From Patiriisocius marinistellae (GTDB taxonomy: Bacteria > Bacteroidota > Bacteroidia > Flavobacteriales > Flavobacteriaceae), in the NCBI RefSeq assembly GCF_009014635.1, contig NZ_BKCF01000001.1, positions 620,001-684,000 of the forward strand: a stretch of DNA of 64,000 nt, in the 5' to 3' direction. The notes under the pieces are model-generated. The model was not told the DNA's origin. It worked only from the letters and a program-made list of their open reading frames with translations, and made no database searches. Made by a program: the position numbers and the translations under genes. Each line of letters starts with the position of its first letter. Within the stretch, counting starts at the first letter, position 1. Shown here piece by piece: positions 1 through 64,000 of this stretch.

Positions 1-293
1 AGTGCTTTAAGATAATTTGCTTTTTCTAGCGAAACTGCATTTTCATTTCCATTAAGGATCAAAAGCTCATTATTATTGTGAGCTTGTCTAATTTCTCTAC
101 TAAAAACAAATGTGCTTTTCTTAATAAGTTCTTGGTTTAATTGCTCATAACTTGACAACTCAATAAAAGATTGATTTTCTTTTGTAAGATATATAGGATC
201 AAGAACCTCAAGATAGTTCGTCTCTTGAGCAATAGTATTTTGAACAGTAGCAGTGACAAAAAGTGCCACTAAAATTGATTTTAGCGTTTTCAT
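1..293 (-). CDS. Secreted protein of unknown function, truncated by window edge
   Basis: An open frame runs on the minus strand from an ATG at 293 to the left edge without a stop, so at least 97 residues are present and the C-terminus is missing. The start reads MKTLKSILVALFVTATVQNT followed by IAQE, a clear signal peptide with a likely cleavage after Ala-Gln or just before it. The mature part is polar (KENQSFIELSSYEQLNQELI). I do not recognise a family. It lies downstream of the AraC-type regulator gene on the same strand with about 140 bases between them, so the regulator could act on it, but that is inference. Confidence is high that this is a real coding start and low on its role. Confidence 0.6.
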   Translation of the reverse strand, partial: MKTLKSILVALFVTATVQNTIAQETNYLEVLDPIYLTKENQSFIELSSYEQLNQELIKKSTFVFSREIRQAHNNNELLILNGNENAVSLEKANYLKA

Positions 294-432
294 ATTATTT
301 AAGTTTTATATCGAAGTATCTCCGTATGTTAGTATTTTTATTACACTACAAAGATGCGAGGATATACTACTTAAAAGAAGGGAGCTATTTCCCTAATGTA
401 TGTCAATAATTCCTTAGTATTTGTTTTGCCAA

Positions 433-1269
433 TTATACAGCAGCTATACTTTTCTTGTACATTGTAGGAGAGGTTCCGGTTTGTTTTTTAAACATGCGGC
501 TCAAATGAGATGCATCCTCAAACCCTATATCATAAGCAATTTGCTTGGTTGTTTTATCAGTGTAATTTAGTTGTCTTTTTGCTTCAAGAATTATACGTTC
601 GTGAATAATTTGTAATGGACTTACTTTAAATTTTGAAAACGTATTAGACAACGTTTTAGGAGATTTAAATAACTTATTTGCGTAAAAAGATACATTGTGT
701 GCTTCTTTAAAATGAGTTTCAACTAGAATATTGAATGCCCGTATAGTATCAAGTGTTTTATCTTTTGCTTCGGTTGTTGTTAAGTCTTTTTTTAATAAAC
801 GGGTTGTTTTAATTATAAATCGAGCTAACAGTATTCGTAACATTTCGGCTTGGATGGTATCTTCGGTGTCTAATTCTTCAAGAATCATTTCGTGCAATAG
901 ATTAAACTTAACTTGCTCATCTTTATTTAACGAAATTATAGGGATCGTCTCATTTCCGAAGAAAAGTAAACCATAACAACTTACTTCTTTATCGTGATCT
1001 TTAATGCAGTAAAACTCTTTGTTAAACTGATATACAATTGCATCTTGGATTTCACAAATTTGCAAATGTTGAATAGGTGTAAGCGAAATAATTTGGTGTG
1101 GTTGTAGTAGTACCGGCACACCATCTACTCGCAAAGGGATTGAGTTTTCTAATGCCCTTATAAAAGTATAATAGCCTATAATTTTTTCTTTTTTTTGTTG
1201 ATCTAAAAGAGAAAGGTTTCCAGTTCTGAGTGTAGCATTTGTTGAAAAGTGGTTGAAGATACGTGTCAT
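433..1269 (-). CDS. AraC-family transcriptional regulator
   Basis: Predicted DNA-binding regulator of 278 residues. The C-terminal 100 residues form the AraC/XylS double helix-turn-helix: a first helix pair around LFKSPKTLSNTFSKFKVSP and a second around IAYDIGFEDASHLSRMFKKQ ending in GTSPTMYKK, which matches the family signature well. The N-terminal half (about residues 20-150) is probably a cupin-like ligand pocket, as in many AraC proteins, but no ligand can be inferred. The gene reads towards the truncated secreted-protein gene at 1-293 and is divergent from the large secreted protein at 1464, so either could be a target. One copy of the dispersed 10-mer (952-961) lies inside the gene, encoding Phe-Gly-Asn. 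Confidence 0.9.
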   Translation of the reverse strand: MTRIFNHFSTNATLRTGNLSLLDQQKKEKIIGYYTFIRALENSIPLRVDGVPVLLQPHQIISLTPIQHLQICEIQDAIVYQFNKEFYCIKDHDKEVSCYGLLFFGNETIPIISLNKDEQVKFNLLHEMILEELDTEDTIQAEMLRILLARFIIKTTRLLKKDLTTTEAKDKTLDTIRAFNILVETHFKEAHNVSFYANKLFKSPKTLSNTFSKFKVSPLQIIHERIILEAKRQLNYTDKTTKQIAYDIGFEDASHLSRMFKKQTGTSPTMYKKSIAAV

Positions 1270-1463
1270 TAAATAATAGTCTCTTTTTTTTACTCTGAAT
1301 TACATTTTTTTAAAATGTTGTTTTTAGAATACTGATTAATAACGTGTTACATATTTAAATTAATTATGCTAATTTCAAAACTTTTGTAAATTTGTCAACT
1401 CCCCATATTTATTAATTTACATCCTAATTTCACCAATATTTAAAATCGTTTATTAATCTCACG

Positions 1464-4418
1464 GTGAAAACAATATTTATGCATTTATACCTACGATTCC
1501 TAACGTTAATTTTTACATTTTTTATCACTTTTTGCACCTTTGCTCAAGGTGAAGCTAATATTTGGTATTTTGGAGAAAATGCCGGTCTTGATTTTAATTC
1601 TGGAACTCCTGTCCCATTACTTGACGGAGAATTATTTACGCAAGAAGGTTGTTCGACAATATCAAATGCTAATGGACAATTATTATTTTATACAGATGGT
1701 ATCACAGTCTGGGATAAACAACATAATATTATGCCTAATGGTAATGGGTTGCTTGGTAACCCTTCCAGCACGCAGTCTGGAATTATTGTTCCTAAACCTG
1801 GGTTCTCAAATATCTATTATATTTTTTCAGTCGATTTTCAGGCTAATATAAATGGTCTTACTTATTCAGAAGTAGATTTGTCGTTAAATGGCGGAAATGG
1901 AGACGTTACAAGCATTAAAAATGTATCACTCTCTAGTCCAACAACCGAAAAGATTACTGCAATTGAGCATGATAATGGAACAGATTATTGGGTGGTAGCT
2001 CATGAATGGGAATCAAATAATTTTATTTCTTATGAGGTTACCGCAGCAGGTGTTAACACAACTCCTGTAGTTTCTGCCGTAGGTGAATATCATGGTGAGG
2101 GTAATGGTAGCGATGGGAATAATGCTATTGGCTATATGAAAATTTCTCCAGATGGAGAACGCTTAGCTCTCGCCCAGTCTTACACAGATTCCTTTGTAGA
2201 AATTTTTGATTTTAATAGTCTTAATGGAAGTGTATCAAACCCCATTTTTATACAAGGCATTTTTTATGAAAATGGTGAAGGCGCATATGGACTAGAATTT
2301 TCTCCAAACAATGAGTTACTATATATATCTGATGTTGATGGAAGTATCTCAAAAATCCATCAATTAAATATTACACTAAATAATGCAACAGATATTATAA
2401 ACAGTGACACAATACTATACGATGGAGGTAACTTTATAGGTGGAATCCAATTAGCTATTGATGGAAGAATATACTTAACTAACGCTCTCTCACCTTTTTT
2501 AGATGTTATTGAAAACCCAAATGAAATAGGAACTGCAGCAGGCTATGTTAGTCAAGGTCTTAGCCTTAATGGTCGTAATGCAGTTTATGGTTTACCTCCC
2601 TTTATACAATCATTTTTTAATGTAGGATTTGAAGTAGATAATACTTGCTTCGGAAATGAAACTTTATTTACACTTGACTCTAATGAAGAAATTACTTCTA
2701 TTTTATGGGATTTTGGAGATGGAACAACATCCACTGTTGAAAGCCCAACGCATACCTATACCGCAGTTGGTACATATATTGTAAATGTAACTGTAGACAC
2801 TATAGACAATACAAGAACTCTTACACAAGAAGTAACTATTTATAAGGTACCATTGGCTGCAAACGTGGAAGACTTTGTGTTGTGTGATGAATCTGACAGT
2901 GGATTTATGGCAGAATTTGATTTAGATACAAAAATTATAGAAGTCCTAAATGGACAGTCTGATATAGAATTTGATGTTGCATTTTATGAAAACTTGATGA
3001 ATGCAGAAAATGACACAAATAGATTACCATTATTATATACAAATACCTCAAATAATCAAGAAATTTTTGCGCGTATTTACAATGCAGGAAATAGTGATTG
3101 TGATGCAATAAACAGCTTTTTTCTTATTGTTGAAGCCGCAGCCATTGCAAACCCAGTTGATGATGTTGTTTTATGTGAAGGTGGTAATACAAATGGACGT
3201 GGCATCATTGATTTAAACCAATTTAATAGTGTAACACTATTACAGCAATCACCAGATGATTTCTCGGTAACCTATCACTCATCGCAAGAAGATGCGGACA
3301 ACGCTGATGGAGCGTTATCCCCATTATATCAAATAAGCTCAAATAGTCAAGAATTATTTATAAGAGTTGAAAACAACAACAATATAGTTTGTTATGATAC
3401 CACATCGTTTTTAATCACAATAGATGGAATAATTATCGCCAATCGACCAGAAACACTTTACTTATGCGATGACCCCTCTAAAGATAGAGTCGAAACATTT
3501 AATCTTACAACTCAAAATGAATTTATAATTAATGATCAAACAGGTAATTATACTATAAGTTATTTTAAAAACCAGTTAGATGCTAGTAATGGTACTAATC
3601 CAATAAATAGCTCATACACAAACACCTCAAATCCTGAAACAATTTTTGCGCGAATTCAAGACAGTGCAAATGCCTTTTGTTATGATACTACATCATTTAG
3701 CATTAGAGTATTGCAAAGCCCTGATATTGTTTTACAAGAGACAGGTTTTTTATGTACGGATGAAACGCTAACACTCAATGCCGAAATAGGCTACGATGAG
3801 TACCTGTGGTCTACCGGTGAAACAACTTCTTCAATTGTTGTAGATGCGCCCGGAACGTATTCTGTACTAGTAACAGACAATATAGTTTCCTCCCCATTTA
3901 CAAGTTGTAGTGCAACAAAAACAATAACAGTTATAGAGTCAAACGAAGCACAAATTCTAAGTATTGATATTGAAGATTGGTCTGCAAATGACAATACAAT
4001 TATTGTTAATGTAACCGGAATAGGTGATTACGAATACTCTCTAAATGGAGTGCAATATCAAGATAGTCACATTTTTACAAATGTTGCAAACGGAAATTAT
4101 ACTGTTTTTGTAAGAGATAAAAACACCTGTGGTATTGTTAATGAAGATGTATTGTTACTTTTCTATCCAGTATATTTTACACCTAATAATGACGGCTATC
4201 ATGATAAATGGCAGCTTTTTAACGCAGGCCTTGATGGTAGTTTAGAAATATACATATTTGATAGATATGGTAAATTACTTATTATAATGACTCCAGATTC
4301 TGAAGGTTGGGATGGAACTTTTAAAAACAAAAAAATGCCATCTTCAGACTATTGGTTTAAAGTAGTTAGACCCAGTATAGGAGTGATTTATCATGGGCAC
4401 TTTAGTTTAAAGAGGTAG
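1464..4418 (+). CDS. Large secreted PKD-domain protein with T9SS type B sorting domain
   Basis: A 984-residue exported protein. Residues 1-28 form a signal peptide (hydrophobic run LTLIFTFFITFCTFAQG). Residues about 30-385 resemble a beta-propeller-like surface domain seen in gliding-associated proteins. A PKD domain follows at about 410-455 (WDFGDGTTS, then HTYTAVGTYIVNV). Three tandem repeats of about 90-95 residues come next (about 465-755), each starting with a (V/Y)LC(D/E) segment and containing a (E)(I/L)F(A/I)R(I/V) strand. The last 80 residues (YFTPNNDGYHDKW to the end) are the gliding-motility C-terminal domain used as a type B signal for the type IX secretion system, so the protein should be exported across the outer membrane. 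The start is GTG at 1464; an ATG at 1479 is the alternative and still leaves a signal peptide. One copy of the dispersed 10-mer is at 2648-2657. Confidence 0.9.
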   Translation: MKTIFMHLYLRFLTLIFTFFITFCTFAQGEANIWYFGENAGLDFNSGTPVPLLDGELFTQEGCSTISNANGQLLFYTDGITVWDKQHNIMPNGNGLLGNPSSTQSGIIVPKPGFSNIYYIFSVDFQANINGLTYSEVDLSLNGGNGDVTSIKNVSLSSPTTEKITAIEHDNGTDYWVVAHEWESNNFISYEVTAAGVNTTPVVSAVGEYHGEGNGSDGNNAIGYMKISPDGERLALAQSYTDSFVEIFDFNSLNGSVSNPIFIQGIFYENGEGAYGLEFSPNNELLYISDVDGSISKIHQLNITLNNATDIINSDTILYDGGNFIGGIQLAIDGRIYLTNALSPFLDVIENPNEIGTAAGYVSQGLSLNGRNAVYGLPPFIQSFFNVGFEVDNTCFGNETLFTLDSNEEITSILWDFGDGTTSTVESPTHTYTAVGTYIVNVTVDTIDNTRTLTQEVTIYKVPLAANVEDFVLCDESDSGFMAEFDLDTKIIEVLNGQSDIEFDVAFYENLMNAENDTNRLPLLYTNTSNNQEIFARIYNAGNSDCDAINSFFLIVEAAAIANPVDDVVLCEGGNTNGRGIIDLNQFNSVTLLQQSPDDFSVTYHSSQEDADNADGALSPLYQISSNSQELFIRVENNNNIVCYDTTSFLITIDGIIIANRPETLYLCDDPSKDRVETFNLTTQNEFIINDQTGNYTISYFKNQLDASNGTNPINSSYTNTSNPETIFARIQDSANAFCYDTTSFSIRVLQSPDIVLQETGFLCTDETLTLNAEIGYDEYLWSTGETTSSIVVDAPGTYSVLVTDNIVSSPFTSCSATKTITVIESNEAQILSIDIEDWSANDNTIIVNVTGIGDYEYSLNGVQYQDSHIFTNVANGNYTVFVRDKNTCGIVNEDVLLLFYPVYFTPNNDGYHDKWQLFNAGLDGSLEIYIFDRYGKLLIIMTPDSEGWDGTFKNKKMPSSDYWFKVVRPSIGVIYHGHFSLKR

Positions 4419-4420
4419 TT

Positions 4421-4600
4421 TTAAAAATTCTTTTTTAAAAGTTTATCTGTTTTTATTTGAGTAAACCGAAGCTTTCTGGTAATAACATCCATATCAAAAC
4501 AAGGACACCGTTTGCAACGTTTATGCTCCCCTTTTTTGAGATATTTTTCACAACACTCTTTTTTAAATTCTGGCTTAACTTTTTTAATATCTTTTCCCAT
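4421..4600 (-). CDS. Small Cys-rich protein, 59 residues
   Basis: A 59-residue frame from ATG at 4600 to a stop at 4421-4423. Its ATG overlaps the stop codon of the deacetylase gene by one base (TAATG on the minus strand), the classic arrangement for translational coupling. The protein is very basic (about 19 Lys/Arg) and holds a Cys cluster: CCEKYLKKGEHKRC, then KRCPC, five Cys within 18 residues plus one His. That pattern suggests a small metal-binding knuckle, possibly nucleic-acid or protein binding; this is inference from composition. I do not recognise a named family. The gene converges on the secreted protein at 1464-4418 with a gap of two bases, which leaves no room for anything else and supports a real gene filling the space. 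Confidence 0.7.
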   Translation of the reverse strand: MGKDIKKVKPEFKKECCEKYLKKGEHKRCKRCPCFDMDVITRKLRFTQIKTDKLLKKNF

Positions 4601-5505
4601 TATTTAAAAAAAACCTCCTGTGCCATCTTGTAGGTATTTCCGTGCGCTGTAATAATCATATCAATATCTGGTGAATAACCACCTCCCATACTCACCTGCA
4701 CAGGAATTCCATGCTCTTTACAAGTTCTAAACACAAAGTGGTCCCTCTCAGCACAACCTTCAAGAGTACAACTTAACCTTCCTAGTTTATCGTTTTTTAA
4801 AATATCAACACCACTTAAGTAAAAAATAAAGTTAGGTTTTACTTTATTAATAAGCATGGGTAATGTGCTTTTCAAAATTGTTAAAAACTCAACATCTTCT
4901 GTGCCATCTTCAAGACCAATGTCAAGATCACTCTTTTCCTTTTTAAATGGATAGTTTTTAGCTCCGTGCATTGAAAATGTAAACACATTAGGATTGTTTT
5001 CAAAAATCTTTGCAGTTCCATTGCCTTGATGCACGTCCAAGTCAACGATTAAAATCTTTGAAACTTTTTCCAAGTCCAATAAATACTGAGCAGCAACAGC
5101 TTGGTCATTTAACAAACAAAATGCCTCGCCACGGTCAGCATACGCATGGTGTGTACCTCCAGCAATATTGAGCGATATACCATGTTGCATAGCAAATTTA
5201 CACCCTTCAATTGTCCCGCCAATAATATAATGCCCACGCTCCACTAAATCCTTCCGAAGCGGAAACCCTATCCTCCGTATTTCTTTTTTATCTAATTCTA
5301 GCGTAAGTAAACGATGGTAGTAGTTTTTATCATGAACTTTAAGAATAATGTCTTCGGAAATTTTCTGCGGTTTAAAAAAATTATCCTTTGTACAAATCCC
5401 ATTTGAGAGTAAATACTCTGGCAATAAGTTATATTTAGCCATAGGGAAACGGTGTCCCTCAGGCAACGCATATTTATAAATAGGATGGTACGCTATTTTG
5501 AGCAA
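4600..5505 (-). CDS. Histone deacetylase-family (AcuC-like) hydrolase
   Basis: A 301-residue enzyme of the arginase/deacetylase fold, probably a zinc-dependent amide hydrolase acting on acetyl-lysine or acetylpolyamine. Visible landmarks in order: GGTHHAYADRGEAFC (the tandem His pair of the active site), ILIVDLDVHQGNGT (the Asp-x-His zinc ligands), FYLSGVDIL (the third ligand Asp) and MGGGYS near the C-terminus. Length is normal for bacterial class II-like members. The gene starts 14 bases after tex and its stop overlaps the start of the 59-residue Cys-rich gene, so the three are probably cotranscribed. Substrate is unknown. One copy of the dispersed 10-mer is at 5352-5361, read in frame as Ile-Ser-Glu. 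Confidence 0.9.
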   Translation of the reverse strand: MLKIAYHPIYKYALPEGHRFPMAKYNLLPEYLLSNGICTKDNFFKPQKISEDIILKVHDKNYYHRLLTLELDKKEIRRIGFPLRKDLVERGHYIIGGTIEGCKFAMQHGISLNIAGGTHHAYADRGEAFCLLNDQAVAAQYLLDLEKVSKILIVDLDVHQGNGTAKIFENNPNVFTFSMHGAKNYPFKKEKSDLDIGLEDGTEDVEFLTILKSTLPMLINKVKPNFIFYLSGVDILKNDKLGRLSCTLEGCAERDHFVFRTCKEHGIPVQVSMGGGYSPDIDMIITAHGNTYKMAQEVFFK

Positions 5506-5519
5506 GTTGAATAATATTT

Positions 5520-7637
5520 TTATTTTTCTAATTTAAGTTGTATCCTTTTCCTCTTTACATCAACCTCCAGTACTTTAACAGTAATTTGTTGTTGTAATTG
5601 TACATGCTCGTTAACATCTTTTACAAATGTGTCTGCCATGTTTGAAACATGAATCAAGCCACTTTCCTTGATTCCCACATCTACAAAACAACCAAAGGCG
5701 GTAATATTATTTACAATTCCTGGTAATATTTGTCCTATTTTTAAATCATCAATTGTGCGTATGCTTTGATTAAATTCAAACACTTTTGCAGGCTCTCTAA
5801 TGTCTAATCCTGGTTTTTCAAGTTCGGTAATAATATCTTTTAATGTGAGTAATCCTATTTCTTCAGAACAATAATTTTTGAGTGGAATAGATTTCAGAAG
5901 AGCGCTATTTCCTATAATTTCTGAAATATTAAGCTTTAAATCTTTTGCGATTTGTTGCACCAATTTATAACGCTCGGGATGAACTGACGAATCATCCAAA
6001 GGATTGTCACCATTTTTAATTCGTAGAAATCCTGCTCCCTGTTCAAATGCCTTTCCGCCTAGCCGAGGTACTTTTTTAATTTCGGTTCTTGAGTTAAACG
6101 CACCGTTTTCTTCCCTGTATGTGACAATGTTTTCAGCTAATTTTGCTCCAATCCCTGAGACAGAACTCAACAATGGTACACTCGCCGTATTGATATTTAC
6201 GCCCACGGCATTTACGCAATTAGAAACTACATTATCAAGCGAACGCTGTAATTGTCCTTGGTCAACATCATGCTGGTATTGCCCAACGCCAATTGATTTT
6301 GCATCAATCTTAACGAGTTCGGCAAGTGGATCTGCAAGTCTGCGGCCTATTGAAATAGCACCACGTACTGTAACATCAAAATCTGGGAATTCCTCGCGTG
6401 CAATTTTGGATGCCGAATAAATACTCGCTCCAGCTTCGCTTACTACAAAAATTTGGATTTTATTTTTAAAGCCAATACGCTTTACAATGGCCTCTGTTTC
6501 TCTTGATGCAGTTCCGTTTCCGATGGCAATCGCCTCAATATCATATTTAGAAACTAGCCTCTCAATTGTTTTTATCGTACCCGCTTCATCACTTTTAGGT
6601 GGATGCGGAAAAATAGTTTCGTTATACAAAAAACCTCCTTGCGCGTCTAGGCAAACCACTTTGCAGCCCGTTCTAAACCCTGGGTCAATGGCAAGGATTC
6701 TTTTTTCACCAAGGGGAGAACCAAGCAACAATTGCTTTAAGTTCTTCGCAAAAATTGTGATGGCAGTTTCATCTGCTTTTTTCTTGGCATCAACAAGGCG
6801 CTCGTTTGATAATGCAGGATATAACAGACGTTTGTAAGCATCTGTAATTGCTAGTTGTATCTGGTCTGCACAGGCGCCTTTAGATTTGATAATACGATGG
6901 TCAATACGGTCTAAAATCCTTTGAGTATCAATCTCAACTTTAACACGAATGAAACCTTCTTTTTCTGCACGTAAAATTGCCAATAGTCTATGCGAGGGAC
7001 AGCGGGACAGCGGTTCGTCCCATTTAAAATAATCTCTAAATTTTTGGGCTTTTTCGTCTTCAGCTTTTGCTTTTACCACCTTAGTGCTTATAATAGCATG
7101 CCGCTCAAATTCATTGCGAATGGTGTTTCTAATATCTGTACGTTCGTTAATCCACTCTGCAATAATGTGGCGTGCACCTTCAAGAGCATCATCAATACTA
7201 GGAACTTCTTTTGAAACAAAACGTTGCGCGCTGCTCTCAAGATCACGTGTATTTTGACTCATAATAATTTTTGCAAATGGCTCTAATCCATTTTTACGAG
7301 CAGTTTCAGCTTTTGTTTTTCGTTTCTTTTTATAGGGTAGATAGAGGTCTTCAAGAATGGTAAGGTTTTCGGCTGCGGAAATTTTAGACGATAAATCACT
7401 TGAGAGTTCTCCTTGTTCTTCAATTGCTTTTAAGATAGTTGCTTTACGTTTTTCCAAAGTTTCAAACTGTTCTTTGAAAAGCACTATCTGCTCAATTTGT
7501 ACTTCGTCAAGGTTACCCGTCATTTCTTTTCTGTAGCGGGAAATAAAAGGAATAGTACAATCCTCTGCCAATAAAGCAAGTGTATTTTTTATGCTTTTTT
7601 GTGGGAGATTTGTGTGTTTTAAAACGTAGTTGAGCAT
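5520..7637 (-). CDS. tex: Tex family RNA-binding transcription accessory protein
   Basis: A 705-residue Tex protein, a cytoplasmic nucleic-acid-binding factor related to eukaryotic Spt6. Domains in order: the Tex N-terminal helical region (1-190, with DLYLPYKKKRKTKAETAR), a YqgF/RNase H-like domain (about 310-440, ILAIDPGFRTGCK), a helix-hairpin-helix pair (about 480-560, LLSSVSGIGAKLAENIVTYR and VPRLGGKAFEQGAGFLR) and a C-terminal S1 RNA-binding domain (about 630-705, GQILPGIVNNITAFGCFVD). Length is slightly below that of gamma-proteobacterial Tex. It is 12 bases downstream of the secreted-protein gene at 7650 and 14 bases upstream of the deacetylase, forming one minus-strand run. Confidence 0.95.
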   Translation of the reverse strand: MLNYVLKHTNLPQKSIKNTLALLAEDCTIPFISRYRKEMTGNLDEVQIEQIVLFKEQFETLEKRKATILKAIEEQGELSSDLSSKISAAENLTILEDLYLPYKKKRKTKAETARKNGLEPFAKIIMSQNTRDLESSAQRFVSKEVPSIDDALEGARHIIAEWINERTDIRNTIRNEFERHAIISTKVVKAKAEDEKAQKFRDYFKWDEPLSRCPSHRLLAILRAEKEGFIRVKVEIDTQRILDRIDHRIIKSKGACADQIQLAITDAYKRLLYPALSNERLVDAKKKADETAITIFAKNLKQLLLGSPLGEKRILAIDPGFRTGCKVVCLDAQGGFLYNETIFPHPPKSDEAGTIKTIERLVSKYDIEAIAIGNGTASRETEAIVKRIGFKNKIQIFVVSEAGASIYSASKIAREEFPDFDVTVRGAISIGRRLADPLAELVKIDAKSIGVGQYQHDVDQGQLQRSLDNVVSNCVNAVGVNINTASVPLLSSVSGIGAKLAENIVTYREENGAFNSRTEIKKVPRLGGKAFEQGAGFLRIKNGDNPLDDSSVHPERYKLVQQIAKDLKLNISEIIGNSALLKSIPLKNYCSEEIGLLTLKDIITELEKPGLDIREPAKVFEFNQSIRTIDDLKIGQILPGIVNNITAFGCFVDVGIKESGLIHVSNMADTFVKDVNEHVQLQQQITVKVLEVDVKRKRIQLKLEK

Positions 7638-7649
7638 AAGATTAAATTA

Positions 7650-9056
7650 TTATTCTCTAAAACTATAGAATGTATAATGGTCATATTTGGAGCTATAAGT
7701 CCCCCAGTAATAGGTCTCATCTTTTTTAAATAGTGTTTCGGCCTTTGTCTTTTTTTGGTCGGAAAAATCAGAAATTAGATTAAATATATTTTTTGCGACA
7801 GTACCATTTTGATGCTCAAAGTTTTCGTCTAAAATGCCTTCAATCAATAATGATTTTGAATAGGTATAATTTAAAAAACCAGACGCAACTCCAGAAATAA
7901 CACCTCCTACAAACCCACCACCAGGAATATATATAAAAAGATTACCGCTTTCTTCTTCATGACCTCCCATATTAAATATATAATCCTTTCCGTCTTTATA
8001 AACAGCTACCCCAATATCCAACACTTGAAGTTTTCTAAGAAATGCTGAGGTAGTTTTAATATCTCTTTGTTCTTCAAATAACCCTCGTTTTTTTTGTATG
8101 ATAGGGCCATTTTTAAACTTAATAGGTAATTCTTTTTCAGAATAGAAATTGTTTAATATCACATCAGTTTTAGTGTCGGTTATATTTAAAGCCAATTTTA
8201 AATTATTACCCCTAACTTGAAATAATTTGTCATCAATTAAATAACTATTTGATTTAGGAAAAAACCCTTCTTTTTCAAATTGAGGCATTGAAAATGATGC
8301 TATATTTTTATTGCCAGTAGCAATATTAAAATCTATAATAAATGTTTTTTCACTGTACTTGTTTGATGTTATTTGTACATCAAGATCTTTAGTATATATT
8401 TTTACTTTATCTGATGCTTGTTTAATTGAATTAGGGTGCTCGTTACTAATATTTGTAAGACTAAACTTATCATAGAAAAGTTCTTTAAAGGTGTAGTTGT
8501 TATTTGTTTCTTCTTTAAAATAATCACCATCAAAATTAATTATCTTCTTTAGGGGTTTATCCCAATTATCCTTAAAACTATAAATAATAAGATGATTTTC
8601 TTTTTTACTAATTGTAATTAAATGGCAAGTATCAAAATTACTAACCACAGATAAAAGCCTTTCTTTTTTTAATTTAAAATCTGTTTCTTTAACATCGAAG
8701 GCGCCAGTATCAAAATCAAAAACTAACGTACCATAACTCCGGTTATTAGCAGTATTCATTAAAAAAGTATAGGTGTTTTCTTTAATCGTATACACTTGAA
8801 AAGAGATGAATTTTGAAGGTAACTTTGTTGATCTTATATGCTTTATTTTTTCAAAATATTTATCATAAAGAAATCCATAAGTTATACCTCTAGAAATCAT
8901 AAATACAGCAAAATTTCCAGATGTTTCATCTTCTACAACAAAGGTTGCTTTAGGGTTTAAATCTGTGTTTCGATAGGGGTTTTTTATTGTAAATGCTTCT
9001 TGCTGAGCATTAGCAAGCCCAGAAATCAATACTATTAAAATAAGTAATTTCTTCAT
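7650..9056 (-). CDS. Secreted protein of unknown function
   Basis: A 468-residue exported protein of no family I recognise. I place the start at the ATG at 9056 (MKKLLILIVLISGLANAQQ), which gives a clean signal peptide; the longer frame from 9074 would add MRFFLI but begins inside the metG terminator hairpin. The mature protein reads like a beta-rich protein and contains a short glycine-rich hydrophobic stretch near residue 380 (IYIPGGGFVGGVISGVASG) that could cross or insert in a membrane. It ends in an aromatic segment (YYWGTYSSKYDHYTFYSF). It is the first gene after the metG terminator and leads the minus-strand run with tex and the deacetylase. Confidence 0.75.
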   Translation of the reverse strand: MKKLLILIVLISGLANAQQEAFTIKNPYRNTDLNPKATFVVEDETSGNFAVFMISRGITYGFLYDKYFEKIKHIRSTKLPSKFISFQVYTIKENTYTFLMNTANNRSYGTLVFDFDTGAFDVKETDFKLKKERLLSVVSNFDTCHLITISKKENHLIIYSFKDNWDKPLKKIINFDGDYFKEETNNNYTFKELFYDKFSLTNISNEHPNSIKQASDKVKIYTKDLDVQITSNKYSEKTFIIDFNIATGNKNIASFSMPQFEKEGFFPKSNSYLIDDKLFQVRGNNLKLALNITDTKTDVILNNFYSEKELPIKFKNGPIIQKKRGLFEEQRDIKTTSAFLRKLQVLDIGVAVYKDGKDYIFNMGGHEEESGNLFIYIPGGGFVGGVISGVASGFLNYTYSKSLLIEGILDENFEHQNGTVAKNIFNLISDFSDQKKTKAETLFKKDETYYWGTYSSKYDHYTFYSFRE

Positions 9057-9062
9057 AATAAG

Positions 9063-9096
9063 AAAAAACCTCACCGGTTTTTAAAACATGTGAGGT
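9063..9096 (-). terminator. Rho-independent terminator of metG
   Basis: Reading the minus strand, a 7-bp stem ACCTCAC/GTGAGGT (9090-9096 with 9068-9074) with a 15-base loop is followed directly by six T residues (9063-9068). It sits 19 bases after the metG stop and in front of the secreted-protein gene. Confidence 0.75.
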
Positions 9097-9114
9097 CTAA
9101 TAATTAAGGAATAA

Positions 9115-11184
9115 TTAATTTATAGTAGCACCATTATCAACGCCATCAGTATCAGGATTTACAAAAACCAATTTTCCGTCAGGCGTTTCGGTCATTAAAA
9201 TCATACCTTCACTATCCACGCCTCTAAGGGCACGAGGGGCAAGGTTGACAAGAACAGTTACTTTTTTACCAACGATTTCTTCTGGAGTAAAGCTCTCTGC
9301 AATTCCCGAAACGATGGTGCGCACGTCTAGCCCTGTATCAACTTTTAAAACTAAAAGCTTTTTTGCCTTAGGCATTTTTTCTGCTTCAATAATGGTACCT
9401 ACACGCATATCTAATTTTGTAAAATCATCAAACGTAGCGGTGTCTTTTTGTGGTGTTACCTCTTTGTTTGCAATTTCATTTGCTAGTTTACTTGCTGCTA
9501 GTTTATCCAATTGTGCTTGTATTTGTGAATCTTCTATTTTACTAAAAAGTAGCTCACCTTTATTAATCTTATGTTCTGCTGGAAGAAGTACACTTTTTGA
9601 CGATACATCTGCCCATTGAATAGCGTTTTCTACGTTCGTCTTAACATCGAGAATATTTCTCAACTTTGTAGACGTAAATGGCAAAAATGGTTCACTCAAT
9701 ACTGCTAAAGCACTAGCAATTTGTAATGCAACATACATTACAGTTTTAGTGCGCTCCTCGTCTGTTTTAATGGTTTTCCACGGCTCTTCGTCTGCTAAAT
9801 ATTTATTCCCCAAACGTGCCACATTCATTAATTCCTGTTGTGCTTCGCGAAAACGGTAACGCTCTAAACTACTCTCAATAACCGCAGGATAGGCTTTTAA
9901 TTCAGTTAAGGTTTGTTCATCAATTTCTGAAAAAGTAGCCAGCGCAGGCACCACCCCATCATAATATTTATGGGTTAGTACCACAACTCGGTTGATGAAA
10001 TTTCCGAAGATAGCTACTAACTCATTATTATTTCTGGCTTGAAAATCTGCCCACGTAAAATCGTTGTCTTTTGTCTCTGGTGCGTTTGCGGTGAGCGTAT
10101 AGCGTAATACGTCTTGTTGATTAGGAAAATCCACTAAATACTCGTGCAACCACACTGCCCAATTTTTACTTGTACTAATCTTATTGCCCTCAAGATTTAA
10201 AAACTCATTTGCAGGTACATTATCTGGCATGATATAACTTCCGTCAGCCTTTAACATACTTGGGAAGATAATGCAATGAAATACAATGTTGTCCTTACCT
10301 ATAAAATGCAGCAATTTTGTATCGTCAGATTTCCAGTAAGGTTCCCAGTCTTTTCCTTCGCGTTCTGCCCATTCTTTGGTCGCAGAAATATATCCTATAG
10401 GCGCATCAAACCACACATATAATACTTTCCCATCTGCTCCGTCAACTGGCACAGGAATTCCCCAATCCAAATCACGTGTTACCGCTCTTGGGCGCAACCC
10501 ATCATCAATCCAAGATTTGCACTGCCCATATACATTGGTCTTCCAGTCTTTTTTATGACCTTCAAGAATCCATTCTTTTAAAAATGGTTCGTATTGGTCT
10601 AATGGTAAAAACCAGTGTTTTGTTTCTTTTAAAGTAGGTACAGCGCCGGTAATGGCACTTTTTGGGTTTATTAAATCGGTTGCGTTGTGACTTGTTCCAC
10701 AGTTTTCACATTGATCACCGTAGCTTTCTTCGTTGCCACATTTAGGGCATGTCCCCACCACAAAACGATCTGCTAAAAATTGATTAGCCTCGGCGTCGTA
10801 TAATTGTTCGGTTACTTCTTCTATAAACTTCCCATCATCATACAATTTTTTGAAAAAATCGCTCGCGGTATCGTGGTGCACTTTTGCAGATGTACGAGAA
10901 TAGTTGTCAAATGTAATTCCAAAATCCTCAAAGCTCTGCTTGATAATTGCATGATATTTATCTACTACTTGTTGCGGTGTAATACCTTCCTTTTTTGCTT
11001 TGATTGTTATAGGAACACCGTGCTCGTCACTTCCACAAACAAAGGCTACATCCTTGCCTTGTAATCGCTGAAAACGGGCATAAATATCTGCTGGTACATA
11101 AACACCCGCTAAATGTCCAATGTGAACAGGGCCATTAGTATAAGGTAATGCAGCGGTAATCGTATATCTTTTTGGGTCTTGCAT
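9115..11184 (-). CDS. metG: Methionyl-tRNA synthetase
   Basis: Class I aminoacyl-tRNA synthetase of 689 residues that charges tRNA-Met. The HIGH signature is at residues 21-24 ([14 protein letters not shown]), a zinc knuckle [18 protein letters not shown] lies around residue 150, and the KMSKS loop appears as KISTS near residue 337. The C-terminal 110 residues are a Trbp111/EMAP-like tRNA-binding domain ([20 protein letters not shown]), so this is the long dimeric form. It has its own promoter-like box upstream and a terminator downstream, suggesting a monocistronic unit. One dispersed 10-mer lies inside (10000-10009, Phe-Gly-Asn frame) and another in the promoter region (11221-11230). Confidence 0.98.
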
Positions 11185-11200
11185 GGGTCAAATTTAAGAC

Positions 11201-11210
11201 TGCAAAAATA
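11201..11210 (-). promoter_or_regulatory. Promoter -7 box for metG
   Basis: On the minus strand 11210 to 11201 reads TATTTTTGCA, matching the Bacteroidota -7 consensus TAnnTTTG, 17-26 bases before the metG start. No clear TTTG is found at the -33 spacing; that position is occupied by the dispersed 10-mer at 11221-11230. Confidence 0.5.
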
Positions 11211-11220
11211 ACGATTTTAT

Positions 11221-11230
11221 CTTCGGAAAT
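11221..11230. repeat. Dispersed 10-mer CTTCGGAAAT, intergenic copy
   Basis: One of 18 exact copies in the window. This one lies between metG and the Ntn-hydrolase gene, about 10 bases upstream of the metG -7 box, where the -33 element would be. Confidence 0.7.
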
Positions 11231-11382
11231 GTAGCATCATTTAAGACAGCAAAGACTAATCAAAAAAAGAGTGTTTTTGCCATTTACTATCTTGGTACAA
11301 ATGATTTTTTGCAACAACCATAAAGTTTTTCAGTCATTTATCTAAACAACTAAAAATTCAACTAACCGAAAAACAACATATT

Positions 11383-12555
11383 ATGAAAAATTCAATCATA
11401 AAAATAATAGTACTAATCTTATTATTAAATCCAATTGTGGGAAGTGCTTGTAGCATGTATAAAATTACTAGAAATGGTAAAACAATCGTGGGGAATAATG
11501 AAGACTGGTTAAGCCCTAATAGTAAATTTTGGTTTGAGACTGGTACAGAAGGTAATTATGGAGTAATGTACATGGGGCAATTGGACAATTTTGCACAAGG
11601 AGCTATCAATGATGCAGGTCTTGTTTTTGATGGTTTTGCTAACCCAGATTTACCAATAAACAATGCAACAGGAAAAATAGAAATACCAATAGGTGACGCT
11701 ATTAAAAACATCATGCAAACCATGAGCACGGCAGAAGAGGTTAAATTATACTTAGAAACTATTAATTTAAGTTCGCTTGAGAGTAGTCAAATTGTATTTG
11801 TTGACACTACAGGGACATACCTAATTGTAGAAGGAGACGCGCTTATTATAGGAGAGGAAGAAGAAAAAGCTTTCTCAAATTTTTATTACTCACAGATAGA
11901 GAGTGAAGAAGATGTAGAGTTAGAAAATTTTAAACAAGGAATGGAATTTCTTAAAACTTCGAAAGGAGATGCGTCAATTTCTTATTGTGGAGATGTAATG
12001 CAAAGTATGTCCAGTGAAGGTTTATTTGGTACTCAATATTCAACAGTGTATGATTTAAATACTTTGACAGTGAGAGTTTATTTATTTCATGATTATTCGC
12101 AATTTGTTGATATTGATTTAAAAGAGCAATTAGAGAAAGATAATCATGCAATTATGATCGCAGATTTATTCTCTAAAAACTCTAAAGGACACCAGCATTA
12201 TGCAAAGTACAATGACGAAGAAAATCCACAACGTTTTTTGAGCGAATTAGTAGCCACTTCTCTTAATGCAACCGAAAGTGAATTTGTTGAAATGGGGCTC
12301 AATGGTATTGTAAATATGGTAGGTTATGAATGGTTAAAACAAAAAAACAATCCAGAAGCTGCTATAAAAGTGTTTAAATTTGGGATTGAGCTTACTCCCA
12401 GTGATGCTGATTTACACGATAGCCTTGGAGAGGCTTATTTTGAAAATAAAAACTATGCTTTGTCTAAACTAAGCTATGAAAAATCTTTAGCGTTAAATCC
12501 AAATAATAAAAATGCGAAAACATTTTTAGCTAAGATTGAAACAAAGAAATTCTAA
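11383..12555 (+). CDS. Exported Ntn-hydrolase-like protein with C-terminal TPR repeats
   Basis: A 390-residue protein. Residues 1-22 are a signal peptide ending Gly-Ser-Ala, and Cys23 would become the first residue after cleavage. The following CSMYKITRNGKTIVGNNEDW is the N-terminal-nucleophile pattern of choloylglycine hydrolase/acyltransferase (C45/C59-like) enzymes, with Cys as nucleophile and the conserved Asn-Glu-Asp-Trp. The hydrolase part covers about 23-250. The last 80 residues hold two TPR-like repeats (AAIKVFKFGIELTPSDADLHDSLGEAYFE and YALSKLSYEKSLALNPNNKNAK). It is likely periplasmic or surface exposed and cleaves or transfers an acyl-amide; the substrate is not evident. A lipobox reading of the same Cys is possible but the residues before it (VGSAC) fit that less well. 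Confidence 0.75.
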   Translation: MKNSIIKIIVLILLLNPIVGSACSMYKITRNGKTIVGNNEDWLSPNSKFWFETGTEGNYGVMYMGQLDNFAQGAINDAGLVFDGFANPDLPINNATGKIEIPIGDAIKNIMQTMSTAEEVKLYLETINLSSLESSQIVFVDTTGTYLIVEGDALIIGEEEEKAFSNFYYSQIESEEDVELENFKQGMEFLKTSKGDASISYCGDVMQSMSSEGLFGTQYSTVYDLNTLTVRVYLFHDYSQFVDIDLKEQLEKDNHAIMIADLFSKNSKGHQHYAKYNDEENPQRFLSELVATSLNATESEFVEMGLNGIVNMVGYEWLKQKNNPEAAIKVFKFGIELTPSDADLHDSLGEAYFENKNYALSKLSYEKSLALNPNNKNAKTFLAKIETKKF

Positions 12556-12643
12556 AAAATTTTCAAACTAGGATTAGGTTTATTAAAATATAAAGTCATT
12601 AAAATAATAGCTAAATTTAGCATAATAAAAACCATATCCATTG

Positions 12644-13546
12644 ATGCAAATACCACTAGCACTTAAAAAAGGCGATACTGTTGCCATAGTTTCTACCGCT
12701 AGAAAAATTACAAAACTAGAACTTCAACCAGCAATTGAGTTGCTTAAATCTTGGGGTTTAAATGTAAAAGTAGGCAAAACTATTGGCGCTCAAGATCATC
12801 AATATGCGGGTAATGACACATTGCGCACGGCAGATTTTCAAACAGCACTAAATGATAAAAAAGTAAATGCTATCTGGTGTGCACGAGGTGGTTATGGTAC
12901 AATTAGAATGGTAGATGGTATTAATTTTTCAGGATTTCTCAATAACCCAAAATGGATTATAGGTTACAGCGATGTCACTATTTTACACAGCCATATCCAC
13001 AATCTTGGCGTTGCCACCATCCATGGGCAAATGTGCCTTGAAATTGAAAAGAGAACACAAGCGGCTAGAAATACATTGAAAGAGATACTCTTCGGAAATT
13101 TTAATAATCTAAGCTATATTTTAAACGATAGTTACAATCGTAAAGGCAATGCACAGGGTGTATTAATTGGAGGAAACTTATCGGTTTTATATTCAACAAT
13201 AGGTAGTCAAACGGAATATATTTCCGAAGGGAAAATACTATTTATTGAAGACCTTGATGAAATGTTATACCATATTGACCGAATGATGATGAACCTTAAA
13301 CGCAGCGGAGTTTTAAAAGGTCTTGCAGGATTAATTGTGGGCGGTATGAGTGATATGCGCGATAATACTATTCCGTTTGGAAAAACAGCAATACAAATTA
13401 TTGGCGATGCTGTAAGTGAATATAAGTATCCTGTTTGTTTTGATTTTCCGGCTGGGCATATTGAAGATAATAGAGCATTAGTAATAGGAGCAGAGATTGA
13501 ACTCATTGTAGATGAGGTAAGCGCAACTATAAATTACAAATTATAA
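12644..13546 (+). CDS. LD-carboxypeptidase (peptidase S66 family)
   Basis: A 300-residue murein LD-carboxypeptidase-like enzyme, which in the family trims the terminal D-Ala from tetrapeptide stems in peptidoglycan recycling. The S66 nucleophile is visible as Ser109 in WIIGYSDVT, after the conserved CARGGYGTIRM. The Glu of the triad is likely in LFIEDLDE, and the His in FPAGHIEDNRA near the C-terminus. No signal peptide is seen, so it is cytoplasmic, as expected. I use the ATG at 12644 rather than the preceding TTG. The yraN-type gene follows after 10 bases on the same strand. Two copies of the dispersed 10-mer in opposite orientation (13090-13099 and 13220-13229) lie inside, in two different reading frames. 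Confidence 0.9.
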   Translation: MQIPLALKKGDTVAIVSTARKITKLELQPAIELLKSWGLNVKVGKTIGAQDHQYAGNDTLRTADFQTALNDKKVNAIWCARGGYGTIRMVDGINFSGFLNNPKWIIGYSDVTILHSHIHNLGVATIHGQMCLEIEKRTQAARNTLKEILFGNFNNLSYILNDSYNRKGNAQGVLIGGNLSVLYSTIGSQTEYISEGKILFIEDLDEMLYHIDRMMMNLKRSGVLKGLAGLIVGGMSDMRDNTIPFGKTAIQIIGDAVSEYKYPVCFDFPAGHIEDNRALVIGAEIELIVDEVSATINYKL

Positions 13547-13556
13547 ACTTTTTGCA

Positions 13557-13916
13557 ATGGCAGACCATAATGAATTAGGAAAACTTGGAGAGGAACTTGC
13601 CACCCAGTTTTTAATCAAAAAAGACTATAAAATCCTAGACAGAAACTTTACCTATCAAAAAGCCGAAATAGATATCATTGCACAATTTAATAACGAGATT
13701 ATCATTGTAGAAGTAAAGACAAGAAACAGTAACTTTTTTGGTAACCCCCAAGATTTTGTCACACCAGCAAAAATAAAGTTACTCACAAAAGCAGCGAATG
13801 AGTATATTGTTTCAAACAACATTTCGCTAGCAGCGCGTTTTGATATTATTGCAGTTTTAAAGAATAGTAAAGAGGAGAAGATTGAGCATTTTGAGAATGC
13901 TTTTTATTTTTTTTAA
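13557..13916 (+). CDS. YraN/UPF0102 family nuclease-like protein
   Basis: A 119-residue member of the UPF0102 family, which has a Holliday-junction-resolvase/endonuclease-like fold. The landmarks are LGKLGEELATQFLIKKDYKI at the N-terminus, then YQKAEIDIIAQFNNEIIIVEVKTR, which carries the acidic and Lys residues (E-x-D ... E-V-K) typical of a PD-(D/E)xK site. Length is normal. Its biochemical role in the family is not firmly settled. It starts 10 bases after the LD-carboxypeptidase gene and converges on the TlpA-like gene with 12 bases between stops. Confidence 0.9.
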   Translation: MADHNELGKLGEELATQFLIKKDYKILDRNFTYQKAEIDIIAQFNNEIIIVEVKTRNSNFFGNPQDFVTPAKIKLLTKAANEYIVSNNISLAARFDIIAVLKNSKEEKIEHFENAFYFF

Positions 13917-13928
13917 AAAGAAATAAAA

Positions 13929-15260
13929 TTACTTTTCCCCATCAACAACCTCAAACAATGCTTCTAGAATTTCTGGTTTTGCTACGATTTTCTTGTCTGT
14001 ATCAAGCACAAAATAAGTAGGAGTAGCGCTTACATCGTAGCGATTACCTATATCATTTTCCCATTTCCCTAAACCTAGTACATTGATAAATTGTGGAAAA
14101 TTAGCCGCTTTTGGTGACCATTCTTGTTCAAAATCTTCGAGCCCAACGGCTATCACTTTATATTTCCCTTCCTCAAGTGCTGCTATCTTTGAATGTAATA
14201 ATGGCACTTCTTTTAAACAGTGAGAACATAAGCTGCTCCAAAAAACAATAATGTAATTTTCAGCTTCATCTAATTGGTGCAATGACATTGTAGTTTCTTC
14301 GTCGCCATCGTATATAGGCCAAGTAAAATTAGGTGCTTTTGATCCTAGCGAAATGCTTTTATACAATGTTAATTTATTTGCTAGTGTTGCATCTTGTAAA
14401 GATTCGGCAAGAGGAATTAGGTGCTTTTCAGCTAGGTGATTTGCCTCTGCCACTTGCTCATTTGTAATAAGAAAGTTCCATAAATTAGTCAATAATAATT
14501 TTTGATAATTAGGTTTTGTACTAGTAATTGAAGTTACTAAATCATCAATATTATAATTGTGAGATGCTTCAAGATTATCTTTATCTGCAAAATTATAAAC
14601 AAATTTTATTGCGCGTTCTAATGGCAAACCAGAATTTTGCAATGTTGTATTATTAAAATCAAAAGGAGATAAATAGTCTTGTTTTGCCTTTAACTCATAT
14701 TGATTTACCGTTTTAAAATCGTCATTTGTAAAAGGCTTTGTTGCTTTTATAAATTGATTTACAAACATATTTTTTGAAGTTTCGTTCACCTCTTCATACC
14801 ATTTAGCTTGTGCTTTTATAGCTTTTTTTAAATCACGCTCGCTTACTTCTTCAGCAGCAAGTATTTCTGAAATTTTTGCTTCATTAGTAATCATTTCAGC
14901 ATAATAAGATTGCCACAATTTATTTTCTTCTGAAACCGTAAAATCTAATTTTCCATCCTTGCTAAAAGTAAACTCGATTGGCTCTTTTCCGCTAAAAATA
15001 AAATCAAAAAAGTGCTGGTCTTGTGGCAAATTATAAACAAGACGGTACATGCCAGGTGTTAAATCCTCCTTCATCGCCAGCTCAAAAGAACCTTCAGCAT
15101 TGACGTTAGAATCTGTTACATAAAAAACATTATCTGGAGCAATACGATATAAAATACCAAATTGATATCCGCCATCTGGCGCAAAATTACCTTTTAATGT
15201 TTGCTGCGACATTGCCACAAGCGGAAGTAATAATAATGCGAGAAGTAAATTTTTGAACAT
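13929..15260 (-). CDS. Exported TlpA-like thioredoxin-fold protein
   Basis: A 443-residue exported protein with a signal peptide at 1-18 (LLLALLLLPLVAMSQ). Residues about 20-110 look like the small beta-domain that precedes thioredoxin domains in many Bacteroidota proteins, residues 110-300 are helical, and a thioredoxin/TlpA domain occupies about 305-443. The active site is CSHC within IIVFWSSLCSHCLKEVPLL, and the cis-Pro is in SATPTYFVLD. It should act as a periplasmic thiol-disulfide reductase or exchange protein; its client is unknown. It is 42 bases downstream of mfd on the same strand. Confidence 0.9.
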   Translation of the reverse strand: MFKNLLLALLLLPLVAMSQQTLKGNFAPDGGYQFGILYRIAPDNVFYVTDSNVNAEGSFELAMKEDLTPGMYRLVYNLPQDQHFFDFIFSGKEPIEFTFSKDGKLDFTVSEENKLWQSYYAEMITNEAKISEILAAEEVSERDLKKAIKAQAKWYEEVNETSKNMFVNQFIKATKPFTNDDFKTVNQYELKAKQDYLSPFDFNNTTLQNSGLPLERAIKFVYNFADKDNLEASHNYNIDDLVTSITSTKPNYQKLLLTNLWNFLITNEQVAEANHLAEKHLIPLAESLQDATLANKLTLYKSISLGSKAPNFTWPIYDGDEETTMSLHQLDEAENYIIVFWSSLCSHCLKEVPLLHSKIAALEEGKYKVIAVGLEDFEQEWSPKAANFPQFINVLGLGKWENDIGNRYDVSATPTYFVLDTDKKIVAKPEILEALFEVVDGEK

Positions 15261-15302
15261 GTTTTAAATTTTATTTAAAGATACATTTTTACAAAGCAAC
15301 AC

Positions 15303-18300
15303 TTATGCCGAAAAATTGTCTAATACATTTAATGCCTTTTGGACAGAAGTTACGCGCTCAATAGTGAGCAATAAACGAAGTCCATTACGGGTATTTTTTT
15401 CTTTCATTTTTACCTGCTGTGAGTGTGTTTGAACAAGCTGTAAGACTTTTGAAAATGACGGACTTTGATAATAGTCACTCTGCTGGTCACTCACAAAATA
15501 ACCCACAAATTTTCCTTCTTTCATTAATACTCGCTCGAGTCCCATCTTTTGAGCAATCCATTTTATACGCACGCTGTCTAGTAAGTCTGTTACCTCTTCG
15601 GGTAATTTTCCAAAACGGTCTTCTAATTCTTTCTGAAATTTTGATAATCCTGCCTCATCTTTTAACTCATTTAATTTTGTATATAAGTTGAGTCTCTCTG
15701 TAATATTATTGACATAATCATCCGGGAATAGCAACTCAAAATCAGTGTCTAAAACTACCTCTTTGACAAAATTACGTTTATCATAATCTTTAGTTTCATA
15801 AAGGTGTTTAAACTCTTTTTCTTTTAATTCGTCAATCGCTTCACTAAGTATTTTTTGATAGGTTTCAAACCCTATTTCATTGATAAAGCCACTTTGTTCA
15901 CCACCTAATAAATCTCCCGCTCCTCTAATTTCTAAATCTTTCATGGCAATATTCAACCCACTCCCTAAATCGCTAAACTGTTCAAGCGCAGTAATGCGTT
16001 TTCGGGCATCATCTGTCATTACAGAGTAAGGTGGTGTAATAAAGTAACAAAATGCTTTTTTATTACTTCGACCCACACGACCACGCATTTGATGTAAATC
16101 ACTTAGTCCAAAATTATTCGCATTGTTTATAAAAATGGTGTTAGCGTTAGGAACATCAAGTCCACTTTCAATTATAGTAGTTGAAACTAATACGTCAAAT
16201 TCATTGTTCATAAAGCCGAGCATTAGGGCTTCTAGTTTTTTTCCTTCCATTTGCCCGTGACCTATCCCTATTTTTGCATCAGGCACTAATCGCTGTATCA
16301 TCCCAGCTACTTCTTTAATATTCTCAATACGATTATGTACAAAATATACTTGCCCACCCCTTGAAATTTCGTAACGAACTGCATCTCTAATTGTTTCTTC
16401 ACCAAAACGAATTACATGCGTTTCCACAGGGTGTCTGTTAGGTGGTGGCGTAGTTATAACGCTTAAATCTCTTGCTGCCATTAAACTAAATTGCAACGTA
16501 CGAGGGATGGGAGTTGCAGTTAATGTAAGCGTATCAATATTTTCTTTAATAGTCTTTAATTTGTCTTTGACAGAAACCCCAAATTTTTGTTCCTCATCAA
16601 TAATCAACAACCCAAGATCCTTAAATTCAACACTTTTGCTTACTAGTTGGTGGGTGCCAATTACAATATCTAGCCGACCGTTTTTTAGATTTTCAAGAAC
16701 TCCTTTCCTTTCTTTTGCTGTTCTAAAACGGTTGAGGTAATCCACTTTAACGGGCATGTCTTTGAGGCGCTCACTAAACGTTTTGTGATGTTGAAATGCT
16801 AATATTGTAGTGGGTACTAGAATTGCAACTTGTTTTCCATTGTCCACAGCTTTAAATGCGGCTCTAATGGCCACTTCAGTTTTTCCAAAACCTACGTCTC
16901 CACAAACTAGACGGTCCATTGGACGTTCACTTTCCATATCTAGTTTTACATCTGCAGTTGCTGTACTTTGATCTGGAGTGTCCTCGTAAATAAAAGAGGA
17001 TTCTAGCTCATGCTGTAAATAACTATCTGGATCGTATTGAAACCCTTTTTGTAATCTTCGTTTTGCATATAATTCAATCAAGTTAAATGCTATATGCTTA
17101 ACACGCGCTTTAGTTTTTTGCTTTAGTTTTTTCCAGGCAGCGCTACCTAATTTATAAATTTTAGGGGCTGAACCATCCTTGCCGTTATACTTACTTATTT
17201 TGTGTAACGAATGAATGCTGAGGTATAAAATATCTCGTTCTCCATAAATAAGCTTAATTGCTTCCTGCTGTTTTCCTTTGACATCTATTTTTTGAAGTCC
17301 GCCAAATTTTCCAATCCCATGATCAATATGAGTTACAAAATCACCTACCTCAAGGTTTGTTAATTCTTTTAAAGTTATGGCTTGCTTTTTTGCATACCCA
17401 TTTTTTAAATTGAACTTATGATAGCGCTCAAATATTTGATGATCTGTATAACAAACAGTTTTATTTTCATTGTCAACAAAACCTTGATATAAAGGAAAAA
17501 CAACGGTTTCAAATTGTTCTACATGCCCTTGGGCATCCTCAAAAATATCATGGAATCTTTTTGCTTGTTGCTCACTACTGCAAAAAATATAATTTGTAAA
17601 CCCATGTGTAGTATTTTCATTTAAGTTTTCAATTAACAAGTTAAATTGCTTGTTAAATGATGGCTGAGGAACTGTCGAAAAATGAATAGTATTTTCTACT
17701 TGAGCTTGTCTTAAAGCTTCTGTCTCTTTTTTCTCTTTAAGGTTTAACCTATTACCAGATTTTAACGTAATAGTTTTAAAACTCTCTAACTGTTTTTTTA
17801 ATAGAGCTGAAGTGCAAAAAAGGTCGATGGGCGCAGCCATTTTAATTTCACCTTTTTGAGCGTTATAGGCTTCAGTTGCTTTTTCAAAAAGTTTATCCAT
17901 TGCACCACTTAATAACTCCTCATTTTTAAGACAGACAATTGTTTTTGAAGAAACATATTTTAAAAAACTTTCACGTTTTTCATCCATTAACTTGTTCTCC
18001 ACATTTGGAATGATATACACTTTCTTTAACTGCTCTAGAGATAATTGTGTTTCAACATCAAAGGTGCGAATGCTATCTACATCATCACCAAAAAACTCAA
18101 TACGATAAGGCTCATCATTACTGAAACTAAAAACATCCAAAATTCCTCCACGGACCGAAAATTCGCCTGGCTCGGTTACAAAATCGGTGCGTTTAAACTT
18201 ATAAGAAAATAAAAGTTCGTTGACAAAATCTATAGATAATTGATCATCAACAGCAATTTTTAAGGTGTTTTTATCCAGCTCTTTTTTAGTGACTACTTTC

Positions 18301-18692
18301 TCAAAAAGTGCTTCGGGATATGTTACAATTAACGAGGGTTTTCTTCTTGAATTAATGCGGTTTAATACCTCACTTCGTAGTAAAATATTTGCATTGTCTG
18401 TTTCATCAATTTGATAAGGTCTTCGATAGCTTCCAGGATAAAAAAGCACATTGTCTTCGCCTAATAAATTTTCAAGGTCATTAAGGTGATAAGCGGCCTC
18501 TTCTTTATCATTTAGAATAAAAAGAAAAGGTTTATCAGTGGCTTTAAAAGTTTCGGCAATTATTAATGAAGTTGCACTACCTACAAGTCCAGATACAACA
18601 CAGTTTTCCCTGCCTTCTTTAGAAAGCTGGGTGTTTAATTTTTTCAAAGCATCACTCTTTGAAAATAGGGAACGAACTAAACTTTTTGACAT
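15303..18692 (-). CDS. mfd: Transcription-repair coupling factor
   Basis: Mfd displaces RNA polymerase stalled at DNA lesions and recruits UvrABC. This 1129-residue copy is near full length. Domains: the UvrB-like N-terminal region (about 25-330), the CarD-like RNA polymerase interaction domain (about 440-510, GDFVTHIDHGIGKFGGL), the RecG-like helicase with Walker A GDVGFGKTEVA near residue 604 and DEEQKFGV near 697, then motif VI in HQMRGRVGRS, and the C-terminal TRCF domain. I start at the ATG at 18692 (MSKSLVRSLFSKSD) since the seven extra residues of the longest frame (MTYFCIY) do not look conserved. It is followed by the TlpA-like gene. Confidence 0.97.
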   Translation of the reverse strand: MSKSLVRSLFSKSDALKKLNTQLSKEGRENCVVSGLVGSATSLIIAETFKATDKPFLFILNDKEEAAYHLNDLENLLGEDNVLFYPGSYRRPYQIDETDNANILLRSEVLNRINSRRKPSLIVTYPEALFEKVVTKKELDKNTLKIAVDDQLSIDFVNELLFSYKFKRTDFVTEPGEFSVRGGILDVFSFSNDEPYRIEFFGDDVDSIRTFDVETQLSLEQLKKVYIIPNVENKLMDEKRESFLKYVSSKTIVCLKNEELLSGAMDKLFEKATEAYNAQKGEIKMAAPIDLFCTSALLKKQLESFKTITLKSGNRLNLKEKKETEALRQAQVENTIHFSTVPQPSFNKQFNLLIENLNENTTHGFTNYIFCSSEQQAKRFHDIFEDAQGHVEQFETVVFPLYQGFVDNENKTVCYTDHQIFERYHKFNLKNGYAKKQAITLKELTNLEVGDFVTHIDHGIGKFGGLQKIDVKGKQQEAIKLIYGERDILYLSIHSLHKISKYNGKDGSAPKIYKLGSAAWKKLKQKTKARVKHIAFNLIELYAKRRLQKGFQYDPDSYLQHELESSFIYEDTPDQSTATADVKLDMESERPMDRLVCGDVGFGKTEVAIRAAFKAVDNGKQVAILVPTTILAFQHHKTFSERLKDMPVKVDYLNRFRTAKERKGVLENLKNGRLDIVIGTHQLVSKSVEFKDLGLLIIDEEQKFGVSVKDKLKTIKENIDTLTLTATPIPRTLQFSLMAARDLSVITTPPPNRHPVETHVIRFGEETIRDAVRYEISRGGQVYFVHNRIENIKEVAGMIQRLVPDAKIGIGHGQMEGKKLEALMLGFMNNEFDVLVSTTIIESGLDVPNANTIFINNANNFGLSDLHQMRGRVGRSNKKAFCYFITPPYSVMTDDARKRITALEQFSDLGSGLNIAMKDLEIRGAGDLLGGEQSGFINEIGFETYQKILSEAIDELKEKEFKHLYETKDYDKRNFVKEVVLDTDFELLFPDDYVNNITERLNLYTKLNELKDEAGLSKFQKELEDRFGKLPEEVTDLLDSVRIKWIAQKMGLERVLMKEGKFVGYFVSDQQSDYYQSPSFSKVLQLVQTHSQQVKMKEKNTRNGLRLLLTIERVTSVQKALNVLDNFSA

Positions 18693-18841
18693 GTAAATGC
18701 AAAAATAAGTCAAAACCAGTAATGCTTCAAAACCTATGAAGCTTTTAATGCTAAGTTTAGCAATTCCATAACATAGCGTTGCAATTTGTTAGGTTACTTT
18801 TAAGAAATAATAAAAACAAACCGCATTTGCGGAAATATTCT

Positions 18842-20194
18842 ATGGGAAAAGAGCACTACGATGTATTTGTAATAGGAACTGGAACTGCCGGAAAAGGTGT
18901 AGCAAAAGATTGTGCTGCAGCAGGAATGAAGGTTGCAATCGCAGACAATAGAGAATATGGTGGCACATGTCCCAATCGTGGTTGTGACCCAAAAAAAGTT
19001 TTAGTTGGCGCTACGGAAATTATACAACTGGCACATAATTTAAAAGGAAAAGGCATTGTAGAGGTGCCAAAAATAAATTGGGCAGACCTCCAAAAATTTA
19101 AACTGAATTTTACTGATGCCATTCCTGCTGCCACAGAAAAAGATTTAGAAAAAGCAGGAATTGAAATGTATCATCAATCACCAAAATTTATTGATGAAAA
19201 CACACTTTCGGTAGAGGGTAAAACAGTTACCGCAGACAAGATTGTAATTGCTACAGGAATGCACCCAATGGAGTTAAAAATTAGTGGAAGAGAACATCTT
19301 TTAAAAAGTGAGGATTTTCTTGAATTAGAAACCTTACCTGATGAAATAATTTTTGTAGGTGCCGGATATATAGGGATGGAATTTGCACATATAGCAGCAA
19401 GATGCGGAAGTAAAGTAACAATTGTAGAACGCGGAAATCGACCTTTAAATCCATTTGATGAAGATATTGTATCGCATCTTACAAAAGCTTCAGAATCATT
19501 GGGTATTAACTTTATTTTTAATGCCGAAGTTACTGATGTTGAATTGTTACAAAAAAATTACCGCGTCTCATTTCAGAAAAACGGTAATACAGAAACCATA
19601 AAGGCTAAAGCAGTTTTTAATACAGCTGGGCGGGTGCCATCAATTGAAGCATTAGAGCTTGAAAACGGTAACGTAGCATTTGAAAAGAAAGGGATTTCTG
19701 TTAATGAGTTTTTACAGAGTACGACCAATAAAAATGTGTATGCTTGTGGAGATGTTTCGGCAAGTGGAAGTTTGCCTTTAACACCAGTTTCTTCTCAAGA
19801 ATCAAGAGTAGTTTCCACAAATATTTTAAAGAAAAATATACTTAAAATGGATTTTCCGCCGGTGCCTTCGGTTGTATTTACACTTCCTCAAATTGCAAGT
19901 ATAGGTCTTACTGAAGATCAAGCTAGAAAAGAAGGGTTTGATTTTAAAGTTGAGTATAAAAGTGTGCCTAAATGGTTTAATGCCAAAAGGATAAATGATG
20001 ATACTTATGCGTACAAAACAATTGTTGATAAAAAACGCAACCTTATTTTAGGGGCACATATTACAGGTGCAAATGCAGGCGAAATGATAAACCTTTTTGT
20101 TCTTGCTATGTGTGGAAAATTACAACCAGATGATCTTAAACAAATGATATTTGCATACCCAACGTGGGGTAATGATATTAAAGGGATGGTTTAA
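18842..20194 (+). CDS. FAD-dependent pyridine nucleotide-disulfide oxidoreductase
   Basis: A 450-residue flavoprotein of the glutathione reductase/lipoamide dehydrogenase family. Residues 11-17 give the FAD-binding GTGTAGKG, and the redox pair is Cys43-Pro-Asn-Arg-Gly-Cys48. The NAD(P)-binding motif is VGAGYIGMEFAHIA near 180, and the second FAD motif is VYACGDV near 305. The start is set at the ATG before GKEHYDVFVIG; a longer frame from 18779 uses TTG and adds residues that do not fit the fold. Odd point: the C-terminal catalytic segment, usually His-x-His-Pro-Thr-x-x-Glu, reads FAYPTWGND here, so the general-acid His and its Glu partner are absent. The enzyme may therefore reduce a non-disulfide substrate or a quinone. 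Confidence 0.9.
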   Translation: MGKEHYDVFVIGTGTAGKGVAKDCAAAGMKVAIADNREYGGTCPNRGCDPKKVLVGATEIIQLAHNLKGKGIVEVPKINWADLQKFKLNFTDAIPAATEKDLEKAGIEMYHQSPKFIDENTLSVEGKTVTADKIVIATGMHPMELKISGREHLLKSEDFLELETLPDEIIFVGAGYIGMEFAHIAARCGSKVTIVERGNRPLNPFDEDIVSHLTKASESLGINFIFNAEVTDVELLQKNYRVSFQKNGNTETIKAKAVFNTAGRVPSIEALELENGNVAFEKKGISVNEFLQSTTNKNVYACGDVSASGSLPLTPVSSQESRVVSTNILKKNILKMDFPPVPSVVFTLPQIASIGLTEDQARKEGFDFKVEYKSVPKWFNAKRINDDTYAYKTIVDKKRNLILGAHITGANAGEMINLFVLAMCGKLQPDDLKQMIFAYPTWGNDIKGMV

Positions 20195-20204
20195 AATAGA
20201 TGTA

Positions 20205-21005
20205 TTATTTGCCCTTAAAATACTCAATACATTTTTTTGCAGGATTTGTATTTTTATTTTTTAATGCATGAATACTACTGCTTAGGATTAAAACTCCAGC
20301 GCATGTGTAAGCAACTATTTTAATAATTTCATAACTTTCCGTATTAGCTACTCCTATTGCAATTAATGCCCATGCACCTACGAGTGCAAACTCGCGCATA
20401 TTACGTTTCCAAGTTACGATTAGATTGATGGATGTTGCTATACCTATTAGCAATAGGGTCCACATTTCTGCAGCAATCCCAAATCCATTCCAATCGATTT
20501 TAACTAAATATACTGTTACATTTGCGATGCAAGCCACTGTTAACCAACCACTATAAATAACAAATGGCCACCACAAAAAAGCGATTACCGAGATGGGTTT
20601 GTCATCTAATTCCATGCGGTTGCGAAGTATTATTTGAAGTAAACAAAAAAGCATAAAGAAAATTATAAATGTTGAGGTTAATATCATATCGCTTACAAAA
20701 AGGTAGCACCAAGCGCTGTTTGCGATACAACTTAAAATAAACCAAAATCCTGTTTGCTCAATAAATTTATCATCACGCACATTTACAAAAAGGCTTCGTG
20801 ATTGATAGATTACAAAACCCAATAATAGCATATAAATTAAGCCCCAGATAGAAAATGCGTAACCAGCGGGTGTAAAAAGCGTGGTATATTTTGCACTCAT
20901 GTCTGCTTGAGTGGTGTCATTAAAAACCCCTGCTGCAGAAGCATAATTAAAATATATAGTAATGATAAAGGCTATAATATTTCCTATTTGTAATGTTTTT
21001 TTCAT
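20205..21005 (-). CDS. TspO/MBR-related membrane protein
   Basis: A 266-residue integral membrane protein with about seven to eight hydrophobic helices. The first 75 residues (NYASAAGVFNDTT, then FTPAGYAFSIWGLIYMLL) match the tryptophan-rich sensory protein/TspO family as represented in Flavobacteria, which is longer than the five-helix TspO. Trp-rich positions recur (NSAWCYLF, FLWWPFVIYSGW). Known TspO proteins bind porphyrins and cholesterol-like ligands, but I cannot assign a ligand here. It converges on the disulfide reductase gene with a 10-base gap and lies 19 bases downstream of the DNA-repair operon, so it may be read through from it. Confidence 0.8.
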   Translation of the reverse strand: MKKTLQIGNIIAFIITIYFNYASAAGVFNDTTQADMSAKYTTLFTPAGYAFSIWGLIYMLLLGFVIYQSRSLFVNVRDDKFIEQTGFWFILSCIANSAWCYLFVSDMILTSTFIIFFMLFCLLQIILRNRMELDDKPISVIAFLWWPFVIYSGWLTVACIANVTVYLVKIDWNGFGIAAEMWTLLLIGIATSINLIVTWKRNMREFALVGAWALIAIGVANTESYEIIKIVAYTCAGVLILSSSIHALKNKNTNPAKKCIEYFKGK

Positions 21006-21024
21006 GTTGTTTTTTTATAACTGA

Positions 21025-21654
21025 TTAAGATACAGAAACTACTTCTCCATCTACTAAGACAAATATTTCATCGTCCTTTGTTGGTTCTAAAATGTATTTA
21101 CCTGTGAAATTTCCGAAAGCAGGAAAAATAAGTTGATTTTTGGTTTTAAAAAAGCATGCAAATTTCATTGTCTGTCTTCCCAGTCCTTGCATTCTTACTC
21201 CGGGATGAATATGTCCACAAAAATTAAAAAATGCATCTCGTTTTGTGGGATGGTGTGTAAGCAAAAAAGAATCGATAATAAGTTCGTCTTCAATTTGTAC
21301 TCCTAAATCTTTGAAAAGGTATTTAGGAATGACATCGTGATTGCCATTAACTAAAATAATTTGTGCATTTGTATATTGCGTCCAACTTGCAAAATCTTCC
21401 CATTCAGTATTTAATTTACTATGAAATAAATCTCCTAAGAAACATATGTTTTTAGGTCGAAACTCATCTACAGTATTAGTGAGTCTTTCTAAATTTTCAT
21501 GGGCAACATGCGCAGGAATTGCAGCACCATGTTTTCTGAAATGTGCCACCTTTCCTAAATGTACATCTGCAATTAATAACATAGACTGTTCCTGCCAGAA
21601 AATAGCACCACTTTTGTGCAGATCAAATGTATTATTATGAATCTTAACAACCAC
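21025..21654 (-). CDS. pdeM: Ligase-associated DNA repair endonuclease/phosphoesterase PdeM
   Basis: A 209-residue calcineurin-like metallophosphoesterase, the phosphodiesterase member of the ligase-associated four-gene set. Metal-binding motifs are visible in order: LLIADVHLGK (D-x-H), CFLGDLFHS (G-D), LVNGNHDVIP (G-N-H-D), TH-H in LLTHHPTK and GHIHPG (G-H-x-H). The start is GTG at 21654, overlapping the helicase stop by one base (TAGTG), so translation is coupled. It is the last gene of the operon. Confidence 0.92.
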   Translation of the reverse strand: MVVKIHNNTFDLHKSGAIFWQEQSMLLIADVHLGKVAHFRKHGAAIPAHVAHENLERLTNTVDEFRPKNICFLGDLFHSKLNTEWEDFASWTQYTNAQIILVNGNHDVIPKYLFKDLGVQIEDELIIDSFLLTHHPTKRDAFFNFCGHIHPGVRMQGLGRQTMKFACFFKTKNQLIFPAFGNFTGKYILEPTKDDEIFVLVDGEVVSVS

Positions 21655-24158
21655 TATTTCATCAATTTTAAAGTCATACGTTTAATTCTATCTTTCAATT
21701 TTTCTGAAGAAAGTTTTTCTCGCAATCTATCTGTTATAATGGGAAAACTAAACGGGGTGGCGTCTTCGCATTGTTTCCAAACAATGGTTTGTTTAGCAAT
21801 TCTTTCAAGTGCTAATTGTAAACGGCCCTCTTCCATTTCATGTTCAAAAGTTTCTCTAAAAGCCTGCTGGTATAATAAATTATCTGGTTCATAATCTCTA
21901 AACACATCAAACAACAATTGCGAGTTACTTTGTAGATGTTTAGTTTTTATTTGTTTACTTGGATACCCTGTAAAAACCATCCCGCTAATTACTGCAATAT
22001 CTCTAAATTTTCTTCTTGCGAGCTCTGTACTATTTAAACTTTTTTGAAGATCGTCAAATAAATATTCAGTACTAAAAAGATTGTTGTCAATTACATTTTG
22101 AATGTCTAATGGCTGGTCGCTTAAAAGTTCAAAACCATAGTCATTGTAGGCAAGTGAAAATGTTATGGGACTTAATAAACTTATTCTATATGCTAATAAT
22201 CCCCCCATAGCCATATGGACAAAGCGACCTTCGAAAGGATAAAACACATTGTGATACCCTTCTCTGGTTTTAAAAGTTTCTATTAAAAACTCATTATTCC
22301 CTGGTACAATACTTTCTAATTCTTGGCGGTCAAAAATATCACTGAGTGCTTTTAATTCTGGTGTGTTACGTTTATGGTCTGCTTCGCTTTGTAATTCGTT
22401 TCTTAAAATTTCACTCATTTGCGAAGATAGCGCCATTCTACCTCCCATAAAACTCACAATATTTCTTGTTTTTTTAGAGCTGCGGCGCACTTGTGCAGCC
22501 ATGTTTCGTAATCGCACTAATTCTAACGTTCTTCCAGCAAACACAAATGTGTCACCGGGTTTCATTTTGCCAATAAAGAACTCTTCAATTGTCCCTATAA
22601 AACCTCCAGAAACATATTTAACCTGTACCATCGCATCACTCACTATTGTGCCAATTGATAATCTGTGCATCATCGCCGTTTGCCTACTATCAACATAAAA
22701 CCTACCGTCATCATCAACTAAAACTCTTTTGTATTCATCATAGGCTTGGAGGCTTTGACTGCCCAGTGTTATAAAATTTAGACACCATTGCCATTGCTCT
22801 TCAGTGATGCCTTGAAAACAAAACGTAGCCTTAATTTCTGGAAATATTTTCTTCGGAAAAAAGCCATCGCTCACTGCTAATGTTACCAAGTACTGTATTA
22901 AAACATCAAAACTTAACAAATATGGAATTCTATCTTCCATTACTTCTCCCTTCACCGCTTTTTTTAAAGCCGAAGCTTCAATCAACTCCATAGCATGTGT
23001 AGGTAAAAAATGTATTACCGAAGGTTCACCTGGACGGTGGTTACTGCGTCCAGCACGTTGTAAAAACTTTGCAATCCCTTTAGGTCCGCCTATTTGTATA
23101 ATAGTTTCTACTGGTGCAAAATCAACACCTAAATCCAAACTTGATGTGGCAACAACAGCTTTTAAAGATTCATTTCTAATAGCTTGTTCTACCCACAAAC
23201 GTGTTTCTTTATTAATACTTCCGTGGTGCATTGCTATCTCTCCAGCAAACTCTGGATATTTTTCAAGTATTTTTTGAAACCAAATTTCGCATTGACTTCT
23301 CGTATTTGTGAAAATTATTGTGGTCTTGCTCTTATTTAGGATAGGTATAATTTGATCAAGAAGGTGCAATCCTAAATGTCCTCGCCAAGGAAATGTTTCC
23401 ATTTTTTTAGGAATAATAGACTTAACAACAATTTTCTTTTTGAGATTGGCTTTAATTAATATTGAATTTGCACTGCCTTCAAAATCTTTTATTTCATTGT
23501 CTTTGACTGCACTTAGGCTGTTATCATTGCTGGCACCTAACAATACATCTTGAGCTTGCTCAAGATTTCCAATAGTTGCCGAAATCCCCCAGATTCTCAT
23601 TTGAGGTGATACAGTTTTTAAACGTGAAAGTGCCAGTTCCATTTGTACACCACGTTTGCTTCCCAATAATTCGTGCCATTCATCAACAACAACGGCTGTT
23701 AAGGTTTTAAAAATCTTATCATACCCCTTTGAAGCAAGTAATAGCATTAAACTCTCTGGAGTTGTGATGAGCAAATCTGGCATATTTTTTTTTTGCTTTG
23801 CACGTTCACTTTGGCTTGTATCCCCCGTGCGAATCCCTACGGTCATACCAGTTTCTAAATCATCTGCAAAACGTTGTGCGGCTTGTTTAATCTCAACCGA
23901 AAGTGCTCGCAGTGGAGTTATCCAGATTGCCTTTATCCCTTTAGTGTGTTTTGTTTTATAGTCAGGATTGTCTTTAATGTATTGTAGTACAATAGGTGTC
24001 CACAACGCATAGGTTTTACCGCTTCCTGTAGGAGCATTTAATAAGCCATTTTTGCCATCAAGAAATGCATTCCATGTTTTCTTCTGAAAAGGGAAAGGTT
24101 TCCAGCCTTTAGTTTCAAACCAAGAATCTGCTATAGAAGTAAGCTGAGAATTTTTCAT
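21654..24158 (-). CDS. Ligase-associated DEXH-box DNA helicase (Lhr-Core type)
   Basis: An 834-residue superfamily 2 helicase. Walker A is NAPTGSGKTYALW near residue 40; the DEXH motif appears as VVVDEWHELLG; motif III is SATIG; motif VI is LQRAGRSNHRPGE. The C-terminal half (about 400-834) is the winged-helix plus Lhr-core region typical of this set. In Pseudomonas the homologous Lhr-Core protein is a 3'-to-5' DNA-dependent helicase encoded with the ligase, exonuclease and phosphoesterase. The start overlaps the ligase stop by four bases (ATGA). A near-copy of the dispersed motif (CTTCGGAAA) is at 22851-22859. Confidence 0.95.
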   Translation of the reverse strand: MKNSQLTSIADSWFETKGWKPFPFQKKTWNAFLDGKNGLLNAPTGSGKTYALWTPIVLQYIKDNPDYKTKHTKGIKAIWITPLRALSVEIKQAAQRFADDLETGMTVGIRTGDTSQSERAKQKKNMPDLLITTPESLMLLLASKGYDKIFKTLTAVVVDEWHELLGSKRGVQMELALSRLKTVSPQMRIWGISATIGNLEQAQDVLLGASNDNSLSAVKDNEIKDFEGSANSILIKANLKKKIVVKSIIPKKMETFPWRGHLGLHLLDQIIPILNKSKTTIIFTNTRSQCEIWFQKILEKYPEFAGEIAMHHGSINKETRLWVEQAIRNESLKAVVATSSLDLGVDFAPVETIIQIGGPKGIAKFLQRAGRSNHRPGEPSVIHFLPTHAMELIEASALKKAVKGEVMEDRIPYLLSFDVLIQYLVTLAVSDGFFPKKIFPEIKATFCFQGITEEQWQWCLNFITLGSQSLQAYDEYKRVLVDDDGRFYVDSRQTAMMHRLSIGTIVSDAMVQVKYVSGGFIGTIEEFFIGKMKPGDTFVFAGRTLELVRLRNMAAQVRRSSKKTRNIVSFMGGRMALSSQMSEILRNELQSEADHKRNTPELKALSDIFDRQELESIVPGNNEFLIETFKTREGYHNVFYPFEGRFVHMAMGGLLAYRISLLSPITFSLAYNDYGFELLSDQPLDIQNVIDNNLFSTEYLFDDLQKSLNSTELARRKFRDIAVISGMVFTGYPSKQIKTKHLQSNSQLLFDVFRDYEPDNLLYQQAFRETFEHEMEEGRLQLALERIAKQTIVWKQCEDATPFSFPIITDRLREKLSSEKLKDRIKRMTLKLMK

Positions 24159-25753
24159 TTAGGTATCATCGCTTTTAAATCCTCAAGCGTATTTGCTTCC
24201 TCCATAGGCTTGTCTTGTCGCCATCTTAAAATTCTAGGAAATCTTGTAGCGATACCACTTTTATGCCTGCTACTTTCTGCAATTCCTTCAAAGGCTATTT
24301 CAAAAACATGATGTGGTGTCACGCTACGAACCGGACCAAAACGTTCGAGTGTATTTTTCTTAATCCACGCATCTACTTTTCTAAACTCTGCATCTGTTAA
24401 TCCGGAGTATGCTTTTGCAAATGTTACAAGTTCTCCGTCGTTCCATAGCCCAAAGGTGTAATCTGTAAATAAATTTGAACGTCGCCCGTGTCCTCGCATG
24501 GCATACGTTAAAACGGCATCAATTGTAAATGGATCTGTTTTCCATTTCCACCAATCTCCTTTTTTCCTTCCTACTAAATATGGCGAATCTTTACGTTTTA
24601 ACATTAGTCCTTCACTGTGTTTCTCTCTCGAAATTTCGCGTTCTGCAGCTGCATCTTCCCAGTTTTCAAATTTCATAGTAGCGCTGAGGTATAAGCCTAT
24701 TTCATCACAATCACATTCTGAAATTAATTTGTCTAAAATCTTCCTTCTTTCTAAAAAGGGATGTTGTCTAATATCTTTTCCTTCCCATTCAAGAATGTCA
24801 TACGCATTTAAAATAACAGGCGTTTTTTTTAGTAATGCTTTGGAAATATTTTTCCTTCCTATTCTAGTCTGCAACTCATTAAAGTTTCCAATTGTCCCAT
24901 TTCCGAAGGGAAGAATCTCACCATCCAATACAGTTCCATTAGGTATTTTAGAAAGGAAACGTTGAAATTCTGGGTATTTGTCTGTGACTAATTCTTCTCC
25001 TCTTGACCATACAAAGACCTCATCATTTCTAATGATTACTTGACTTCGAATTCCATCCCACTTGTGCTCAAAACTCCAATCATTTATATCGCCTAAGTCA
25101 TTTTGAAAGTTATCTTCAACGGCATAAGCGAGATAGAATGGGTATGGCTTACTGAGGTAATCCTCCTCAATTGTTTCTAAAATTAATTTTGTATAAGTCG
25201 TGGTTAAAGGCGTCCAATCGCCCATAAGTTTATATGCTAGAATATCTTCATCAATGTCTGTAGCTTTTGAAAGTGCCCGAGTCATCAATTTTTGACTGAC
25301 CCCAATGCGGAACCCTCCGGTAATTATCTTGTTAAAAACAAATCGTTCAAAATAATTGAGTTGCATCCAGTTGGTTTGTAAATATTCTTTTTTGTCTTCT
25401 TCTGGAAGTGCTTTGAGGGCGATAATTTCATTGATGTATTGCGTCAATGATTTTGTGCTACTTTCTATATTTTCTTTATTAGGGAGAATTAACGCAATGG
25501 TTTCTGCAAGGTCGCCTACAATGTGATAACTTTCTTCAAATAGCCATAAAGGAACACCACTAATCTCTGTTGCCCATAGCCTTAAAAGAGTTGTGTTTAC
25601 AGGTCGTTTAGGTCTTCTGTGCGATAATATAGCAATAGTCCATAATTTGTCATCGTCGTCTGCACTTTTTAAATATTGAGTGAGTGCTGCGACTTTCTCC
25701 GTAGTTTTATTTGTTGTATCAAGCTTTTTTATGAGTTGTGCAAAATCTTTCAT
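24155..25753 (-). CDS. ATP-dependent DNA ligase (ligase-associated repair set)
   Basis: A 532-residue ATP-dependent DNA ligase of the type linked to cisplatin/DNA-damage response, distinct from the NAD-dependent housekeeping LigA. The adenylated Lys lies in motif I FEHKWDGIRSQ near residue 230, with motif III as LNAYDILEWEGKDIR, motif IV in HSEGLMLKRKDSPY and motif V in WWKWK. The N-terminal 200 residues form the DNA-binding domain. It overlaps the genes on both sides by four bases (ATGA). One exact dispersed 10-mer is at 24899-24908, in a Pro-Phe-Gly-Asn-Gly stretch. Confidence 0.95.
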   Translation of the reverse strand: MKDFAQLIKKLDTTNKTTEKVAALTQYLKSADDDDKLWTIAILSHRRPKRPVNTTLLRLWATEISGVPLWLFEESYHIVGDLAETIALILPNKENIESSTKSLTQYINEIIALKALPEEDKKEYLQTNWMQLNYFERFVFNKIITGGFRIGVSQKLMTRALSKATDIDEDILAYKLMGDWTPLTTTYTKLILETIEEDYLSKPYPFYLAYAVEDNFQNDLGDINDWSFEHKWDGIRSQVIIRNDEVFVWSRGEELVTDKYPEFQRFLSKIPNGTVLDGEILPFGNGTIGNFNELQTRIGRKNISKALLKKTPVILNAYDILEWEGKDIRQHPFLERRKILDKLISECDCDEIGLYLSATMKFENWEDAAAEREISREKHSEGLMLKRKDSPYLVGRKKGDWWKWKTDPFTIDAVLTYAMRGHGRRSNLFTDYTFGLWNDGELVTFAKAYSGLTDAEFRKVDAWIKKNTLERFGPVRSVTPHHVFEIAFEGIAESSRHKSGIATRFPRILRWRQDKPMEEANTLEDLKAMIPK

Positions 25754-26781
25754 GCTTCGTCTTCCTTTTCTTTTTTAGATTCTAATTCGCCTTGTTCTCC
25801 TTCATATTGTGTTTTTTCGGTGCGTGCATCTAGGCCCATTTCTTCGCGGAGATATCTTGAGAAAATATCTGTATACCCATGGGTGGCGATTACTTTTTGT
25901 GCTCCAGTAGCTTTTACAGTTTCTAATAATCCATCCCAATCTGCATGGTCACTGAGGACAAATCCACGGTCGATGGCGCGTCTTCTTCTCGCTCCTCTAA
26001 ATGTCATCCAGCCACTTGCGCTTGCTGTAACATAAGGGACCATTTTGCGTATCCAAGTGCCACCATGGGCACTAGGTGGTGCGATTACAATATTACCAAG
26101 CAATTCTTTTTTTGTGGTCTCCCTTGTAATGCGTATTGTTTGATGGAAATCATAATTTTCTCGCAATACTTGTGTCATATTTTCAATTGCTCCGTGCGTG
26201 TATATCTTTCCAATTGATGGGTCAATGTGTTTTAATAATCGTTGAGCTTTTCCTAAAGAATATCCAAAGATGATGGATGTTTTATTTTCTGTTTGGTTTG
26301 CAGCCCACCAATTATTAATGTCTTCAAAAACTTGTTTTTGAGGCGTCCATTTAAACGCTGGTAACCCAAAAGTACACTCGGTAATAAATGTGTTACATTT
26401 TATTAACTCAAAAGGCTCGGCAATACCATCATTTTCGGTTTTAAAATCTCCTGTGAATACCCAAACTTCTCCTTTGTATTCAACTCTTACTTGGCTTGAA
26501 GCGACAATATGACCGGCTGGGTGTAAACTAAATTTTACGCCATTTATGGTAAATGTTTCGCCCCATTCTTTTCCTGCTACAGTGATGTCTCCCAGTCTGT
26601 GTTTTATGATGGGTACATTGTTATGATGTGTAATATATTGTTTATGTCCCCAACGACTGTGGTCTGCATGCCCATGCGTGATAATACATTTATCGACAGG
26701 CTTCCACGCGTCAATATATACATCTGCTTCTTTGCAATAAATACCTTTAGTATTGAAGATGAGTAATGGGTGTTTTGGCAT
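25750..26781 (-). CDS. Ligase-associated DNA repair exonuclease (metallo-beta-lactamase fold)
   Basis: A 343-residue metallo-beta-lactamase/beta-CASP nuclease. The zinc site is HGHADHSRWG at residues 35-44 (H-x-H-x-D-H), with later ligands in HPAGHI, FTGDFK and FVLSDHADWDGLL. It belongs with the Exo protein of the four-gene set, which resects DNA ends. It is the first gene of the operon; 250 bases separate it from the divergent TerB-like gene, and this gap holds three copies of the dispersed 10-mer. The C-terminus is highly charged (ESKKEKEDEA). Confidence 0.95.
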   Translation of the reverse strand: MPKHPLLIFNTKGIYCKEADVYIDAWKPVDKCIITHGHADHSRWGHKQYITHHNNVPIIKHRLGDITVAGKEWGETFTINGVKFSLHPAGHIVASSQVRVEYKGEVWVFTGDFKTENDGIAEPFELIKCNTFITECTFGLPAFKWTPQKQVFEDINNWWAANQTENKTSIIFGYSLGKAQRLLKHIDPSIGKIYTHGAIENMTQVLRENYDFHQTIRITRETTKKELLGNIVIAPPSAHGGTWIRKMVPYVTASASGWMTFRGARRRRAIDRGFVLSDHADWDGLLETVKATGAQKVIATHGYTDIFSRYLREEMGLDARTEKTQYEGEQGELESKKEKEDEA

Positions 26782-26849
26782 TTTTAATCCTTTTACTATA
26801 AAAATAATACATCCATTTTTTAAAATTTCAGAATTAAGAAAAGTTTAAT

Positions 26850-26992
26850 CTTCGGAAATGTGATAAGCATTTAAAATATGAAGAATGACTAATTACAAAA
26901 CAATGCGAAATCTTTACCGTGTTAAATTTCCGAAGCTAGTTTACTTATGGGTAATAATTTTTTTGCCTTTTTCTAATGCTTTCTTCGGAAAT
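26850..26992. repeat. Cluster of three dispersed 10-mers in alternating orientation
   Basis: Exact copies at 26850-26859 (CTTCGGAAAT), 26926-26935 (ATTTCCGAAG) and 26983-26992 (CTTCGGAAAT) lie in the divergent gap between the repair operon and the TerB-like gene. Adjacent copies are inverted relative to each other, so two alternative 10-bp stems are possible. The last copy sits 15 bases upstream of the -7 box of the TerB-like gene. Confidence 0.75.
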
Positions 26993-27007
26993 ATTTGATA
27001 CTTAAAT

Positions 27008-27015
27008 TATATTTG
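27008..27015 (+). promoter_or_regulatory. Promoter -7 box for TerB-like gene
   Basis: TATATTTG matches the Bacteroidota -7 consensus TAnnTTTG and is 18 bases upstream of the ATG at 27034. The expected -33 position overlaps the dispersed 10-mer at 26983-26992 rather than a TTTG. Confidence 0.5.
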
Positions 27016-27033
27016 CATCAAAATATTTATACT

Positions 27034-27459
27034 ATGTCTTTTACAGGATTATTTGAGAGTGGAGAACACAAGCGTAACTTAGGGCATTTTGCATCTATTG
27101 CAAATATGGCTGCTGTTGATGGTGAGTTGAATGCTGAGGAGGAGAAAATGCTACGTCGTTTTGCTCGTAAGCTTGATATCGATGAGTCTGAATATGAAGA
27201 GGTGTTGAAAAACCCTACAAAATATCCAATCAACCCACCAAATGATGCTGATCGTCGTCTTGAGCGTATGCATGATTTATTTGAGATGATTTTTGCGGAT
27301 CATGAGATTGATGATCATGAGCGTTTTTTAATCGAAAAATATGCTATAGGGTTAGGCTATACTGCTGAGTTAGCTTCTAAATTGATTAAGCGTTCTGTTG
27401 AAATCTATCAAGGTGGACTAGATCTTGATGATTACCGCTATTTACTTAACAGAAAATAG
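27034..27459 (+). CDS. TerB-like (tellurite-resistance/DjlA-N) domain protein
   Basis: A 141-residue helical protein of the TerB-like family, seen as IANMAAVDGELNAEEEKMLRRFARKL followed by a second half-repeat MIFADHEIDDHERFLIEKYAIGLGY. The paired acidic segments (VDGELNAEE and ADHEIDDHE) are the metal-binding sites of TerB-like domains. I start at the ATG before SFTGLFESGEHKRN; the longer frame from 26995 covers the promoter. TerB proteins are linked to stress and envelope sensing; the exact role here is unknown. It is divergent from the DNA-repair operon and converges on the hybrid kinase with a 3-base gap. Confidence 0.85.
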   Translation: MSFTGLFESGEHKRNLGHFASIANMAAVDGELNAEEEKMLRRFARKLDIDESEYEEVLKNPTKYPINPPNDADRRLERMHDLFEMIFADHEIDDHERFLIEKYAIGLGYTAELASKLIKRSVEIYQGGLDLDDYRYLLNRK

Positions 27460-27462
27460 TTG

Positions 27463-28968
27463 TTAAAGCTCCTTTAGAATTTTGAATAAGTCTTTTTTAG
27501 AATATGGCTTGGCTAGAAATGCGCTTGCTCCAGATTCTAAAATATCATATCTTTCATTAATCATTGTATTGCCAGTGGCAACTATTACTGGAACTTTATT
27601 GACACTCTCTTTTGCGTGATTATTTATATAGTCAATAAGTGATTGTGCATTCATATCCTCTAATTGAGATTTGAGTATAACTGCGGCATAGTTTTTTTTA
27701 TTTAAAAGTTCTTTTGCTTGTGTGCCGTTTTTTGCAAGTTCAAGTATAAATCCTTCATCGTTCTCTAAAAACTGTTTCATAAGTAACATTTGACTAGTTT
27801 GATCTTCTTCAATAGCTAGTATTTTTTTACTTATAACGAGGCCGGACCCTTTAGGGACTGTCTTTTTTCTATCATTCTTTTCTCTTGTCTTGAATGGGAG
27901 TACAACGGTAAATATTGATCCTTTGTTTTCAGTACTTTTTACGGTGACATTGCCACCCATTTTTATTGATAAGTCTTTGACTATCTTTAGACCTAGTCCT
28001 TGACCTATGGGTTTAATTTTTGATAATTGAAGCTGGGAGTAAGATTCAAAAACCTCTTTTATTTTATTTTTAGGAATACCTGTTCCTGTATCTTTAATTT
28101 CAAAAGCAATCTCAGCAGTTTTATCTAGATTTTTGATTAATAAAACGTTGATTTCAATAATACCTTCCTTAGTATTAAGGAAAGCATTTTCTAGAAGATT
28201 GTAAAATATTTGGTTTAATCTAGTGGGGTCACCTATTAATTTTTGAGGTACTTTCTTATCGAGGTTATAAATTAATTCAATCGAAGAGTCTCTGTATTTT
28301 GTTTGGAAATGCTTTGCAATATTAACGACGATTTGAATGAGATTAAACGGGATCTGTTTTAACTCTAATGCGCCTGTTTCTATTTTAGAAATATCCAGTA
28401 AATCATCCATTAAAAATTTAATATGTAGTCCAGTTTTGTTGATGACATTTACATATTCTTTTTGCTGGAAATCAAGATTTGTATCCATTAAAACATCTAC
28501 AAAACCTAATAAATTATTTAAAGGATTGCGCACTTCGTGATTTAAATGTGACAGGAAATTATTTTTAAAAACCTCTTTGGCGTATAATAATTTTCCTTCA
28601 AACGAAAGTCTGTTTTTCTCTATTTGAGCTTCGTTTTTTTCTTGAACAAGAGGGTGGGCTTCAGTATAATGTTCTGTGAAATCAATTAATAGCACATAGA
28701 TAGCGCTTTCTTTTTTAAAGACATCAATATCAAAAATGTAATCTTTATTATTAGTATTGATATTAACGCATGGGTATTTTATAGTTTCAAAATTGTCAGT
28801 TAATACATGTTCCAAAGAATAAAAGAATGGGTCTATGTCTGTTAAACTTTTTCCAATTTCAATATTACATATAGTGTTATCACTAGCTTTAATTGTAGTG
28901 CTTGAGTCTATTTGTAAAATTTGGATTTTTTGACTTACTAAGCTATTTTTTATTTCTTGCAGACTCAT
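27463..28968 (-). CDS. Hybrid sensor histidine kinase with degenerate receiver domain
   Basis: A 501-residue cytoplasmic kinase with no membrane segment. Residues 1-110 form a PAS-like sensory region that resembles the separate protein at 29563-29931. A HisKA domain follows with the phospho-acceptor His144 in HLNHEVRNPLNN, then a HATPase_c domain (N box YNLLENAF, G1 IKDTGTGIP, G2 GQGLGLKIVKD) at about 240-370. Residues about 385-501 have a receiver fold with the conserved Lys (FLAKPYSKKDL), but the position of the phospho-acceptor Asp is Lys (AVILKSQLEDMNA) and the acidic pocket is EED. This suggests a pseudo-receiver used for protein contact. The start overlaps the stop of the GTPase gene by four bases (ATGA), so the two are coupled. 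Confidence 0.9.
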   Translation of the reverse strand: MSLQEIKNSLVSQKIQILQIDSSTTIKASDNTICNIEIGKSLTDIDPFFYSLEHVLTDNFETIKYPCVNINTNNKDYIFDIDVFKKESAIYVLLIDFTEHYTEAHPLVQEKNEAQIEKNRLSFEGKLLYAKEVFKNNFLSHLNHEVRNPLNNLLGFVDVLMDTNLDFQQKEYVNVINKTGLHIKFLMDDLLDISKIETGALELKQIPFNLIQIVVNIAKHFQTKYRDSSIELIYNLDKKVPQKLIGDPTRLNQIFYNLLENAFLNTKEGIIEINVLLIKNLDKTAEIAFEIKDTGTGIPKNKIKEVFESYSQLQLSKIKPIGQGLGLKIVKDLSIKMGGNVTVKSTENKGSIFTVVLPFKTREKNDRKKTVPKGSGLVISKKILAIEEDQTSQMLLMKQFLENDEGFILELAKNGTQAKELLNKKNYAAVILKSQLEDMNAQSLIDYINNHAKESVNKVPVIVATGNTMINERYDILESGASAFLAKPYSKKDLFKILKEL

Positions 28969-29456
28969 ATTGCTAACATTTTTCTAGTAAGTTGCTCAAA
29001 GGCATCTTCGACATTATCTCCTTCTTTTGCGCTTGTAAATGTGCAATTTTCAAAACGTTGTGTTTTAAAAAATTCTTCGGAAACTGCTTCGCCAAATTTA
29101 TCTTTCTTATTTCCAACTATTTCAACTGGGACATTTTCAAAATTATCTTGAAGATACTTCATTTCGGTTTCTAAAGATTCAAAAGTTTCTGGTCTAGATA
29201 TGTCAAAGACATAAATAAACCCGCTTGTGCCGAGCAAGTATGACTTTCTGGCTTTATCGATTGAAGTGTTTCCTTCAATGTCCCATATTACTAAGGTGAT
29301 ATTATTTCCATCGATGGAAATCTCTTTCTTTTTTACGTGTACACCAACGGTAACTAAATAATCTTCACTGAATTGAGATTCAACAAACCTTCTTATTAGA
29401 CTTGTTTTCCCAACTCCGAAATGACCTAGCAGGACGATTTTTTTTGGATGTGCCAT
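28965..29456 (-). CDS. Ras/Rab-like small GTPase
   Basis: A 163-residue stand-alone small GTPase of the Ras superfamily. Nucleotide-binding motifs: P-loop GHFGVGKTSL (residues 11-20), switch I Thr36 in LVTVGVHV, G3 as Asp59-Ile-Glu-Gly62, G4 NKKD (116-119) and G5 TSAKEG. The residue equivalent to catalytic Gln61 of Ras is Asn63, so intrinsic hydrolysis may be slow or need a partner. Proteins of this type in bacteria (for example MglA) act as switches with roadblock-domain partners. The gene lies downstream of a roadblock-like and a coiled-coil gene and is coupled to a histidine kinase, which points to a signalling role. A near-copy of the dispersed motif is at 29075-29083. Confidence 0.92.
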   Translation of the reverse strand: MAHPKKIVLLGHFGVGKTSLIRRFVESQFSEDYLVTVGVHVKKKEISIDGNNITLVIWDIEGNTSIDKARKSYLLGTSGFIYVFDISRPETFESLETEMKYLQDNFENVPVEIVGNKKDKFGEAVSEEFFKTQRFENCTFTSAKEGDNVEDAFEQLTRKMLAI

Positions 29457-29562
29457 TGCGTATATTTAATTAAAGATAAATATACTATTATTAAGTAAAA
29501 TTTAATGGTCAAAATGCGGTATAACTAAATTATGATTCAATAATTTATTCGGTTTTATGAGT

Positions 29563-29931
29563 TTAACTTTTTTTATTGCCCAACTGTCTTTTAATCTCTT
29601 TCTCGTTACGAGATTGTGTTGCTTGTTGTTTAGAAATATAAGCGCTTGTGAAATTAAAGAAAATAATAGATATAAAATTAACTTCCTTTTTTATTGTAAT
29701 ATCACAAAAAACTTGAGTGCTATTCTGCGTAATATTTAAACCGGGATAGGCCATTATTTTTTCTTCTTGGCTTAACAATTGAGGTATAGAAGAAATGAAA
29801 ATGGGGTGAAAATCATTTATGTTTGATCCAAGGTTAACTTTAAATAGCGTATCGTTAGAGCTTAAAACAATACCGTTAAAATCAACTGTAATGTGATGCA
29901 GGATATTCTGAAAAATCAAATTTTGATCCAT
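29563..29931 (-). CDS. Short PAS-like protein related to the kinase sensor region
   Basis: A 122-residue soluble protein starting at the ATG before DQNLIFQN; the longer frame from 29949 adds six residues. It resembles the first 120 residues of the hybrid kinase at 27463-28968 in layout and in places in sequence: a Ser-rich turn with an Asn-x-Asp/Thr pair, then NDFHP(I/F)F against DIDPFF, then AYPGLNIT against KYPCVNIN, followed by FCDITIKKE against IFDIDVFKKE. It ends in a charged coiled tail. This looks like a PAS-like sensor module present once alone and once fused. It lies between the roadblock-like gene (166 bases upstream) and the GTPase gene (106 bases downstream). Confidence 0.75.
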   Translation of the reverse strand: MDQNLIFQNILHHITVDFNGIVLSSNDTLFKVNLGSNINDFHPIFISSIPQLLSQEEKIMAYPGLNITQNSTQVFCDITIKKEVNFISIIFFNFTSAYISKQQATQSRNEKEIKRQLGNKKS

Positions 29932-30097
29932 AATATTAAAACAAATCACAATAGGGTAATCTATTTCTTACAAATAAAAGAAAAAATTAACAGATGTATT
30001 TTTAAATATTAAATTTTATAACCTTTTAATGTATTCTTTAATCGAAAAATATGTTATAGTCTTAATAAATGAGTATTCGTAAATGCATTTTAAACAA

Positions 30098-30928
30098 TTA
30101 ATATTTAATTGCCTTCCATGTTTTGAATAATGTTGTTAATATCTTATCTACTTCATTCCTAGATAAAGAATCAATTTTTGAAGAAATTTTTCTAGAAACT
30201 TTTAAAACCCTGTTTTCTAATTTATTTTCAAATGAAGAAGTCATATGGCCAGACATTACAACTGCAATATAGTATGAGTGAAAGTTATAAATATGAATAC
30301 TATATAGTTCGTAGTCAATCGATTCTAGGTTTTGATTTCCACCTCCAAAGGCATCTTCAACAAAACTTTTTATGGCAGTTAACATACCAGAAACCATGTC
30401 TTTGTCAACTTTATTGCTTACACTATAATTGCCCAGTAAAATTCCAGACCCTTTTTGAATTGCAAATATTTCATTAACAATAGGCTTGTCAAGTTCACTT
30501 AAAAGTAAATCACCTTCTTTTTGTCCTGTAAATCTTGCTATAACCTTACGTTTAAGACCTTCCATAGAGAAGGTTTTAGCCATTTTTTGATTGATGGCTT
30601 CTGAGAGTTTTTCAATTTCTGCGCCTATGTATTTTTTTATCATCTGCCCCATAATAGGGTAGAGAGCTTCAACTACTGCATCTTTAGAATTTGCAATCTC
30701 TTCTTTAAGAGTTTTAGTGATAGTAGGTCCAAGAGTTGTAGGTATTTCTTCTATAAACGTTTTAAATCTTTCGTCAAGAATAGGGTCTACTTTTTCCGAA
30801 AGCTTTTCCTTGGTATCAATAGTTTGTGTAATGGCATCAATTCGTTCATTTATGGCATTGGCAACCTGTCTGTCATCAATTAACAGAATGTCTCTAAGCA
30901 ACTGAAGTTTTTCTTCTTGCTCAACCAT
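30098..30928 (-). CDS. Roadblock-like domain protein with N-terminal coiled coil
   Basis: A 276-residue soluble protein. Residues 1-140 are helical and charged, starting LQLLRDILLIDDRQVANAINERIDAI, a segment also found at the start of some OmpA-domain proteins. Residues about 150-276 contain VNEIFAIQKGSGILLGNYS, then DMVSGMLTAIKSFVEDAFGG and a later amphipathic helix. That order is typical of a roadblock/LC7-like domain, the usual regulator partner of bacterial Ras-like GTPases. The assignment rests on pattern recognition and should be treated as likely, not certain. It lies 31 bases after the coiled-coil gene. Confidence 0.7.
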   Translation of the reverse strand: MVEQEEKLQLLRDILLIDDRQVANAINERIDAITQTIDTKEKLSEKVDPILDERFKTFIEEIPTTLGPTITKTLKEEIANSKDAVVEALYPIMGQMIKKYIGAEIEKLSEAINQKMAKTFSMEGLKRKVIARFTGQKEGDLLLSELDKPIVNEIFAIQKGSGILLGNYSVSNKVDKDMVSGMLTAIKSFVEDAFGGGNQNLESIDYELYSIHIYNFHSYYIAVVMSGHMTSSFENKLENRVLKVSRKISSKIDSLSRNEVDKILTTLFKTWKAIKY

Positions 30929-30959
30929 AACTTATTTTCTGAAATATTAAGGGTGAATT

Positions 30960-31310
30960 TTATGCGCCTATTTTTTCGCCTAATGCTATAAGCATTTTAC
31001 TTAGCTCTCTTCTGTCTACTTTTTTCTCCATAAGATCTTCTGTCTTATCGTTCATAGCATCTTCAAGGTCTGTAATTCGAATATTTACATCAGTACTTAA
31101 AGAATCAATAGATTGCATTAACTCACCTCTTACTTGGTCAATATATTCTTCTAAAGTAGCTTTCTGCTTGTCAATCTCTTTTTTGACACTGTCAAACTCA
31201 CTGTTGTATTGTTGAATGTTTTCACCAAAAATAAGATTCTTAATTGCTTCAATTTTCGAAGCAGAATCTATTGGATTAGTTGATTCTTCGGGGTTGTTTT
31301 TTTTACTCAT
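30960..31310 (-). CDS. Small coiled-coil protein
   Basis: A 116-residue protein starting at the ATG before SKKNNPEES; two further codons upstream would need a TTG start. From about residue 25 on it is a continuous heptad-rich helix (IEAIKNLIFGENIQQYNSEFDSVKKEIDKQK, then LEDAMNDKTEDLMEKKVDRRELSKMLIALGEKI), so it probably forms a coiled-coil oligomer. No enzyme motif is present. It sits between fbp and the roadblock-like gene on the same strand and may scaffold the GTPase module. Family not recognised. Confidence 0.75.
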   Translation of the reverse strand: MSKKNNPEESTNPIDSASKIEAIKNLIFGENIQQYNSEFDSVKKEIDKQKATLEEYIDQVRGELMQSIDSLSTDVNIRITDLEDAMNDKTEDLMEKKVDRRELSKMLIALGEKIGA

Positions 31311-31371
31311 GGTCAATTGTTGTTAAAATAAATGTACAAAAAAAATAAGGAAAGGTAATTTTATCGAAGAT

Positions 31372-32376
31372 TTATGCTTTTTGCATGAATTCTTCAGCCT
31401 TTTCAACCATATTTTTACTTCCGCAGAAAAATGGTACACGCTGGTGTAACTCGGTTGGGGTGATATCTAAAATACGCTTAAAACCATCACTCGCTTTTCC
31501 ACCTGCTTGCTCTGCTAAATATGCCATGGGGTTACATTCATAGAGTAATCTCAACTTTCCTTTTGGATCTTTTGCAGTATTTGGATACATATAAATTCCG
31601 CCTTTAATCATATTTCTGTGGAAATCTGAAACCAAAGAACCAATATAACGTGAAGTGTAGGGCCTATCCTCCCCTTCTTGTTGACAATATTTGATATAAT
31701 CTTTCACTCCTTGTGGGAAATGAACATAATTTCCTTCATTAACTGAATATATTTTTCCGTCCACAGGAAATTGCATATTAGGGTGCGATAAATAATAAGT
31801 ACCAATAGCTGGATTTAAAGTAAAACCATTAACGCCATGACCTGTAGAATATACAATCATTGTGGATGTGCCATAAACGATATAACCTGCGGCTACTTGT
31901 TTATTTCCAGGTTGTAAAAAATCTTCTAAGGTTACAGGAGTGCCGGCTTCTGTTACACGTCGATAAATTGAGAAGATAGTACCAACAGATACATTAACAT
32001 CAATGTTTGATGAGCCGTCAAGGGGATCCATTAAAACAACATATTTATTGTCATTTTTTTTATTACGACCAGTGATAGTAATAAAATCATCCTCCTCTTC
32101 ACTTGCAATACCACAAACAATTTCTCTATTTGTAAGCGTTTTGATAAAAATATCATTTGCATAAACATCTAGTTTCTGCTGGTCTTCACCTTGGATATTA
32201 GTGTCACCTGCAGCGCCAAGAATATCAACTAATCCCGCTTTATTAACTTCGTGATTTACCACTTTTGCAGCAAGACGAATAGAATTTATCAATCTAGAAA
32301 GTTCTCCAGAAGAGTATTTAAACTCGGTTTGATTTTCAATTATAAACTCGCCAAGTGTTTGATTTTTCGTTGCCAT
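31372..32376 (-). CDS. fbp: Class I fructose-1,6-bisphosphatase
   Basis: A 334-residue gluconeogenic enzyme that hydrolyses fructose-1,6-bisphosphate to fructose-6-phosphate. The metal site is [20 protein letters not shown], and the substrate-binding end shows [15 protein letters not shown] start at the ATG before [10 protein letters not shown], which gives the usual length; the longer frame to 32487 would run into the divergent GNAT gene. The 61-base gap to the coiled-coil gene downstream would allow read-through into the signalling set. Confidence 0.97.
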
Positions 32377-32436
32377 GAATTCTAGTAGGTATAGATTTGT
32401 AGCAAATATCGCTTTTTTTAAGAAATTGAACCGATA

Positions 32437-32449
32437 TTTGTGACACAAA
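32437..32449. promoter_or_regulatory. Operator-like palindrome between fbp and GNAT genes
   Basis: TTTGTGACACAAA is a perfect inverted repeat with 6-base arms around one central base, in the 82-base gap between divergent fbp and the GNAT gene. It could bind a regulator of one or both; no regulator is linked. Confidence 0.35.
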
Positions 32450-32458
32450 ACCCAATCA

Positions 32459-32926
32459 ATGAGCCACCTTATTAGAAAAGCAGTCAAAGAAGATATGCCT
32501 GCAGTCCTTGAATTGATAAAAGAACTTGCCGTTTTTGAGAAAGAACCTAATGCGGTTGATGTTTCTTCTAAAATATTAATAAAAGAGGGGTTTGGTGAAA
32601 ACCCGTTATTTACTTGCTTTGTTGCTCAAGGTGATAACGCTATTGTGGGAATGGCGCTCGTATATTTTAGATTTTCAACATGGAAAGGTCGCACGCTACA
32701 TCTTGAAGATTTAATAGTAACAGAATCACAAAGGGGAACGGGAGTAGGTGGCGCACTATTTAATGAGGTTTTAAAATTTGCTAAGGAAAACAATGTGAAG
32801 CGAGCAGAATGGGTTGTACTTGACTGGAATGAAAATGCTATTAAGTTTTATGAAAAAAGCGGTGCAACTTTATTGAAAGACTGGTATTTAGTACAGATGG
32901 ATGAAAAGGGGTTAAACAACTATTAG
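32459..32926 (+). CDS. GNAT family N-acetyltransferase
   Basis: A 155-residue acetyltransferase that transfers acetyl from acetyl-CoA to an amine. The fold is clear from [23 protein letters not shown], the acceptor-side strand [22 protein letters not shown] (motif A, with the R/Q-x-x-G-x-G/A pyrophosphate loop) and [18 protein letters not shown] (motif B). It resembles the diamine/thialysine acetyltransferase group in length and in the start. Substrate not determinable from sequence. It is divergent from fbp and lies 55 bases before the aspartate kinase gene. Confidence 0.9.
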
Positions 32927-32981
32927 AAAATAATTTTTAATCATAATCATCAGAAAACATAATTTATTTTAAGTATAAGTG

Positions 32982-34241
32982 ATGAAAGTATTCAAATTTG
33001 GTGGAGCATCAGTAAAAGATGCACAAGGGGTAAGAAATGTAGTTTCGGTTTTAAAAGAAACAGGAGAAAAGGACTTAGTTGTCGTAATATCTGCGATGGG
33101 TAAAATGACAAATGCGCTTGAGCAAGTTGTTAGTGATTACTTCGGAAATATATCACATTTAAAAGCTTCTTTGAATGAAATATTTGTCTTCCATGACACT
33201 ATTTTAAAAGAACTCTTCATTTCAGAAAAACATCCTATATTTAAAAAAGTAAAAACAATAATGGCACACCTAAGCCAATTTATTGAATCTAATAAATCAA
33301 AAAATCATGCATTTGTTTATGACCAGATTGTAAGTTATGGTGAGCAAATATCTACCACGATCTTAACAGAGTATCTTAATGAAATAGGTATTGAAAATAC
33401 CTGGCTCGATGCTAGAAAATGTATCGTAACAGATGGTAATTACAGGGATGCAAATGTTTTATGGGAGCTTACTCAAAGTAATATATTAGAGAATGTTTCA
33501 AATAGAGGAATAACAATTACACAAGGTTTTATAGGTGCTGAAGCTGCAAATAATTTTACAACAACTTTGGGACGTGAAGGAAGTGATTACACTGCTGCAA
33601 TCTTTGCATATTGCTTAAATGCAGATAACGTGACTATATGGAAAGATGTTCCAGGAGTACTAAATGCAGACCCCAGATATTTTGATAAAACTACCTTGTT
33701 AAATCATATTTCATACAGAGAAGCAATAGAGTTAGCTTTTTATGGAGCTTCTGTAATTCACCCAAAAACACTACAACCTCTCCAAAGAAAAGAAATTCCT
33801 TTATATGTTAAATCATTTTTTGATGCTAAAGGTAAAGGTACCTGTGTAGGAAAGGGGGTGACGCTAGATCCTAAAACCTCTTGTTTTATTTTAAAGAAAG
33901 ATTTAGTCTTAATTTCATTATCTTCATTAGACTTTAGTTTTATGATGGAGAATCATATAGGCGATGTTTTTAAATGGCTGCACGAATATAAAATGAAGGT
34001 AGAGATGATTCAAAATAGTGCCATTAGTTTTTCAGTAGTTATAAATAACAAATACGACAATTTAGAGGCATTGCTTAGTAAATTACGAGCTACTTTTAGT
34101 GTAACTTGGAATGAAAATGTTGTGCTTTATACAGTAAGACACGCTATGCCAAAAGAAATCAAGCAATTAGAATCTGGTAAAACGATATTATTAAAACAGG
34201 AAAGCAGAGAGACTGTCCAACTTGTAATTAAAGCTAATTAA
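32982..34241 (+). CDS. Aspartate kinase (monofunctional)
   Basis: A 419-residue kinase for the first step of the aspartate pathway (Lys, Thr, Met, diaminopimelate). The nucleotide-binding start KFGGASVKDA is at residues 5-14, the aspartate-binding segment is FTTTLGREGSDYTAA, and IWKDVPGVLNADPR follows. Residues about 305-419 should be the ACT-type regulatory region. It is not fused to homoserine dehydrogenase. I start at the ATG at 32982, just after an in-frame GTG. One exact dispersed 10-mer is at 33140-33149, reading Tyr-Phe-Gly-Asn. Confidence 0.93.
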   Translation: MKVFKFGGASVKDAQGVRNVVSVLKETGEKDLVVVISAMGKMTNALEQVVSDYFGNISHLKASLNEIFVFHDTILKELFISEKHPIFKKVKTIMAHLSQFIESNKSKNHAFVYDQIVSYGEQISTTILTEYLNEIGIENTWLDARKCIVTDGNYRDANVLWELTQSNILENVSNRGITITQGFIGAEAANNFTTTLGREGSDYTAAIFAYCLNADNVTIWKDVPGVLNADPRYFDKTTLLNHISYREAIELAFYGASVIHPKTLQPLQRKEIPLYVKSFFDAKGKGTCVGKGVTLDPKTSCFILKKDLVLISLSSLDFSFMMENHIGDVFKWLHEYKMKVEMIQNSAISFSVVINNKYDNLEALLSKLRATFSVTWNENVVLYTVRHAMPKEIKQLESGKTILLKQESRETVQLVIKAN

Positions 34242-34279
34242 TCCCGTTTTTATCTATATTTGCCATACCAACCAAGCCT

Positions 34280-36100
34280 ATGAGTCTCGTCACCGCCAAA
34301 GAATTTGCAACAGCTATTAAAGTCGATAAACTCGGCTTTTTTGGCACGGGGATTAGTGTGGCTTTGATGAAAATATTACGCATATCAGAAATTAATAAAC
34401 GCTACGATAGAACAAAACACTTAGAGGGTCTTGATTTTATGAATAAAATCCTCGATGAGATGGAAGTGGTGTTTGAACTTCCTGAAGAAGATTTAAGAAG
34501 AATTCCAAAAAAAGGAGCTTTTATTACAATATCTAATCATCCACTAGGGGGAATTGACGGAATTATCTTATTAAAAATATTGCTGGAATATCGCCCAGAC
34601 TTTAAGGTTATAGCAAACTTTTTATTGCACCGTATTGTACCTTTAAAACCATATGTGATGCCAGTAAATCCTTTCGAAAATCATAAGGATGCGAAGTCAA
34701 GTTTGCAAGGTATAAAAAGTGCATTAACTCATTTACAATCAGAGCAACCCTTAGGCATATTTCCAGCGGGTGAGGTATCAACAAAGCGAGATGAGAATAA
34801 TAAAATTGTAGATAAAGAATGGGAGCTAGGTGCCATTAAAATTATTAAAAAAGCACAGGTACCAGTACTTCCCATATACTTTCATGCTAGGAATAGTAAG
34901 GCTTTTTATAGATTATCTTCTATTAGCGATTCGCTTAGAACAGCAAAATTACCTAGTGAGTTATTATCACAAGGAGACCGAGTAATTAAAGTGCGTATTG
35001 GACACTCTATTTCGGTGGCAGATCAACAGGAACATGAAACGTTAGAGAGTTTTTCTGAATTTCTTCGGAAAAAAACATATGTGCTTTCAAATCCATTTCA
35101 GAAGAAAAAATTATTAGATACTATTCCTAAAAATTTAAAAATACCAAAGGCGCCAAAAAAGATTGCAGGTGAGATTTCTACAAAAGCATTAGAAATTGAA
35201 GTTGATGCACTTAGAGAGGATGATAAGAGGCTTTTACACAGCAAAAATTATGAGGTATTCTTAGCTTCGGCAGAGAAAATGCCAAATATTTTGCAGCAAA
35301 TAGGACGTTTACGGGAAATTACATTTAGAGAAATTGGCGAAGGAACTAACAATGCAATTGATCTGGATAGGTTTGACGCTTATTATCACCACATGTTTTT
35401 ATGGGATAACGAAGCAAAAAAAATTGCGGGTGCTTATAGAATGGGGCTTGGTTCAAAGATTTATGCTAAATATGGAATTGATGGATTTTACCTGCAAGAT
35501 TTATTTAGGTTTGAGCCAGAATTGCATGAAATGATGAGCAAATCTATTGAAATGGGACGCGCTTTTATTATAAAAGAATACCAGCAAAAACCAATGCCAT
35601 TATTTTTATTGTGGAAAGGAATTGTACATACAACGCTTCGTTTCCCAGAACACCGTTTTTTAATTGGTGGTGTAAGTATCAGCAATAAATTTTCCGAATT
35701 TTCAAAATCATTAATGATTGAATTTATGAAATCCAATTATTATGACCCATGGGTAGCGCAGTACATCAATCCAAAAAAAGAATATAAAGTAAAACTTAAA
35801 GATGCTGATAAAGATTTCATTTTTGATGAAAGTGAAGCAGATTTAAACAAATTTGATAAAATTATTGACGAAGTAGAGCCCGGCAGTTTAAGAATGCCCG
35901 TGCTTATCAAAAAGTATATTAAACAAAACGCAAAAGTTGTAGCTTTTAATGTTGATCCGCTTTTTAATAATGCTATTGATGGGTTGATGTACATTCGTAT
36001 TGCAGACCTTCCCGAAAGTACTGTAAAACCAGTGATGGAAGAATTTCAAGCTGAGCTTGAAAAGAAATATACAAACGGTCAAAAAACGGAAGACGAATAA
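34280..36100 (+). CDS. OlsF-like bifunctional acyltransferase (aminolipid synthesis)
   Basis: A 606-residue fusion. Residues about 60-300 are a PlsC-like O-acyltransferase with TISNHPLGGIDGIILL and the later FPAGEVS motif. Residues about 310-590 are a GNAT-type N-acyltransferase similar to hemolysin-like/OlsB proteins (REITFREIGEGTNNAIDLDRFDAYYHH, then DLFRF and MGRAFI). This order is that of OlsF, described in Serratia and Flavobacterium johnsoniae, which makes ornithine lipids in one protein by N-acylation then O-acylation. In Bacteroidota related enzymes also make glycine lipids, so the amino acid used is uncertain. No membrane span is obvious; it should work at the inner face of the inner membrane. 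DUF5995 follows after 11 bases. Confidence 0.88.
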   Translation: MSLVTAKEFATAIKVDKLGFFGTGISVALMKILRISEINKRYDRTKHLEGLDFMNKILDEMEVVFELPEEDLRRIPKKGAFITISNHPLGGIDGIILLKILLEYRPDFKVIANFLLHRIVPLKPYVMPVNPFENHKDAKSSLQGIKSALTHLQSEQPLGIFPAGEVSTKRDENNKIVDKEWELGAIKIIKKAQVPVLPIYFHARNSKAFYRLSSISDSLRTAKLPSELLSQGDRVIKVRIGHSISVADQQEHETLESFSEFLRKKTYVLSNPFQKKKLLDTIPKNLKIPKAPKKIAGEISTKALEIEVDALREDDKRLLHSKNYEVFLASAEKMPNILQQIGRLREITFREIGEGTNNAIDLDRFDAYYHHMFLWDNEAKKIAGAYRMGLGSKIYAKYGIDGFYLQDLFRFEPELHEMMSKSIEMGRAFIIKEYQQKPMPLFLLWKGIVHTTLRFPEHRFLIGGVSISNKFSEFSKSLMIEFMKSNYYDPWVAQYINPKKEYKVKLKDADKDFIFDESEADLNKFDKIIDEVEPGSLRMPVLIKKYIKQNAKVVAFNVDPLFNNAIDGLMYIRIADLPESTVKPVMEEFQAELEKKYTNGQKTEDE

Positions 36101-36111
36101 AAAAATAAGTT

Positions 36112-36867
36112 ATGCGCTTAGCCAAATCAATTAACGAAGTAATAGAAATTCTTAATGAAATTATTGCTTACGAAGTTGATAAAAATAGTGCCATGGCTTT
36201 CTTTCCAGTTCTCTATAAAAAAGTGACTGAGCGCATAAGAGATGGAATTCTTAACAGTGATTTTCAAGATAATCCAAGGATGGAGCGTTTAGATGTTCTT
36301 TTTGCAAATAGATATTTAGAAGCTTACTATAACTATAAAGCCGGTAAAAAAATCACAAACAGTTGGTTGCTTACTTTTGAGGCAACAAAAGATGATTCTG
36401 TCATCATTTTACAGCATATTTTATTAGGTATCAACGCACATATTAATCTTGACTTAGGCATTGTAGCATCACAAACAGTGGGAAATGGAGTTTCACTAGA
36501 CCCATTTAGAGAAGACTACGATAAAATCAACGACATATTGAGCACCATGGTTCAAAGCATGCAAACAAGTGTCAATAAAGTGTCGCCATTACTCATTTTA
36601 CTAGAATGGATAGGAAAGGGAAAGGAAGACAAACTAGCCGCTTTTAGTATAAGTATTGCCCGTGATGGTTCTTGGGTGTTTTCAAATCAATATCACAGTT
36701 CATTAGATCAACCTTCCGAAATATTAAAAAGGGATAAAATCATTGCTATTTTAGCAGCAGAGCTTAGCAATGTAAAAAGTAAAGTATTACGATTTGGTAT
36801 TAAAATTATACGCTTTTTTGAATCTAAAGAAGTAAAAAAAGTAGCCCAAAGCCTTGAAAACGCTTAA
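36112..36867 (+). CDS. DUF5995 family protein
   Basis: A 251-residue helical protein of the DUF5995 type, recognised from AMAFFPVLYKKVTERIRDGI, then MERLDVLFANRYLEAYYNYK and the His-rich core HILLGINAHINLDLGIV. The conserved Asp/His residues (NAHINLDL) suggest a metal site and a hydrolase-like role, but no function is established. It is 11 bases downstream of the OlsF-like gene on the same strand, so a role tied to lipid or amino acid conjugates is possible by context only. Confidence 0.8.
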   Translation: MRLAKSINEVIEILNEIIAYEVDKNSAMAFFPVLYKKVTERIRDGILNSDFQDNPRMERLDVLFANRYLEAYYNYKAGKKITNSWLLTFEATKDDSVIILQHILLGINAHINLDLGIVASQTVGNGVSLDPFREDYDKINDILSTMVQSMQTSVNKVSPLLILLEWIGKGKEDKLAAFSISIARDGSWVFSNQYHSSLDQPSEILKRDKIIAILAAELSNVKSKVLRFGIKIIRFFESKEVKKVAQSLENA

Positions 36868-36875
36868 ATTTTTTT

Positions 36876-36885
36876 CTTCGGAAAT
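36876..36885. repeat. Dispersed 10-mer CTTCGGAAAT, intergenic copy
   Basis: Lies in the 33-base gap between the convergent DUF5995 and DUF1304 genes, so it is not a promoter element here. Confidence 0.7.
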
Positions 36886-36900
36886 TAGCTGCGAATTAAA

Positions 36901-37272
36901 CTACATTAATTTCATTACAATTAATAAAACCAATGTAACCAACGCAGGCAATGCCTGAACGGATAGAATTTTTTTGCTCACTGTCATTCCTCCGTAAATC
37001 CCAGCAATCGCAACACAAGCAAGAAAAAAAACCGAAACATTAAATTTCCAAACAGGGTTTGAAATAAAGAAAGTCCAAATTAACCCCGCAGCTAAAAAGC
37101 CATTATAAAGCCCTTGATTGGCAGCCATAGCCTTTGTCTTTGGAAATAAATCTTTAGGAAATCCTCTAAATATTTTAGGGCCTTTTGTGGTCCAAGCAAA
37201 CATCTCAAAATAAAGAAAATAGAGATGTAAAAAAGCTATAAAACCTATGAGTATACTAGTAATTATTGCCAT
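36901..37272 (-). CDS. DUF1304 family membrane protein
   Basis: A 123-residue integral membrane protein with four hydrophobic helices; the start (ILIGFIAFLHLYFLYFEMFAWTT), the middle NQGLYNGFLAAGLIW and AGIYGGMT are typical of DUF1304. Function unknown in the family. Its start lies 3 bases after the stop of the ArsR-type gene, so the two form a small operon and the regulator probably controls it. Confidence 0.88.
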   Translation of the reverse strand: MAIITSILIGFIAFLHLYFLYFEMFAWTTKGPKIFRGFPKDLFPKTKAMAANQGLYNGFLAAGLIWTFFISNPVWKFNVSVFFLACVAIAGIYGGMTVSKKILSVQALPALVTLVLLIVMKLM

Positions 37273-37275
37273 AAT

Positions 37276-37599
37276 CTAATTGCATTTAGCTTCGGTAGCT
37301 TCAAAAAATTCCTGAAATAAGTTTTTGAGTTCGTTCAATTTGTCAACATTAATCCGGTAGTATTGACTTTTACCTTCAAATTTACTCTTAAGCAAACCAG
37401 ATTTTTTAATCACTTGTAAATGCTGTGATGTCGTGGGTTGTGATAGTCTAATTTTTTCTGAAATATCTTTACATAAACATCCATCACAGTCACCTACATA
37501 ATTGAGTATCGCAACGCGTGCGGGATTTGAAAGTACCTTAGCATAGTCTGCTAGTTTGTTTGCTTGTAAAGGATGTATGTGTCTTTTTGTAATACCCAT
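37276..37599 (-). CDS. ArsR/SmtB-family transcriptional repressor
   Basis: A 107-residue winged-helix regulator. The start is the ATG before GITKRHIHPLQANK; a TTG six codons upstream is less likely. The helix-turn-helix is LSQPTTSQHLQVIKKSGLLKS, and the wing is SKFEGKSQYYRI. The Cys-rich segment GDCDGCLCKDISEKI holds the metal- or redox-sensing motif (C-x-x-C-x-C, compare ELCVCDL of ArsR/SmtB), and a further Cys is at the C-terminus. It likely senses metal/metalloid or thiol state. A 9-bp inverted repeat just upstream is a likely operator. Confidence 0.88.
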   Translation of the reverse strand: MGITKRHIHPLQANKLADYAKVLSNPARVAILNYVGDCDGCLCKDISEKIRLSQPTTSQHLQVIKKSGLLKSKFEGKSQYYRINVDKLNELKNLFQEFFEATEAKCN

Positions 37600-37620
37600 A
37601 TATAAAATAGTTTTCAAAAA

Positions 37621-37650
37621 AATTAATATAGCAATATTACAATATTAATT
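37621..37650. promoter_or_regulatory. Operator-like inverted repeat upstream of ArsR-type gene
   Basis: Arms AATTAATAT (37621-37629) and ATATTAATT (37642-37650) are perfect complements with a 12-base spacer, 22 bases upstream of the ArsR start. The A+T-rich IR with central AATATT fits ArsR-type autoregulatory operators, though A+T richness raises the chance of coincidence. Confidence 0.4.
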
Positions 37651-37715
37651 TAAAATAGAGAAATTACGGCATGAATTTCAAACACTTAAACCTTTTATTA
37701 TAAGCAAGTTGGTTT

Positions 37716-38099
37716 TTATTCAAAAGCAGCGTCAATGGGTTCCCAAAGCTCAATTTTATTGCTGTCATTATCCATTATATATCCAAATTTTCCATACTCA
37801 AACTCTTGGATTTCACCAATTACCTCAACCCCTTCTTGCTTTAGTAACTTTAAAAGTTCGACAAGATTTTCAACACGGTAGTTGAACATAAAGTCTTTTT
37901 TTGAGGGCTCGTAATACTCTGTGTCATTGCTAAAAGGGCTCCATTGCGTAGAACATTTTTTTCCATTTTCATCTTTCCACCAAAAAGTACATCCCCAATC
38001 ATCAGTATTAAAACCTAGATGTTTTTTGTACCATTCTTTTGTCTCTTTGGGGTCTGTAGTTTTAAAAAACAAGCCACCTATTCCGGTTACTCTTTTCAT
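37716..38099 (-). CDS. VOC-family (glyoxalase-like) protein
   Basis: A 127-residue single-domain vicinal-oxygen-chelate protein. It shows the two beta-alpha-beta-beta-beta halves: ITGIGGLFFKTTDPKETKEWYKKHLGF and the C-terminal VEVIGEIQEFEYGKFGYIMDNDSNKIELWEPI. The Glu in IELWEP matches the usual metal ligand. Such proteins include glyoxalases, dioxygenases and antibiotic-binding proteins; the substrate here cannot be read. It is separate from its neighbours (about 100 bases either side). Confidence 0.88.
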   Translation of the reverse strand: MKRVTGIGGLFFKTTDPKETKEWYKKHLGFNTDDWGCTFWWKDENGKKCSTQWSPFSNDTEYYEPSKKDFMFNYRVENLVELLKLLKQEGVEVIGEIQEFEYGKFGYIMDNDSNKIELWEPIDAAFE

Positions 38100-38215
38100 A
38101 TATATTAATTTAAGTTGTTAGCGGGTAGTAATTAGATAATAGTTTTTGTAAAGTTAGTTTTAGACTGGGCTCAACTAGACTTTTAAGTAAATATCTATTT
38201 AGGTTTTGCGGATTG

Positions 38216-39154
38216 TTACACTTTAAAAGTATCAATAATTTTCTCAACGATAGTTTCGGCAAGTTTTATTTTACTTTCGACTGTCCAGCCAGCAATATGT
38301 GGACTTAACAATACATTGTCCATGGATAGCAATTCTTTAAATTCGGGTGGCATTTCCGCAGAAAAAAGCTGCTCAAAAGAGAGTTTTTCATATTCTAAAA
38401 CATCTAATCCTGCACCTAAAACCTTACCCCTTTTCATAGCTTTAACAAGGTCTTTTGTAACAACACTTTTTCCTCTAGCAGTATTGATAAGCCAAAAGGG
38501 CTTTTTAAAGCCGTTGATAAAATCTGCATTTACCATTTTGTTCGTTAATGGTGTCCAAGGCGTATGTAAACTCACAACATCTACCATTTCTTGAAACGTT
38601 TTTAATGAAACTTGTGTCGCGTTTTTATTCCCTACACTCTCTTTAATGTCATAACAAAATGTAGTGCAATTAAACCCTTTTAGTTTTTTTGCAAACGATT
38701 TTCCCATATTTCCGTAGCCTATTAAACCTACAATTTTACCATCAAGCTCAACGCCTCTATTTGCTTCTCTATTCCATTGCCCTGCTTTCACCTCTCTGTC
38801 TGCGCGATTGAGATTATTAAATAATGATAGTAACATCCCTAATGCATGCTCGCCCACAGCATTTTTATTGCCCTCTGGAGCTGCAATTAATTTAATGCCT
38901 TTTAACTCAGCATACGGCATATCAATACTCTCTAACCCTGCGCCCACGCGTGCGATAAACTTTAAGTTGGTTGCGGCATTTAAAAAAGTTTTATCAATAT
39001 TAAACCTGCTCCTTATTACAATACCGTCATAGTCCTTTATAATCTGCTCAATCGCTTCTTTTGACGAAGAGTAATCTTCAACGTTTTCAAAACCTGCCGC
39101 TGCTAGTTGGTCAATTAGTAATGGGTGGTTATTGTCTAGGTGTAGGATTTTCAT
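38216..39154 (-). CDS. D-2-hydroxyacid dehydrogenase (phosphoglycerate-dehydrogenase-like)
   Basis: A 312-residue NAD-dependent dehydrogenase. The NAD-binding motif is GLIGYGNMGKSFAKKL, catalytic residues lie in INTARGKSVVT (Arg), the Glu within LGAGLDVLEYE and the His in LLSPHIAGWTVES. The early domain includes GIVIRSRFNIDKT and ARVGAGLESIDM. I start at the ATG before KILHLDNNHP, the usual start; the longer frame to 39250 would enter the region of the cassette-like element. It could be a 3-phosphoglycerate dehydrogenase of serine synthesis or a related hydroxyacid dehydrogenase; no ACT domain is present. Confidence 0.9.
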   Translation of the reverse strand: MKILHLDNNHPLLIDQLAAAGFENVEDYSSSKEAIEQIIKDYDGIVIRSRFNIDKTFLNAATNLKFIARVGAGLESIDMPYAELKGIKLIAAPEGNKNAVGEHALGMLLSLFNNLNRADREVKAGQWNREANRGVELDGKIVGLIGYGNMGKSFAKKLKGFNCTTFCYDIKESVGNKNATQVSLKTFQEMVDVVSLHTPWTPLTNKMVNADFINGFKKPFWLINTARGKSVVTKDLVKAMKRGKVLGAGLDVLEYEKLSFEQLFSAEMPPEFKELLSMDNVLLSPHIAGWTVESKIKLAETIVEKIIDTFKV

Positions 39155-39321
39155 GTTTTTGAATTCTGAAATGTGCTTCAAGTTACAAATTAAAGTCTTT
39201 TTAAAATAGTGGTGGAGTATTATGGGATTGTTAAATTGTGGGTTGTACAAACAATTAAAGAAACGTGTTGATATCGAGTTTATTTTCCCGTATATAATCT
39301 ATAAATTGCGTTATATAACGA

Positions 39322-39330
39322 GTTAGCAAT
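39322..39330 (+). repeat. Upstream boundary repeat GTTAGCAAT of cassette-like element
   Basis: GTTAGCAAT, identical to 40280-40288 and the complement of 40086-40094. It precedes the lipoprotein ATG by six bases and follows a short palindrome CGTTATATAACG (39309-39320). It resembles the 3' end of an attC-like site belonging to a preceding cassette. Confidence 0.45.
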
Positions 39331-39336
39331 AATTTA

Positions 39337-40080
39337 ATGAAACCCATTAATATCATTTTAATTTTAGCGATAACCTTTCAATCTTGTACTTCAAGCTCTG
39401 AAAAAGATAAGCTGATTGGAAATTGGAGTGTGCCAAATGCTCTAAATGAATTTGAGTTTTACAAAGATTCACTAATTGTTAATGAATGGGGAATGAGTTA
39501 CATAAATAAGTGGAATATTGACCAATCAAAACTCTATCTCAAACCGATTAAAGGACTTGATAGCTTTGCGATTAAAACAAATCAATTTGATTATAGGTTG
39601 AGCCATAATCTTGACACTCTTTTTATAAAACGAGAAACTGATAGCGTTTTTGGTCCAGCAATTTTAAGAATTAAAAGTGCATTTGATTATCAACTCAAAC
39701 GGAATTATCTTACAGTTGATTTACCAAGAAAACAAAATTTAGAAAAAGAGCCCAAATCATCTATTGGATTGAACATCTATGTAGGATATAATAATGGTAA
39801 ATTAGTCGCAAAATCTGATGATGATAAACATTTAGACTTGACCGACCTCAAATTTTTTGCTTATGAATATATGGCAATGACAGAAGAAGGAATTCAAGAT
39901 AATTTGCACTATAATTTAATTGCCGATAAAAAAATTACGGCTAAGGAATTAGATTCTGTTCGAAATATTTTAAAACAGACAAATTTTAGTGATATTTTTA
40001 GAGTTTATACAAATGACAAAGTTGATTACAATAAAACTGATTGGAAAGATGAATTAGTTTGGTACGGCAGAATGGAGTAA
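39337..40080 (+). CDS. Lipoprotein of unknown function in cassette-like element
   Basis: A 247-residue protein with a signal peptide and lipobox (ILAITFQSC, Cys17), so a lipid-anchored envelope protein. The mature part starts EKDKLIGNWSV, similar to small lipocalin-like lipoproteins where a Gly-x-Trp follows the anchor, then beta strands. I do not recognise a named family. It is flanked by GTTAGCAAT upstream and an imperfect 200-base hairpin downstream, and the gene itself is the only open frame between them. Its surroundings suggest that it is carried as mobile cargo. Confidence 0.75.
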   Translation: MKPINIILILAITFQSCTSSSEKDKLIGNWSVPNALNEFEFYKDSLIVNEWGMSYINKWNIDQSKLYLKPIKGLDSFAIKTNQFDYRLSHNLDTLFIKRETDSVFGPAILRIKSAFDYQLKRNYLTVDLPRKQNLEKEPKSSIGLNIYVGYNNGKLVAKSDDDKHLDLTDLKFFAYEYMAMTEEGIQDNLHYNLIADKKITAKELDSVRNILKQTNFSDIFRVYTNDKVDYNKTDWKDELVWYGRME

Positions 40081-40085
40081 AAACT

Positions 40086-40288
40086 ATTGCTAACAAAGTA
40101 TAAAAATAATAGGGCAATGAGTGTTTAACCCAATAGTAATGGCACATTTGCAAGGTCGCCAAATTTTTAAATTTGGCTTATTGAACAAAAAAGATAATAA
40201 GAAAAATTTAAAAATTCGGCTTGTGTTCATCCGAATGGTTTGCGCTCTTTTTCAGCCCTACTATTCTTATACAAAAACCGTTAGCAAT
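40086..40288. repeat. attC-like imperfect hairpin (203 bases)
   Basis: The ends are a 9-bp perfect inverted repeat: ATTGCTAAC (40086-40094) and GTTAGCAAT (40280-40288). Inside this, 40098-40115 pairs with 40255-40272 at 16 of 18 positions (GTATAAAAATAATAGGGC against the complement GTATAAGAATAGTAGGGC). The central part is not coding: the frames that cross it have no plausible product. The layout, gene followed by a long imperfect hairpin ending in a copy of the upstream boundary, matches an integron cassette, though the boundary does not fit the RYYYAAC/GTTRRRY core exactly. Confidence 0.55.
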
Positions 40289-40289
40289 T

Positions 40290-40458
40290 ATAAATACAAA
40301 AAAGGTGGGAGCAATTATTATTGTAGTTTTTATAATTATTGTCAGTTTAATTTATGGAAGCAAACGTATATTTTATGGAGAAGTTGAATATGATGCGGCA
40401 ACTAAATAATTTGAAGCTAAAGTAATAGCTACTAAAACACAATCTTCTGATTTTATAA
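40290..40458 (+). pseudogene. Decayed small membrane-protein gene after cassette boundary
   Basis: Starting 2 bases after GTTAGCAAT, a frame reads INTKKVGAIIIVVFIIIVSL then IYGSKRIFYGEVEYDAATK, a charged start, one membrane helix and a polar tail. The first codon is ATA where ATG would be expected, and a TAA at 40407-40409 interrupts a frame that continues sensibly as FEAKVIATKTQSSDFINL. The simplest reading is a second cassette gene that lost its start and acquired a stop. Short length makes chance possible. Confidence 0.35.
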
Positions 40459-40467
40459 ATTTAACTA

Positions 40468-40863
40468 TTATATCTTGGGATACTCAGTCTGCGTCTTTTC
40501 ATCTAGCACTTCTCCAGTATGCTTAGTCGCTAGTTTTTCAAAAAGTAGCACGTGTACTTCTTCTTCGCCTATACTTTTAGGGCAATGTTCAACTCCTTTT
40601 GGCACCACGATTAGTTCGCCTTCATTCACAATTTCCATCCATTCTTTAAATTCTTCAACGTCGTTTTCTTTACTGCGAAAATGCATCTCTAGCGTTCCTT
40701 TTTGAACAAAAAATAACTCGTCTTCATCCTTGTGACTGTGCCATACAAACTCACCTTGTAGCTTTGCTAAAATAACTTGCATGTCATCTACAGTTGCAAT
40801 TTGGTGTGGATGCCATTGCTTGTTGAATTTTAAAAATTTTTCTTTAACGTTGATAGGTTTCAT
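40468..40863 (-). CDS. Cupin-domain protein
   Basis: A 131-residue single-domain cupin. The metal-binding motif 1 is FVWHSHKDEDELFFVQKGTLEMHF (H-x-H with the downstream Glu), and motif 2 is IVVPKGVEHCPKSIGEEEVHVLL. Small cupins of this type bind a metal and may act as isomerase, dioxygenase or sensor; the substrate cannot be read. It lies 11 bases downstream of the thioesterase gene at the end of the serS-led run. Confidence 0.9.
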   Translation of the reverse strand: MKPINVKEKFLKFNKQWHPHQIATVDDMQVILAKLQGEFVWHSHKDEDELFFVQKGTLEMHFRSKENDVEEFKEWMEIVNEGELIVVPKGVEHCPKSIGEEEVHVLLFEKLATKHTGEVLDEKTQTEYPKI

Positions 40864-40874
40864 TGAGCTATGAG

Positions 40875-41282
40875 TTAAAATAAAGAGCTAATCTCTTCAG
40901 TGATTTTTGTGGGGCGTAGTGTTTTGCCATTCAACAAACACCACAACGTTTTTGCCTCAACTAGTATTTTGCCATCGCTGGGTCTGGTGATTTTGTAGTT
41001 TCGGTCACATTTAACACCTTCTACATTAGTAACCCATGTTTCAACGATTAATTCATCTCCTTTGAATGCTGAACTTTTATAAGAAATAAAGTGATTTAAA
41101 ACATACCACACATAATCAGTTTGTATAGTTGGGGTTGTGTTTGCGTCCCAATGAGCTTGAGCAACATCAAGGCACCATTGGAGATACACTAAATTATTGA
41201 CGTGTTTATTCGCATCAATATGCACTTCGGAAACTTTAATGTTTATAGAGAATATTTCAGGTTGTGACATTTCCGAAGTCAT
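40875..41282 (-). CDS. Acyl-CoA/acyl-ACP thioesterase, hotdog fold
   Basis: A 135-residue 4HBT-type thioesterase. The core is IDANKHVNNLVYLQWCLDVAQAHWD, typical of acyl-ACP/acyl-CoA thioesterases (Asn and Asn-x-x-Tyr near the helix), followed by YKSSAFKGDELIVETWV and CDRNYKITRPSDGKILVEAKTLWCLLN. Two starts are possible: 41282 or an ATG at 41270; the dispersed 10-mer (41269-41278) lies across this choice, in frame Ser-Glu-Met. A near-copy (41225-41233) is inverted relative to it 35 bases away. Confidence 0.88.
   Translation of the reverse strand: MTSEMSQPEIFSINIKVSEVHIDANKHVNNLVYLQWCLDVAQAHWDANTTPTIQTDYVWYVLNHFISYKSSAFKGDELIVETWVTNVEGVKCDRNYKITRPSDGKILVEAKTLWCLLNGKTLRPTKITEEISSLF
41225..41278. 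repeat. Inverted pair of the dispersed motif at thioesterase start
   Basis: CTTCGGAAA at 41225-41233 and exact ATTTCCGAAG at 41269-41278 can pair over nine bases with a 35-base loop, within the first 20 codons of the thioesterase gene. Confidence 0.5.
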
Positions 41283-41331
41283 TATAGATTATTTTAATTT
41301 TTTGATTTTGATAATTTACACTCGTCTTATT

Positions 41332-42681
41332 TTAAAATCCAAGAATCAATTTTGCAATATAAAAGAAGAGAAAAATACCAAAGATGTCATTACTTGTGGT
41401 AATAAATGGCCCAGTTGCAATTGCAGGATCGATACCTCTCTTGTCTAAAATAATAGGAACAAACGTCCCCACAAGTGCCGCTACAATAATTACTGAAAGC
41501 ATAGAAACGGCAATAGTGATGCTTACAAGTTGATCTTGTCCTACAAGAAAACCGAACAATATAACGAGCAAACCTAAAGCAGTTCCATTAATTAGCGCAA
41601 GCCCAACCTCTTTAAGCAATCTATTAAAAAGACTGCCTTTTACGTTGTCATTTGCAAGTCCTTGTACGATAATGGCACTTGATTGAACACCTACATTTCC
41701 TGCCATGGCTGCAATAAGTGGTGTGAAAAAGAAAAGAATGGGGAATGTGCTTAGGGCGTCTTCAAAACCTTGCATAATGTAGACACTGCCTAGTCCTCCA
41801 AAAAGGCCTAAAACTAACCAGGGTAAACGTGCTCTAGTAAGTTGCCAAATGCTATCATCTGCCTCAACATCTTGAGAAATACCTGCTGCCATCTGGTAAT
41901 CTTTATCTGCCTCTTCTTTAATATAATCTACAATATCATCAATGGTAATACGCCCAACGAGTACTCCTGTTTCATCAACAACTGGAATAGCATCGAGGTC
42001 ATATTTTTGCATGATGCGAGCAACTTCATCATTGTCTGTGTGTACAGTAACGTAATCTACTTTAGGAATGAAAACGTCGCTAATTTTTGTTTTTTCTCCG
42101 GCAGTTAATAAATCTTTAAGTGATAACCTTCCTGTAAGTTTTCCTTCTTTGTCGGTTACATAAATGGAATGTACGCGTGTTACATTTTCTGCTTGACGGC
42201 GCATTTCACGCACGCATCCTGCGACGGTCCATGTTTCTTTTACTTGCACAAGTTCTTTTGCCATTAAGGCTCCAGCGGTATCCTCATCATAAGCTAAAAG
42301 TTCTTGAATATCTGCTGCGTGTTCTTCATCTTTGATTTCATCAATTACTTCTTTTTGAATGTGATCATCAAGTTCTGCAATGATATCTGCCGCGTCATCC
42401 GTGTCAAGTTCCTCTAATTCTTCGGCAATTTCTTTTGGTGATAGTCTGCTTAAAATTTTCTCTCTAACATCATCGTCAAGCTCCATAAGGGCTTCACCAG
42501 TTAAATCACTTTCTAAAGATTGTATTAAAAAAGTTGCTTCGTCACTATTTAGCTCTTCTATTATTTCGGCAATATCAGCAAAGTGATAGTCTTGCAAGAG
42601 TTCATGAAGGGCTTTACCATCTTTGTTATCGATGAGCCTTTCAATAGTATTTAAAAAATCAGTCGTTAGTTGAAACTGCAT
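41332..42681 (-). CDS. mgtE: Magnesium transporter MgtE
   Basis: A 449-residue MgtE-family Mg channel. Residues 1-130 form the MgtE N domain of helical repeats ([45 protein letters not shown]). Two CBS domains follow at about 135-255 ([18 protein letters not shown] and [21 protein letters not shown]), then five transmembrane helices to the C-terminus, with the pore-lining [20 protein letters not shown]. In the family, cytosolic Mg bound to the N and CBS domains closes the channel. Its start overlaps rsmA by 23 bases, so the two are co-translated. Confidence 0.96.
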
Positions 42682-43480
42682 CTTCTTCCAGTTTTTGAGT
42701 AAGTGCTATAAATTGTGCTACCGAGAGTTGTTCGGGTCTTTGTCCAAATATAGTATCTTCTTTTAGTTTATCTGAAATATCAAATGATTTTAAAGAATTT
42801 CTTAACGTTTTTCTTCGCTGCTGAAATGCTGTTTTAACAACTCTTCTAAGCATTTGTTCATCACAGCCAAGAGAATAATCAACTTTACGTGTTAATCTAA
42901 GAACGCCACTGTCAACTTTAGGCGGTGGGACAAAAACGGTGGGAGGCACTGTAAATAGATATTCAGCATCATAAAATGCTTGCGTTAAAACCGAAAGAAT
43001 GCCCCGTGCTTTTGTTCCTTCTTTTGCACAAATGCGCTGTGCTACTTCTTTTTGAAACATGCCTGTAAACTCTGGGACTTGTTCTTTTATTTCGAGGGTT
43101 TTAAAAACAATTTGTGTTGAAATATTATATGGAAAATTGCCAGTAATGGCAAATTGCTCTTCACCAAAATAATCCTGCAGATCTTCTTTTAAAAAATCTG
43201 CTTCAAGAATTTGTAAATTTTCGTTGGGATAGGTGTCAACTAAATGTTGAATAGACTCGCCATCAACATCCATTGCTATAAGGTTAATATTTTGTTCAAC
43301 TAGATACTTTGTGAGTACACCTGTTCCTGGCCCTATTTCTAGTACATTTTTGTATCCTTTATGTGTAAGTGTATTTGCAATATCTAATGCTACGCTTTCA
43401 TCTTTTAAAAAATGTTGTCCAAGATGTTTTTTTGCACTTACGCCCGTTGCTTGGTCTTTAATGTATCTTTTTTTAGCCAT
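42659..43480 (-). CDS. rsmA: 16S rRNA dimethyladenosine transferase
   Basis: A 273-residue RsmA/KsgA protein that dimethylates two adjacent adenosines near the 3' end of 16S rRNA during 30S maturation. Motif I is [15 protein letters not shown], preceded by [18 protein letters not shown]; the catalytic motif IV is [10 protein letters not shown] (N-F/L-P-Y). The C-terminal helical domain includes [13 protein letters not shown]. It overlaps mgtE by 23 bases and is 31 bases after the DUF4286 gene, with a small hairpin between. Confidence 0.97.
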
Positions 43481-43489
43481 GAGATTAAA

Positions 43490-43510
43490 ATTTCCGCGAA
43501 AGCGAAATTA
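43490..43510 (-). other. Small hairpin between DUF4286 and rsmA genes
   Basis: AATTTCCGC (43490-43498), a GAAA loop and GCGAAATT (43503-43510) form an 8-bp stem with one bulged C. It occupies nearly all of the 31-base gap in front of rsmA. On the minus strand it has no T-run after it, so it may affect processing or rsmA initiation rather than terminate. Confidence 0.3.
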
Positions 43511-43511
43511 T

Positions 43512-43820
43512 TTATTGTTCGCAAATTACCTCTAACTCTGTTCTAAAAGCTATAAATTTTCCTTCAAAAGGTTTGCTTTGTGCTCTTAATGTTTCTGCAT
43601 CTTCAGCGTAGTATTTTTCAAGTGTTGCTTTGCTATCTGTGGTATATTGAACTGAATAGGTAACGCCGCCCATTTCTTCTTCAACTTGTACCTTAGTCAT
43701 TAATGCCTTGCTAAATTTTCTTGTGTCAAGCATTGCAGGAATATACTCGGTTTTCATCCAATGGAGCCAAGTATCATGGATTTCATTTTCTATGTTAATG
43801 GTTACGTTGTAGATATACAT
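43512..43820 (-). CDS. DUF4286 family protein
   Basis: A 102-residue alpha/beta protein of the DUF4286 family, identified by MYIYNVTINIENEIHDTWLHWMKTEYIPAMLDT and the later GGVTYSVQYTTDSKATLEKYYA. The ferredoxin-like alpha+beta layout resembles dimeric alpha-beta barrel proteins. Function unknown. It lies upstream of rsmA in the serS-led run, a neighbourhood I associate with Flavobacteria. Confidence 0.88.
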   Translation of the reverse strand: MYIYNVTINIENEIHDTWLHWMKTEYIPAMLDTRKFSKALMTKVQVEEEMGGVTYSVQYTTDSKATLEKYYAEDAETLRAQSKPFEGKFIAFRTELEVICEQ

Positions 43821-43888
43821 ATTTGAAAGCCTTAATTTGAATAATTAGTATTAGTAGAAAATTCCTTTTCTCCAGTATTTGATAAATG

Positions 43889-45673
43889 TTACTCAATTTC
43901 ATCACCACGCAACATTCTAAAGCGTTTGCGGGCTTCGACAAAATAGATGCTGTCAGCAAAATTAAAGATTATTTGTTCGTAAAACTCTTTTGCTTTTACT
44001 TGGTCTTGAAGTTCATTTTCATACAACTTTGCTAAGCGATAATATGCATCATCTGCAAGGATGTCTGTTTTATAAAGCTCTATTAATTTTAAATAGTTAG
44101 CTTCGGCCTTTGTAAATTGTTTTGTCTTTTCAAAAAGCTCTCCTTGTTTTAATAATGTTTCGTCTTCAATTTTTTCACCTTTATGGTTGGTTAAAATATC
44201 ATCAAGTTGTGTAATAGCTTCCTTGTTTTTATTTTGAAGCGCTAATAAATCTGCTCTTGCAAATTTCTTTAATGCTGTTTGTAAAGAGTCTTCTAATGAG
44301 TTGTCATGAATCATTAAAGCAAGCTGCAGCGCATCATTAGCAATGAGTTGTGAGGCAGATTTTCTAAGGACATCTACTTGCGCTTTTGCCCATACAAAAT
44401 CCCCTTTATAATAGCTAGTACGAGCTACTTTATAGCGTGCTTCTTGTGCTAATACATCACTCTCCACCATCTTTTGTATTTGAGAATAATATATCAATGC
44501 GCGGTTAAATTTTTCATCAAATACTAAAATATCTGCTAGCTCCATTTTTACTCTTGCTTCTTGATATTTGCTCAATTGTTCATCAGCAAGTGCTTTTAAG
44601 TTAGTGATTGCTTTGTCTACTTTTTTTGTATCAAAGGCTAAAAAGTGATTGTAATCAATCTGGAGTTGATAGGTGTTTTTACCAGCACCGTATTCAGAAA
44701 TTAAGGCTTCAAATTGTTCTTCTAATTGTGGATAGTCTTTTTCTTCACTAGTTTTTAGCTTTACTTTCATTAAATATTGATAAGCTTGTAGTTTTGAAGA
44801 AGGGGTAGCGGCATTTTCAATTATAAAATTGATTACATCAATAGCATTTTCATAATTTTCCTCAGCAATTGTAATAAGCGCTAAGTCTGTCATACCCCCA
44901 AGGTCAACTTCTTCCGTTCGTTTATAAATCGCTTTCTCTTGGGCAAATGCTTTTTTAAAATCTTTTTGCTGTATAAATAACCAGCTTAGTAATTCATTAT
45001 ACAAAAGATCTGGTGACTCTTGCGATTTTTTAAGCAAGGTTTTTCTAAGAATTACATTAGCTTCATTTTCTGGGTCTTCAGTAACATATAGACTAAAATT
45101 ACGCTGTGCAATACTTTTATAGGTAGGCCTACTTTGCATTAAATCAATATAGCGGCTAAACATGAGCTCTAACTTTCCTTGCTCACCATACAAGCGTGCA
45201 AGTTGAATGTTAAAATCTAACTCAGGATTAATTTGCATTCCTTTTTCATAAGCAATTACGGCTTGGTCGAGAAGACTGTATTTTTCAAAATACTTAGCAA
45301 CTATTGAGGAGTAATTAGGCTTTTCATCAATAGCATCAATTGCTTTTTTATAGTTGTCAAATGCGAGTGTGTCTCTATTTTGTAAAGCGAAATTATACCC
45401 TAAATCTACATAAAACTGCGGTTGAGTACGTCTTGAGTCTATTTTTTCCTCGAGTAGTTTTTGAGCTGCTTCAAAGTTTTCTAATTGTTGATAGGATTCA
45501 ATAAGTGCAGATAGGTAATCTCTCTTATAGGGAGACTCTTTATATAGTTTTTCATAAATAGAAATTGCTTTTTCATAATCCCCTTTATCAAAATAATTTT
45601 TAGCTAAAAGCTCACTCTGAGCAAAGGAGGCTGCTCCAATTAAAAAAAAGAATACGATGAAAATATTGCGCAT
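43889..45673 (-). CDS. Exported TPR-repeat protein
   Basis: A 594-residue exported protein with a signal peptide at 1-18 (IFIVFFFLIGAASFAQS). The rest is almost entirely TPR-type repeats, for example AKNYFDKGDYEKAISIYEKLYKESP near the start and AEANYLKLIELYKTDILADDAYYRLAKLYENEL near the end; the last part is similar to tol-pal/YbgF-like repeats. It should be a periplasmic or outer-membrane-associated scaffold. No enzymatic motif. It lies between serS and the DUF4286 gene on the same strand. Confidence 0.88.
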   Translation of the reverse strand: MRNIFIVFFFLIGAASFAQSELLAKNYFDKGDYEKAISIYEKLYKESPYKRDYLSALIESYQQLENFEAAQKLLEEKIDSRRTQPQFYVDLGYNFALQNRDTLAFDNYKKAIDAIDEKPNYSSIVAKYFEKYSLLDQAVIAYEKGMQINPELDFNIQLARLYGEQGKLELMFSRYIDLMQSRPTYKSIAQRNFSLYVTEDPENEANVILRKTLLKKSQESPDLLYNELLSWLFIQQKDFKKAFAQEKAIYKRTEEVDLGGMTDLALITIAEENYENAIDVINFIIENAATPSSKLQAYQYLMKVKLKTSEEKDYPQLEEQFEALISEYGAGKNTYQLQIDYNHFLAFDTKKVDKAITNLKALADEQLSKYQEARVKMELADILVFDEKFNRALIYYSQIQKMVESDVLAQEARYKVARTSYYKGDFVWAKAQVDVLRKSASQLIANDALQLALMIHDNSLEDSLQTALKKFARADLLALQNKNKEAITQLDDILTNHKGEKIEDETLLKQGELFEKTKQFTKAEANYLKLIELYKTDILADDAYYRLAKLYENELQDQVKAKEFYEQIIFNFADSIYFVEARKRFRMLRGDEIE

Positions 45674-45769
45674 AGGTAAATATAATGAAATTCAAATTTC
45701 AGAATAGGAAATTATGAATTTGTTCCCTATTATTAGTTCAAATATTGCGCCAGATTAGATTGTGTAACG

Positions 45770-47041
45770 TTAAGAAATCATGTCAAAACCACAATATGGC
45801 ACAAGTACTTTAGGGATTTTAATTCCCTCAGGTGTTTGATAGTTTTCTAAAATTCCAGCAAGTACTCTTGGTAATGCTAATGAACTTCCATTTAAAGTGT
45901 GCGCAAGTCTATTGTTCCCATCACTATCTTTAAAACGAAGTTTTAATCTATTTGCTTGAAACGCTTCAAAATTAGAAACAGAGCTAATTTCTAACCATCT
46001 ATCTTGTGCAGTAGAGAATACCTCAAAATCGTATGTTAACGCGGCAGTAAAACCTAAGTCTCCACCACATAAGCGTAAAATTCTAAAAGGCAGCTCAAGC
46101 TCTCTTAAAATTTCGACTACATGGTCAACCATACCATCTAGAGCCTTATAGCTATTGTCTGGATGTTCAATGCGTACAATTTCGACTTTGTCAAACTGGT
46201 GCAATCTGTTTAATCCTCTTACATGTGCACCATAACTACCTGCTTCTCTTCGGAAACAAGGTGTATAACCTGTACACGTTATTGGTAGATCACTTTCATT
46301 AACTAAGTCACCCCTAAACATATTTGTCACAGGAACTTCTGCCGTAGGTATTAAATATAAATCATCAACTCCTACGTGATACATTTGACCTTCTTTATCT
46401 GGCAATTGTCCCGTACCAAAACCTGAAGCTTCATTCACTAAATGCGGTACTTGATACTCTGTATATCCAGCACTTGTATTTTTATCTAAAAAATATGCGA
46501 TAAGTGCACGTTGTAGTCTTGCGCCTTTTCCTTTGTACACAGGGAAACCAGCGCCCGTAATTTTTACACCCAATTCAAAATCAATAAGATCATATTTTTT
46601 AGCTAATTCCCAGTGTGGCATTGCCCCGTCAGCAAGCACTGGAATATCACCTTCGCGAAATGTTTCTTTGTTATCATTTTCATCAGTTCCAGCAGGAACT
46701 AGCGTATTAGGAATGTTAGGAATGGTATATAATAACTTTTGCAGCTCTTCTGCGGTGTTATTTAAATCATCGCTTAATGTTTTTGAAGCTTCCTTTAAAA
46801 CAGTAGTCTTTTCTTTTAAAACGTTTGCTTCTGCCGCTCTACCAGACTTAAAAAGGTTTCCTATTTCTTTTGACAAGGTGTTTGATTCTGCGAGTGTTTC
46901 ATCTAATTGTGCTTGAGTGGTACGTCTTTGCTCATCTGCTTTTATAACAGCATTTAGCACTTCGTTAGCATCAATCCCTCTTTTTTTAAGAGCTGTAATG
47001 TATGCCTCTTTGTTCTCACGAATCTCTTGTACTTGTAACAT
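45770..47041 (-). CDS. serS: Seryl-tRNA synthetase
   Basis: A 423-residue class II synthetase that charges tRNA-Ser (and tRNA-Sec where present). The N-terminal 105 residues form the long antiparallel coiled-coil arm that recognises the tRNA variable arm (QAQLDETLAESNTLSKEIGNL). Class II motifs are visible: motif 2 in TPCFRREAGSYGAHVRGLNRLHQFDKVE, the Ser-binding PTAEVPVTN, and motif 3 ALPRVLAGILENYQ. Length is normal. A promoter-like pair is upstream. A near-copy of the dispersed motif is at 46248-46256. Confidence 0.98.
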   Translation of the reverse strand: MLQVQEIRENKEAYITALKKRGIDANEVLNAVIKADEQRRTTQAQLDETLAESNTLSKEIGNLFKSGRAAEANVLKEKTTVLKEASKTLSDDLNNTAEELQKLLYTIPNIPNTLVPAGTDENDNKETFREGDIPVLADGAMPHWELAKKYDLIDFELGVKITGAGFPVYKGKGARLQRALIAYFLDKNTSAGYTEYQVPHLVNEASGFGTGQLPDKEGQMYHVGVDDLYLIPTAEVPVTNMFRGDLVNESDLPITCTGYTPCFRREAGSYGAHVRGLNRLHQFDKVEIVRIEHPDNSYKALDGMVDHVVEILRELELPFRILRLCGGDLGFTAALTYDFEVFSTAQDRWLEISSVSNFEAFQANRLKLRFKDSDGNNRLAHTLNGSSLALPRVLAGILENYQTPEGIKIPKVLVPYCGFDMIS

Positions 47042-47063
47042 GGTGTCTTAGTTTTTTGAAGCT

Positions 47064-47095
47064 GTAAAGTTACATAGTATCTAGTGATTACAAAA
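47064..47095 (-). promoter_or_regulatory. Promoter for serS
   Basis: On the minus strand a TTTTG (47091-47095) is followed after 18 bases by TAACTTTAC (47064-47072), one base from the Bacteroidota TTTG/TAnnTTTG promoter; it is about 25 bases before the serS ATG. Confidence 0.45.
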
Positions 47096-47186
47096 CAAAA
47101 AAAGGATTGGTTATAGGTATGAGTAAAGGCAGCTTCGCTACAAGATGTATGAAGGAAATTATAAAAATAAATAGCTATCCTATAAT

Positions 47187-47297
47187 TTATCCATAGCGGT
47201 TGGATAGCATAGCAATTACAACAATCAACAGTATTAATATAATTATGATGGATTGTGTTTCTCTCTGGCGTTCTTTTTTTGATTTCTTGTTTAGCAT
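47187..47297 (-). CDS. 36-residue single-span membrane peptide
   Basis: A complete small frame from ATG at 47297 to a stop at 47187-47189. The product starts MLNKKSKKERQRETQS (strongly basic, with few acidic residues), followed by a 14-residue Ile/Leu/Val helix (IIIILILLIVVIAML) and a short SNRYG tail. This is a classic positive-inside single-span peptide, and chance production of that order is unlikely. No family is recognised. It sits between the DUF1622 gene (about 24 bases upstream on the same strand) and serS, and may be cotranscribed with DUF1622. Confidence 0.6.
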   Translation of the reverse strand: MLNKKSKKERQRETQSIIIILILLIVVIAMLSNRYG

Positions 47298-47321
47298 TTT
47301 GTTTGTGTTTAAAAACAAGAT

Positions 47322-47675
47322 TTATAATTTCTTTGTACTATTTTTTTTCCACGGGAACTCTCCTTCTAGTTCAACTTGAAGTGAAAGACTTAGAAATGTT
47401 CTAATTAGAACAATCAATCCTAAAATAGAAACTGACCTAAGTGTAGGTTCTGTAACAACGGTTGCCATAATATCTGCTGCGATTAATACCTCTAAACCTA
47501 AAAGAATTGCCTTACCTACACCTTGTCGCAGTTCAATATAACTAACAGCTTTATCACTTTTAATTAAAAAAAGAAACTTTAATATCGAAAATAATGAACC
47601 TAAGAAAATAATTAAAACACCTATTCCTTCTGTGATTTTGGCTATGTAATCAATGAATATTTCAATGTGCTCCAT
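47322..47675 (-). CDS. DUF1622 family membrane protein
   Basis: A 117-residue integral membrane protein with three hydrophobic helices: an N-terminal one (ITEGIGVLIIFLGSLFSIL), one at LGLEVLIAADIMATVV and a third at VSILGLIVLIRTFLSLSL. The segment RQGVGKAILLGLEVLIAADIM is typical of DUF1622. Function unknown. It lies upstream of the 36-residue peptide gene and is preceded by the 580-base gap shared with the divergent efflux operon. Confidence 0.88.
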   Translation of the reverse strand: MEHIEIFIDYIAKITEGIGVLIIFLGSLFSILKFLFLIKSDKAVSYIELRQGVGKAILLGLEVLIAADIMATVVTEPTLRSVSILGLIVLIRTFLSLSLQVELEGEFPWKKNSTKKL

Positions 47676-48068
47676 ATGAAATTTAAATATAATTCAATAA
47701 AAGTAAATTTTTTCTAATTGTAGGAATGAATTATCTATTAATATGTAAAATATTTTGATAGAAAATTAGTGATTAACTCATTTTTGAGCTGAGAAGTTAC
47801 AACTTATTTACATTATGTTTTTTTGCATTTTAAAATGAATGATATAAATGTTACAAGTCAATCAAAGTTTTTTAGTAACCTGCTTTATTTATTTCCTAAT
47901 ACAAGTCAAATTTTTTCCTGAAATTTTACTTTCATTAATCAAATAGTTTTTGTTCTTAATTTAATCATTATTAATAGGTTAAGCTTTAAAAAAGAGTGTT
48001 CTTATGATTATTAATTTTTTTCGCTACTTCGTAATAATTTGTTTTATCAATAAGTTCAATTTTTTAAT

Positions 48069-48078
48069 ATTTCCGAAG
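48069..48078. repeat. Dispersed 10-mer ATTTCCGAAG, intergenic copy
   Basis: Isolated exact copy in the 580-base gap, about 110 bases upstream of the efflux operon -7 box, so not a core promoter element. Confidence 0.7.
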
Positions 48079-48164
48079 AAGTACAACTTACTTTTTGGAA
48101 TTGGGGGCTTTTATTAAAGTTTCAAAGAGCACATTAAACATTTAACATTTTTTAACTTCGATTA

Positions 48165-48182
48165 GTTCGGTTTGTTCCGAAC
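48165..48182. promoter_or_regulatory. Operator-like inverted repeat for GbsR/MarR regulator
   Basis: GTTCGG (48165-48170) and CCGAAC (48177-48182) are perfect complements with a 6-base spacer. G+C-rich arms stand out in this A+T-rich gap. The repeat covers the region upstream of the -7 box at 48190-48197, so a bound regulator would block polymerase. Confidence 0.55.
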
Positions 48183-48189
48183 CCATATG

Positions 48190-48197
48190 TATATTTG
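48190..48197 (+). promoter_or_regulatory. Promoter -7 box of the RND efflux operon
   Basis: TATATTTG fits TAnnTTTG; a TTTG at 48171-48174, inside the operator-like repeat, is the candidate -33 element, with a spacing (15) shorter than usual. The ATG is at 48256. Confidence 0.5.
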
Positions 48198-48255
48198 CAT
48201 AGGTTTTTTGGTTAAATAATATTATTTAGCAATTAACAGTATTAAAATACAAAGC

Positions 48256-48759
48256 ATGGAGAATAAAATTTGTAAACAAAAAATGGGTTTAGTTGAAAAA
48301 CTAGGGGTTCATATTGAAAAGAGAGAACAGTTAGCGCCTGTGGCTGCTCGCATATTATCATATATTATATTAACAGGTAAAAAAGGCAGCACATTTGAAG
48401 ATATGGTAACTATTCTTTGTGCCAGTAAAAGCACTATATCAACGCATCTTAATCATCTACAGGATTTAAATAAAATTGAGTATTTCACAAAAACAGGAGA
48501 CCGAAAAAAATACTTTGTTATAAATAAAGGCATGATTGTTCACCATATTGATAGTGTTATAAATGAGTGGAAAGCGGTACGTGAGTTACACTTGGAGATA
48601 AAAAAATATAAAGAAGATATGAATATTAAAAACAAAGAAAATGGAGTAGAAGATTTTGATTTAAATTTTCATAATGATTACATCAAATTTTTAGATGAAG
48701 CAACTACTTCTATTGAAGAATTAAGAATAAAAATTGTTGACAGTCAATTTAAAATATAA
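48256..48759 (+). CDS. GbsR/MarR-family transcriptional regulator
   Basis: A 167-residue winged-helix regulator of the GbsR type. The helix-turn-helix is TFEDMVTILCASKSTISTHLNHLQDLNKIEY followed by the wing FTKTGDRKKYFVINKG; the C-terminal third is a dimerising helix. It is the first gene of the efflux operon (14 bases before the membrane fusion gene) and probably represses it until an effector releases it. The G+C-rich inverted repeat 74-91 bases upstream is its likely operator. Confidence 0.88.
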   Translation: MENKICKQKMGLVEKLGVHIEKREQLAPVAARILSYIILTGKKGSTFEDMVTILCASKSTISTHLNHLQDLNKIEYFTKTGDRKKYFVINKGMIVHHIDSVINEWKAVRELHLEIKKYKEDMNIKNKENGVEDFDLNFHNDYIKFLDEATTSIEELRIKIVDSQFKI

Positions 48760-48773
48760 TAAAAAAATAACCA

Positions 48774-49907
48774 ATGAAACACATTAAATTATATTCGATA
48801 ATAGCTCTAAGTTTATTTTTAGCTTTAATGAGTTGTGGCAATAAGCAAGAAGATGTGGCAGCTTCGCAACAAGCTCCTCCAGCACCTTTTCCTGTAACAC
48901 AATTGGAAAAAAAGACGGTAACGGGATATCAGGAATACCCGACAAATCTAGAAGGAATTGTGAACAGTGCTGTGAGAGCAAAAACATCGGGGTATATTCA
49001 AAAAGTACTCGTTGACGAAGGTCAAAAAGTACGTAAAGGACAAGTTTTGTTTAAATTAGAAACACAATCTTTAAATCAAGATGCTGGCGCTGCTAAAGCA
49101 CGTGTTAATGTAGCGCAAGTAGAGATTGATAAGTTAACACCTCTTGTAGAAAAAAATATTATTAGTGCCGTTCAATTAGAAACCGCTAAAGCTAATTTGG
49201 CTCAAGCAAAAGCAAATTATAGTAGTGTTTCTGCAAATATTGGGTATGCAACTATTACAAGTCCTGTAAATGGCTTTGTAGGTACTATTAAATACAGAGA
49301 AGGTTCTTTAGTAAGTCCAAATGATTCTAATCCTTTGACAACTGTAAGTGATATTAGTGAAGTTTATGCATTTTTTAGTTTAAATGAATCACAATATTTA
49401 GATTTTTTGCAGAATGCAGATGGTAAAGATTTAGAGGAAAAGTTAGCCAATTTCTCAGATGTAAATTTAGTTTTGGCAAATGGTAGTTCTTATACTGAAA
49501 AAGGAAAAATTCAAACTAGTTCTGGACAAATTAATCAAAATACGGGTACTGTAAGTTTAAGAGCTGTTTTTAAAAACCCAAACCAATTATTAACTAATGG
49601 AAATAGCGGTAAAATACAAATTCCTACAGTCTATGAAAATGCTGTTGTAATTCCTCAAGAAGCAACATTTGAACAACAAGGAAATATTATGTTGTACAAG
49701 CTAGGCGAAGATAATAAAGTTACAACTGTCATCATTAAAGTTAAGGCAGCAATAGATAACTTATATGTTGTGGCGTCTGGAGTGGATGAAAAAGATACAA
49801 TTATAGTATCTGGAGTTGGTAAATTAAGAGATGGGATGGCAATTACTCCCCAAGAAACCTCCTTTGATGAAGCTGTTAAACCAATAGCGACATTGTTTAA
49901 AAACTAA
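48774..49907 (+). CDS. RND efflux membrane fusion protein (periplasmic adaptor)
   Basis: A 377-residue HlyD/AcrA-type adaptor. A lipobox at LFLALMSC (Cys21) makes it a lipoprotein of the inner membrane. The lipoyl/barrel-sandwich halves are AKTSGYIQKVLVDEGQKVRKGQVLFKLE and YATITSPVNGFVGTIKYREGSLVSP, with a helical hairpin between (AKARVNVAQVEIDKLTPLVEKNIISAVQLE). It links the RND pump to the outer-membrane channel encoded just downstream. Confidence 0.95.
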   Translation: MKHIKLYSIIALSLFLALMSCGNKQEDVAASQQAPPAPFPVTQLEKKTVTGYQEYPTNLEGIVNSAVRAKTSGYIQKVLVDEGQKVRKGQVLFKLETQSLNQDAGAAKARVNVAQVEIDKLTPLVEKNIISAVQLETAKANLAQAKANYSSVSANIGYATITSPVNGFVGTIKYREGSLVSPNDSNPLTTVSDISEVYAFFSLNESQYLDFLQNADGKDLEEKLANFSDVNLVLANGSSYTEKGKIQTSSGQINQNTGTVSLRAVFKNPNQLLTNGNSGKIQIPTVYENAVVIPQEATFEQQGNIMLYKLGEDNKVTTVIIKVKAAIDNLYVVASGVDEKDTIIVSGVGKLRDGMAITPQETSFDEAVKPIATLFKN

Positions 49908-49927
49908 TCACTAGAAAAACATAGCCC

Positions 49928-52900
49928 ATGTTAAAAACATTTATTGAAAGACCAGTTCTTTCAACAGTAATCTCTATAATCATAGTTATACTAGGAGTTA
50001 TAAGTATAACTAGCTTACCAATAGAGGAATACCCAGATATTGCGCCACCAACAATTAAAGTGGTAGCATCCTATCCAGGAGCCAATGCAGAAACAGTACT
50101 AGAGAGTGTAATTGTACCTATTGAAGAACAAATTAACGGTGTAGAAGGGATGACTTACATTACCTCCACAGCATCTAATAACGGTACTGCAGAAATTACA
50201 GTTTATTTTGATCAAGAAATGGATGCAGATATTGCAGCTGTTAATGTTCAAAACCGCGTATCGAGAGCGAACTCTTTGTTGCCTCAGGAGGTACTTCAAA
50301 CAGGTGTAACAACACAAAAGCAAGAAACTAGTGCTTTGATGTTTATTTCCATGTACTCTGAAAGTAAAGATTATGATGCTACTTTTATTCAGAATTACTT
50401 AAAAATAAATGTTATTCCCGCAATACAACGTATAAGTGGTGTGGGAGATGTGAGTGTATTTTCTCAACAAGATTATGCAATGCGTATTTGGTTAAAGCCA
50501 GAAAAATTAGCTGCTTATGGTTTAATTCCTTCAGATATTACAGCGGCTTTACAAGAACAAAATTTAGAAGCGGCAGCAGGGTCTTTAGGTGAAAATAATG
50601 GAGAGGCTTTCTCTTATACATTGACTTATAGCGGGCGATTTAAAGAAGAAAAACAGTATGCAGATATTGTAATTAAAGCATTAGGTAATGGTGAATTTCT
50701 TCGTTTAAATGATGTTGCTACTATAGAATTAGATGCACAATCTTATGCATCAAATGCTATGAGTAAAGGTAATCCTGCTGTATTTATGGGTATTTTTCAA
50801 ACTAAGGGATCTAATGCTCAAGAAATTATTGAAAATATTAAGGTGACTTTGGAGTCTGTCAAAAAAGATCTCCCTAAAGGACTTGATGTTTTTGTTCCAT
50901 ATGATACAAGTTTATTTTTAAATGCATCTATAGAAAAAGTAGTTAGCACTCTATTAGAAGCTTTTATTTTAGTGTTTTTAGTGGTGTTCCTTTTCTTACA
51001 GGACTTTAGGTCTACACTAATCCCAGCTATTGCTGTTCCAGTTTCAATTATAGGAACTTTCTTTTTCTTAAATGTCTTTGGTTATTCAATTAACCTTTTA
51101 ACACTATTTGCATTAGTACTTGCCATAGGTATTGTGGTAGATGATGCGATTGTAGTGGTGGAGGCTGTTCACGCAAAATTAGATGAAGGTGAAAAGAATC
51201 CAAAAAATGCTACACTAACAGCAATGAACGAAATTTCTGGTGCTATTATATCCATTACTTTAGTTATGGCAGCTGTATTTATTCCAGTAACGTTCATTTC
51301 TGGACCCACGGGTGTATTTTATGAACAATTTGGCGTCACTTTAATTATTGCCATTCTTATTTCCGCAGTAAACGCATTAACATTAAGTCCTGCCTTATGT
51401 GCTCTTTTGTTAAAACCACATAAAGAAGATGAAGAACTAAAAGGGAAAAGCCCACTTAAACGTTTTTATAAACTTTTTAACCGTGGTTTTAATGCAACAA
51501 TAGAACGTTATGGAAAATCACTTCAGTTTTTGTACAAGAGAAAATGGGTATCTGGTTTACTTCTTGTTTTAGCAATTGTGGGTATTTTCTGGGCTTCAAA
51601 TACAACACCTACAGGATTTGTACCCAATGAGGATAGAGGAATTATTTTTGCAAATATAGAGTTGCCAGCAGGGGCTTCTTTAGATAGAACTGACGCGGTT
51701 TCAAGAGATTTATATGATAAAATAACTGGTATTGATGGTATTGTAGCTGTAAACTTTATTAAAGGAAGAAGCCTAATTAGCGGAGCAGGAAGTAATTATG
51801 GATTCGGAATAATAAAGTTAGCAGATTGGGGTGACCGTGAAGATAAATCACTTTCTGTACAAGCTATTACAGGTAAGTTATTTGGAGTTGTTTCTACAAT
51901 GCCTGAAGCAAATATTATTTTCTTCTCACCACCTAGTATTAGAGGTTTTGGTAATTCTGCTGGTTTTGAAGTTAATTTGCTAGATAAATTTGGAGGAGAG
52001 TTTACAGAATTAGATAAAGTGAATAAAGAGTTTTCTATGGCTTTAATGAGCCATCCAGAAATTAAATACGCGCAGTCTTCTTTTAATACAAACTATCCTC
52101 AATATGAAATGAATATTAATGTGCCTCTAGCAAAAGAAAAGGGAGTGCCTATTAACAGTATTTTCTCAACACTGCAAGGGTATGTAGGAGGTGTTTATGC
52201 ATCAGATTTTTCAAAATATGGAAAGCAGTTTAGAGTCTACATACAATCTTTACCAGATGACAGAGCAGATGTAGGTGCTTTAAACAGTATGTATGTGAGA
52301 ACAGATTCTGGTGAGATGACACCTATTACACAGTTTGTAAAACTAGAGAGAGTTTATGGGCCACAGTCTGTAACACGCTTTAACTTATTTAACTCAACAA
52401 CTATTACAGGAGCTACAAATGACGGCTATAGTACAGGAGATGCCATTAGAGTTATTGAAGAAGAGGTTGCAAAACTACCAAGTAATTATACCATTGCGTA
52501 TTCTGGATTAACAAGAGAAGAGGTAAGTGCAGGAAACCAAACAGCTTTTATTTTTGGCTTAAGTATATTGTTTGTTTACTTTTTGTTAAGTGCACAGTAT
52601 GAGAGTTATCTATTACCATTTGCAGTTGTTTTGTCACTTCCGTTTGGTGTATTTGGAGCCTACATAAGTACAAAGTTTTTAGGATTAGAAAATAACATCT
52701 ATTTCCAGATTGCTTTAATCATGCTTATTGGTCTGCTTGCTAAAAATGCCATACTAATTGTGGAGTTTGCACTTCAAAGAAGAAAGAATGGCGAGTCTAT
52801 AGTAGACGCCGCAATTCACGGAGCAAAGTCCCGTTTACGCCCTATCTTAATGACCTCATTTGCTTTTATTTTAGGATTAATGCCTTTAGTGTTAGCAAAG

Positions 52901-53065
52901 GGAGTGGGGTCTGAGGGTAATAATTCCATAGGTACCGGTGCCGTAGGAGGAATGCTTATAGGAACCATTTTAGGGGTATTTGTAATTCCTATTCTATTTA
53001 TATTATTTCAATGGTTACAAGAAAAAGTTTCTAGTAAGCCAGCAATACAAACTATTGAAGATTAA
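49928..53065 (+). CDS. RND multidrug efflux permease (HAE1 type)
   Basis: A 1045-residue AcrB-like proton/drug antiporter. Twelve transmembrane helices and two large periplasmic loops are evident. The proton relay Asp pair is in helix 4 (LVLAIGIVVDDAIVVVE, Asp-Asp), and the Lys in helix 10 is in LIGLLAKNAILIVEF. Motif ESVIVPIEEQINGVEGM near residue 60 is typical. Length is normal. It exports hydrophobic drugs or envelope compounds together with the adaptor and the TolC-like protein. Confidence 0.96.
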   Translation: MLKTFIERPVLSTVISIIIVILGVISITSLPIEEYPDIAPPTIKVVASYPGANAETVLESVIVPIEEQINGVEGMTYITSTASNNGTAEITVYFDQEMDADIAAVNVQNRVSRANSLLPQEVLQTGVTTQKQETSALMFISMYSESKDYDATFIQNYLKINVIPAIQRISGVGDVSVFSQQDYAMRIWLKPEKLAAYGLIPSDITAALQEQNLEAAAGSLGENNGEAFSYTLTYSGRFKEEKQYADIVIKALGNGEFLRLNDVATIELDAQSYASNAMSKGNPAVFMGIFQTKGSNAQEIIENIKVTLESVKKDLPKGLDVFVPYDTSLFLNASIEKVVSTLLEAFILVFLVVFLFLQDFRSTLIPAIAVPVSIIGTFFFLNVFGYSINLLTLFALVLAIGIVVDDAIVVVEAVHAKLDEGEKNPKNATLTAMNEISGAIISITLVMAAVFIPVTFISGPTGVFYEQFGVTLIIAILISAVNALTLSPALCALLLKPHKEDEELKGKSPLKRFYKLFNRGFNATIERYGKSLQFLYKRKWVSGLLLVLAIVGIFWASNTTPTGFVPNEDRGIIFANIELPAGASLDRTDAVSRDLYDKITGIDGIVAVNFIKGRSLISGAGSNYGFGIIKLADWGDREDKSLSVQAITGKLFGVVSTMPEANIIFFSPPSIRGFGNSAGFEVNLLDKFGGEFTELDKVNKEFSMALMSHPEIKYAQSSFNTNYPQYEMNINVPLAKEKGVPINSIFSTLQGYVGGVYASDFSKYGKQFRVYIQSLPDDRADVGALNSMYVRTDSGEMTPITQFVKLERVYGPQSVTRFNLFNSTTITGATNDGYSTGDAIRVIEEEVAKLPSNYTIAYSGLTREEVSAGNQTAFIFGLSILFVYFLLSAQYESYLLPFAVVLSLPFGVFGAYISTKFLGLENNIYFQIALIMLIGLLAKNAILIVEFALQRRKNGESIVDAAIHGAKSRLRPILMTSFAFILGLMPLVLAKGVGSEGNNSIGTGAVGGMLIGTILGVFVIPILFILFQWLQEKVSSKPAIQTIED

Positions 53066-53070
53066 GAACA

Positions 53071-54489
53071 ATGAAATCAATTATAAAACTTAGAAATTTA
53101 AGTAAAGGAGCTCTATTATTAATTGTTGCGCTCACATTACAAAGTTGTTTTGTAGCTCAAGATTATACCAGGCCAGAATTACCTGTAACTGAAGCACTTT
53201 ATAGAACAGATAATTTACCAACAGATAGTCTTTCAATGGCAGAGATATCTTGGAAAACATTATTTACAGATAAATTTCTTCAACAATATATTGAGGAAGG
53301 TTTGCAAAATAATATGGATGTTCGTATTGCAATACAACAAATGATAGCTGCAGAAGCATATGCAAAGCAAGGAAAAGCTGGTTATTTACCTACATTAAAC
53401 GTTGGTCCAAATTGGACACACCAAGAGCTATCTGAGAACAGTCAGTTTGGTTCATTTTTGAGCAACACATCAACAGACCAGTTTGATATTACTGCAAATT
53501 TATCTTGGGAAGCAGATATTTGGGGAAAAATACGTAGTAACAAGAGAGCAACCCAAGCAGCATATTTGCAAAGTGTCGCAGCACATCAAGCAGTGAAAAC
53601 CCAGCTTATCTCTAGTATCGCTAATACATATTATAATTTGATAGCTTTAGACGCTCAACTAGAAGTAACTAATCAAACTATAGCAACTAGAGATAGTAGT
53701 GTTACAACTATTAAGGCTTTAAAAGAAGCAGGACAAGTAACGCAAGTTGCAGTAGATCAAAATATTGCGCAATATAATAATGCTCAAGCTTTACAGGTAG
53801 ATATTAAAACAGCTATTTTCAAAACAGAAAATACGTTAAGTATTTTGTTAGGTAAAGCACCTCAGAATTTTGAAAGGAGTAGTTTAGAAATTCAAAAAAT
53901 TGAGCAGGATATTGTATTAGGAGTTCCAGCAACACTCTTAAGTAATAGACCAGATGTTATGGCCGCAGAATATAGTTTGATAGAATCTTTTGAGCTTACT
54001 AACGTAGCAAAAAGTAATTTTTACCCATCTTTAACTTTAACAGCCTCAGGAGGGTTCCAAAGCTTAGAACTTGATAAACTACTAAATGCAAATTCTTTAT
54101 TTGCTACAATTATTGGAGGTTTAACGCAACCACTTTTAAATCAGCGAAAACTTAAAACACAAAAAGAAGTTGCCATTGCTCAACAAGAGCAATCGCTACT
54201 TCAGTTTAAAAAAACATTATTAATTGCAGGAACCGAAGTTTCTAATGCGCTATTTTCTTATGAATCTGAAACTAAAAAATTTGGGTTTAGAAAAAATGAA
54301 GTTGAGGCGCTACGTACTGCCGAAGCAAACTCTGAAGAGTTACTTAAAAACGGATATGCAAATTACTTAGATTTACTTACAGCAAGACAAAGCGCTCTTA
54401 GTGCAGAGTTAAACACAATAGATAGTAAACTACAGCAATTAGTATCTATAGTTGATTTATACGAAGCACTAGGTGGTGGTTTAAGATAA
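53071..54489 (+). CDS. TolC/NodT-family outer-membrane efflux lipoprotein
   Basis: A 472-residue outer-membrane factor with a lipobox (LTLQSC, Cys26). The family repeats are visible as an alpha-barrel helical core in two halves (IAIQQMIAAEAYAKQGKAGYLPTLNV; VAKSNFYPSLTLTASGGF), and LSNRPDVMAAEYSLIE is the conserved segment between them. It completes the tripartite pump with the two genes before it and starts 5 bases after the permease stop. Confidence 0.95.
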   Translation: MKSIIKLRNLSKGALLLIVALTLQSCFVAQDYTRPELPVTEALYRTDNLPTDSLSMAEISWKTLFTDKFLQQYIEEGLQNNMDVRIAIQQMIAAEAYAKQGKAGYLPTLNVGPNWTHQELSENSQFGSFLSNTSTDQFDITANLSWEADIWGKIRSNKRATQAAYLQSVAAHQAVKTQLISSIANTYYNLIALDAQLEVTNQTIATRDSSVTTIKALKEAGQVTQVAVDQNIAQYNNAQALQVDIKTAIFKTENTLSILLGKAPQNFERSSLEIQKIEQDIVLGVPATLLSNRPDVMAAEYSLIESFELTNVAKSNFYPSLTLTASGGFQSLELDKLLNANSLFATIIGGLTQPLLNQRKLKTQKEVAIAQQEQSLLQFKKTLLIAGTEVSNALFSYESETKKFGFRKNEVEALRTAEANSEELLKNGYANYLDLLTARQSALSAELNTIDSKLQQLVSIVDLYEALGGGLR

Positions 54490-54495
54490 AAAAAA

Positions 54496-55089
54496 ATGAT
54501 TACTAAAGCCGAATTATTAAAATGTTCTATCGCAAAATTTACTCAACTAGGAAGTAAACATGTGACATTAAATGATTTGGCAAGATCACTCGGGATATCT
54601 AAAAAAACAATTTATACATTTTTTAAAAACAAAGAAGACTTAGTTACCTCTAGTCTAGAAAGTTTGTTGAATGAATATAGAGAAGATATAAATAGAATTG
54701 TTACCAATAATGAAAAAGACCCTATTTTAAGTGTTATTTTGATATACGAAAGAGGGTTTGAATATTTAAAACATTTCAAGCCCTCTTTTCTCTTTGGATT
54801 AGAAAAGTATTACCCAAAAGCTAATACGTTATTTGACGATTTTGTTGAAGAATTAGCAAACAAAACAATCCTCAATTTATTAAATAAGGCAAAAGATAAT
54901 GGAAATATCAACAATGAAGTTAATCTAGAATTAATGATAAAAATTTATTTTTTCAGATTTGATAATCTTGTTTTTAAAAAGAATAACCTATTTCAATCAT
55001 ATTCTAAAAAAGAGCTATTCAAGCATTTAGTGATCTATAATCTAAAAGGAATAATTAATGATACGTACTCTAATTCTTATTTTGAATAA
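54496..55089 (+). CDS. TetR/AcrR-family transcriptional regulator
   Basis: A 197-residue regulator. The N-terminal helix-turn-helix reads FTQLGSKHVTLNDLARSLGISKKTIYTFFKNKEDLVTSS, the TetR pattern. The C-terminal ligand domain is helical and not similar to a specific subfamily. It is the fifth gene of the efflux operon, 6 bases after the TolC-like gene, so the operon carries a repressor at each end. Its binding site is not evident. Confidence 0.9.
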   Translation: MITKAELLKCSIAKFTQLGSKHVTLNDLARSLGISKKTIYTFFKNKEDLVTSSLESLLNEYREDINRIVTNNEKDPILSVILIYERGFEYLKHFKPSFLFGLEKYYPKANTLFDDFVEELANKTILNLLNKAKDNGNINNEVNLELMIKIYFFRFDNLVFKKNNLFQSYSKKELFKHLVIYNLKGIINDTYSNSYFE

Positions 55090-55103
55090 ATAAAGAAGCC
55101 TTA

Positions 55104-55113
55104 CTTCGGAAAT
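55104..55113. repeat. Dispersed 10-mer CTTCGGAAAT, intergenic copy
   Basis: Lies between the convergent TetR gene and HAD gene, 15 bases after the TetR stop, followed at 55133-55149 by a weak TGAGC/GCTCA hairpin. Confidence 0.7.
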
Positions 55114-55225
55114 ATATAACAATTAAAATTTTTGAGCATAAAAAGCTCATAGATAAATTAAGCATAGCCCCTAATATATTTTTTTGAAAACTATCTTTAG
55201 TAAAAGAAATTTAAACCAGGAATTG

Positions 55226-55915
55226 TTATTTATAAGTGACTAATAAATCTGTTACTTTTTGTAAGTCAGATTCAATAATTTCTGTTTTAGGAGCTAATGG
55301 AAATAATTGTTTTCCCGGTCTGCTAATAAATGCTGCTCTCCAGCCGGCCCAAACTGCCCCTGCAACATCCCAACCATGCGCCGCAATCAACATACATTCC
55401 TCCGGTTTCACCCCCATTTTACGAGCTGCAAAAGCATAAGTATCTGTGAAAGGTTTAAATTTACCTATCTCTTCAATACTTAGTCTTTCATCAAAATAAG
55501 CAGTTAAACCTGCGTTTTCAAATTGTTTTTTCACTCCTTCATTTGATGAATTCGTAAAGGATACTAATTTATAACCATCTTTTTTTAGTTGTGCCAGTGC
55601 TTCTTTAACTTCTGGATGTGCCGGCAATCTTCTTAGTGAATTTATAACAGTGTTACGAGCTTCCTCTTCAGATATAACTATATCGTTATTCGCTGCTACC
55701 ATTTGTAACGCTGCAGCGCCTATAATCCCGAAATGTTCGTATTGTCCGCTAGCTGTTGTCACTAAAGAATATTGAAGCATGGTGGTAAACCATAAGGGCA
55801 ATAAATCTTCTCTGCCATTTAAAGCTTTGGCAACAACTTCTTTCATATCTGTTAAGTCTAACAGCGTTTCATTAACGTCAAAAAATAAGACTTTTGGTCG
55901 TGTGTTATTTGTCAT
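55226..55915 (-). CDS. Haloacid dehalogenase type II-like hydrolase
   Basis: A 229-residue HAD-superfamily protein. The nucleophile motif is KVLFFDVNETLLDL (Asp14 region), motif II is KLVSFTNSSNEGVK and motif III has the Lys in EEIGKFKPFTDTYAF and the acidic EECMLIAAHGWDVAGA. The -DVNETL- start and the alanine-helical cap match type II haloacid dehalogenases, which hydrolyse 2-haloacids. It is the last gene of the TetR-led redox operon, so it may detoxify a halogenated or phosphorylated compound. Confidence 0.88.
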   Translation of the reverse strand: MTNNTRPKVLFFDVNETLLDLTDMKEVVAKALNGREDLLPLWFTTMLQYSLVTTASGQYEHFGIIGAAALQMVAANNDIVISEEEARNTVINSLRRLPAHPEVKEALAQLKKDGYKLVSFTNSSNEGVKKQFENAGLTAYFDERLSIEEIGKFKPFTDTYAFAARKMGVKPEECMLIAAHGWDVAGAVWAGWRAAFISRPGKQLFPLAPKTEIIESDLQKVTDLLVTYK

Positions 55916-56013
55916 AAACTCTATGTTTTTTTCTGAATTTGCTAATACTAAATTAGGGATTAATAGCCCCGTTGTCCCTACTAATCCTACATTTTTTTAT
56001 AAAAATCCTCCTA

Positions 56014-56442
56014 TTATTTTTCATAATTAATGGTAGATTTTTTATATAAAAATACATTTAATACAGTTAAGATAATATACACTATGGGCATTACAGGAGG
56101 TTTGGATTCCAATGGTAAAATTTCGGCTGGTACAGCTGGATGTAAGTGAGTATAGATGGCAACAATCATCATAACAATGATTGCTATATTACTTATGTAA
56201 AAAACTCTCCCTCTTACTTTCTTAGTTAAGCCAGCTTCTTTAAACGCTAAAAACAACAGTGCTAAACCAACCCCTACTTCGCCAAACTTCACTACATACT
56301 GCATGACTTCAGGAAAAGGAAATCCTATATAATCAAGATGTTTATAAATAAAGGTTTTAAAAGGCTCTCTAAATTTAGCCAAGCCAGGGATAAGTATTAT
56401 AAAACCTAAAATCCCGGTTAGTATTTTTACTGATTTTTTCAT
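56014..56442 (-). CDS. DoxX-like membrane protein
   Basis: A 142-residue membrane protein with four helices. The start KILTGILGFIILIPGLAKF and the following FPFPEVMQYVVKFGEVGVGLALLFLAF are those of DoxX/DUF-type proteins. DoxX relatives in bacteria are linked to oxidative stress resistance in complex with superoxide dismutase or thiosulfate-quinone reductase; the role here is not defined. Position in the redox operon supports a stress role. Confidence 0.8.
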   Translation of the reverse strand: MKKSVKILTGILGFIILIPGLAKFREPFKTFIYKHLDYIGFPFPEVMQYVVKFGEVGVGLALLFLAFKEAGLTKKVRGRVFYISNIAIIVMMIVAIYTHLHPAVPAEILPLESKPPVMPIVYIILTVLNVFLYKKSTINYEK

Positions 56443-56453
56443 TTAAAAAAACG

Positions 56454-57116
56454 TTATTTCAATTGTTTTAAAGCGGATAATATTTCCGATGGTTCTGCAC
56501 GTTGTGTATAATCCGCGTCTAGAAAAGCATAGGTAATTATTCCGTTGGTATCTATAACATACGTTGCAGCTAAAGGCAATTCATTACTTGTGTCTCCATT
56601 GACTTTGTTTAGTCCAAAACCAGTATTGTAAATACTAGCAACATCATCGGTTAAGGTGTAAACTACACCATATTTTTTACCAATTAGGTTTCCAACATCA
56701 CTTAAAACCGTATATTCTAAACTATGCTTTTCTGATGTACTTAACGAGTTATCTGGCAATTCTGGAGTCAAAGCCAAAAGCGTAGCGCCTTCTTGCTTAA
56801 ATTCTGGTAATTTTTCTTGTAAAGCGTGCAAAGTAATATTGCAATATGGACACCAACCACCTCTGTACCACGTTAAAACTACTGGTCCGTTTTTTAATTC
56901 GTTGTATAAACTAACCGATTCGTTTAAAGCATTTTTTAGAGTGAAATTAGGTGTTTTGTCACCAACTTTTAAGGCCGAATCTAAAACTCCAGAGTTTTGT
57001 ACACTAGAAATTCCATCTGCATATATTTTTTTCTTTTCGTCAGTAAATTTAGATGCGCTTGCTTGACGAACTTCGTTTAGTTGAGTATCTAATTCACCTT
57101 TTTTATTTGAACTCAT
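56454..57116 (-). CDS. Peroxiredoxin-like (AhpC/TSA) protein
   Basis: A 220-residue thioredoxin-fold protein of the AhpC/TSA family. The active site is CPYC, Cys89 and Cys92, in WYRGGWCPYCNITLHALQ, preceded by KVGDKTPNFTLKNALN. It lacks a signal peptide. The C-x-x-C (rather than a single peroxidatic Cys) places it with thiol-based peroxidases/reductases of the PRX-like2 type. It sits between the DsbA-like gene (29 bases upstream) and the DoxX gene in the redox operon. Confidence 0.9.
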   Translation of the reverse strand: MSSNKKGELDTQLNEVRQASASKFTDEKKKIYADGISSVQNSGVLDSALKVGDKTPNFTLKNALNESVSLYNELKNGPVVLTWYRGGWCPYCNITLHALQEKLPEFKQEGATLLALTPELPDNSLSTSEKHSLEYTVLSDVGNLIGKKYGVVYTLTDDVASIYNTGFGLNKVNGDTSNELPLAATYVIDTNGIITYAFLDADYTQRAEPSEILSALKQLK

Positions 57117-57145
57117 ATCTTTCTTTTCTTTTGAAAATTATAAAA

Positions 57146-57802
57146 TTAAACTGCTTGTTGTTCAGCAATTAATTCCGTCAATACTTGTTTAAAAGTATCT
57201 ACTGGCTGTGCACCTGTAATGGCACTCTTACGGTTAAAAACAATAGTTGGTACCGAGTTTACACCCATGTTTTTCCAATAGTTTTGTTTGTTTCTTACTT
57301 CCAATCGTGCTTCATCGCTATCTAATTTTGCTAACGCTTCATCTGCATTTAAACCAACTTCTAAAAGGGCTTCTTTTAAAATATCTTTTTTAGACACATC
57401 TTTTCTATCGCTAAAAAAGGCTTTAGTTAAAGTCATTTTTAATTCGGTTTGCTTTCCGAAGTCTTTAGCATATTCTAATAAAACATGAGCATCAAAAGTG
57501 TTTGCCATTCGCATCTCATCAAAATAATCGAATTTAAAACCTAGTTCTTCACCAGCATCAGTCATCATTTGTTGTGATTGTTTTTGCTGCTCTAATGTAG
57601 AACCATATTTTTCTGTAATATGTTCCGTTACGTTTTGACCTTCGGCTGGCATATTTGGGTTTAATTCAAACGGTTGCCATTCTATTTCAATTTTATCTGC
57701 TACACCTAATTCTTGTATTGCTTTTTCCAAACGTTTGTAACCAATGGTACACCAAGGACACACAACATCTGAAACGATATCTATTTTTAATTTATCTGAC
57801 AT
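57146..57802 (-). CDS. DsbA-family (FrnE-like) oxidoreductase
   Basis: A 218-residue thioredoxin-fold protein with an inserted helical domain. The active site is Cys15-Pro-Trp-Cys18 in SDVVCPWCTIGYKRLEK, and the cis-Pro lies in GVNSVPTIVFN. No signal peptide, so cytoplasmic, as in FrnE/2-hydroxychromene-2-carboxylate isomerase relatives. The C-P-W-C motif is the FrnE form. It likely exchanges disulfides under thiol stress. A near-copy of the dispersed motif is at 57453-57461. Confidence 0.92.
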   Translation of the reverse strand: MSDKLKIDIVSDVVCPWCTIGYKRLEKAIQELGVADKIEIEWQPFELNPNMPAEGQNVTEHITEKYGSTLEQQKQSQQMMTDAGEELGFKFDYFDEMRMANTFDAHVLLEYAKDFGKQTELKMTLTKAFFSDRKDVSKKDILKEALLEVGLNADEALAKLDSDEARLEVRNKQNYWKNMGVNSVPTIVFNRKSAITGAQPVDTFKQVLTELIAEQQAV

Positions 57803-57830
57803 AATTTTCTTTTTTAATATAGTTATATAT

Positions 57831-58502
57831 TTATTTACTAATTACAGTGCTGTTTAAAAAGATGCTTTCTTTTTTTTCGTCTTCCGTTATTTCATCTGTT
57901 GAAACAACATTTAAAACCATAGAATTTACAATTCTGCTTTTGCTTAAATCTTTATTTAGAATTACTGCTTTATGAAACAATCCTAAAGTTTCTAAATTGG
58001 ATTTAGGATTACTATTGTTTATAATTACAATGGAGTAGTGAGTATTATCATAAGACTTTATTTTTGAAGTGAAGGGCTTTAATAGGGCATCGTCTTCTTT
58101 AAAAATAGGAGTAAACCTATTAAAGTAATCTTCTTGCGTATTGTAAGCTTTATTAGCATATTTATGATAATCTGCTAGCTGTAATTCACTTTCTATGTCG
58201 CTTGGTTCGTAACCTAATAGTAAAATTGATTGATCTGCAGCATTGTCTACATGAAAAGGCGTGTTTACTTGCTGATCAAAGCGAACAAGCCAATGATAGC
58301 TTAGTTTTTTGTTGAATTTTGAAACATTGAGTGCTGATAATTCTTTCTTTAAATCTATCATAATAGATCTAAATTGATATGGAGTAAGTTGTTTTTTATC
58401 GAAAACAAGATGCATAAAACCAGGAGCTTCGGTAGTTGTTCTAAATACTTTTTTAAAACATTGCTTGGCTAGTGGTTTTATGTTAATCTCTTGTGTTTTC
58501 AT
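57831..58502 (-). CDS. Uncharacterised protein of the redox operon
   Basis: A 223-residue soluble protein that I do not recognise. The middle reads WLVRFDQQVNTPFHVDNAADQS, with His84-Val-Asp86, and a later His177 (GLFHKAVIL) and Arg190. This H-x-D...H pattern could be a double-stranded beta-helix dioxygenase (2-oxoglutarate/Fe or cupin-like) site, but the flanking sequence does not confirm it. It lies between the EthD-like gene (3 bases) and the DsbA-like gene (28 bases), so it is part of the operon. Confidence 0.7.
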   Translation of the reverse strand: MKTQEINIKPLAKQCFKKVFRTTTEAPGFMHLVFDKKQLTPYQFRSIMIDLKKELSALNVSKFNKKLSYHWLVRFDQQVNTPFHVDNAADQSILLLGYEPSDIESELQLADYHKYANKAYNTQEDYFNRFTPIFKEDDALLKPFTSKIKSYDNTHYSIVIINNSNPKSNLETLGLFHKAVILNKDLSKSRIVNSMVLNVVSTDEITEDEKKESIFLNSTVISK

Positions 58503-58505
58503 TTT

Positions 58506-58820
58506 TTAAAACGTTACAACGTTACTAATTTGAAGCTCAGCTTGAACATTAGTATAGTTTTTTGTGTCTGCAGCAAAAGTTTCTGCATGAGGTCCAAAAG
58601 ATTCTTGGAAAGTCTCAATACTATCAAACTTTAAATGCGCAATAGCTACATAAGGAGCAGGCTCACCAGGAACTCTGCTAGCTATACCTAAGTTTAATTC
58701 TAAATCTTTTAAAGTGTTACCAACTAATTTGGATACCATTGGTAAGTGCGTGTTTTTGTAATAGTCTGCATCAAACTGTACATCTTTACTGTTTGGATAC
58801 ATTACTGATACTTTTATCAT
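58506..58820 (-). CDS. EthD-family protein
   Basis: A 104-residue dimeric alpha-beta barrel protein. The core VMYPNSKDVQFDADYYKNTHLPMVSKLVG is the EthD/YCII-like pattern, with His in NTHLPM, and the second half HLKFDSIETFQESFG. EthD proteins support ring-cleaving or oxygenase pathways; here it follows the SDR gene by 24 bases and fits a role in processing reactive quinone or aromatic compounds. Confidence 0.88.
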   Translation of the reverse strand: MIKVSVMYPNSKDVQFDADYYKNTHLPMVSKLVGNTLKDLELNLGIASRVPGEPAPYVAIAHLKFDSIETFQESFGPHAETFAADTKNYTNVQAELQISNVVTF

Positions 58821-58844
58821 TTTTTTATTTTTGTTGTGTTTGTT

Positions 58845-59573
58845 TTAAGAATCGCCTAAAACAACATTTTCTGAAAATCCTTTATATGCTTCTTCTATTT
58901 GTTTAGCCATTTCGTCTGGAAATAAATGAAAATCTCCTGCTTTTAATGCACTAACAATACCTTCTGAAACAGTTTCTTTTGTAGATGTTTCTTCAAACCC
59001 GGCTTTCTCTGCCATTTTTGTATCTATAGGACCAGGGTGTACACTAAGTACACGAACTCCTTTTTTATCGAAATATGCTCTTAATCCTTGAGTTAATGAA
59101 TACGAAGCTGCTTTTGAAGCAGAATAAGTAGACAGATTAGGAAAATTTTTAACAGAAGCTACAGAGTTTAATTGCACTAATGCACCTTTATTATTCTCTA
59201 AAGTATTGGCAAATGAATTAGCAATACGCAATAAACCTAAAGTATTAACATTAAACTGAAATTGCATATCGTCTTCAACACCTTCGCCAAGCGTTTCTTG
59301 AGGCGAACCAACGCCTGCATTATTTACTAAAATTTCTACATCTGTAGTTTGCTTTGCTAAATCTTGAATAGATTTTGTGTTAGATACATCTGCTTTTAAC
59401 GTGACTACTTTATCACCATATTTTTCTTCTAATTCTTTTGTAGAATCTGTATCACGTACAGCTAAATATACTTTTTTTGCACCATGATTTAAAAAGGATT
59501 CTACTATAGATTTACCAATTCCTCTATTTGCTCCTGTTACTAATGCAATTTTGTTTTCTACTGAAATACTCAT
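58845..59573 (-). CDS. Short-chain dehydrogenase/reductase
   Basis: A 242-residue SDR. The nucleotide-binding motif is ALVTGANRGIGKSIVESF (TGxxxGIG), followed by NNAG (ILVNNAGVGSP) and the catalytic Ser-Tyr-Lys (LNSVASVKNF, YSASKAASY). The C-terminus is on the short side but complete. It probably reduces a carbonyl or quinone. A strong hairpin separates it from the upstream CMD-like gene, while the genes after it follow closely. Confidence 0.93.
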   Translation of the reverse strand: MSISVENKIALVTGANRGIGKSIVESFLNHGAKKVYLAVRDTDSTKELEEKYGDKVVTLKADVSNTKSIQDLAKQTTDVEILVNNAGVGSPQETLGEGVEDDMQFQFNVNTLGLLRIANSFANTLENNKGALVQLNSVASVKNFPNLSTYSASKAASYSLTQGLRAYFDKKGVRVLSVHPGPIDTKMAEKAGFEETSTKETVSEGIVSALKAGDFHLFPDEMAKQIEEAYKGFSENVVLGDS

Positions 59574-59610
59574 AGTTCTATTTTTTTATGGTTGATAATT
59601 TAATGATTAG

Positions 59611-59639
59611 TAAGCCTTCCGTTTTATTTGGAAGGCTTA
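59611..59639 (-). terminator. Strong intra-operon hairpin
   Basis: A 10-bp perfect stem TAAGCCTTCC/GGAAGGCTTA with a 9-base loop lies 32 bases after the CMD-like gene. On the minus strand it is not followed by a T-run, so it may be an attenuator, RNA-processing or stability element that separates expression of the CMD gene from the SDR-led genes. Confidence 0.55.
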
Positions 59640-59670
59640 TAACTACTATTTAGTAATAAGGGATTCTTAC

Positions 59671-60222
59671 TTATTTTTTTGACCAAGCAAACTTCTCAAA
59701 TGCAGCATCAACTGGTGTATTTGCTATGTGATTTGTGTAGTTACTTATTGTTTTTTGAGATAACCCTAAAATGATATCTAAAACATGTTTTTCTTCATAT
59801 CCCGCTGCGTAAAAAGCATCTAAATCTTCTTGCGATACGTTACCACGGTTTCTTACTATAGATAAAGTCATAGTGCGTAAAGCTTCTAGTTTTTCATTTT
59901 CCAGAGAGGTTTCATCACGTAATGCTTCGGTAATCTCATCATCAACTTTCATCATTTTTGCAATACCTGTATGTGCAGGAACACAATAATGACATGCATG
60001 TTCTACGTTGATAGCCTGCCATACCACAGTCAACTCTTCTTCGTTAAAAGATGATTGCGTAAATAACTCATGTAACGTTTGGTATGCTTCTAAAATTTGA
60101 GGAGATCCTGCTAAAACTCCGTGTAAACCAGGAATCATTCCGTAGGCTTTTTGAGAGTTTTCTAATAATGCTTTGCTTCCTTCTGGAGCAGTCTCGATGT
60201 CGTGAATTTTTAAAGTTGTCAT
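59671..60222 (-). CDS. Carboxymuconolactone decarboxylase/AhpD-like protein
   Basis: A 183-residue AhpD-like helical protein. The redox motif is Cys77-His-Tyr-Cys80 followed by His84 (VEHACHYCVPAHTG), which matches the AhpD C-x-x-C...H site, so it can act as a thiol-peroxidase or reductase. The family also includes carboxymuconolactone decarboxylases, but the C-x-x-C makes a redox role more likely. It follows the tetR gene, with a palindrome in between, and precedes the SDR gene after a hairpin. Confidence 0.9.
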   Translation of the reverse strand: MTTLKIHDIETAPEGSKALLENSQKAYGMIPGLHGVLAGSPQILEAYQTLHELFTQSSFNEEELTVVWQAINVEHACHYCVPAHTGIAKMMKVDDEITEALRDETSLENEKLEALRTMTLSIVRNRGNVSQEDLDAFYAAGYEEKHVLDIILGLSQKTISNYTNHIANTPVDAAFEKFAWSKK

Positions 60223-60255
60223 AATTTTTCTTTTTTATTATTATGTTAATATTTT

Positions 60256-60271
60256 CTAAACGTTCGTTTAG
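60256..60271. promoter_or_regulatory. TetR operator-like palindrome upstream of CMD-like gene
   Basis: CTAAACGTTCGTTTAG is a perfect inverted repeat (7-base arms, 2-base centre), 34 bases upstream of the CMD-like gene. A related copy lies upstream of the tetR gene (60905-60920), 13 of 16 positions identical. Confidence 0.65.
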
Positions 60272-60293
60272 TTATTGTTTAAAAAAAATGCTT

Positions 60294-60857
60294 TTAGATA
60301 TTATCAAAAATCATTTCTATATAATCATCAATTTCTTCTTTTGTATTTACTCTAGATGCTGCTGCTAAACCATGTTTTGCTAATACCAAATAGTTAGCTT
60401 GTTTCGTTATGATTGCTTCATCTTTAGTAGTGTCAGTTTTTAATTTTTCAATAATAATTTGTTTTAAATTATCCATGAATGCACTCATTTGCTCATTTAT
60501 AATTTCATCTTCTTTTTCTGAAAATTCATTAAATGTATTAGTTACAAAACAGCCTTTATGATTTCCTTCTTTAAGGCTTAAAGCTACAGATTTATAAAAA
60601 AAATCCTTGATATCGTGTACGCCATTTGATCCATTTTTAAAATCCTCAAATAAGCTTTTAGTTTTAGATTTATAACATTTTAAACTCTCAAGAAAAAGAC
60701 CATGTTTGTTACCAAAACTAGAATAGATTGAAAATTTATTGATGCCCATTTCTTTTTCGAGCATTTGCATTGAGGTAGTTTCATAGCCATTTTTCCAAAA
60801 AAGATTCATTGCTCTTTCGACTACATCACTTTCAATATATTGTTTTTTTCTTGCCAT
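60294..60857 (-). CDS. TetR/AcrR-family repressor of the redox operon
   Basis: A 187-residue regulator. The N-terminal domain reads VVERAMNLFWKNGYETTSMQMLEKEMGINKFSIYSSFGNKHGLFLES, the TetR helix-turn-helix. The C-terminal part includes a Cys in NHKGCFVTNTFNEF, typical of TetR proteins that control oxidoreductase operons and may sense electrophiles or disulfides (AcrR/YxaF type). It is the first gene of the operon, and matching 16-base palindromes lie upstream of itself and of the next gene. Confidence 0.9.
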   Translation of the reverse strand: MARKKQYIESDVVERAMNLFWKNGYETTSMQMLEKEMGINKFSIYSSFGNKHGLFLESLKCYKSKTKSLFEDFKNGSNGVHDIKDFFYKSVALSLKEGNHKGCFVTNTFNEFSEKEDEIINEQMSAFMDNLKQIIIEKLKTDTTKDEAIITKQANYLVLAKHGLAAASRVNTKEEIDDYIEMIFDNI

Positions 60858-60904
60858 TATTTCTTGCTTTTAACTAAAAGCGTATTTATAATTACAGTAC
60901 AAAA

Positions 60905-60920
60905 CTAAACGATTGGTTAG
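60905..60920. promoter_or_regulatory. TetR operator-like repeat overlapping tetR promoter
   Basis: CTAAACGATTGGTTAG is an imperfect inverted repeat that matches 60256-60271 at 13 of 16 positions. On the minus strand its end overlaps a -7-like box TAGTTTTG (60900-60907), about 50 bases before the tetR ATG. Confidence 0.6.
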
Positions 60921-60992
60921 TAATAAAAAAGTTTTTAACACATCTTTATGTATTAATTGCAAATGGCGTAGTGGTGGAGTACTTTAAAAACC

Positions 60993-62333
60993 TTATTTTT
61001 TCTTAATTTTCTTTTTCTTGTAGCTTTCTGGTTGAGGTAAAATCCAAGGGTGGTGTTCAAAGTGTTTCCATGGCTCACTTGCTAGGTCTACTTTAGGATC
61101 AATGAGTTGGTTAGAGCCCCCTCCATTAATTTTAACTCTTGCATCCACATATACTGCAACGTCCCGTCCATTTTTATTTTCTGCTTCTTTGATGCGCTGG
61201 CATAACTGCCAGATCATATCTGGTTTAGTTCTTACTGCTCGGCGTTGCTTTCTTGATAATAAGGAGTCAATTGGGTAGCGTCTTCTACTATCTGTGGCCT
61301 TGTCAACAACATAATATGTTGCATTTCCAGACTTACTTCGTAACATCATACGCCAACTTAATCTATGTCCTTCTTCGGTCCACAATACATCATCTTTAAA
61401 AGTCCAATGACGTAGAGGGAGCAAAATTTGGATTACAAAATAAACACTAAAAACACCAATTAAAGCGGGTTTGTAATTAGGCACTTTTATCTCGCCAGCA
61501 GTATATAATTGTTTTTTAGGGAGAAATCGACGTTGTAATGTTTCAGAAGAGAAAAAGAATAGTGCAAATGCAATTGACATGTAAGGAAAAATACCAATTT
61601 GAAACACAACTGAGTTGAATAAATGGAAAAATACAGAAATACAGAATGCAACAAGGCGGGTACGTTTCCAAAGAAGTAGCGGAACTATAAGCAGATCAAA
61701 TAATATACCTACGTAAGTGATACATGCTTGAATCCAATCTATTTGCAGAATGGGACCAATTAACCAATAATCTTTTTTACCACGCATAAAGAGTTCTGCA
61801 ACAGTACCATCAAGCCAGTCTGGATACCATTTTGCAACTGAGGCGTAAGTATATACTATCCATATTTGTAAAATTATGACTAGTAAAACCCATCGTGGCA
61901 TGGAGGGTGACTTTATTTTTGTATTAAGTTTTGCATCAAGAGAAAACCATTTGTTTGCGGGTAGAAATACCATCAACCAGCAAAGTAACATCATTAAATA
62001 ATAGTGATTGTTATAAGAGGTTTTTTGCATAAGATAAACGCAACTCCACATGAGAGCATAAAAAAACATGCTCCATTTGTATTTGTAGCCTAGCATTACA
62101 CAAAGCCCAAAAACTCCCATCAAAGCAAAATAGATGTACATCCAATTGCCTGGTAGCGGTTGTAAAAACTCAAACCCTATAAAGTTGAATGTAAAGTCTG
62201 GCTCAATGAGAGTTCGTTTTACCCAGCCTGTTGCAATTGCGCCAAAACCTTCGATTGCGATGAGTGCTCCAAAAACCACACGCCATAAAACGAGCCCAGT
62301 GTTGTCTATATGTTTGAATAAAAACTTATCCAT
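60993..62333 (-). CDS. HTTM-domain membrane protein (gamma-carboxylase-like)
   Basis: A 446-residue integral membrane protein of the HTTM/vitamin K-dependent gamma-carboxylase family. The first 280 residues hold six to eight hydrophobic helices, with VVFGALIAIEGFGAIATGW, YNNHYYLMMLLCWLMVFLPANKWF and a YTYASVAKWYPDWLDGTVAEL segment typical of the family. The last 150 residues are soluble, with Arg-rich and Tyr-rich runs (YPIDSLLSRKQRRAVRTKPDM). Bacterial members have no established substrate. It overlaps the ribF stop by 8 bases. Confidence 0.88.
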   Translation of the reverse strand: MDKFLFKHIDNTGLVLWRVVFGALIAIEGFGAIATGWVKRTLIEPDFTFNFIGFEFLQPLPGNWMYIYFALMGVFGLCVMLGYKYKWSMFFYALMWSCVYLMQKTSYNNHYYLMMLLCWLMVFLPANKWFSLDAKLNTKIKSPSMPRWVLLVIILQIWIVYTYASVAKWYPDWLDGTVAELFMRGKKDYWLIGPILQIDWIQACITYVGILFDLLIVPLLLWKRTRLVAFCISVFFHLFNSVVFQIGIFPYMSIAFALFFFSSETLQRRFLPKKQLYTAGEIKVPNYKPALIGVFSVYFVIQILLPLRHWTFKDDVLWTEEGHRLSWRMMLRSKSGNATYYVVDKATDSRRRYPIDSLLSRKQRRAVRTKPDMIWQLCQRIKEAENKNGRDVAVYVDARVKINGGGSNQLIDPKVDLASEPWKHFEHHPWILPQPESYKKKKIKKK

Positions 62334-63267
62334 TTTTTCTCACTTCGGAAATGTAACTACGGGCAAAAAGCTCGTCTTTGTTAATTGCTTCTTTTAGCAT
62401 GTCTAAATTTTTAAATGTCTCTTCATCACGAATATGTGTTAAGAATTCTAAATTTAGTTTTTTACCATACAAATCTCCATCAAAGTCTAAGAAATAAGTT
62501 TCAATGGTTTTTGAGGTGCCACCTACGGTAGGGTTTGTTCCTATGCTTGTAATTCCATAGTAATTTATATCATTTATTTTTGATTCTACCACATAAACAC
62601 CGTTCACAGGCACAAGTTTATAAGACTCAGCGATTGCAAGATTTGCTGTAGGGTATTTTAGTGTTCGTCCTATTGCTTTTCCTTTGACGACAGTTCCTGA
62701 TATCATAAAATTATAGCCTAAATAATCATTAGCAGTATTAATGTCTCCTGCCTCAATAGCTCTCCTAATTTTAGTTGAACTTACCGAAACTTCATCAAGT
62801 TGTTGAGCGCTAATCTCTTCGACTTCAAAACCAAACTCCTTTCCGAAGGCTTTTAAATCATTAATATCTGCATTACGGTTACGGCCAAAGCGGTGGTCGT
62901 AGCCAATTATAATTTTTTTTGCTTTAAGTTTTTCGACAAGAATGTCACGTACATATTGCAGCGCTGATAATCTTGAAAACTCGTATGTAAAAGGTTCTAC
63001 AACAAAGTGGTCTAATCCAGCAGCTTCGAGTAACTGCTTTTTTTCTTGCAATGTGTTAATGAGTTTAATATTACTATCCTTTTGTAAAACCATTCTGGGG
63101 TGAGGGAAAAATGTAAGTACAACAGATTCTAACCCATCTTTTTTTGCGGCTGACACGAGTCTCTCAACAATGGCTTTGTGGCCAATGTGTACACCATCAA
63201 ACGTGCCAATAGTTATTACACTTTGAGTAGTGCTATTAAAAGTGGAAGCATCTAGATATTCCTCCAT
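62326..63267 (-). CDS. ribF: Bifunctional riboflavin kinase/FAD synthetase
   Basis: A 313-residue enzyme that makes FMN and then FAD from riboflavin. The N-terminal adenylyltransferase shows ITIGTFDGVHIGHKAIVERL, then IIIGYDHRFGRNRNADI and SSTKIRRAIEAGDI. The C-terminal kinase shows GRTLKYPTANLAI and NGVYVVESKI then SIGTNPTVGG. Length is typical. The stop overlaps the HTTM start; pth lies one base upstream, so these three form a run. One exact dispersed 10-mer (62343-62352) and one near-copy (62840-62848) lie inside. Confidence 0.97.
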   Translation of the reverse strand: MEEYLDASTFNSTTQSVITIGTFDGVHIGHKAIVERLVSAAKKDGLESVVLTFFPHPRMVLQKDSNIKLINTLQEKKQLLEAAGLDHFVVEPFTYEFSRLSALQYVRDILVEKLKAKKIIIGYDHRFGRNRNADINDLKAFGKEFGFEVEEISAQQLDEVSVSSTKIRRAIEAGDINTANDYLGYNFMISGTVVKGKAIGRTLKYPTANLAIAESYKLVPVNGVYVVESKINDINYYGITSIGTNPTVGGTSKTIETYFLDFDGDLYGKKLNLEFLTHIRDEETFKNLDMLKEAINKDELFARSYISEVRKNG

Positions 63268-63268
63268 G

Positions 63269-64000
63269 TTATTTGCCGTTAAAGGTGTTCATTGTATTAT
63301 TAATTCCTGCAAGTCCAAAAGAGGGGATAATTTGAGACGCTTTTTCAAGTCGCTCTCCAAGTGCCGCTTCTTCTTCTGGTGTCCATTCGCCTAGCACATA
63401 ATCAACCTGGCGCCCTTTTGAAAACTCATCACTAATACCAAACCTAAATCTAGGGTAACTACCAGAATTTAAAACTGCTTGAATATCTTTTAAACCATTA
63501 TGACCGCCGCTGCTACCTCGCGTTTTAATTCTAAATGTACCAAAAGAAAGGTTTAAATCATCTGTAATTACAAGCATATTCTCAACAGGAATATTCTCTT
63601 TATCAAGCCAGTATTTTACTGCTTTCCCGCTAAGGTTCATAAAAGTACTTGGTTTTAAAAGTATAAATGTACGGCCTTTTGATTTGTAGGTGGTTACGTC
63701 TCCCAGTTTTACGGTTTCCCAAGTAAGGTCTTCTTTTTTAGCCAAATAGTCCAGCACTTTAAACCCAATATTGTGACGGGTGTTTTCATATTTAGGGCCA
63801 ATGTTTCCAAGGCCGGCGATTAGAAATTTTTTCATAGTTGTGGGGTCAGTTTTGGGTGCTTCAATAATGTGACTAGCATTATCGGTGTTTTTTTCATGTT
63901 TAATTGATGTTTCGGAATTAGTGTTCTCATTTTGTTGTTCAGAGTTTTTTAAATGAGACACCTCAGTGGTTGATGCTGTTTTATTTCCGAAGAAAAGTTT
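63269..64000 (-). CDS. pth: Peptidyl-tRNA hydrolase with N-terminal extension, 5' end beyond window
   Basis: Pth recycles tRNA from peptidyl-tRNA released by stalled ribosomes. The core starts at MKKFLIAGLGNIGPKYENTR (ATG at 63835) and contains the catalytic His in TRHNIGFKVLDYL, then FMNLSGKAVKYW, DDLNLSFG and GGHNGLKDI. The frame runs further upstream without a stop: a GTG at 63961 opens a 42-residue polar extension, and the same frame continues to 64000 as KLFFGNKTASTTE. So the true start is either 63835 or beyond the right edge. The extension is low in complexity (SEQQNENTNSETSIKHEKN) and unlike the compact enzyme. An exact dispersed 10-mer (63983-63992) is in this part. Confidence 0.9.
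   Translation of the reverse strand, partial: KLFFGNKTASTTEVSHLKNSEQQNENTNSETSIKHEKNTDNASHIIEAPKTDPTTMKKFLIAGLGNIGPKYENTRHNIGFKVLDYLAKKEDLTWETVKLGDVTTYKSKGRTFILLKPSTFMNLSGKAVKYWLDKENIPVENMLVITDDLNLSFGTFRIKTRGSSGGHNGLKDIQAVLNSGSYPRFRFGISDEFSKGRQVDYVLGEWTPEEEAALGERLEKASQIIPSFGLAGINNTMNTFNGK

What the first reader, a model, noticed from the sequence alone, without database searches (positions are those of the whole stretch)
27463..31310. Ras-like GTPase signalling set: coiled coil, roadblock-like, PAS-like, GTPase, hybrid kinase
Five minus-strand genes downstream of fbp carry a coiled-coil protein, a probable roadblock-domain protein, a PAS-like protein, a stand-alone Ras-like GTPase and a cytoplasmic histidine kinase. 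The last two overlap by four bases. Ras-like GTPase plus roadblock partner is the MglA/MglB logic known from Myxococcus; adding a PAS-type sensor and a soluble kinase suggests a two-layer switch that I do not know to be characterised. It could control polarity, gliding or carbon metabolism (fbp is upstream).
Basis: partly seen in the sequence, partly recalled or inferred. Interest (0 to 1): 0.65.

Follow-up and report, generated by a model that had tools for sequence, protein, structure and literature searches.

The report
Rab-like GTPase–longin–kinase operon
This is a five-gene bacterial switch in which a small GTPase resembling those of our own cells sits beside a protein predicted to carry a 'longin' domain (the kind that regulates such GTPases in animals and yeast) and a soluble signalling kinase; the gene set was described but never explained in 2014, and the longin match offers the first idea of how its GTPase is controlled.

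Summary
Five minus-strand genes lie downstream of fbp, and the GTPase and kinase genes overlap by 4 bp. They are one unit: 75 of 78 loci with the stand-alone 276-aa-type protein also carry the coiled-coil, GTPase and PAS genes.
It is not MglA/MglB. The anatomy matches the uncharacterised 'Group 1 Rup' neighbourhood of Wuichet & Søgaard-Andersen 2014: a Rab-like GTPase without the catalytic Gln, a coiled coil, an unknown domain (often followed by OmpA) and an output protein whose N-terminus has an invariant Gln.
New here: (1) the unknown domain is predicted to have a longin/roadblock superfold with longin topology; fold matches include AP-sigma, Mon1-Ccz1, TRAPP and MglB, and the only PDB profile hits are the TRAPP longin Bet5. 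(2) The Gln-bearing N-terminus is a PAS domain with the Gln on its exit helix. (3) The flavobacterial form lacks OmpA. (4) In the window's clade (15 genomes) the kinase's receiver has lost its Asp (Lys433) and extra PAS or GTPase–PAS genes are common.
Mechanism (inferred): the longin protein scaffolds or loads the GTPase; Rup-GTP docks on the PAS–helix to gate the kinase. Verdict: new variant of a known kind.

The parts
30960..31310 (-). A: short cytosolic coiled-coil protein (116 aa); begins with a motif (IKNLIFG) similar to the start of protein B (LRDILL)
   Evidence: next to B in 77 of 78 stand-alone-B loci
30098..30928 (-). B: 276-aa protein, helical N-terminal half (residues 1-146) + longin-fold domain; no TM or OmpA part, unlike ~600-aa relatives elsewhere
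   Evidence: AF2 and Foldseek; OmpA-fused homologues
30164..30490 (-). Longin-like domain of B (residues 147-255), topology b-b-a-b-b-b-a-a
   Evidence: profile hits TRAPP Bet5 only; hhalign to TRAPP longins 81%
29563..29931 (-). D0: stand-alone PAS domain with exit helix (122 aa), conserved Gln106; clade-specific paralogue without output domain
   Evidence: tree; Gln position
28965..29456 (-). C: Rup-type (Rab-like) small GTPase, 163 aa; G1 GHFGVGKTS, G3 WDIEGN (Asn63 in place of the catalytic Gln, Glu61 in place of Ala), G4 NKKD, G5 SAK
   Evidence: single copy in the genome
27463..28968 (-). D1: cytosolic hybrid histidine kinase, 501 aa: PAS (residues 1-125, Gln109 on the exit helix), HisKA (His144), HATPase_c, degenerate receiver
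27475..27810 (-). Pseudo-receiver domain of D1: phosphoacceptor Asp replaced by Lys433; Lys of the KP motif kept

Best explanation
The operon is a flavobacterial variant of the Group 1 Rup system: a cytosolic GTP switch that gates a histidine kinase. SHOWN by sequence or fold prediction: a Rab-like GTPase with intact G1, G4 and G5 motifs but no catalytic Gln; a partner (B) with a predicted longin-superfold domain on a helical stalk; a coiled-coil protein (A) whose first residues resemble those of B; a kinase (D1) whose N-terminus is a PAS domain ending in a helix with an almost invariant Gln; strict operon linkage; output domains that differ between lineages (histidine kinase, LytTR, sigma-54 activator, adenylate cyclase) while the GTPase core stays. 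INFERRED: B dimerises through its longin domain and, with A, forms a platform that binds the GTPase and loads it with GTP or holds it, as TRAPP or Mon1-Ccz1 longins do for Rabs. In other lineages B's TM-OmpA part would tie this platform to the cell envelope; here it is free or held by A. Rup-GTP then binds the PAS/exit helix of D1 and resets the helical bundle, turning the kinase on or off. The Gln of that helix may complete the GTPase active site and end the signal (proposal of Wuichet & Søgaard-Andersen). Because D1's own receiver has Lys instead of Asp, phosphate would pass to a separate receiver protein, or the receiver acts only as a regulatory domain. The PAS-only protein D0 is a left-over or competing copy of the PAS that could titrate the GTPase.
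For: Group 1 Rup anatomy as published, matched gene by gene. The same A-B-GTPase-output order occurs in Mesorhizobium (OmpA protein, 'Rab family GTPase', cyclase) and Nostoc. Longin: Foldseek top 50 are longin/roadblock-superfold proteins or complexes holding one (AP sigma/mu, Mon1-Ccz1, TRAPP, Rag C-terminal domain, Ykt6, Sec22b, CPLANE, MglB). The domain profile hits only Bet5 among 177,635 PDB sequences at E<=10 (best E 0.031); hhalign to TRAPPC1/4 longins gives probability 81%, E 1.2e-5 over 79 columns, against 0.3% for MglB and 0.1% for the PAS alignment. Sub-threshold Pfam hits are FUZ/MON1 and INTU/CCZ1 longins. PAS fold. Gln of the PAS exit helix in 88 of 92. Linkage 75 of 78. Kinase residues kept: His 76/77, N-box Asn 76/77.
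Against: The B model is moderate overall (pLDDT 74.5, pTM 0.48) and the Bet5 match is sub-significant on its own (E 0.031); the A8 comparison was chosen after seeing that hit. Longin and roadblock are close relatives, so topology rests on a predicted helix order. No GTPase-B or GTPase-PAS interaction was tested. Six GTPases that do have Gln in G3 still have partners with the PAS Gln, so the Gln-in-trans step gets no covariation support. The direction (on or off), the signal and the phosphate target are unknown. No rooted tree with reference Rup sequences was built.
Confidence: 0.62

Rival explanations
1. MglA/MglB-type polarity or gliding switch: B is an MglB-like roadblock GAP, the GTPase an MglA, and the output controls cell polarity or gliding.
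For: B shares the roadblock/longin superfold, and MglB is among its fold matches. Conservons show that GTPase + roadblock + kinase sets exist.
Against: The GTPase keeps the G3 Asp (WD) and is closest to Rabs. The Pfam roadblock model finds nothing in B or in the whole genome, though it finds true roadblocks in other Bacteroidota. hhalign to MglB 0.3% against 81% for TRAPP longins, although MglB was a single sequence. Only 85 of 394 genomes of the family have the set.
Confidence: 0.1
2. B acts as the GAP and the PAS-kinase as effector only (a pure off-switch), not as a GEF or platform; the PAS Gln has a structural role.
For: Roadblock/longin domains can be GAP, GEF or scaffold (PMC10933270). 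The Gln is kept even where the GTPase has its own Gln.
Against: No conserved Arg- or Gln-finger candidate in B was identified; the most conserved columns of the domain (G162, L201, A222, with I157, S161, G181-I186) look like fold and interface positions.
Confidence: 0.2
3. The set regulates fructose-1,6-bisphosphatase or gluconeogenesis because it lies downstream of fbp.
For: fbp is upstream on the same strand with a 33-147 bp gap in 47 of 77 loci.
Against: 30 of 77 loci lack fbp nearby, including those of other families; the TerB-like gene on the other side is equally syntenic (43 loci have both), so this looks like inherited gene order.
Confidence: 0.05
4. The window's copy is a decaying module: the PAS-only gene is a remnant, the receiver is dead and the kinase is losing function.
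For: Receiver Asp lost in 32 of 77 kinases. Relatives show a graded series: extra GTPase + PAS with a degenerate HisKA-like stub (198-223 aa), PAS only (116-132 aa), or nothing.
Against: Kinase His, N-box, G1 and G2 boxes and all GTPase motifs are intact; A, B, GTPase and kinase are maintained across the clade; Asp loss recurs in several clades without loss of the kinase.
Confidence: 0.12

Closest known systems
Group 1 Rup GTPase neighbourhood (Wuichet & Søgaard-Andersen 2014, PMC4316618)
   Same: Rab/Ras-like small GTPase lacking the G3 Gln; a coiled-coil gene; a gene with the 'unknown domain'; an output gene (kinase) whose N-terminus has an invariant Gln; same gene order as in Nostoc and Mesorhizobium
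   Different: Here B lacks TM and OmpA; an extra PAS-only gene; a receiver without Asp; the passages read of the 2014 paper give no fold for the unknown domain or the PAS region, and the word longin does not occur in it
Actinobacterial conservons (CvnA-D)
   Same: GTPase + roadblock-superfold partner + histidine kinase in one operon, no dedicated response regulator; likely a similar logic
   Different: Conservons use an MglA-family GTPase, an MglB roadblock, a CvnC protein and a membrane kinase; here Rup GTPase, longin-type partner, coiled coil, soluble kinase
MglA/MglB (Myxococcus, Thermus)
   Same: Small GTPase with a roadblock/longin-superfold partner
   Different: Different GTPase family (G3) and partner topology; no Pfam roadblock match
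TRAPP (Bet5/TRAPPC1) and Mon1-Ccz1 longin Rab-GEFs
   Same: Longin domain paired with a Rab-type GTPase; best profile match (Bet5) and among the best fold matches of B
   Different: Eukaryotic multi-subunit heterodimers on membranes; B is one bacterial protein with a helical stalk; GEF activity untested

Membership tests
Group 1 Rup GTPase system | Small single-domain Ras-superfamily GTPase (<240 aa) with G3 Asp kept and G3 Gln absent | tested here: met
   163 aa, WDIEGN; 87 of 93 relatives lack Gln
Group 1 Rup GTPase system | Neighbouring coiled-coil gene | tested here: met
Group 1 Rup GTPase system | Neighbour with the conserved unknown domain, often followed by TM and OmpA | tested here: met
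   B matches the N-terminal part of ~600-aa OmpA-type proteins; the TM/OmpA part is absent here, which the definition ('often') allows
Group 1 Rup GTPase system | Output module (kinase or c-di-GMP enzyme) with invariant Gln in its N-terminal region | tested here: met
   Gln109 of the kinase, 88 of 92 overall; assumed to be the same Gln as in the paper's logo, which could not be viewed
Group 1 Rup GTPase system | Placement in the Group 1 clade of a GTPase tree | not tested
MglA/MglB | MglB partner of the Pfam Robl_LC7 family | tested here: not met
   no match in B or in the genome
MglA/MglB | MglA-type G3 motif (conserved Asp replaced) | tested here: not met
   WD present in all 93 GTPases aligned
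Longin domain | b-b-a-b-b-b-a-a topology | tested here: met
   AF2 model of B residues 150-273, moderate confidence
Longin domain | Significant sequence similarity to a longin family | tested here: inconclusive
   Bet5 E 0.031; Fuz_longin_1 best E 0.0012 in members, below the curated cut-off where scores were shown; hhalign 81%
Longin domain | Dimerisation and GTPase binding | not testable with these tools
   no complex prediction or assay available
Actinobacterial conservon | MglB-type roadblock CvnB and CvnC protein | tested here: not met
   no Robl_LC7 match in the genome; no CvnC-type (DUF742) match in any of the five proteins

The most novel reading that the evidence does not exclude
Bacterial Rab-like (Rup) GTPases have a dedicated longin-domain regulator, with A-B-GTPase-output operons seen in Bacteroidota, Cyanobacteria and Alphaproteobacteria. 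The GTPase-longin pair known from eukaryotic Rab GEFs (TRAPP, Mon1-Ccz1) and Asgard archaea would therefore also exist in bacteria, as a plug-in switch for kinases, cyclases and transcription factors.
Probability: 0.5. Interest if true: 0.75.

Novelty: new variant of a known kind. Interest (0 to 1): 0.58.

Why it matters
Group 1 Rup GTPases are, by the 2014 analysis, close to the eukaryotic Rab/Ras/Rho/Ran group, yet in the papers held here none has been studied at the bench and no regulator is known. The 'unknown domain' beside them now has a predicted longin fold, giving a directly testable partner, a predicted binding mode and a bacterial counterpart to eukaryotic Rab-longin GEFs. The papers held discuss longins mainly in eukaryotes and Asgard archaea. 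The receiver domains that lost their Asp in several clades, and the graded stubs of extra GTPase-PAS pairs, add a natural series for studying how a GTPase takes over a kinase.

Tried and rejected
Pfam and NCBIfam for B, the coiled coil and the PAS-only protein: no family over threshold. Whole-B profile against PDB: nothing useful; only the domain-only profile reached Bet5. One-protein search of genome contigs gave just 4 relatives, so profiles against whole genomes were used instead. A remnant of a lost second GTPase in the 166-bp and 106-bp gaps around the PAS-only gene: none readable. Promoter scan at chance and only four terminator-like sites: not used. Gln trade-off between GTPase and PAS: not seen. 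Whether the second-GTPase partner (198 aa) is a kinase stub: its C-terminus matches the HisKA region without the His (hhalign 80%). Two stand-alone PAS relatives lacking the Gln helix are not near a GTPase, too few to prove the point. Literature for 'Rup GTPase' after 2014 and for bacterial longins: nothing beyond PMC4316618 in the held library; subscription journals are not covered.
Full report
WHAT IS THERE. The five minus-strand genes are real and at the stated places: coiled coil A (30960-31310), B (30098-30928), stand-alone PAS D0 (29563-29931), small GTPase C (28965-29456) and hybrid kinase D1 (27463-28968). C and D1 overlap by four bases (ATGA). fbp lies 61 bp upstream and a convergent TerB-like gene lies downstream. 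Pfam gives Ras for C (E 6.8e-34) and HisKA, HATPase_c and Response_reg for D1; A, B and D0 have no family over threshold. The whole genome has one copy each of B and C and no Pfam roadblock protein.

IT IS A CONSERVED UNIT. A profile of B finds stand-alone B proteins in 85 of 394 genomes of the window's family and B-type proteins in 15 of 392 across the phylum; outside the class the hits lie in open frames of ~600-740 aa, and the one checked (L026) ends in an OmpA domain. I read about 95 loci. Among 78 with a stand-alone B, 75 also have A, C and a D-type gene on the same strand within 4 kb. A search started from the PAS domain alone returned, besides the window, five loci: three are again B-C-D loci, and the other two are PAS proteins that lack the Gln-bearing helix and have no GTPase nearby.

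WHAT IS ALREADY KNOWN. Wuichet & Søgaard-Andersen 2014 (PMC4316618) defined the Rup family and its Group 1: GTPases close to Rab/Ran/Ras/Rho, lacking the catalytic Gln in G3, not coupled to MglB, and encoded with a coiled-coil gene, a gene with a conserved unknown domain often followed by a membrane helix and OmpA, and an output gene (kinase or c-di-GMP enzyme) whose N-terminal region has an invariant Gln. The window's locus matches this gene by gene. The GTPase keeps G1, G4 and G5 and the G3 Asp, but has Asn63 at the Gln position; 87 of 93 relatives also lack Gln there, and most of them read WD(I/L)EG with Glu in place of the usual Ala. The same A-B-GTPase-output order is found in Mesorhizobium (annotated OmpA protein, 'Rab family GTPase', adenylate/guanylate cyclase) and Nostoc. 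No later work on these GTPases was found in the held library.

NEW 1: THE UNKNOWN DOMAIN LOOKS LIKE A LONGIN DOMAIN. AlphaFold2 of B with 67 sequences gives a long helical N-terminal half and a C-terminal domain b-b-a-b-b-b-a-a (residues 150-273; overall pLDDT 74.5, the last strands and helices near 90). The Foldseek top 50 against the PDB are longin/roadblock-superfold proteins or complexes holding one: AP sigma and mu, Mon1-Ccz1 with Ypt7 or Rab7, TRAPP Bet5/Trs23, Rag C-terminal domains, Ykt6, Sec22b, the CPLANE complex, COPI zeta, MglB. Two helices after the last strand is longin order; roadblock has one helix before the sheet (PMC10933270). By sequence, the domain profile hits only Bet5 in the PDB at E<=10 (two variants of the same longin; best E 0.031). 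hhalign to TRAPPC1/4 longins gives 81% and E 1.2e-5 over 79 columns, against 0.3% for Thermus MglB and 0.1% for the PAS alignment; the GTPase alignment gave 5.7%. The TRAPP set was chosen after the Bet5 hit and MglB was a single sequence, so the database-wide E of 0.031 is the fairer number. Weak Pfam hits in remote members are the MON1/FUZ and CCZ1/INTU longins. Three lines agree, each imperfect; I put the superfold at about 0.85 and longin topology at about 0.7.

NEW 2: THE OUTPUT'S N-TERMINUS IS A PAS DOMAIN WITH THE GLN ON ITS EXIT HELIX. D0 folds with pLDDT 90 into b-b-a-b-b-b plus a long helix; Foldseek gives PAS domains at probability 1.00. The Gln (106 in D0, 109 in D1) is kept in 88 of 92 sequences, and a Tyr and an Asp in 91 of 92 each. 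The outputs swap: kinase, LytTR (L003), sigma-54 activator (L026, L028), cyclase (Mesorhizobium). For the sigma-54 and cyclase outputs the PAS profile match is weak or absent; only a Q..N-like motif is visible by eye.

NEW 3: A FLAVOBACTERIAL, CYTOSOLIC BRANCH THAT IS CHANGING. B has no membrane or OmpA part here. In one clade of 15 genomes that includes the window, the kinase's receiver has Lys instead of the phosphate-accepting Asp (Lys433 in the window), and most members carry an extra PAS gene, eight of them together with a second GTPase. The 198-223-aa partner of that second GTPase is a PAS followed by what looks like a HisKA bundle without the His (hhalign 80%). The window keeps only a PAS-only protein from such extra copies; the PAS tree groups it with the PAS-only proteins of three relatives, one of which also has the 198-type. 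Receiver Asp loss is seen in 32 of 77 kinases and in several separate clades, while the kinase His and N-box Asn are kept in 76 of 77.

HOW IT PROBABLY WORKS. Inferred, not shown: B (with A, which starts with a similar short motif) forms a longin platform that binds or loads the GTPase. GTPase-GTP docks on the PAS/exit helix of the kinase, changing the helical bundle and hence kinase activity. The helix Gln may help end the signal, as suggested in 2014, but the six GTPases that have their own Gln still have partners with it, so this step is open. Phosphate must go to another receiver, or the kinase signals by conformation. Signal and target are unknown. It works like the actinobacterial conservons (GTPase + roadblock-type partner + kinase) but is not one.

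CONTEXT. fbp is next to A in 47 of 77 loci, almost always together with the TerB-like gene (43), which looks like inherited order. The patchy presence in the family argues against a core gliding role.

Noticed in passing
window 21654-26781: Three minus-strand genes that read as a DEXH-box helicase, an ATP-dependent DNA ligase and a metallo-beta-lactamase-fold exonuclease: by eye the known ligase-associated DNA repair cluster.
   Followed up: no
window 26998-27459: TerB-like protein (Pfam TerB E 1.3e-8) convergent with the kinase gene; present in 46 of 77 loci examined.
   Followed up: partly
L067, L068, L070, L072, L073, L075, L077, L078: Close relatives carry a second GTPase gene followed by a PAS + degenerate HisKA-like stub without the His, between B and the GTPase-kinase pair.
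   Followed up: partly
L099, L106, L107, L110: Two full-length PAS hybrid kinases in tandem after the GTPase, one with the receiver Asp and one with Asn.
   Followed up: partly
L141:6275-6616, L142:5884-6231: Stand-alone PAS relatives that end before the Gln-bearing helix and are not near any GTPase gene.
   Followed up: partly
L003:4179-4913: In a Cyclobacteriaceae MAG the GTPase's PAS is fused to a LytTR DNA-binding domain instead of a kinase, and the GTPase-PAS pair precedes A and B.
   Followed up: partly
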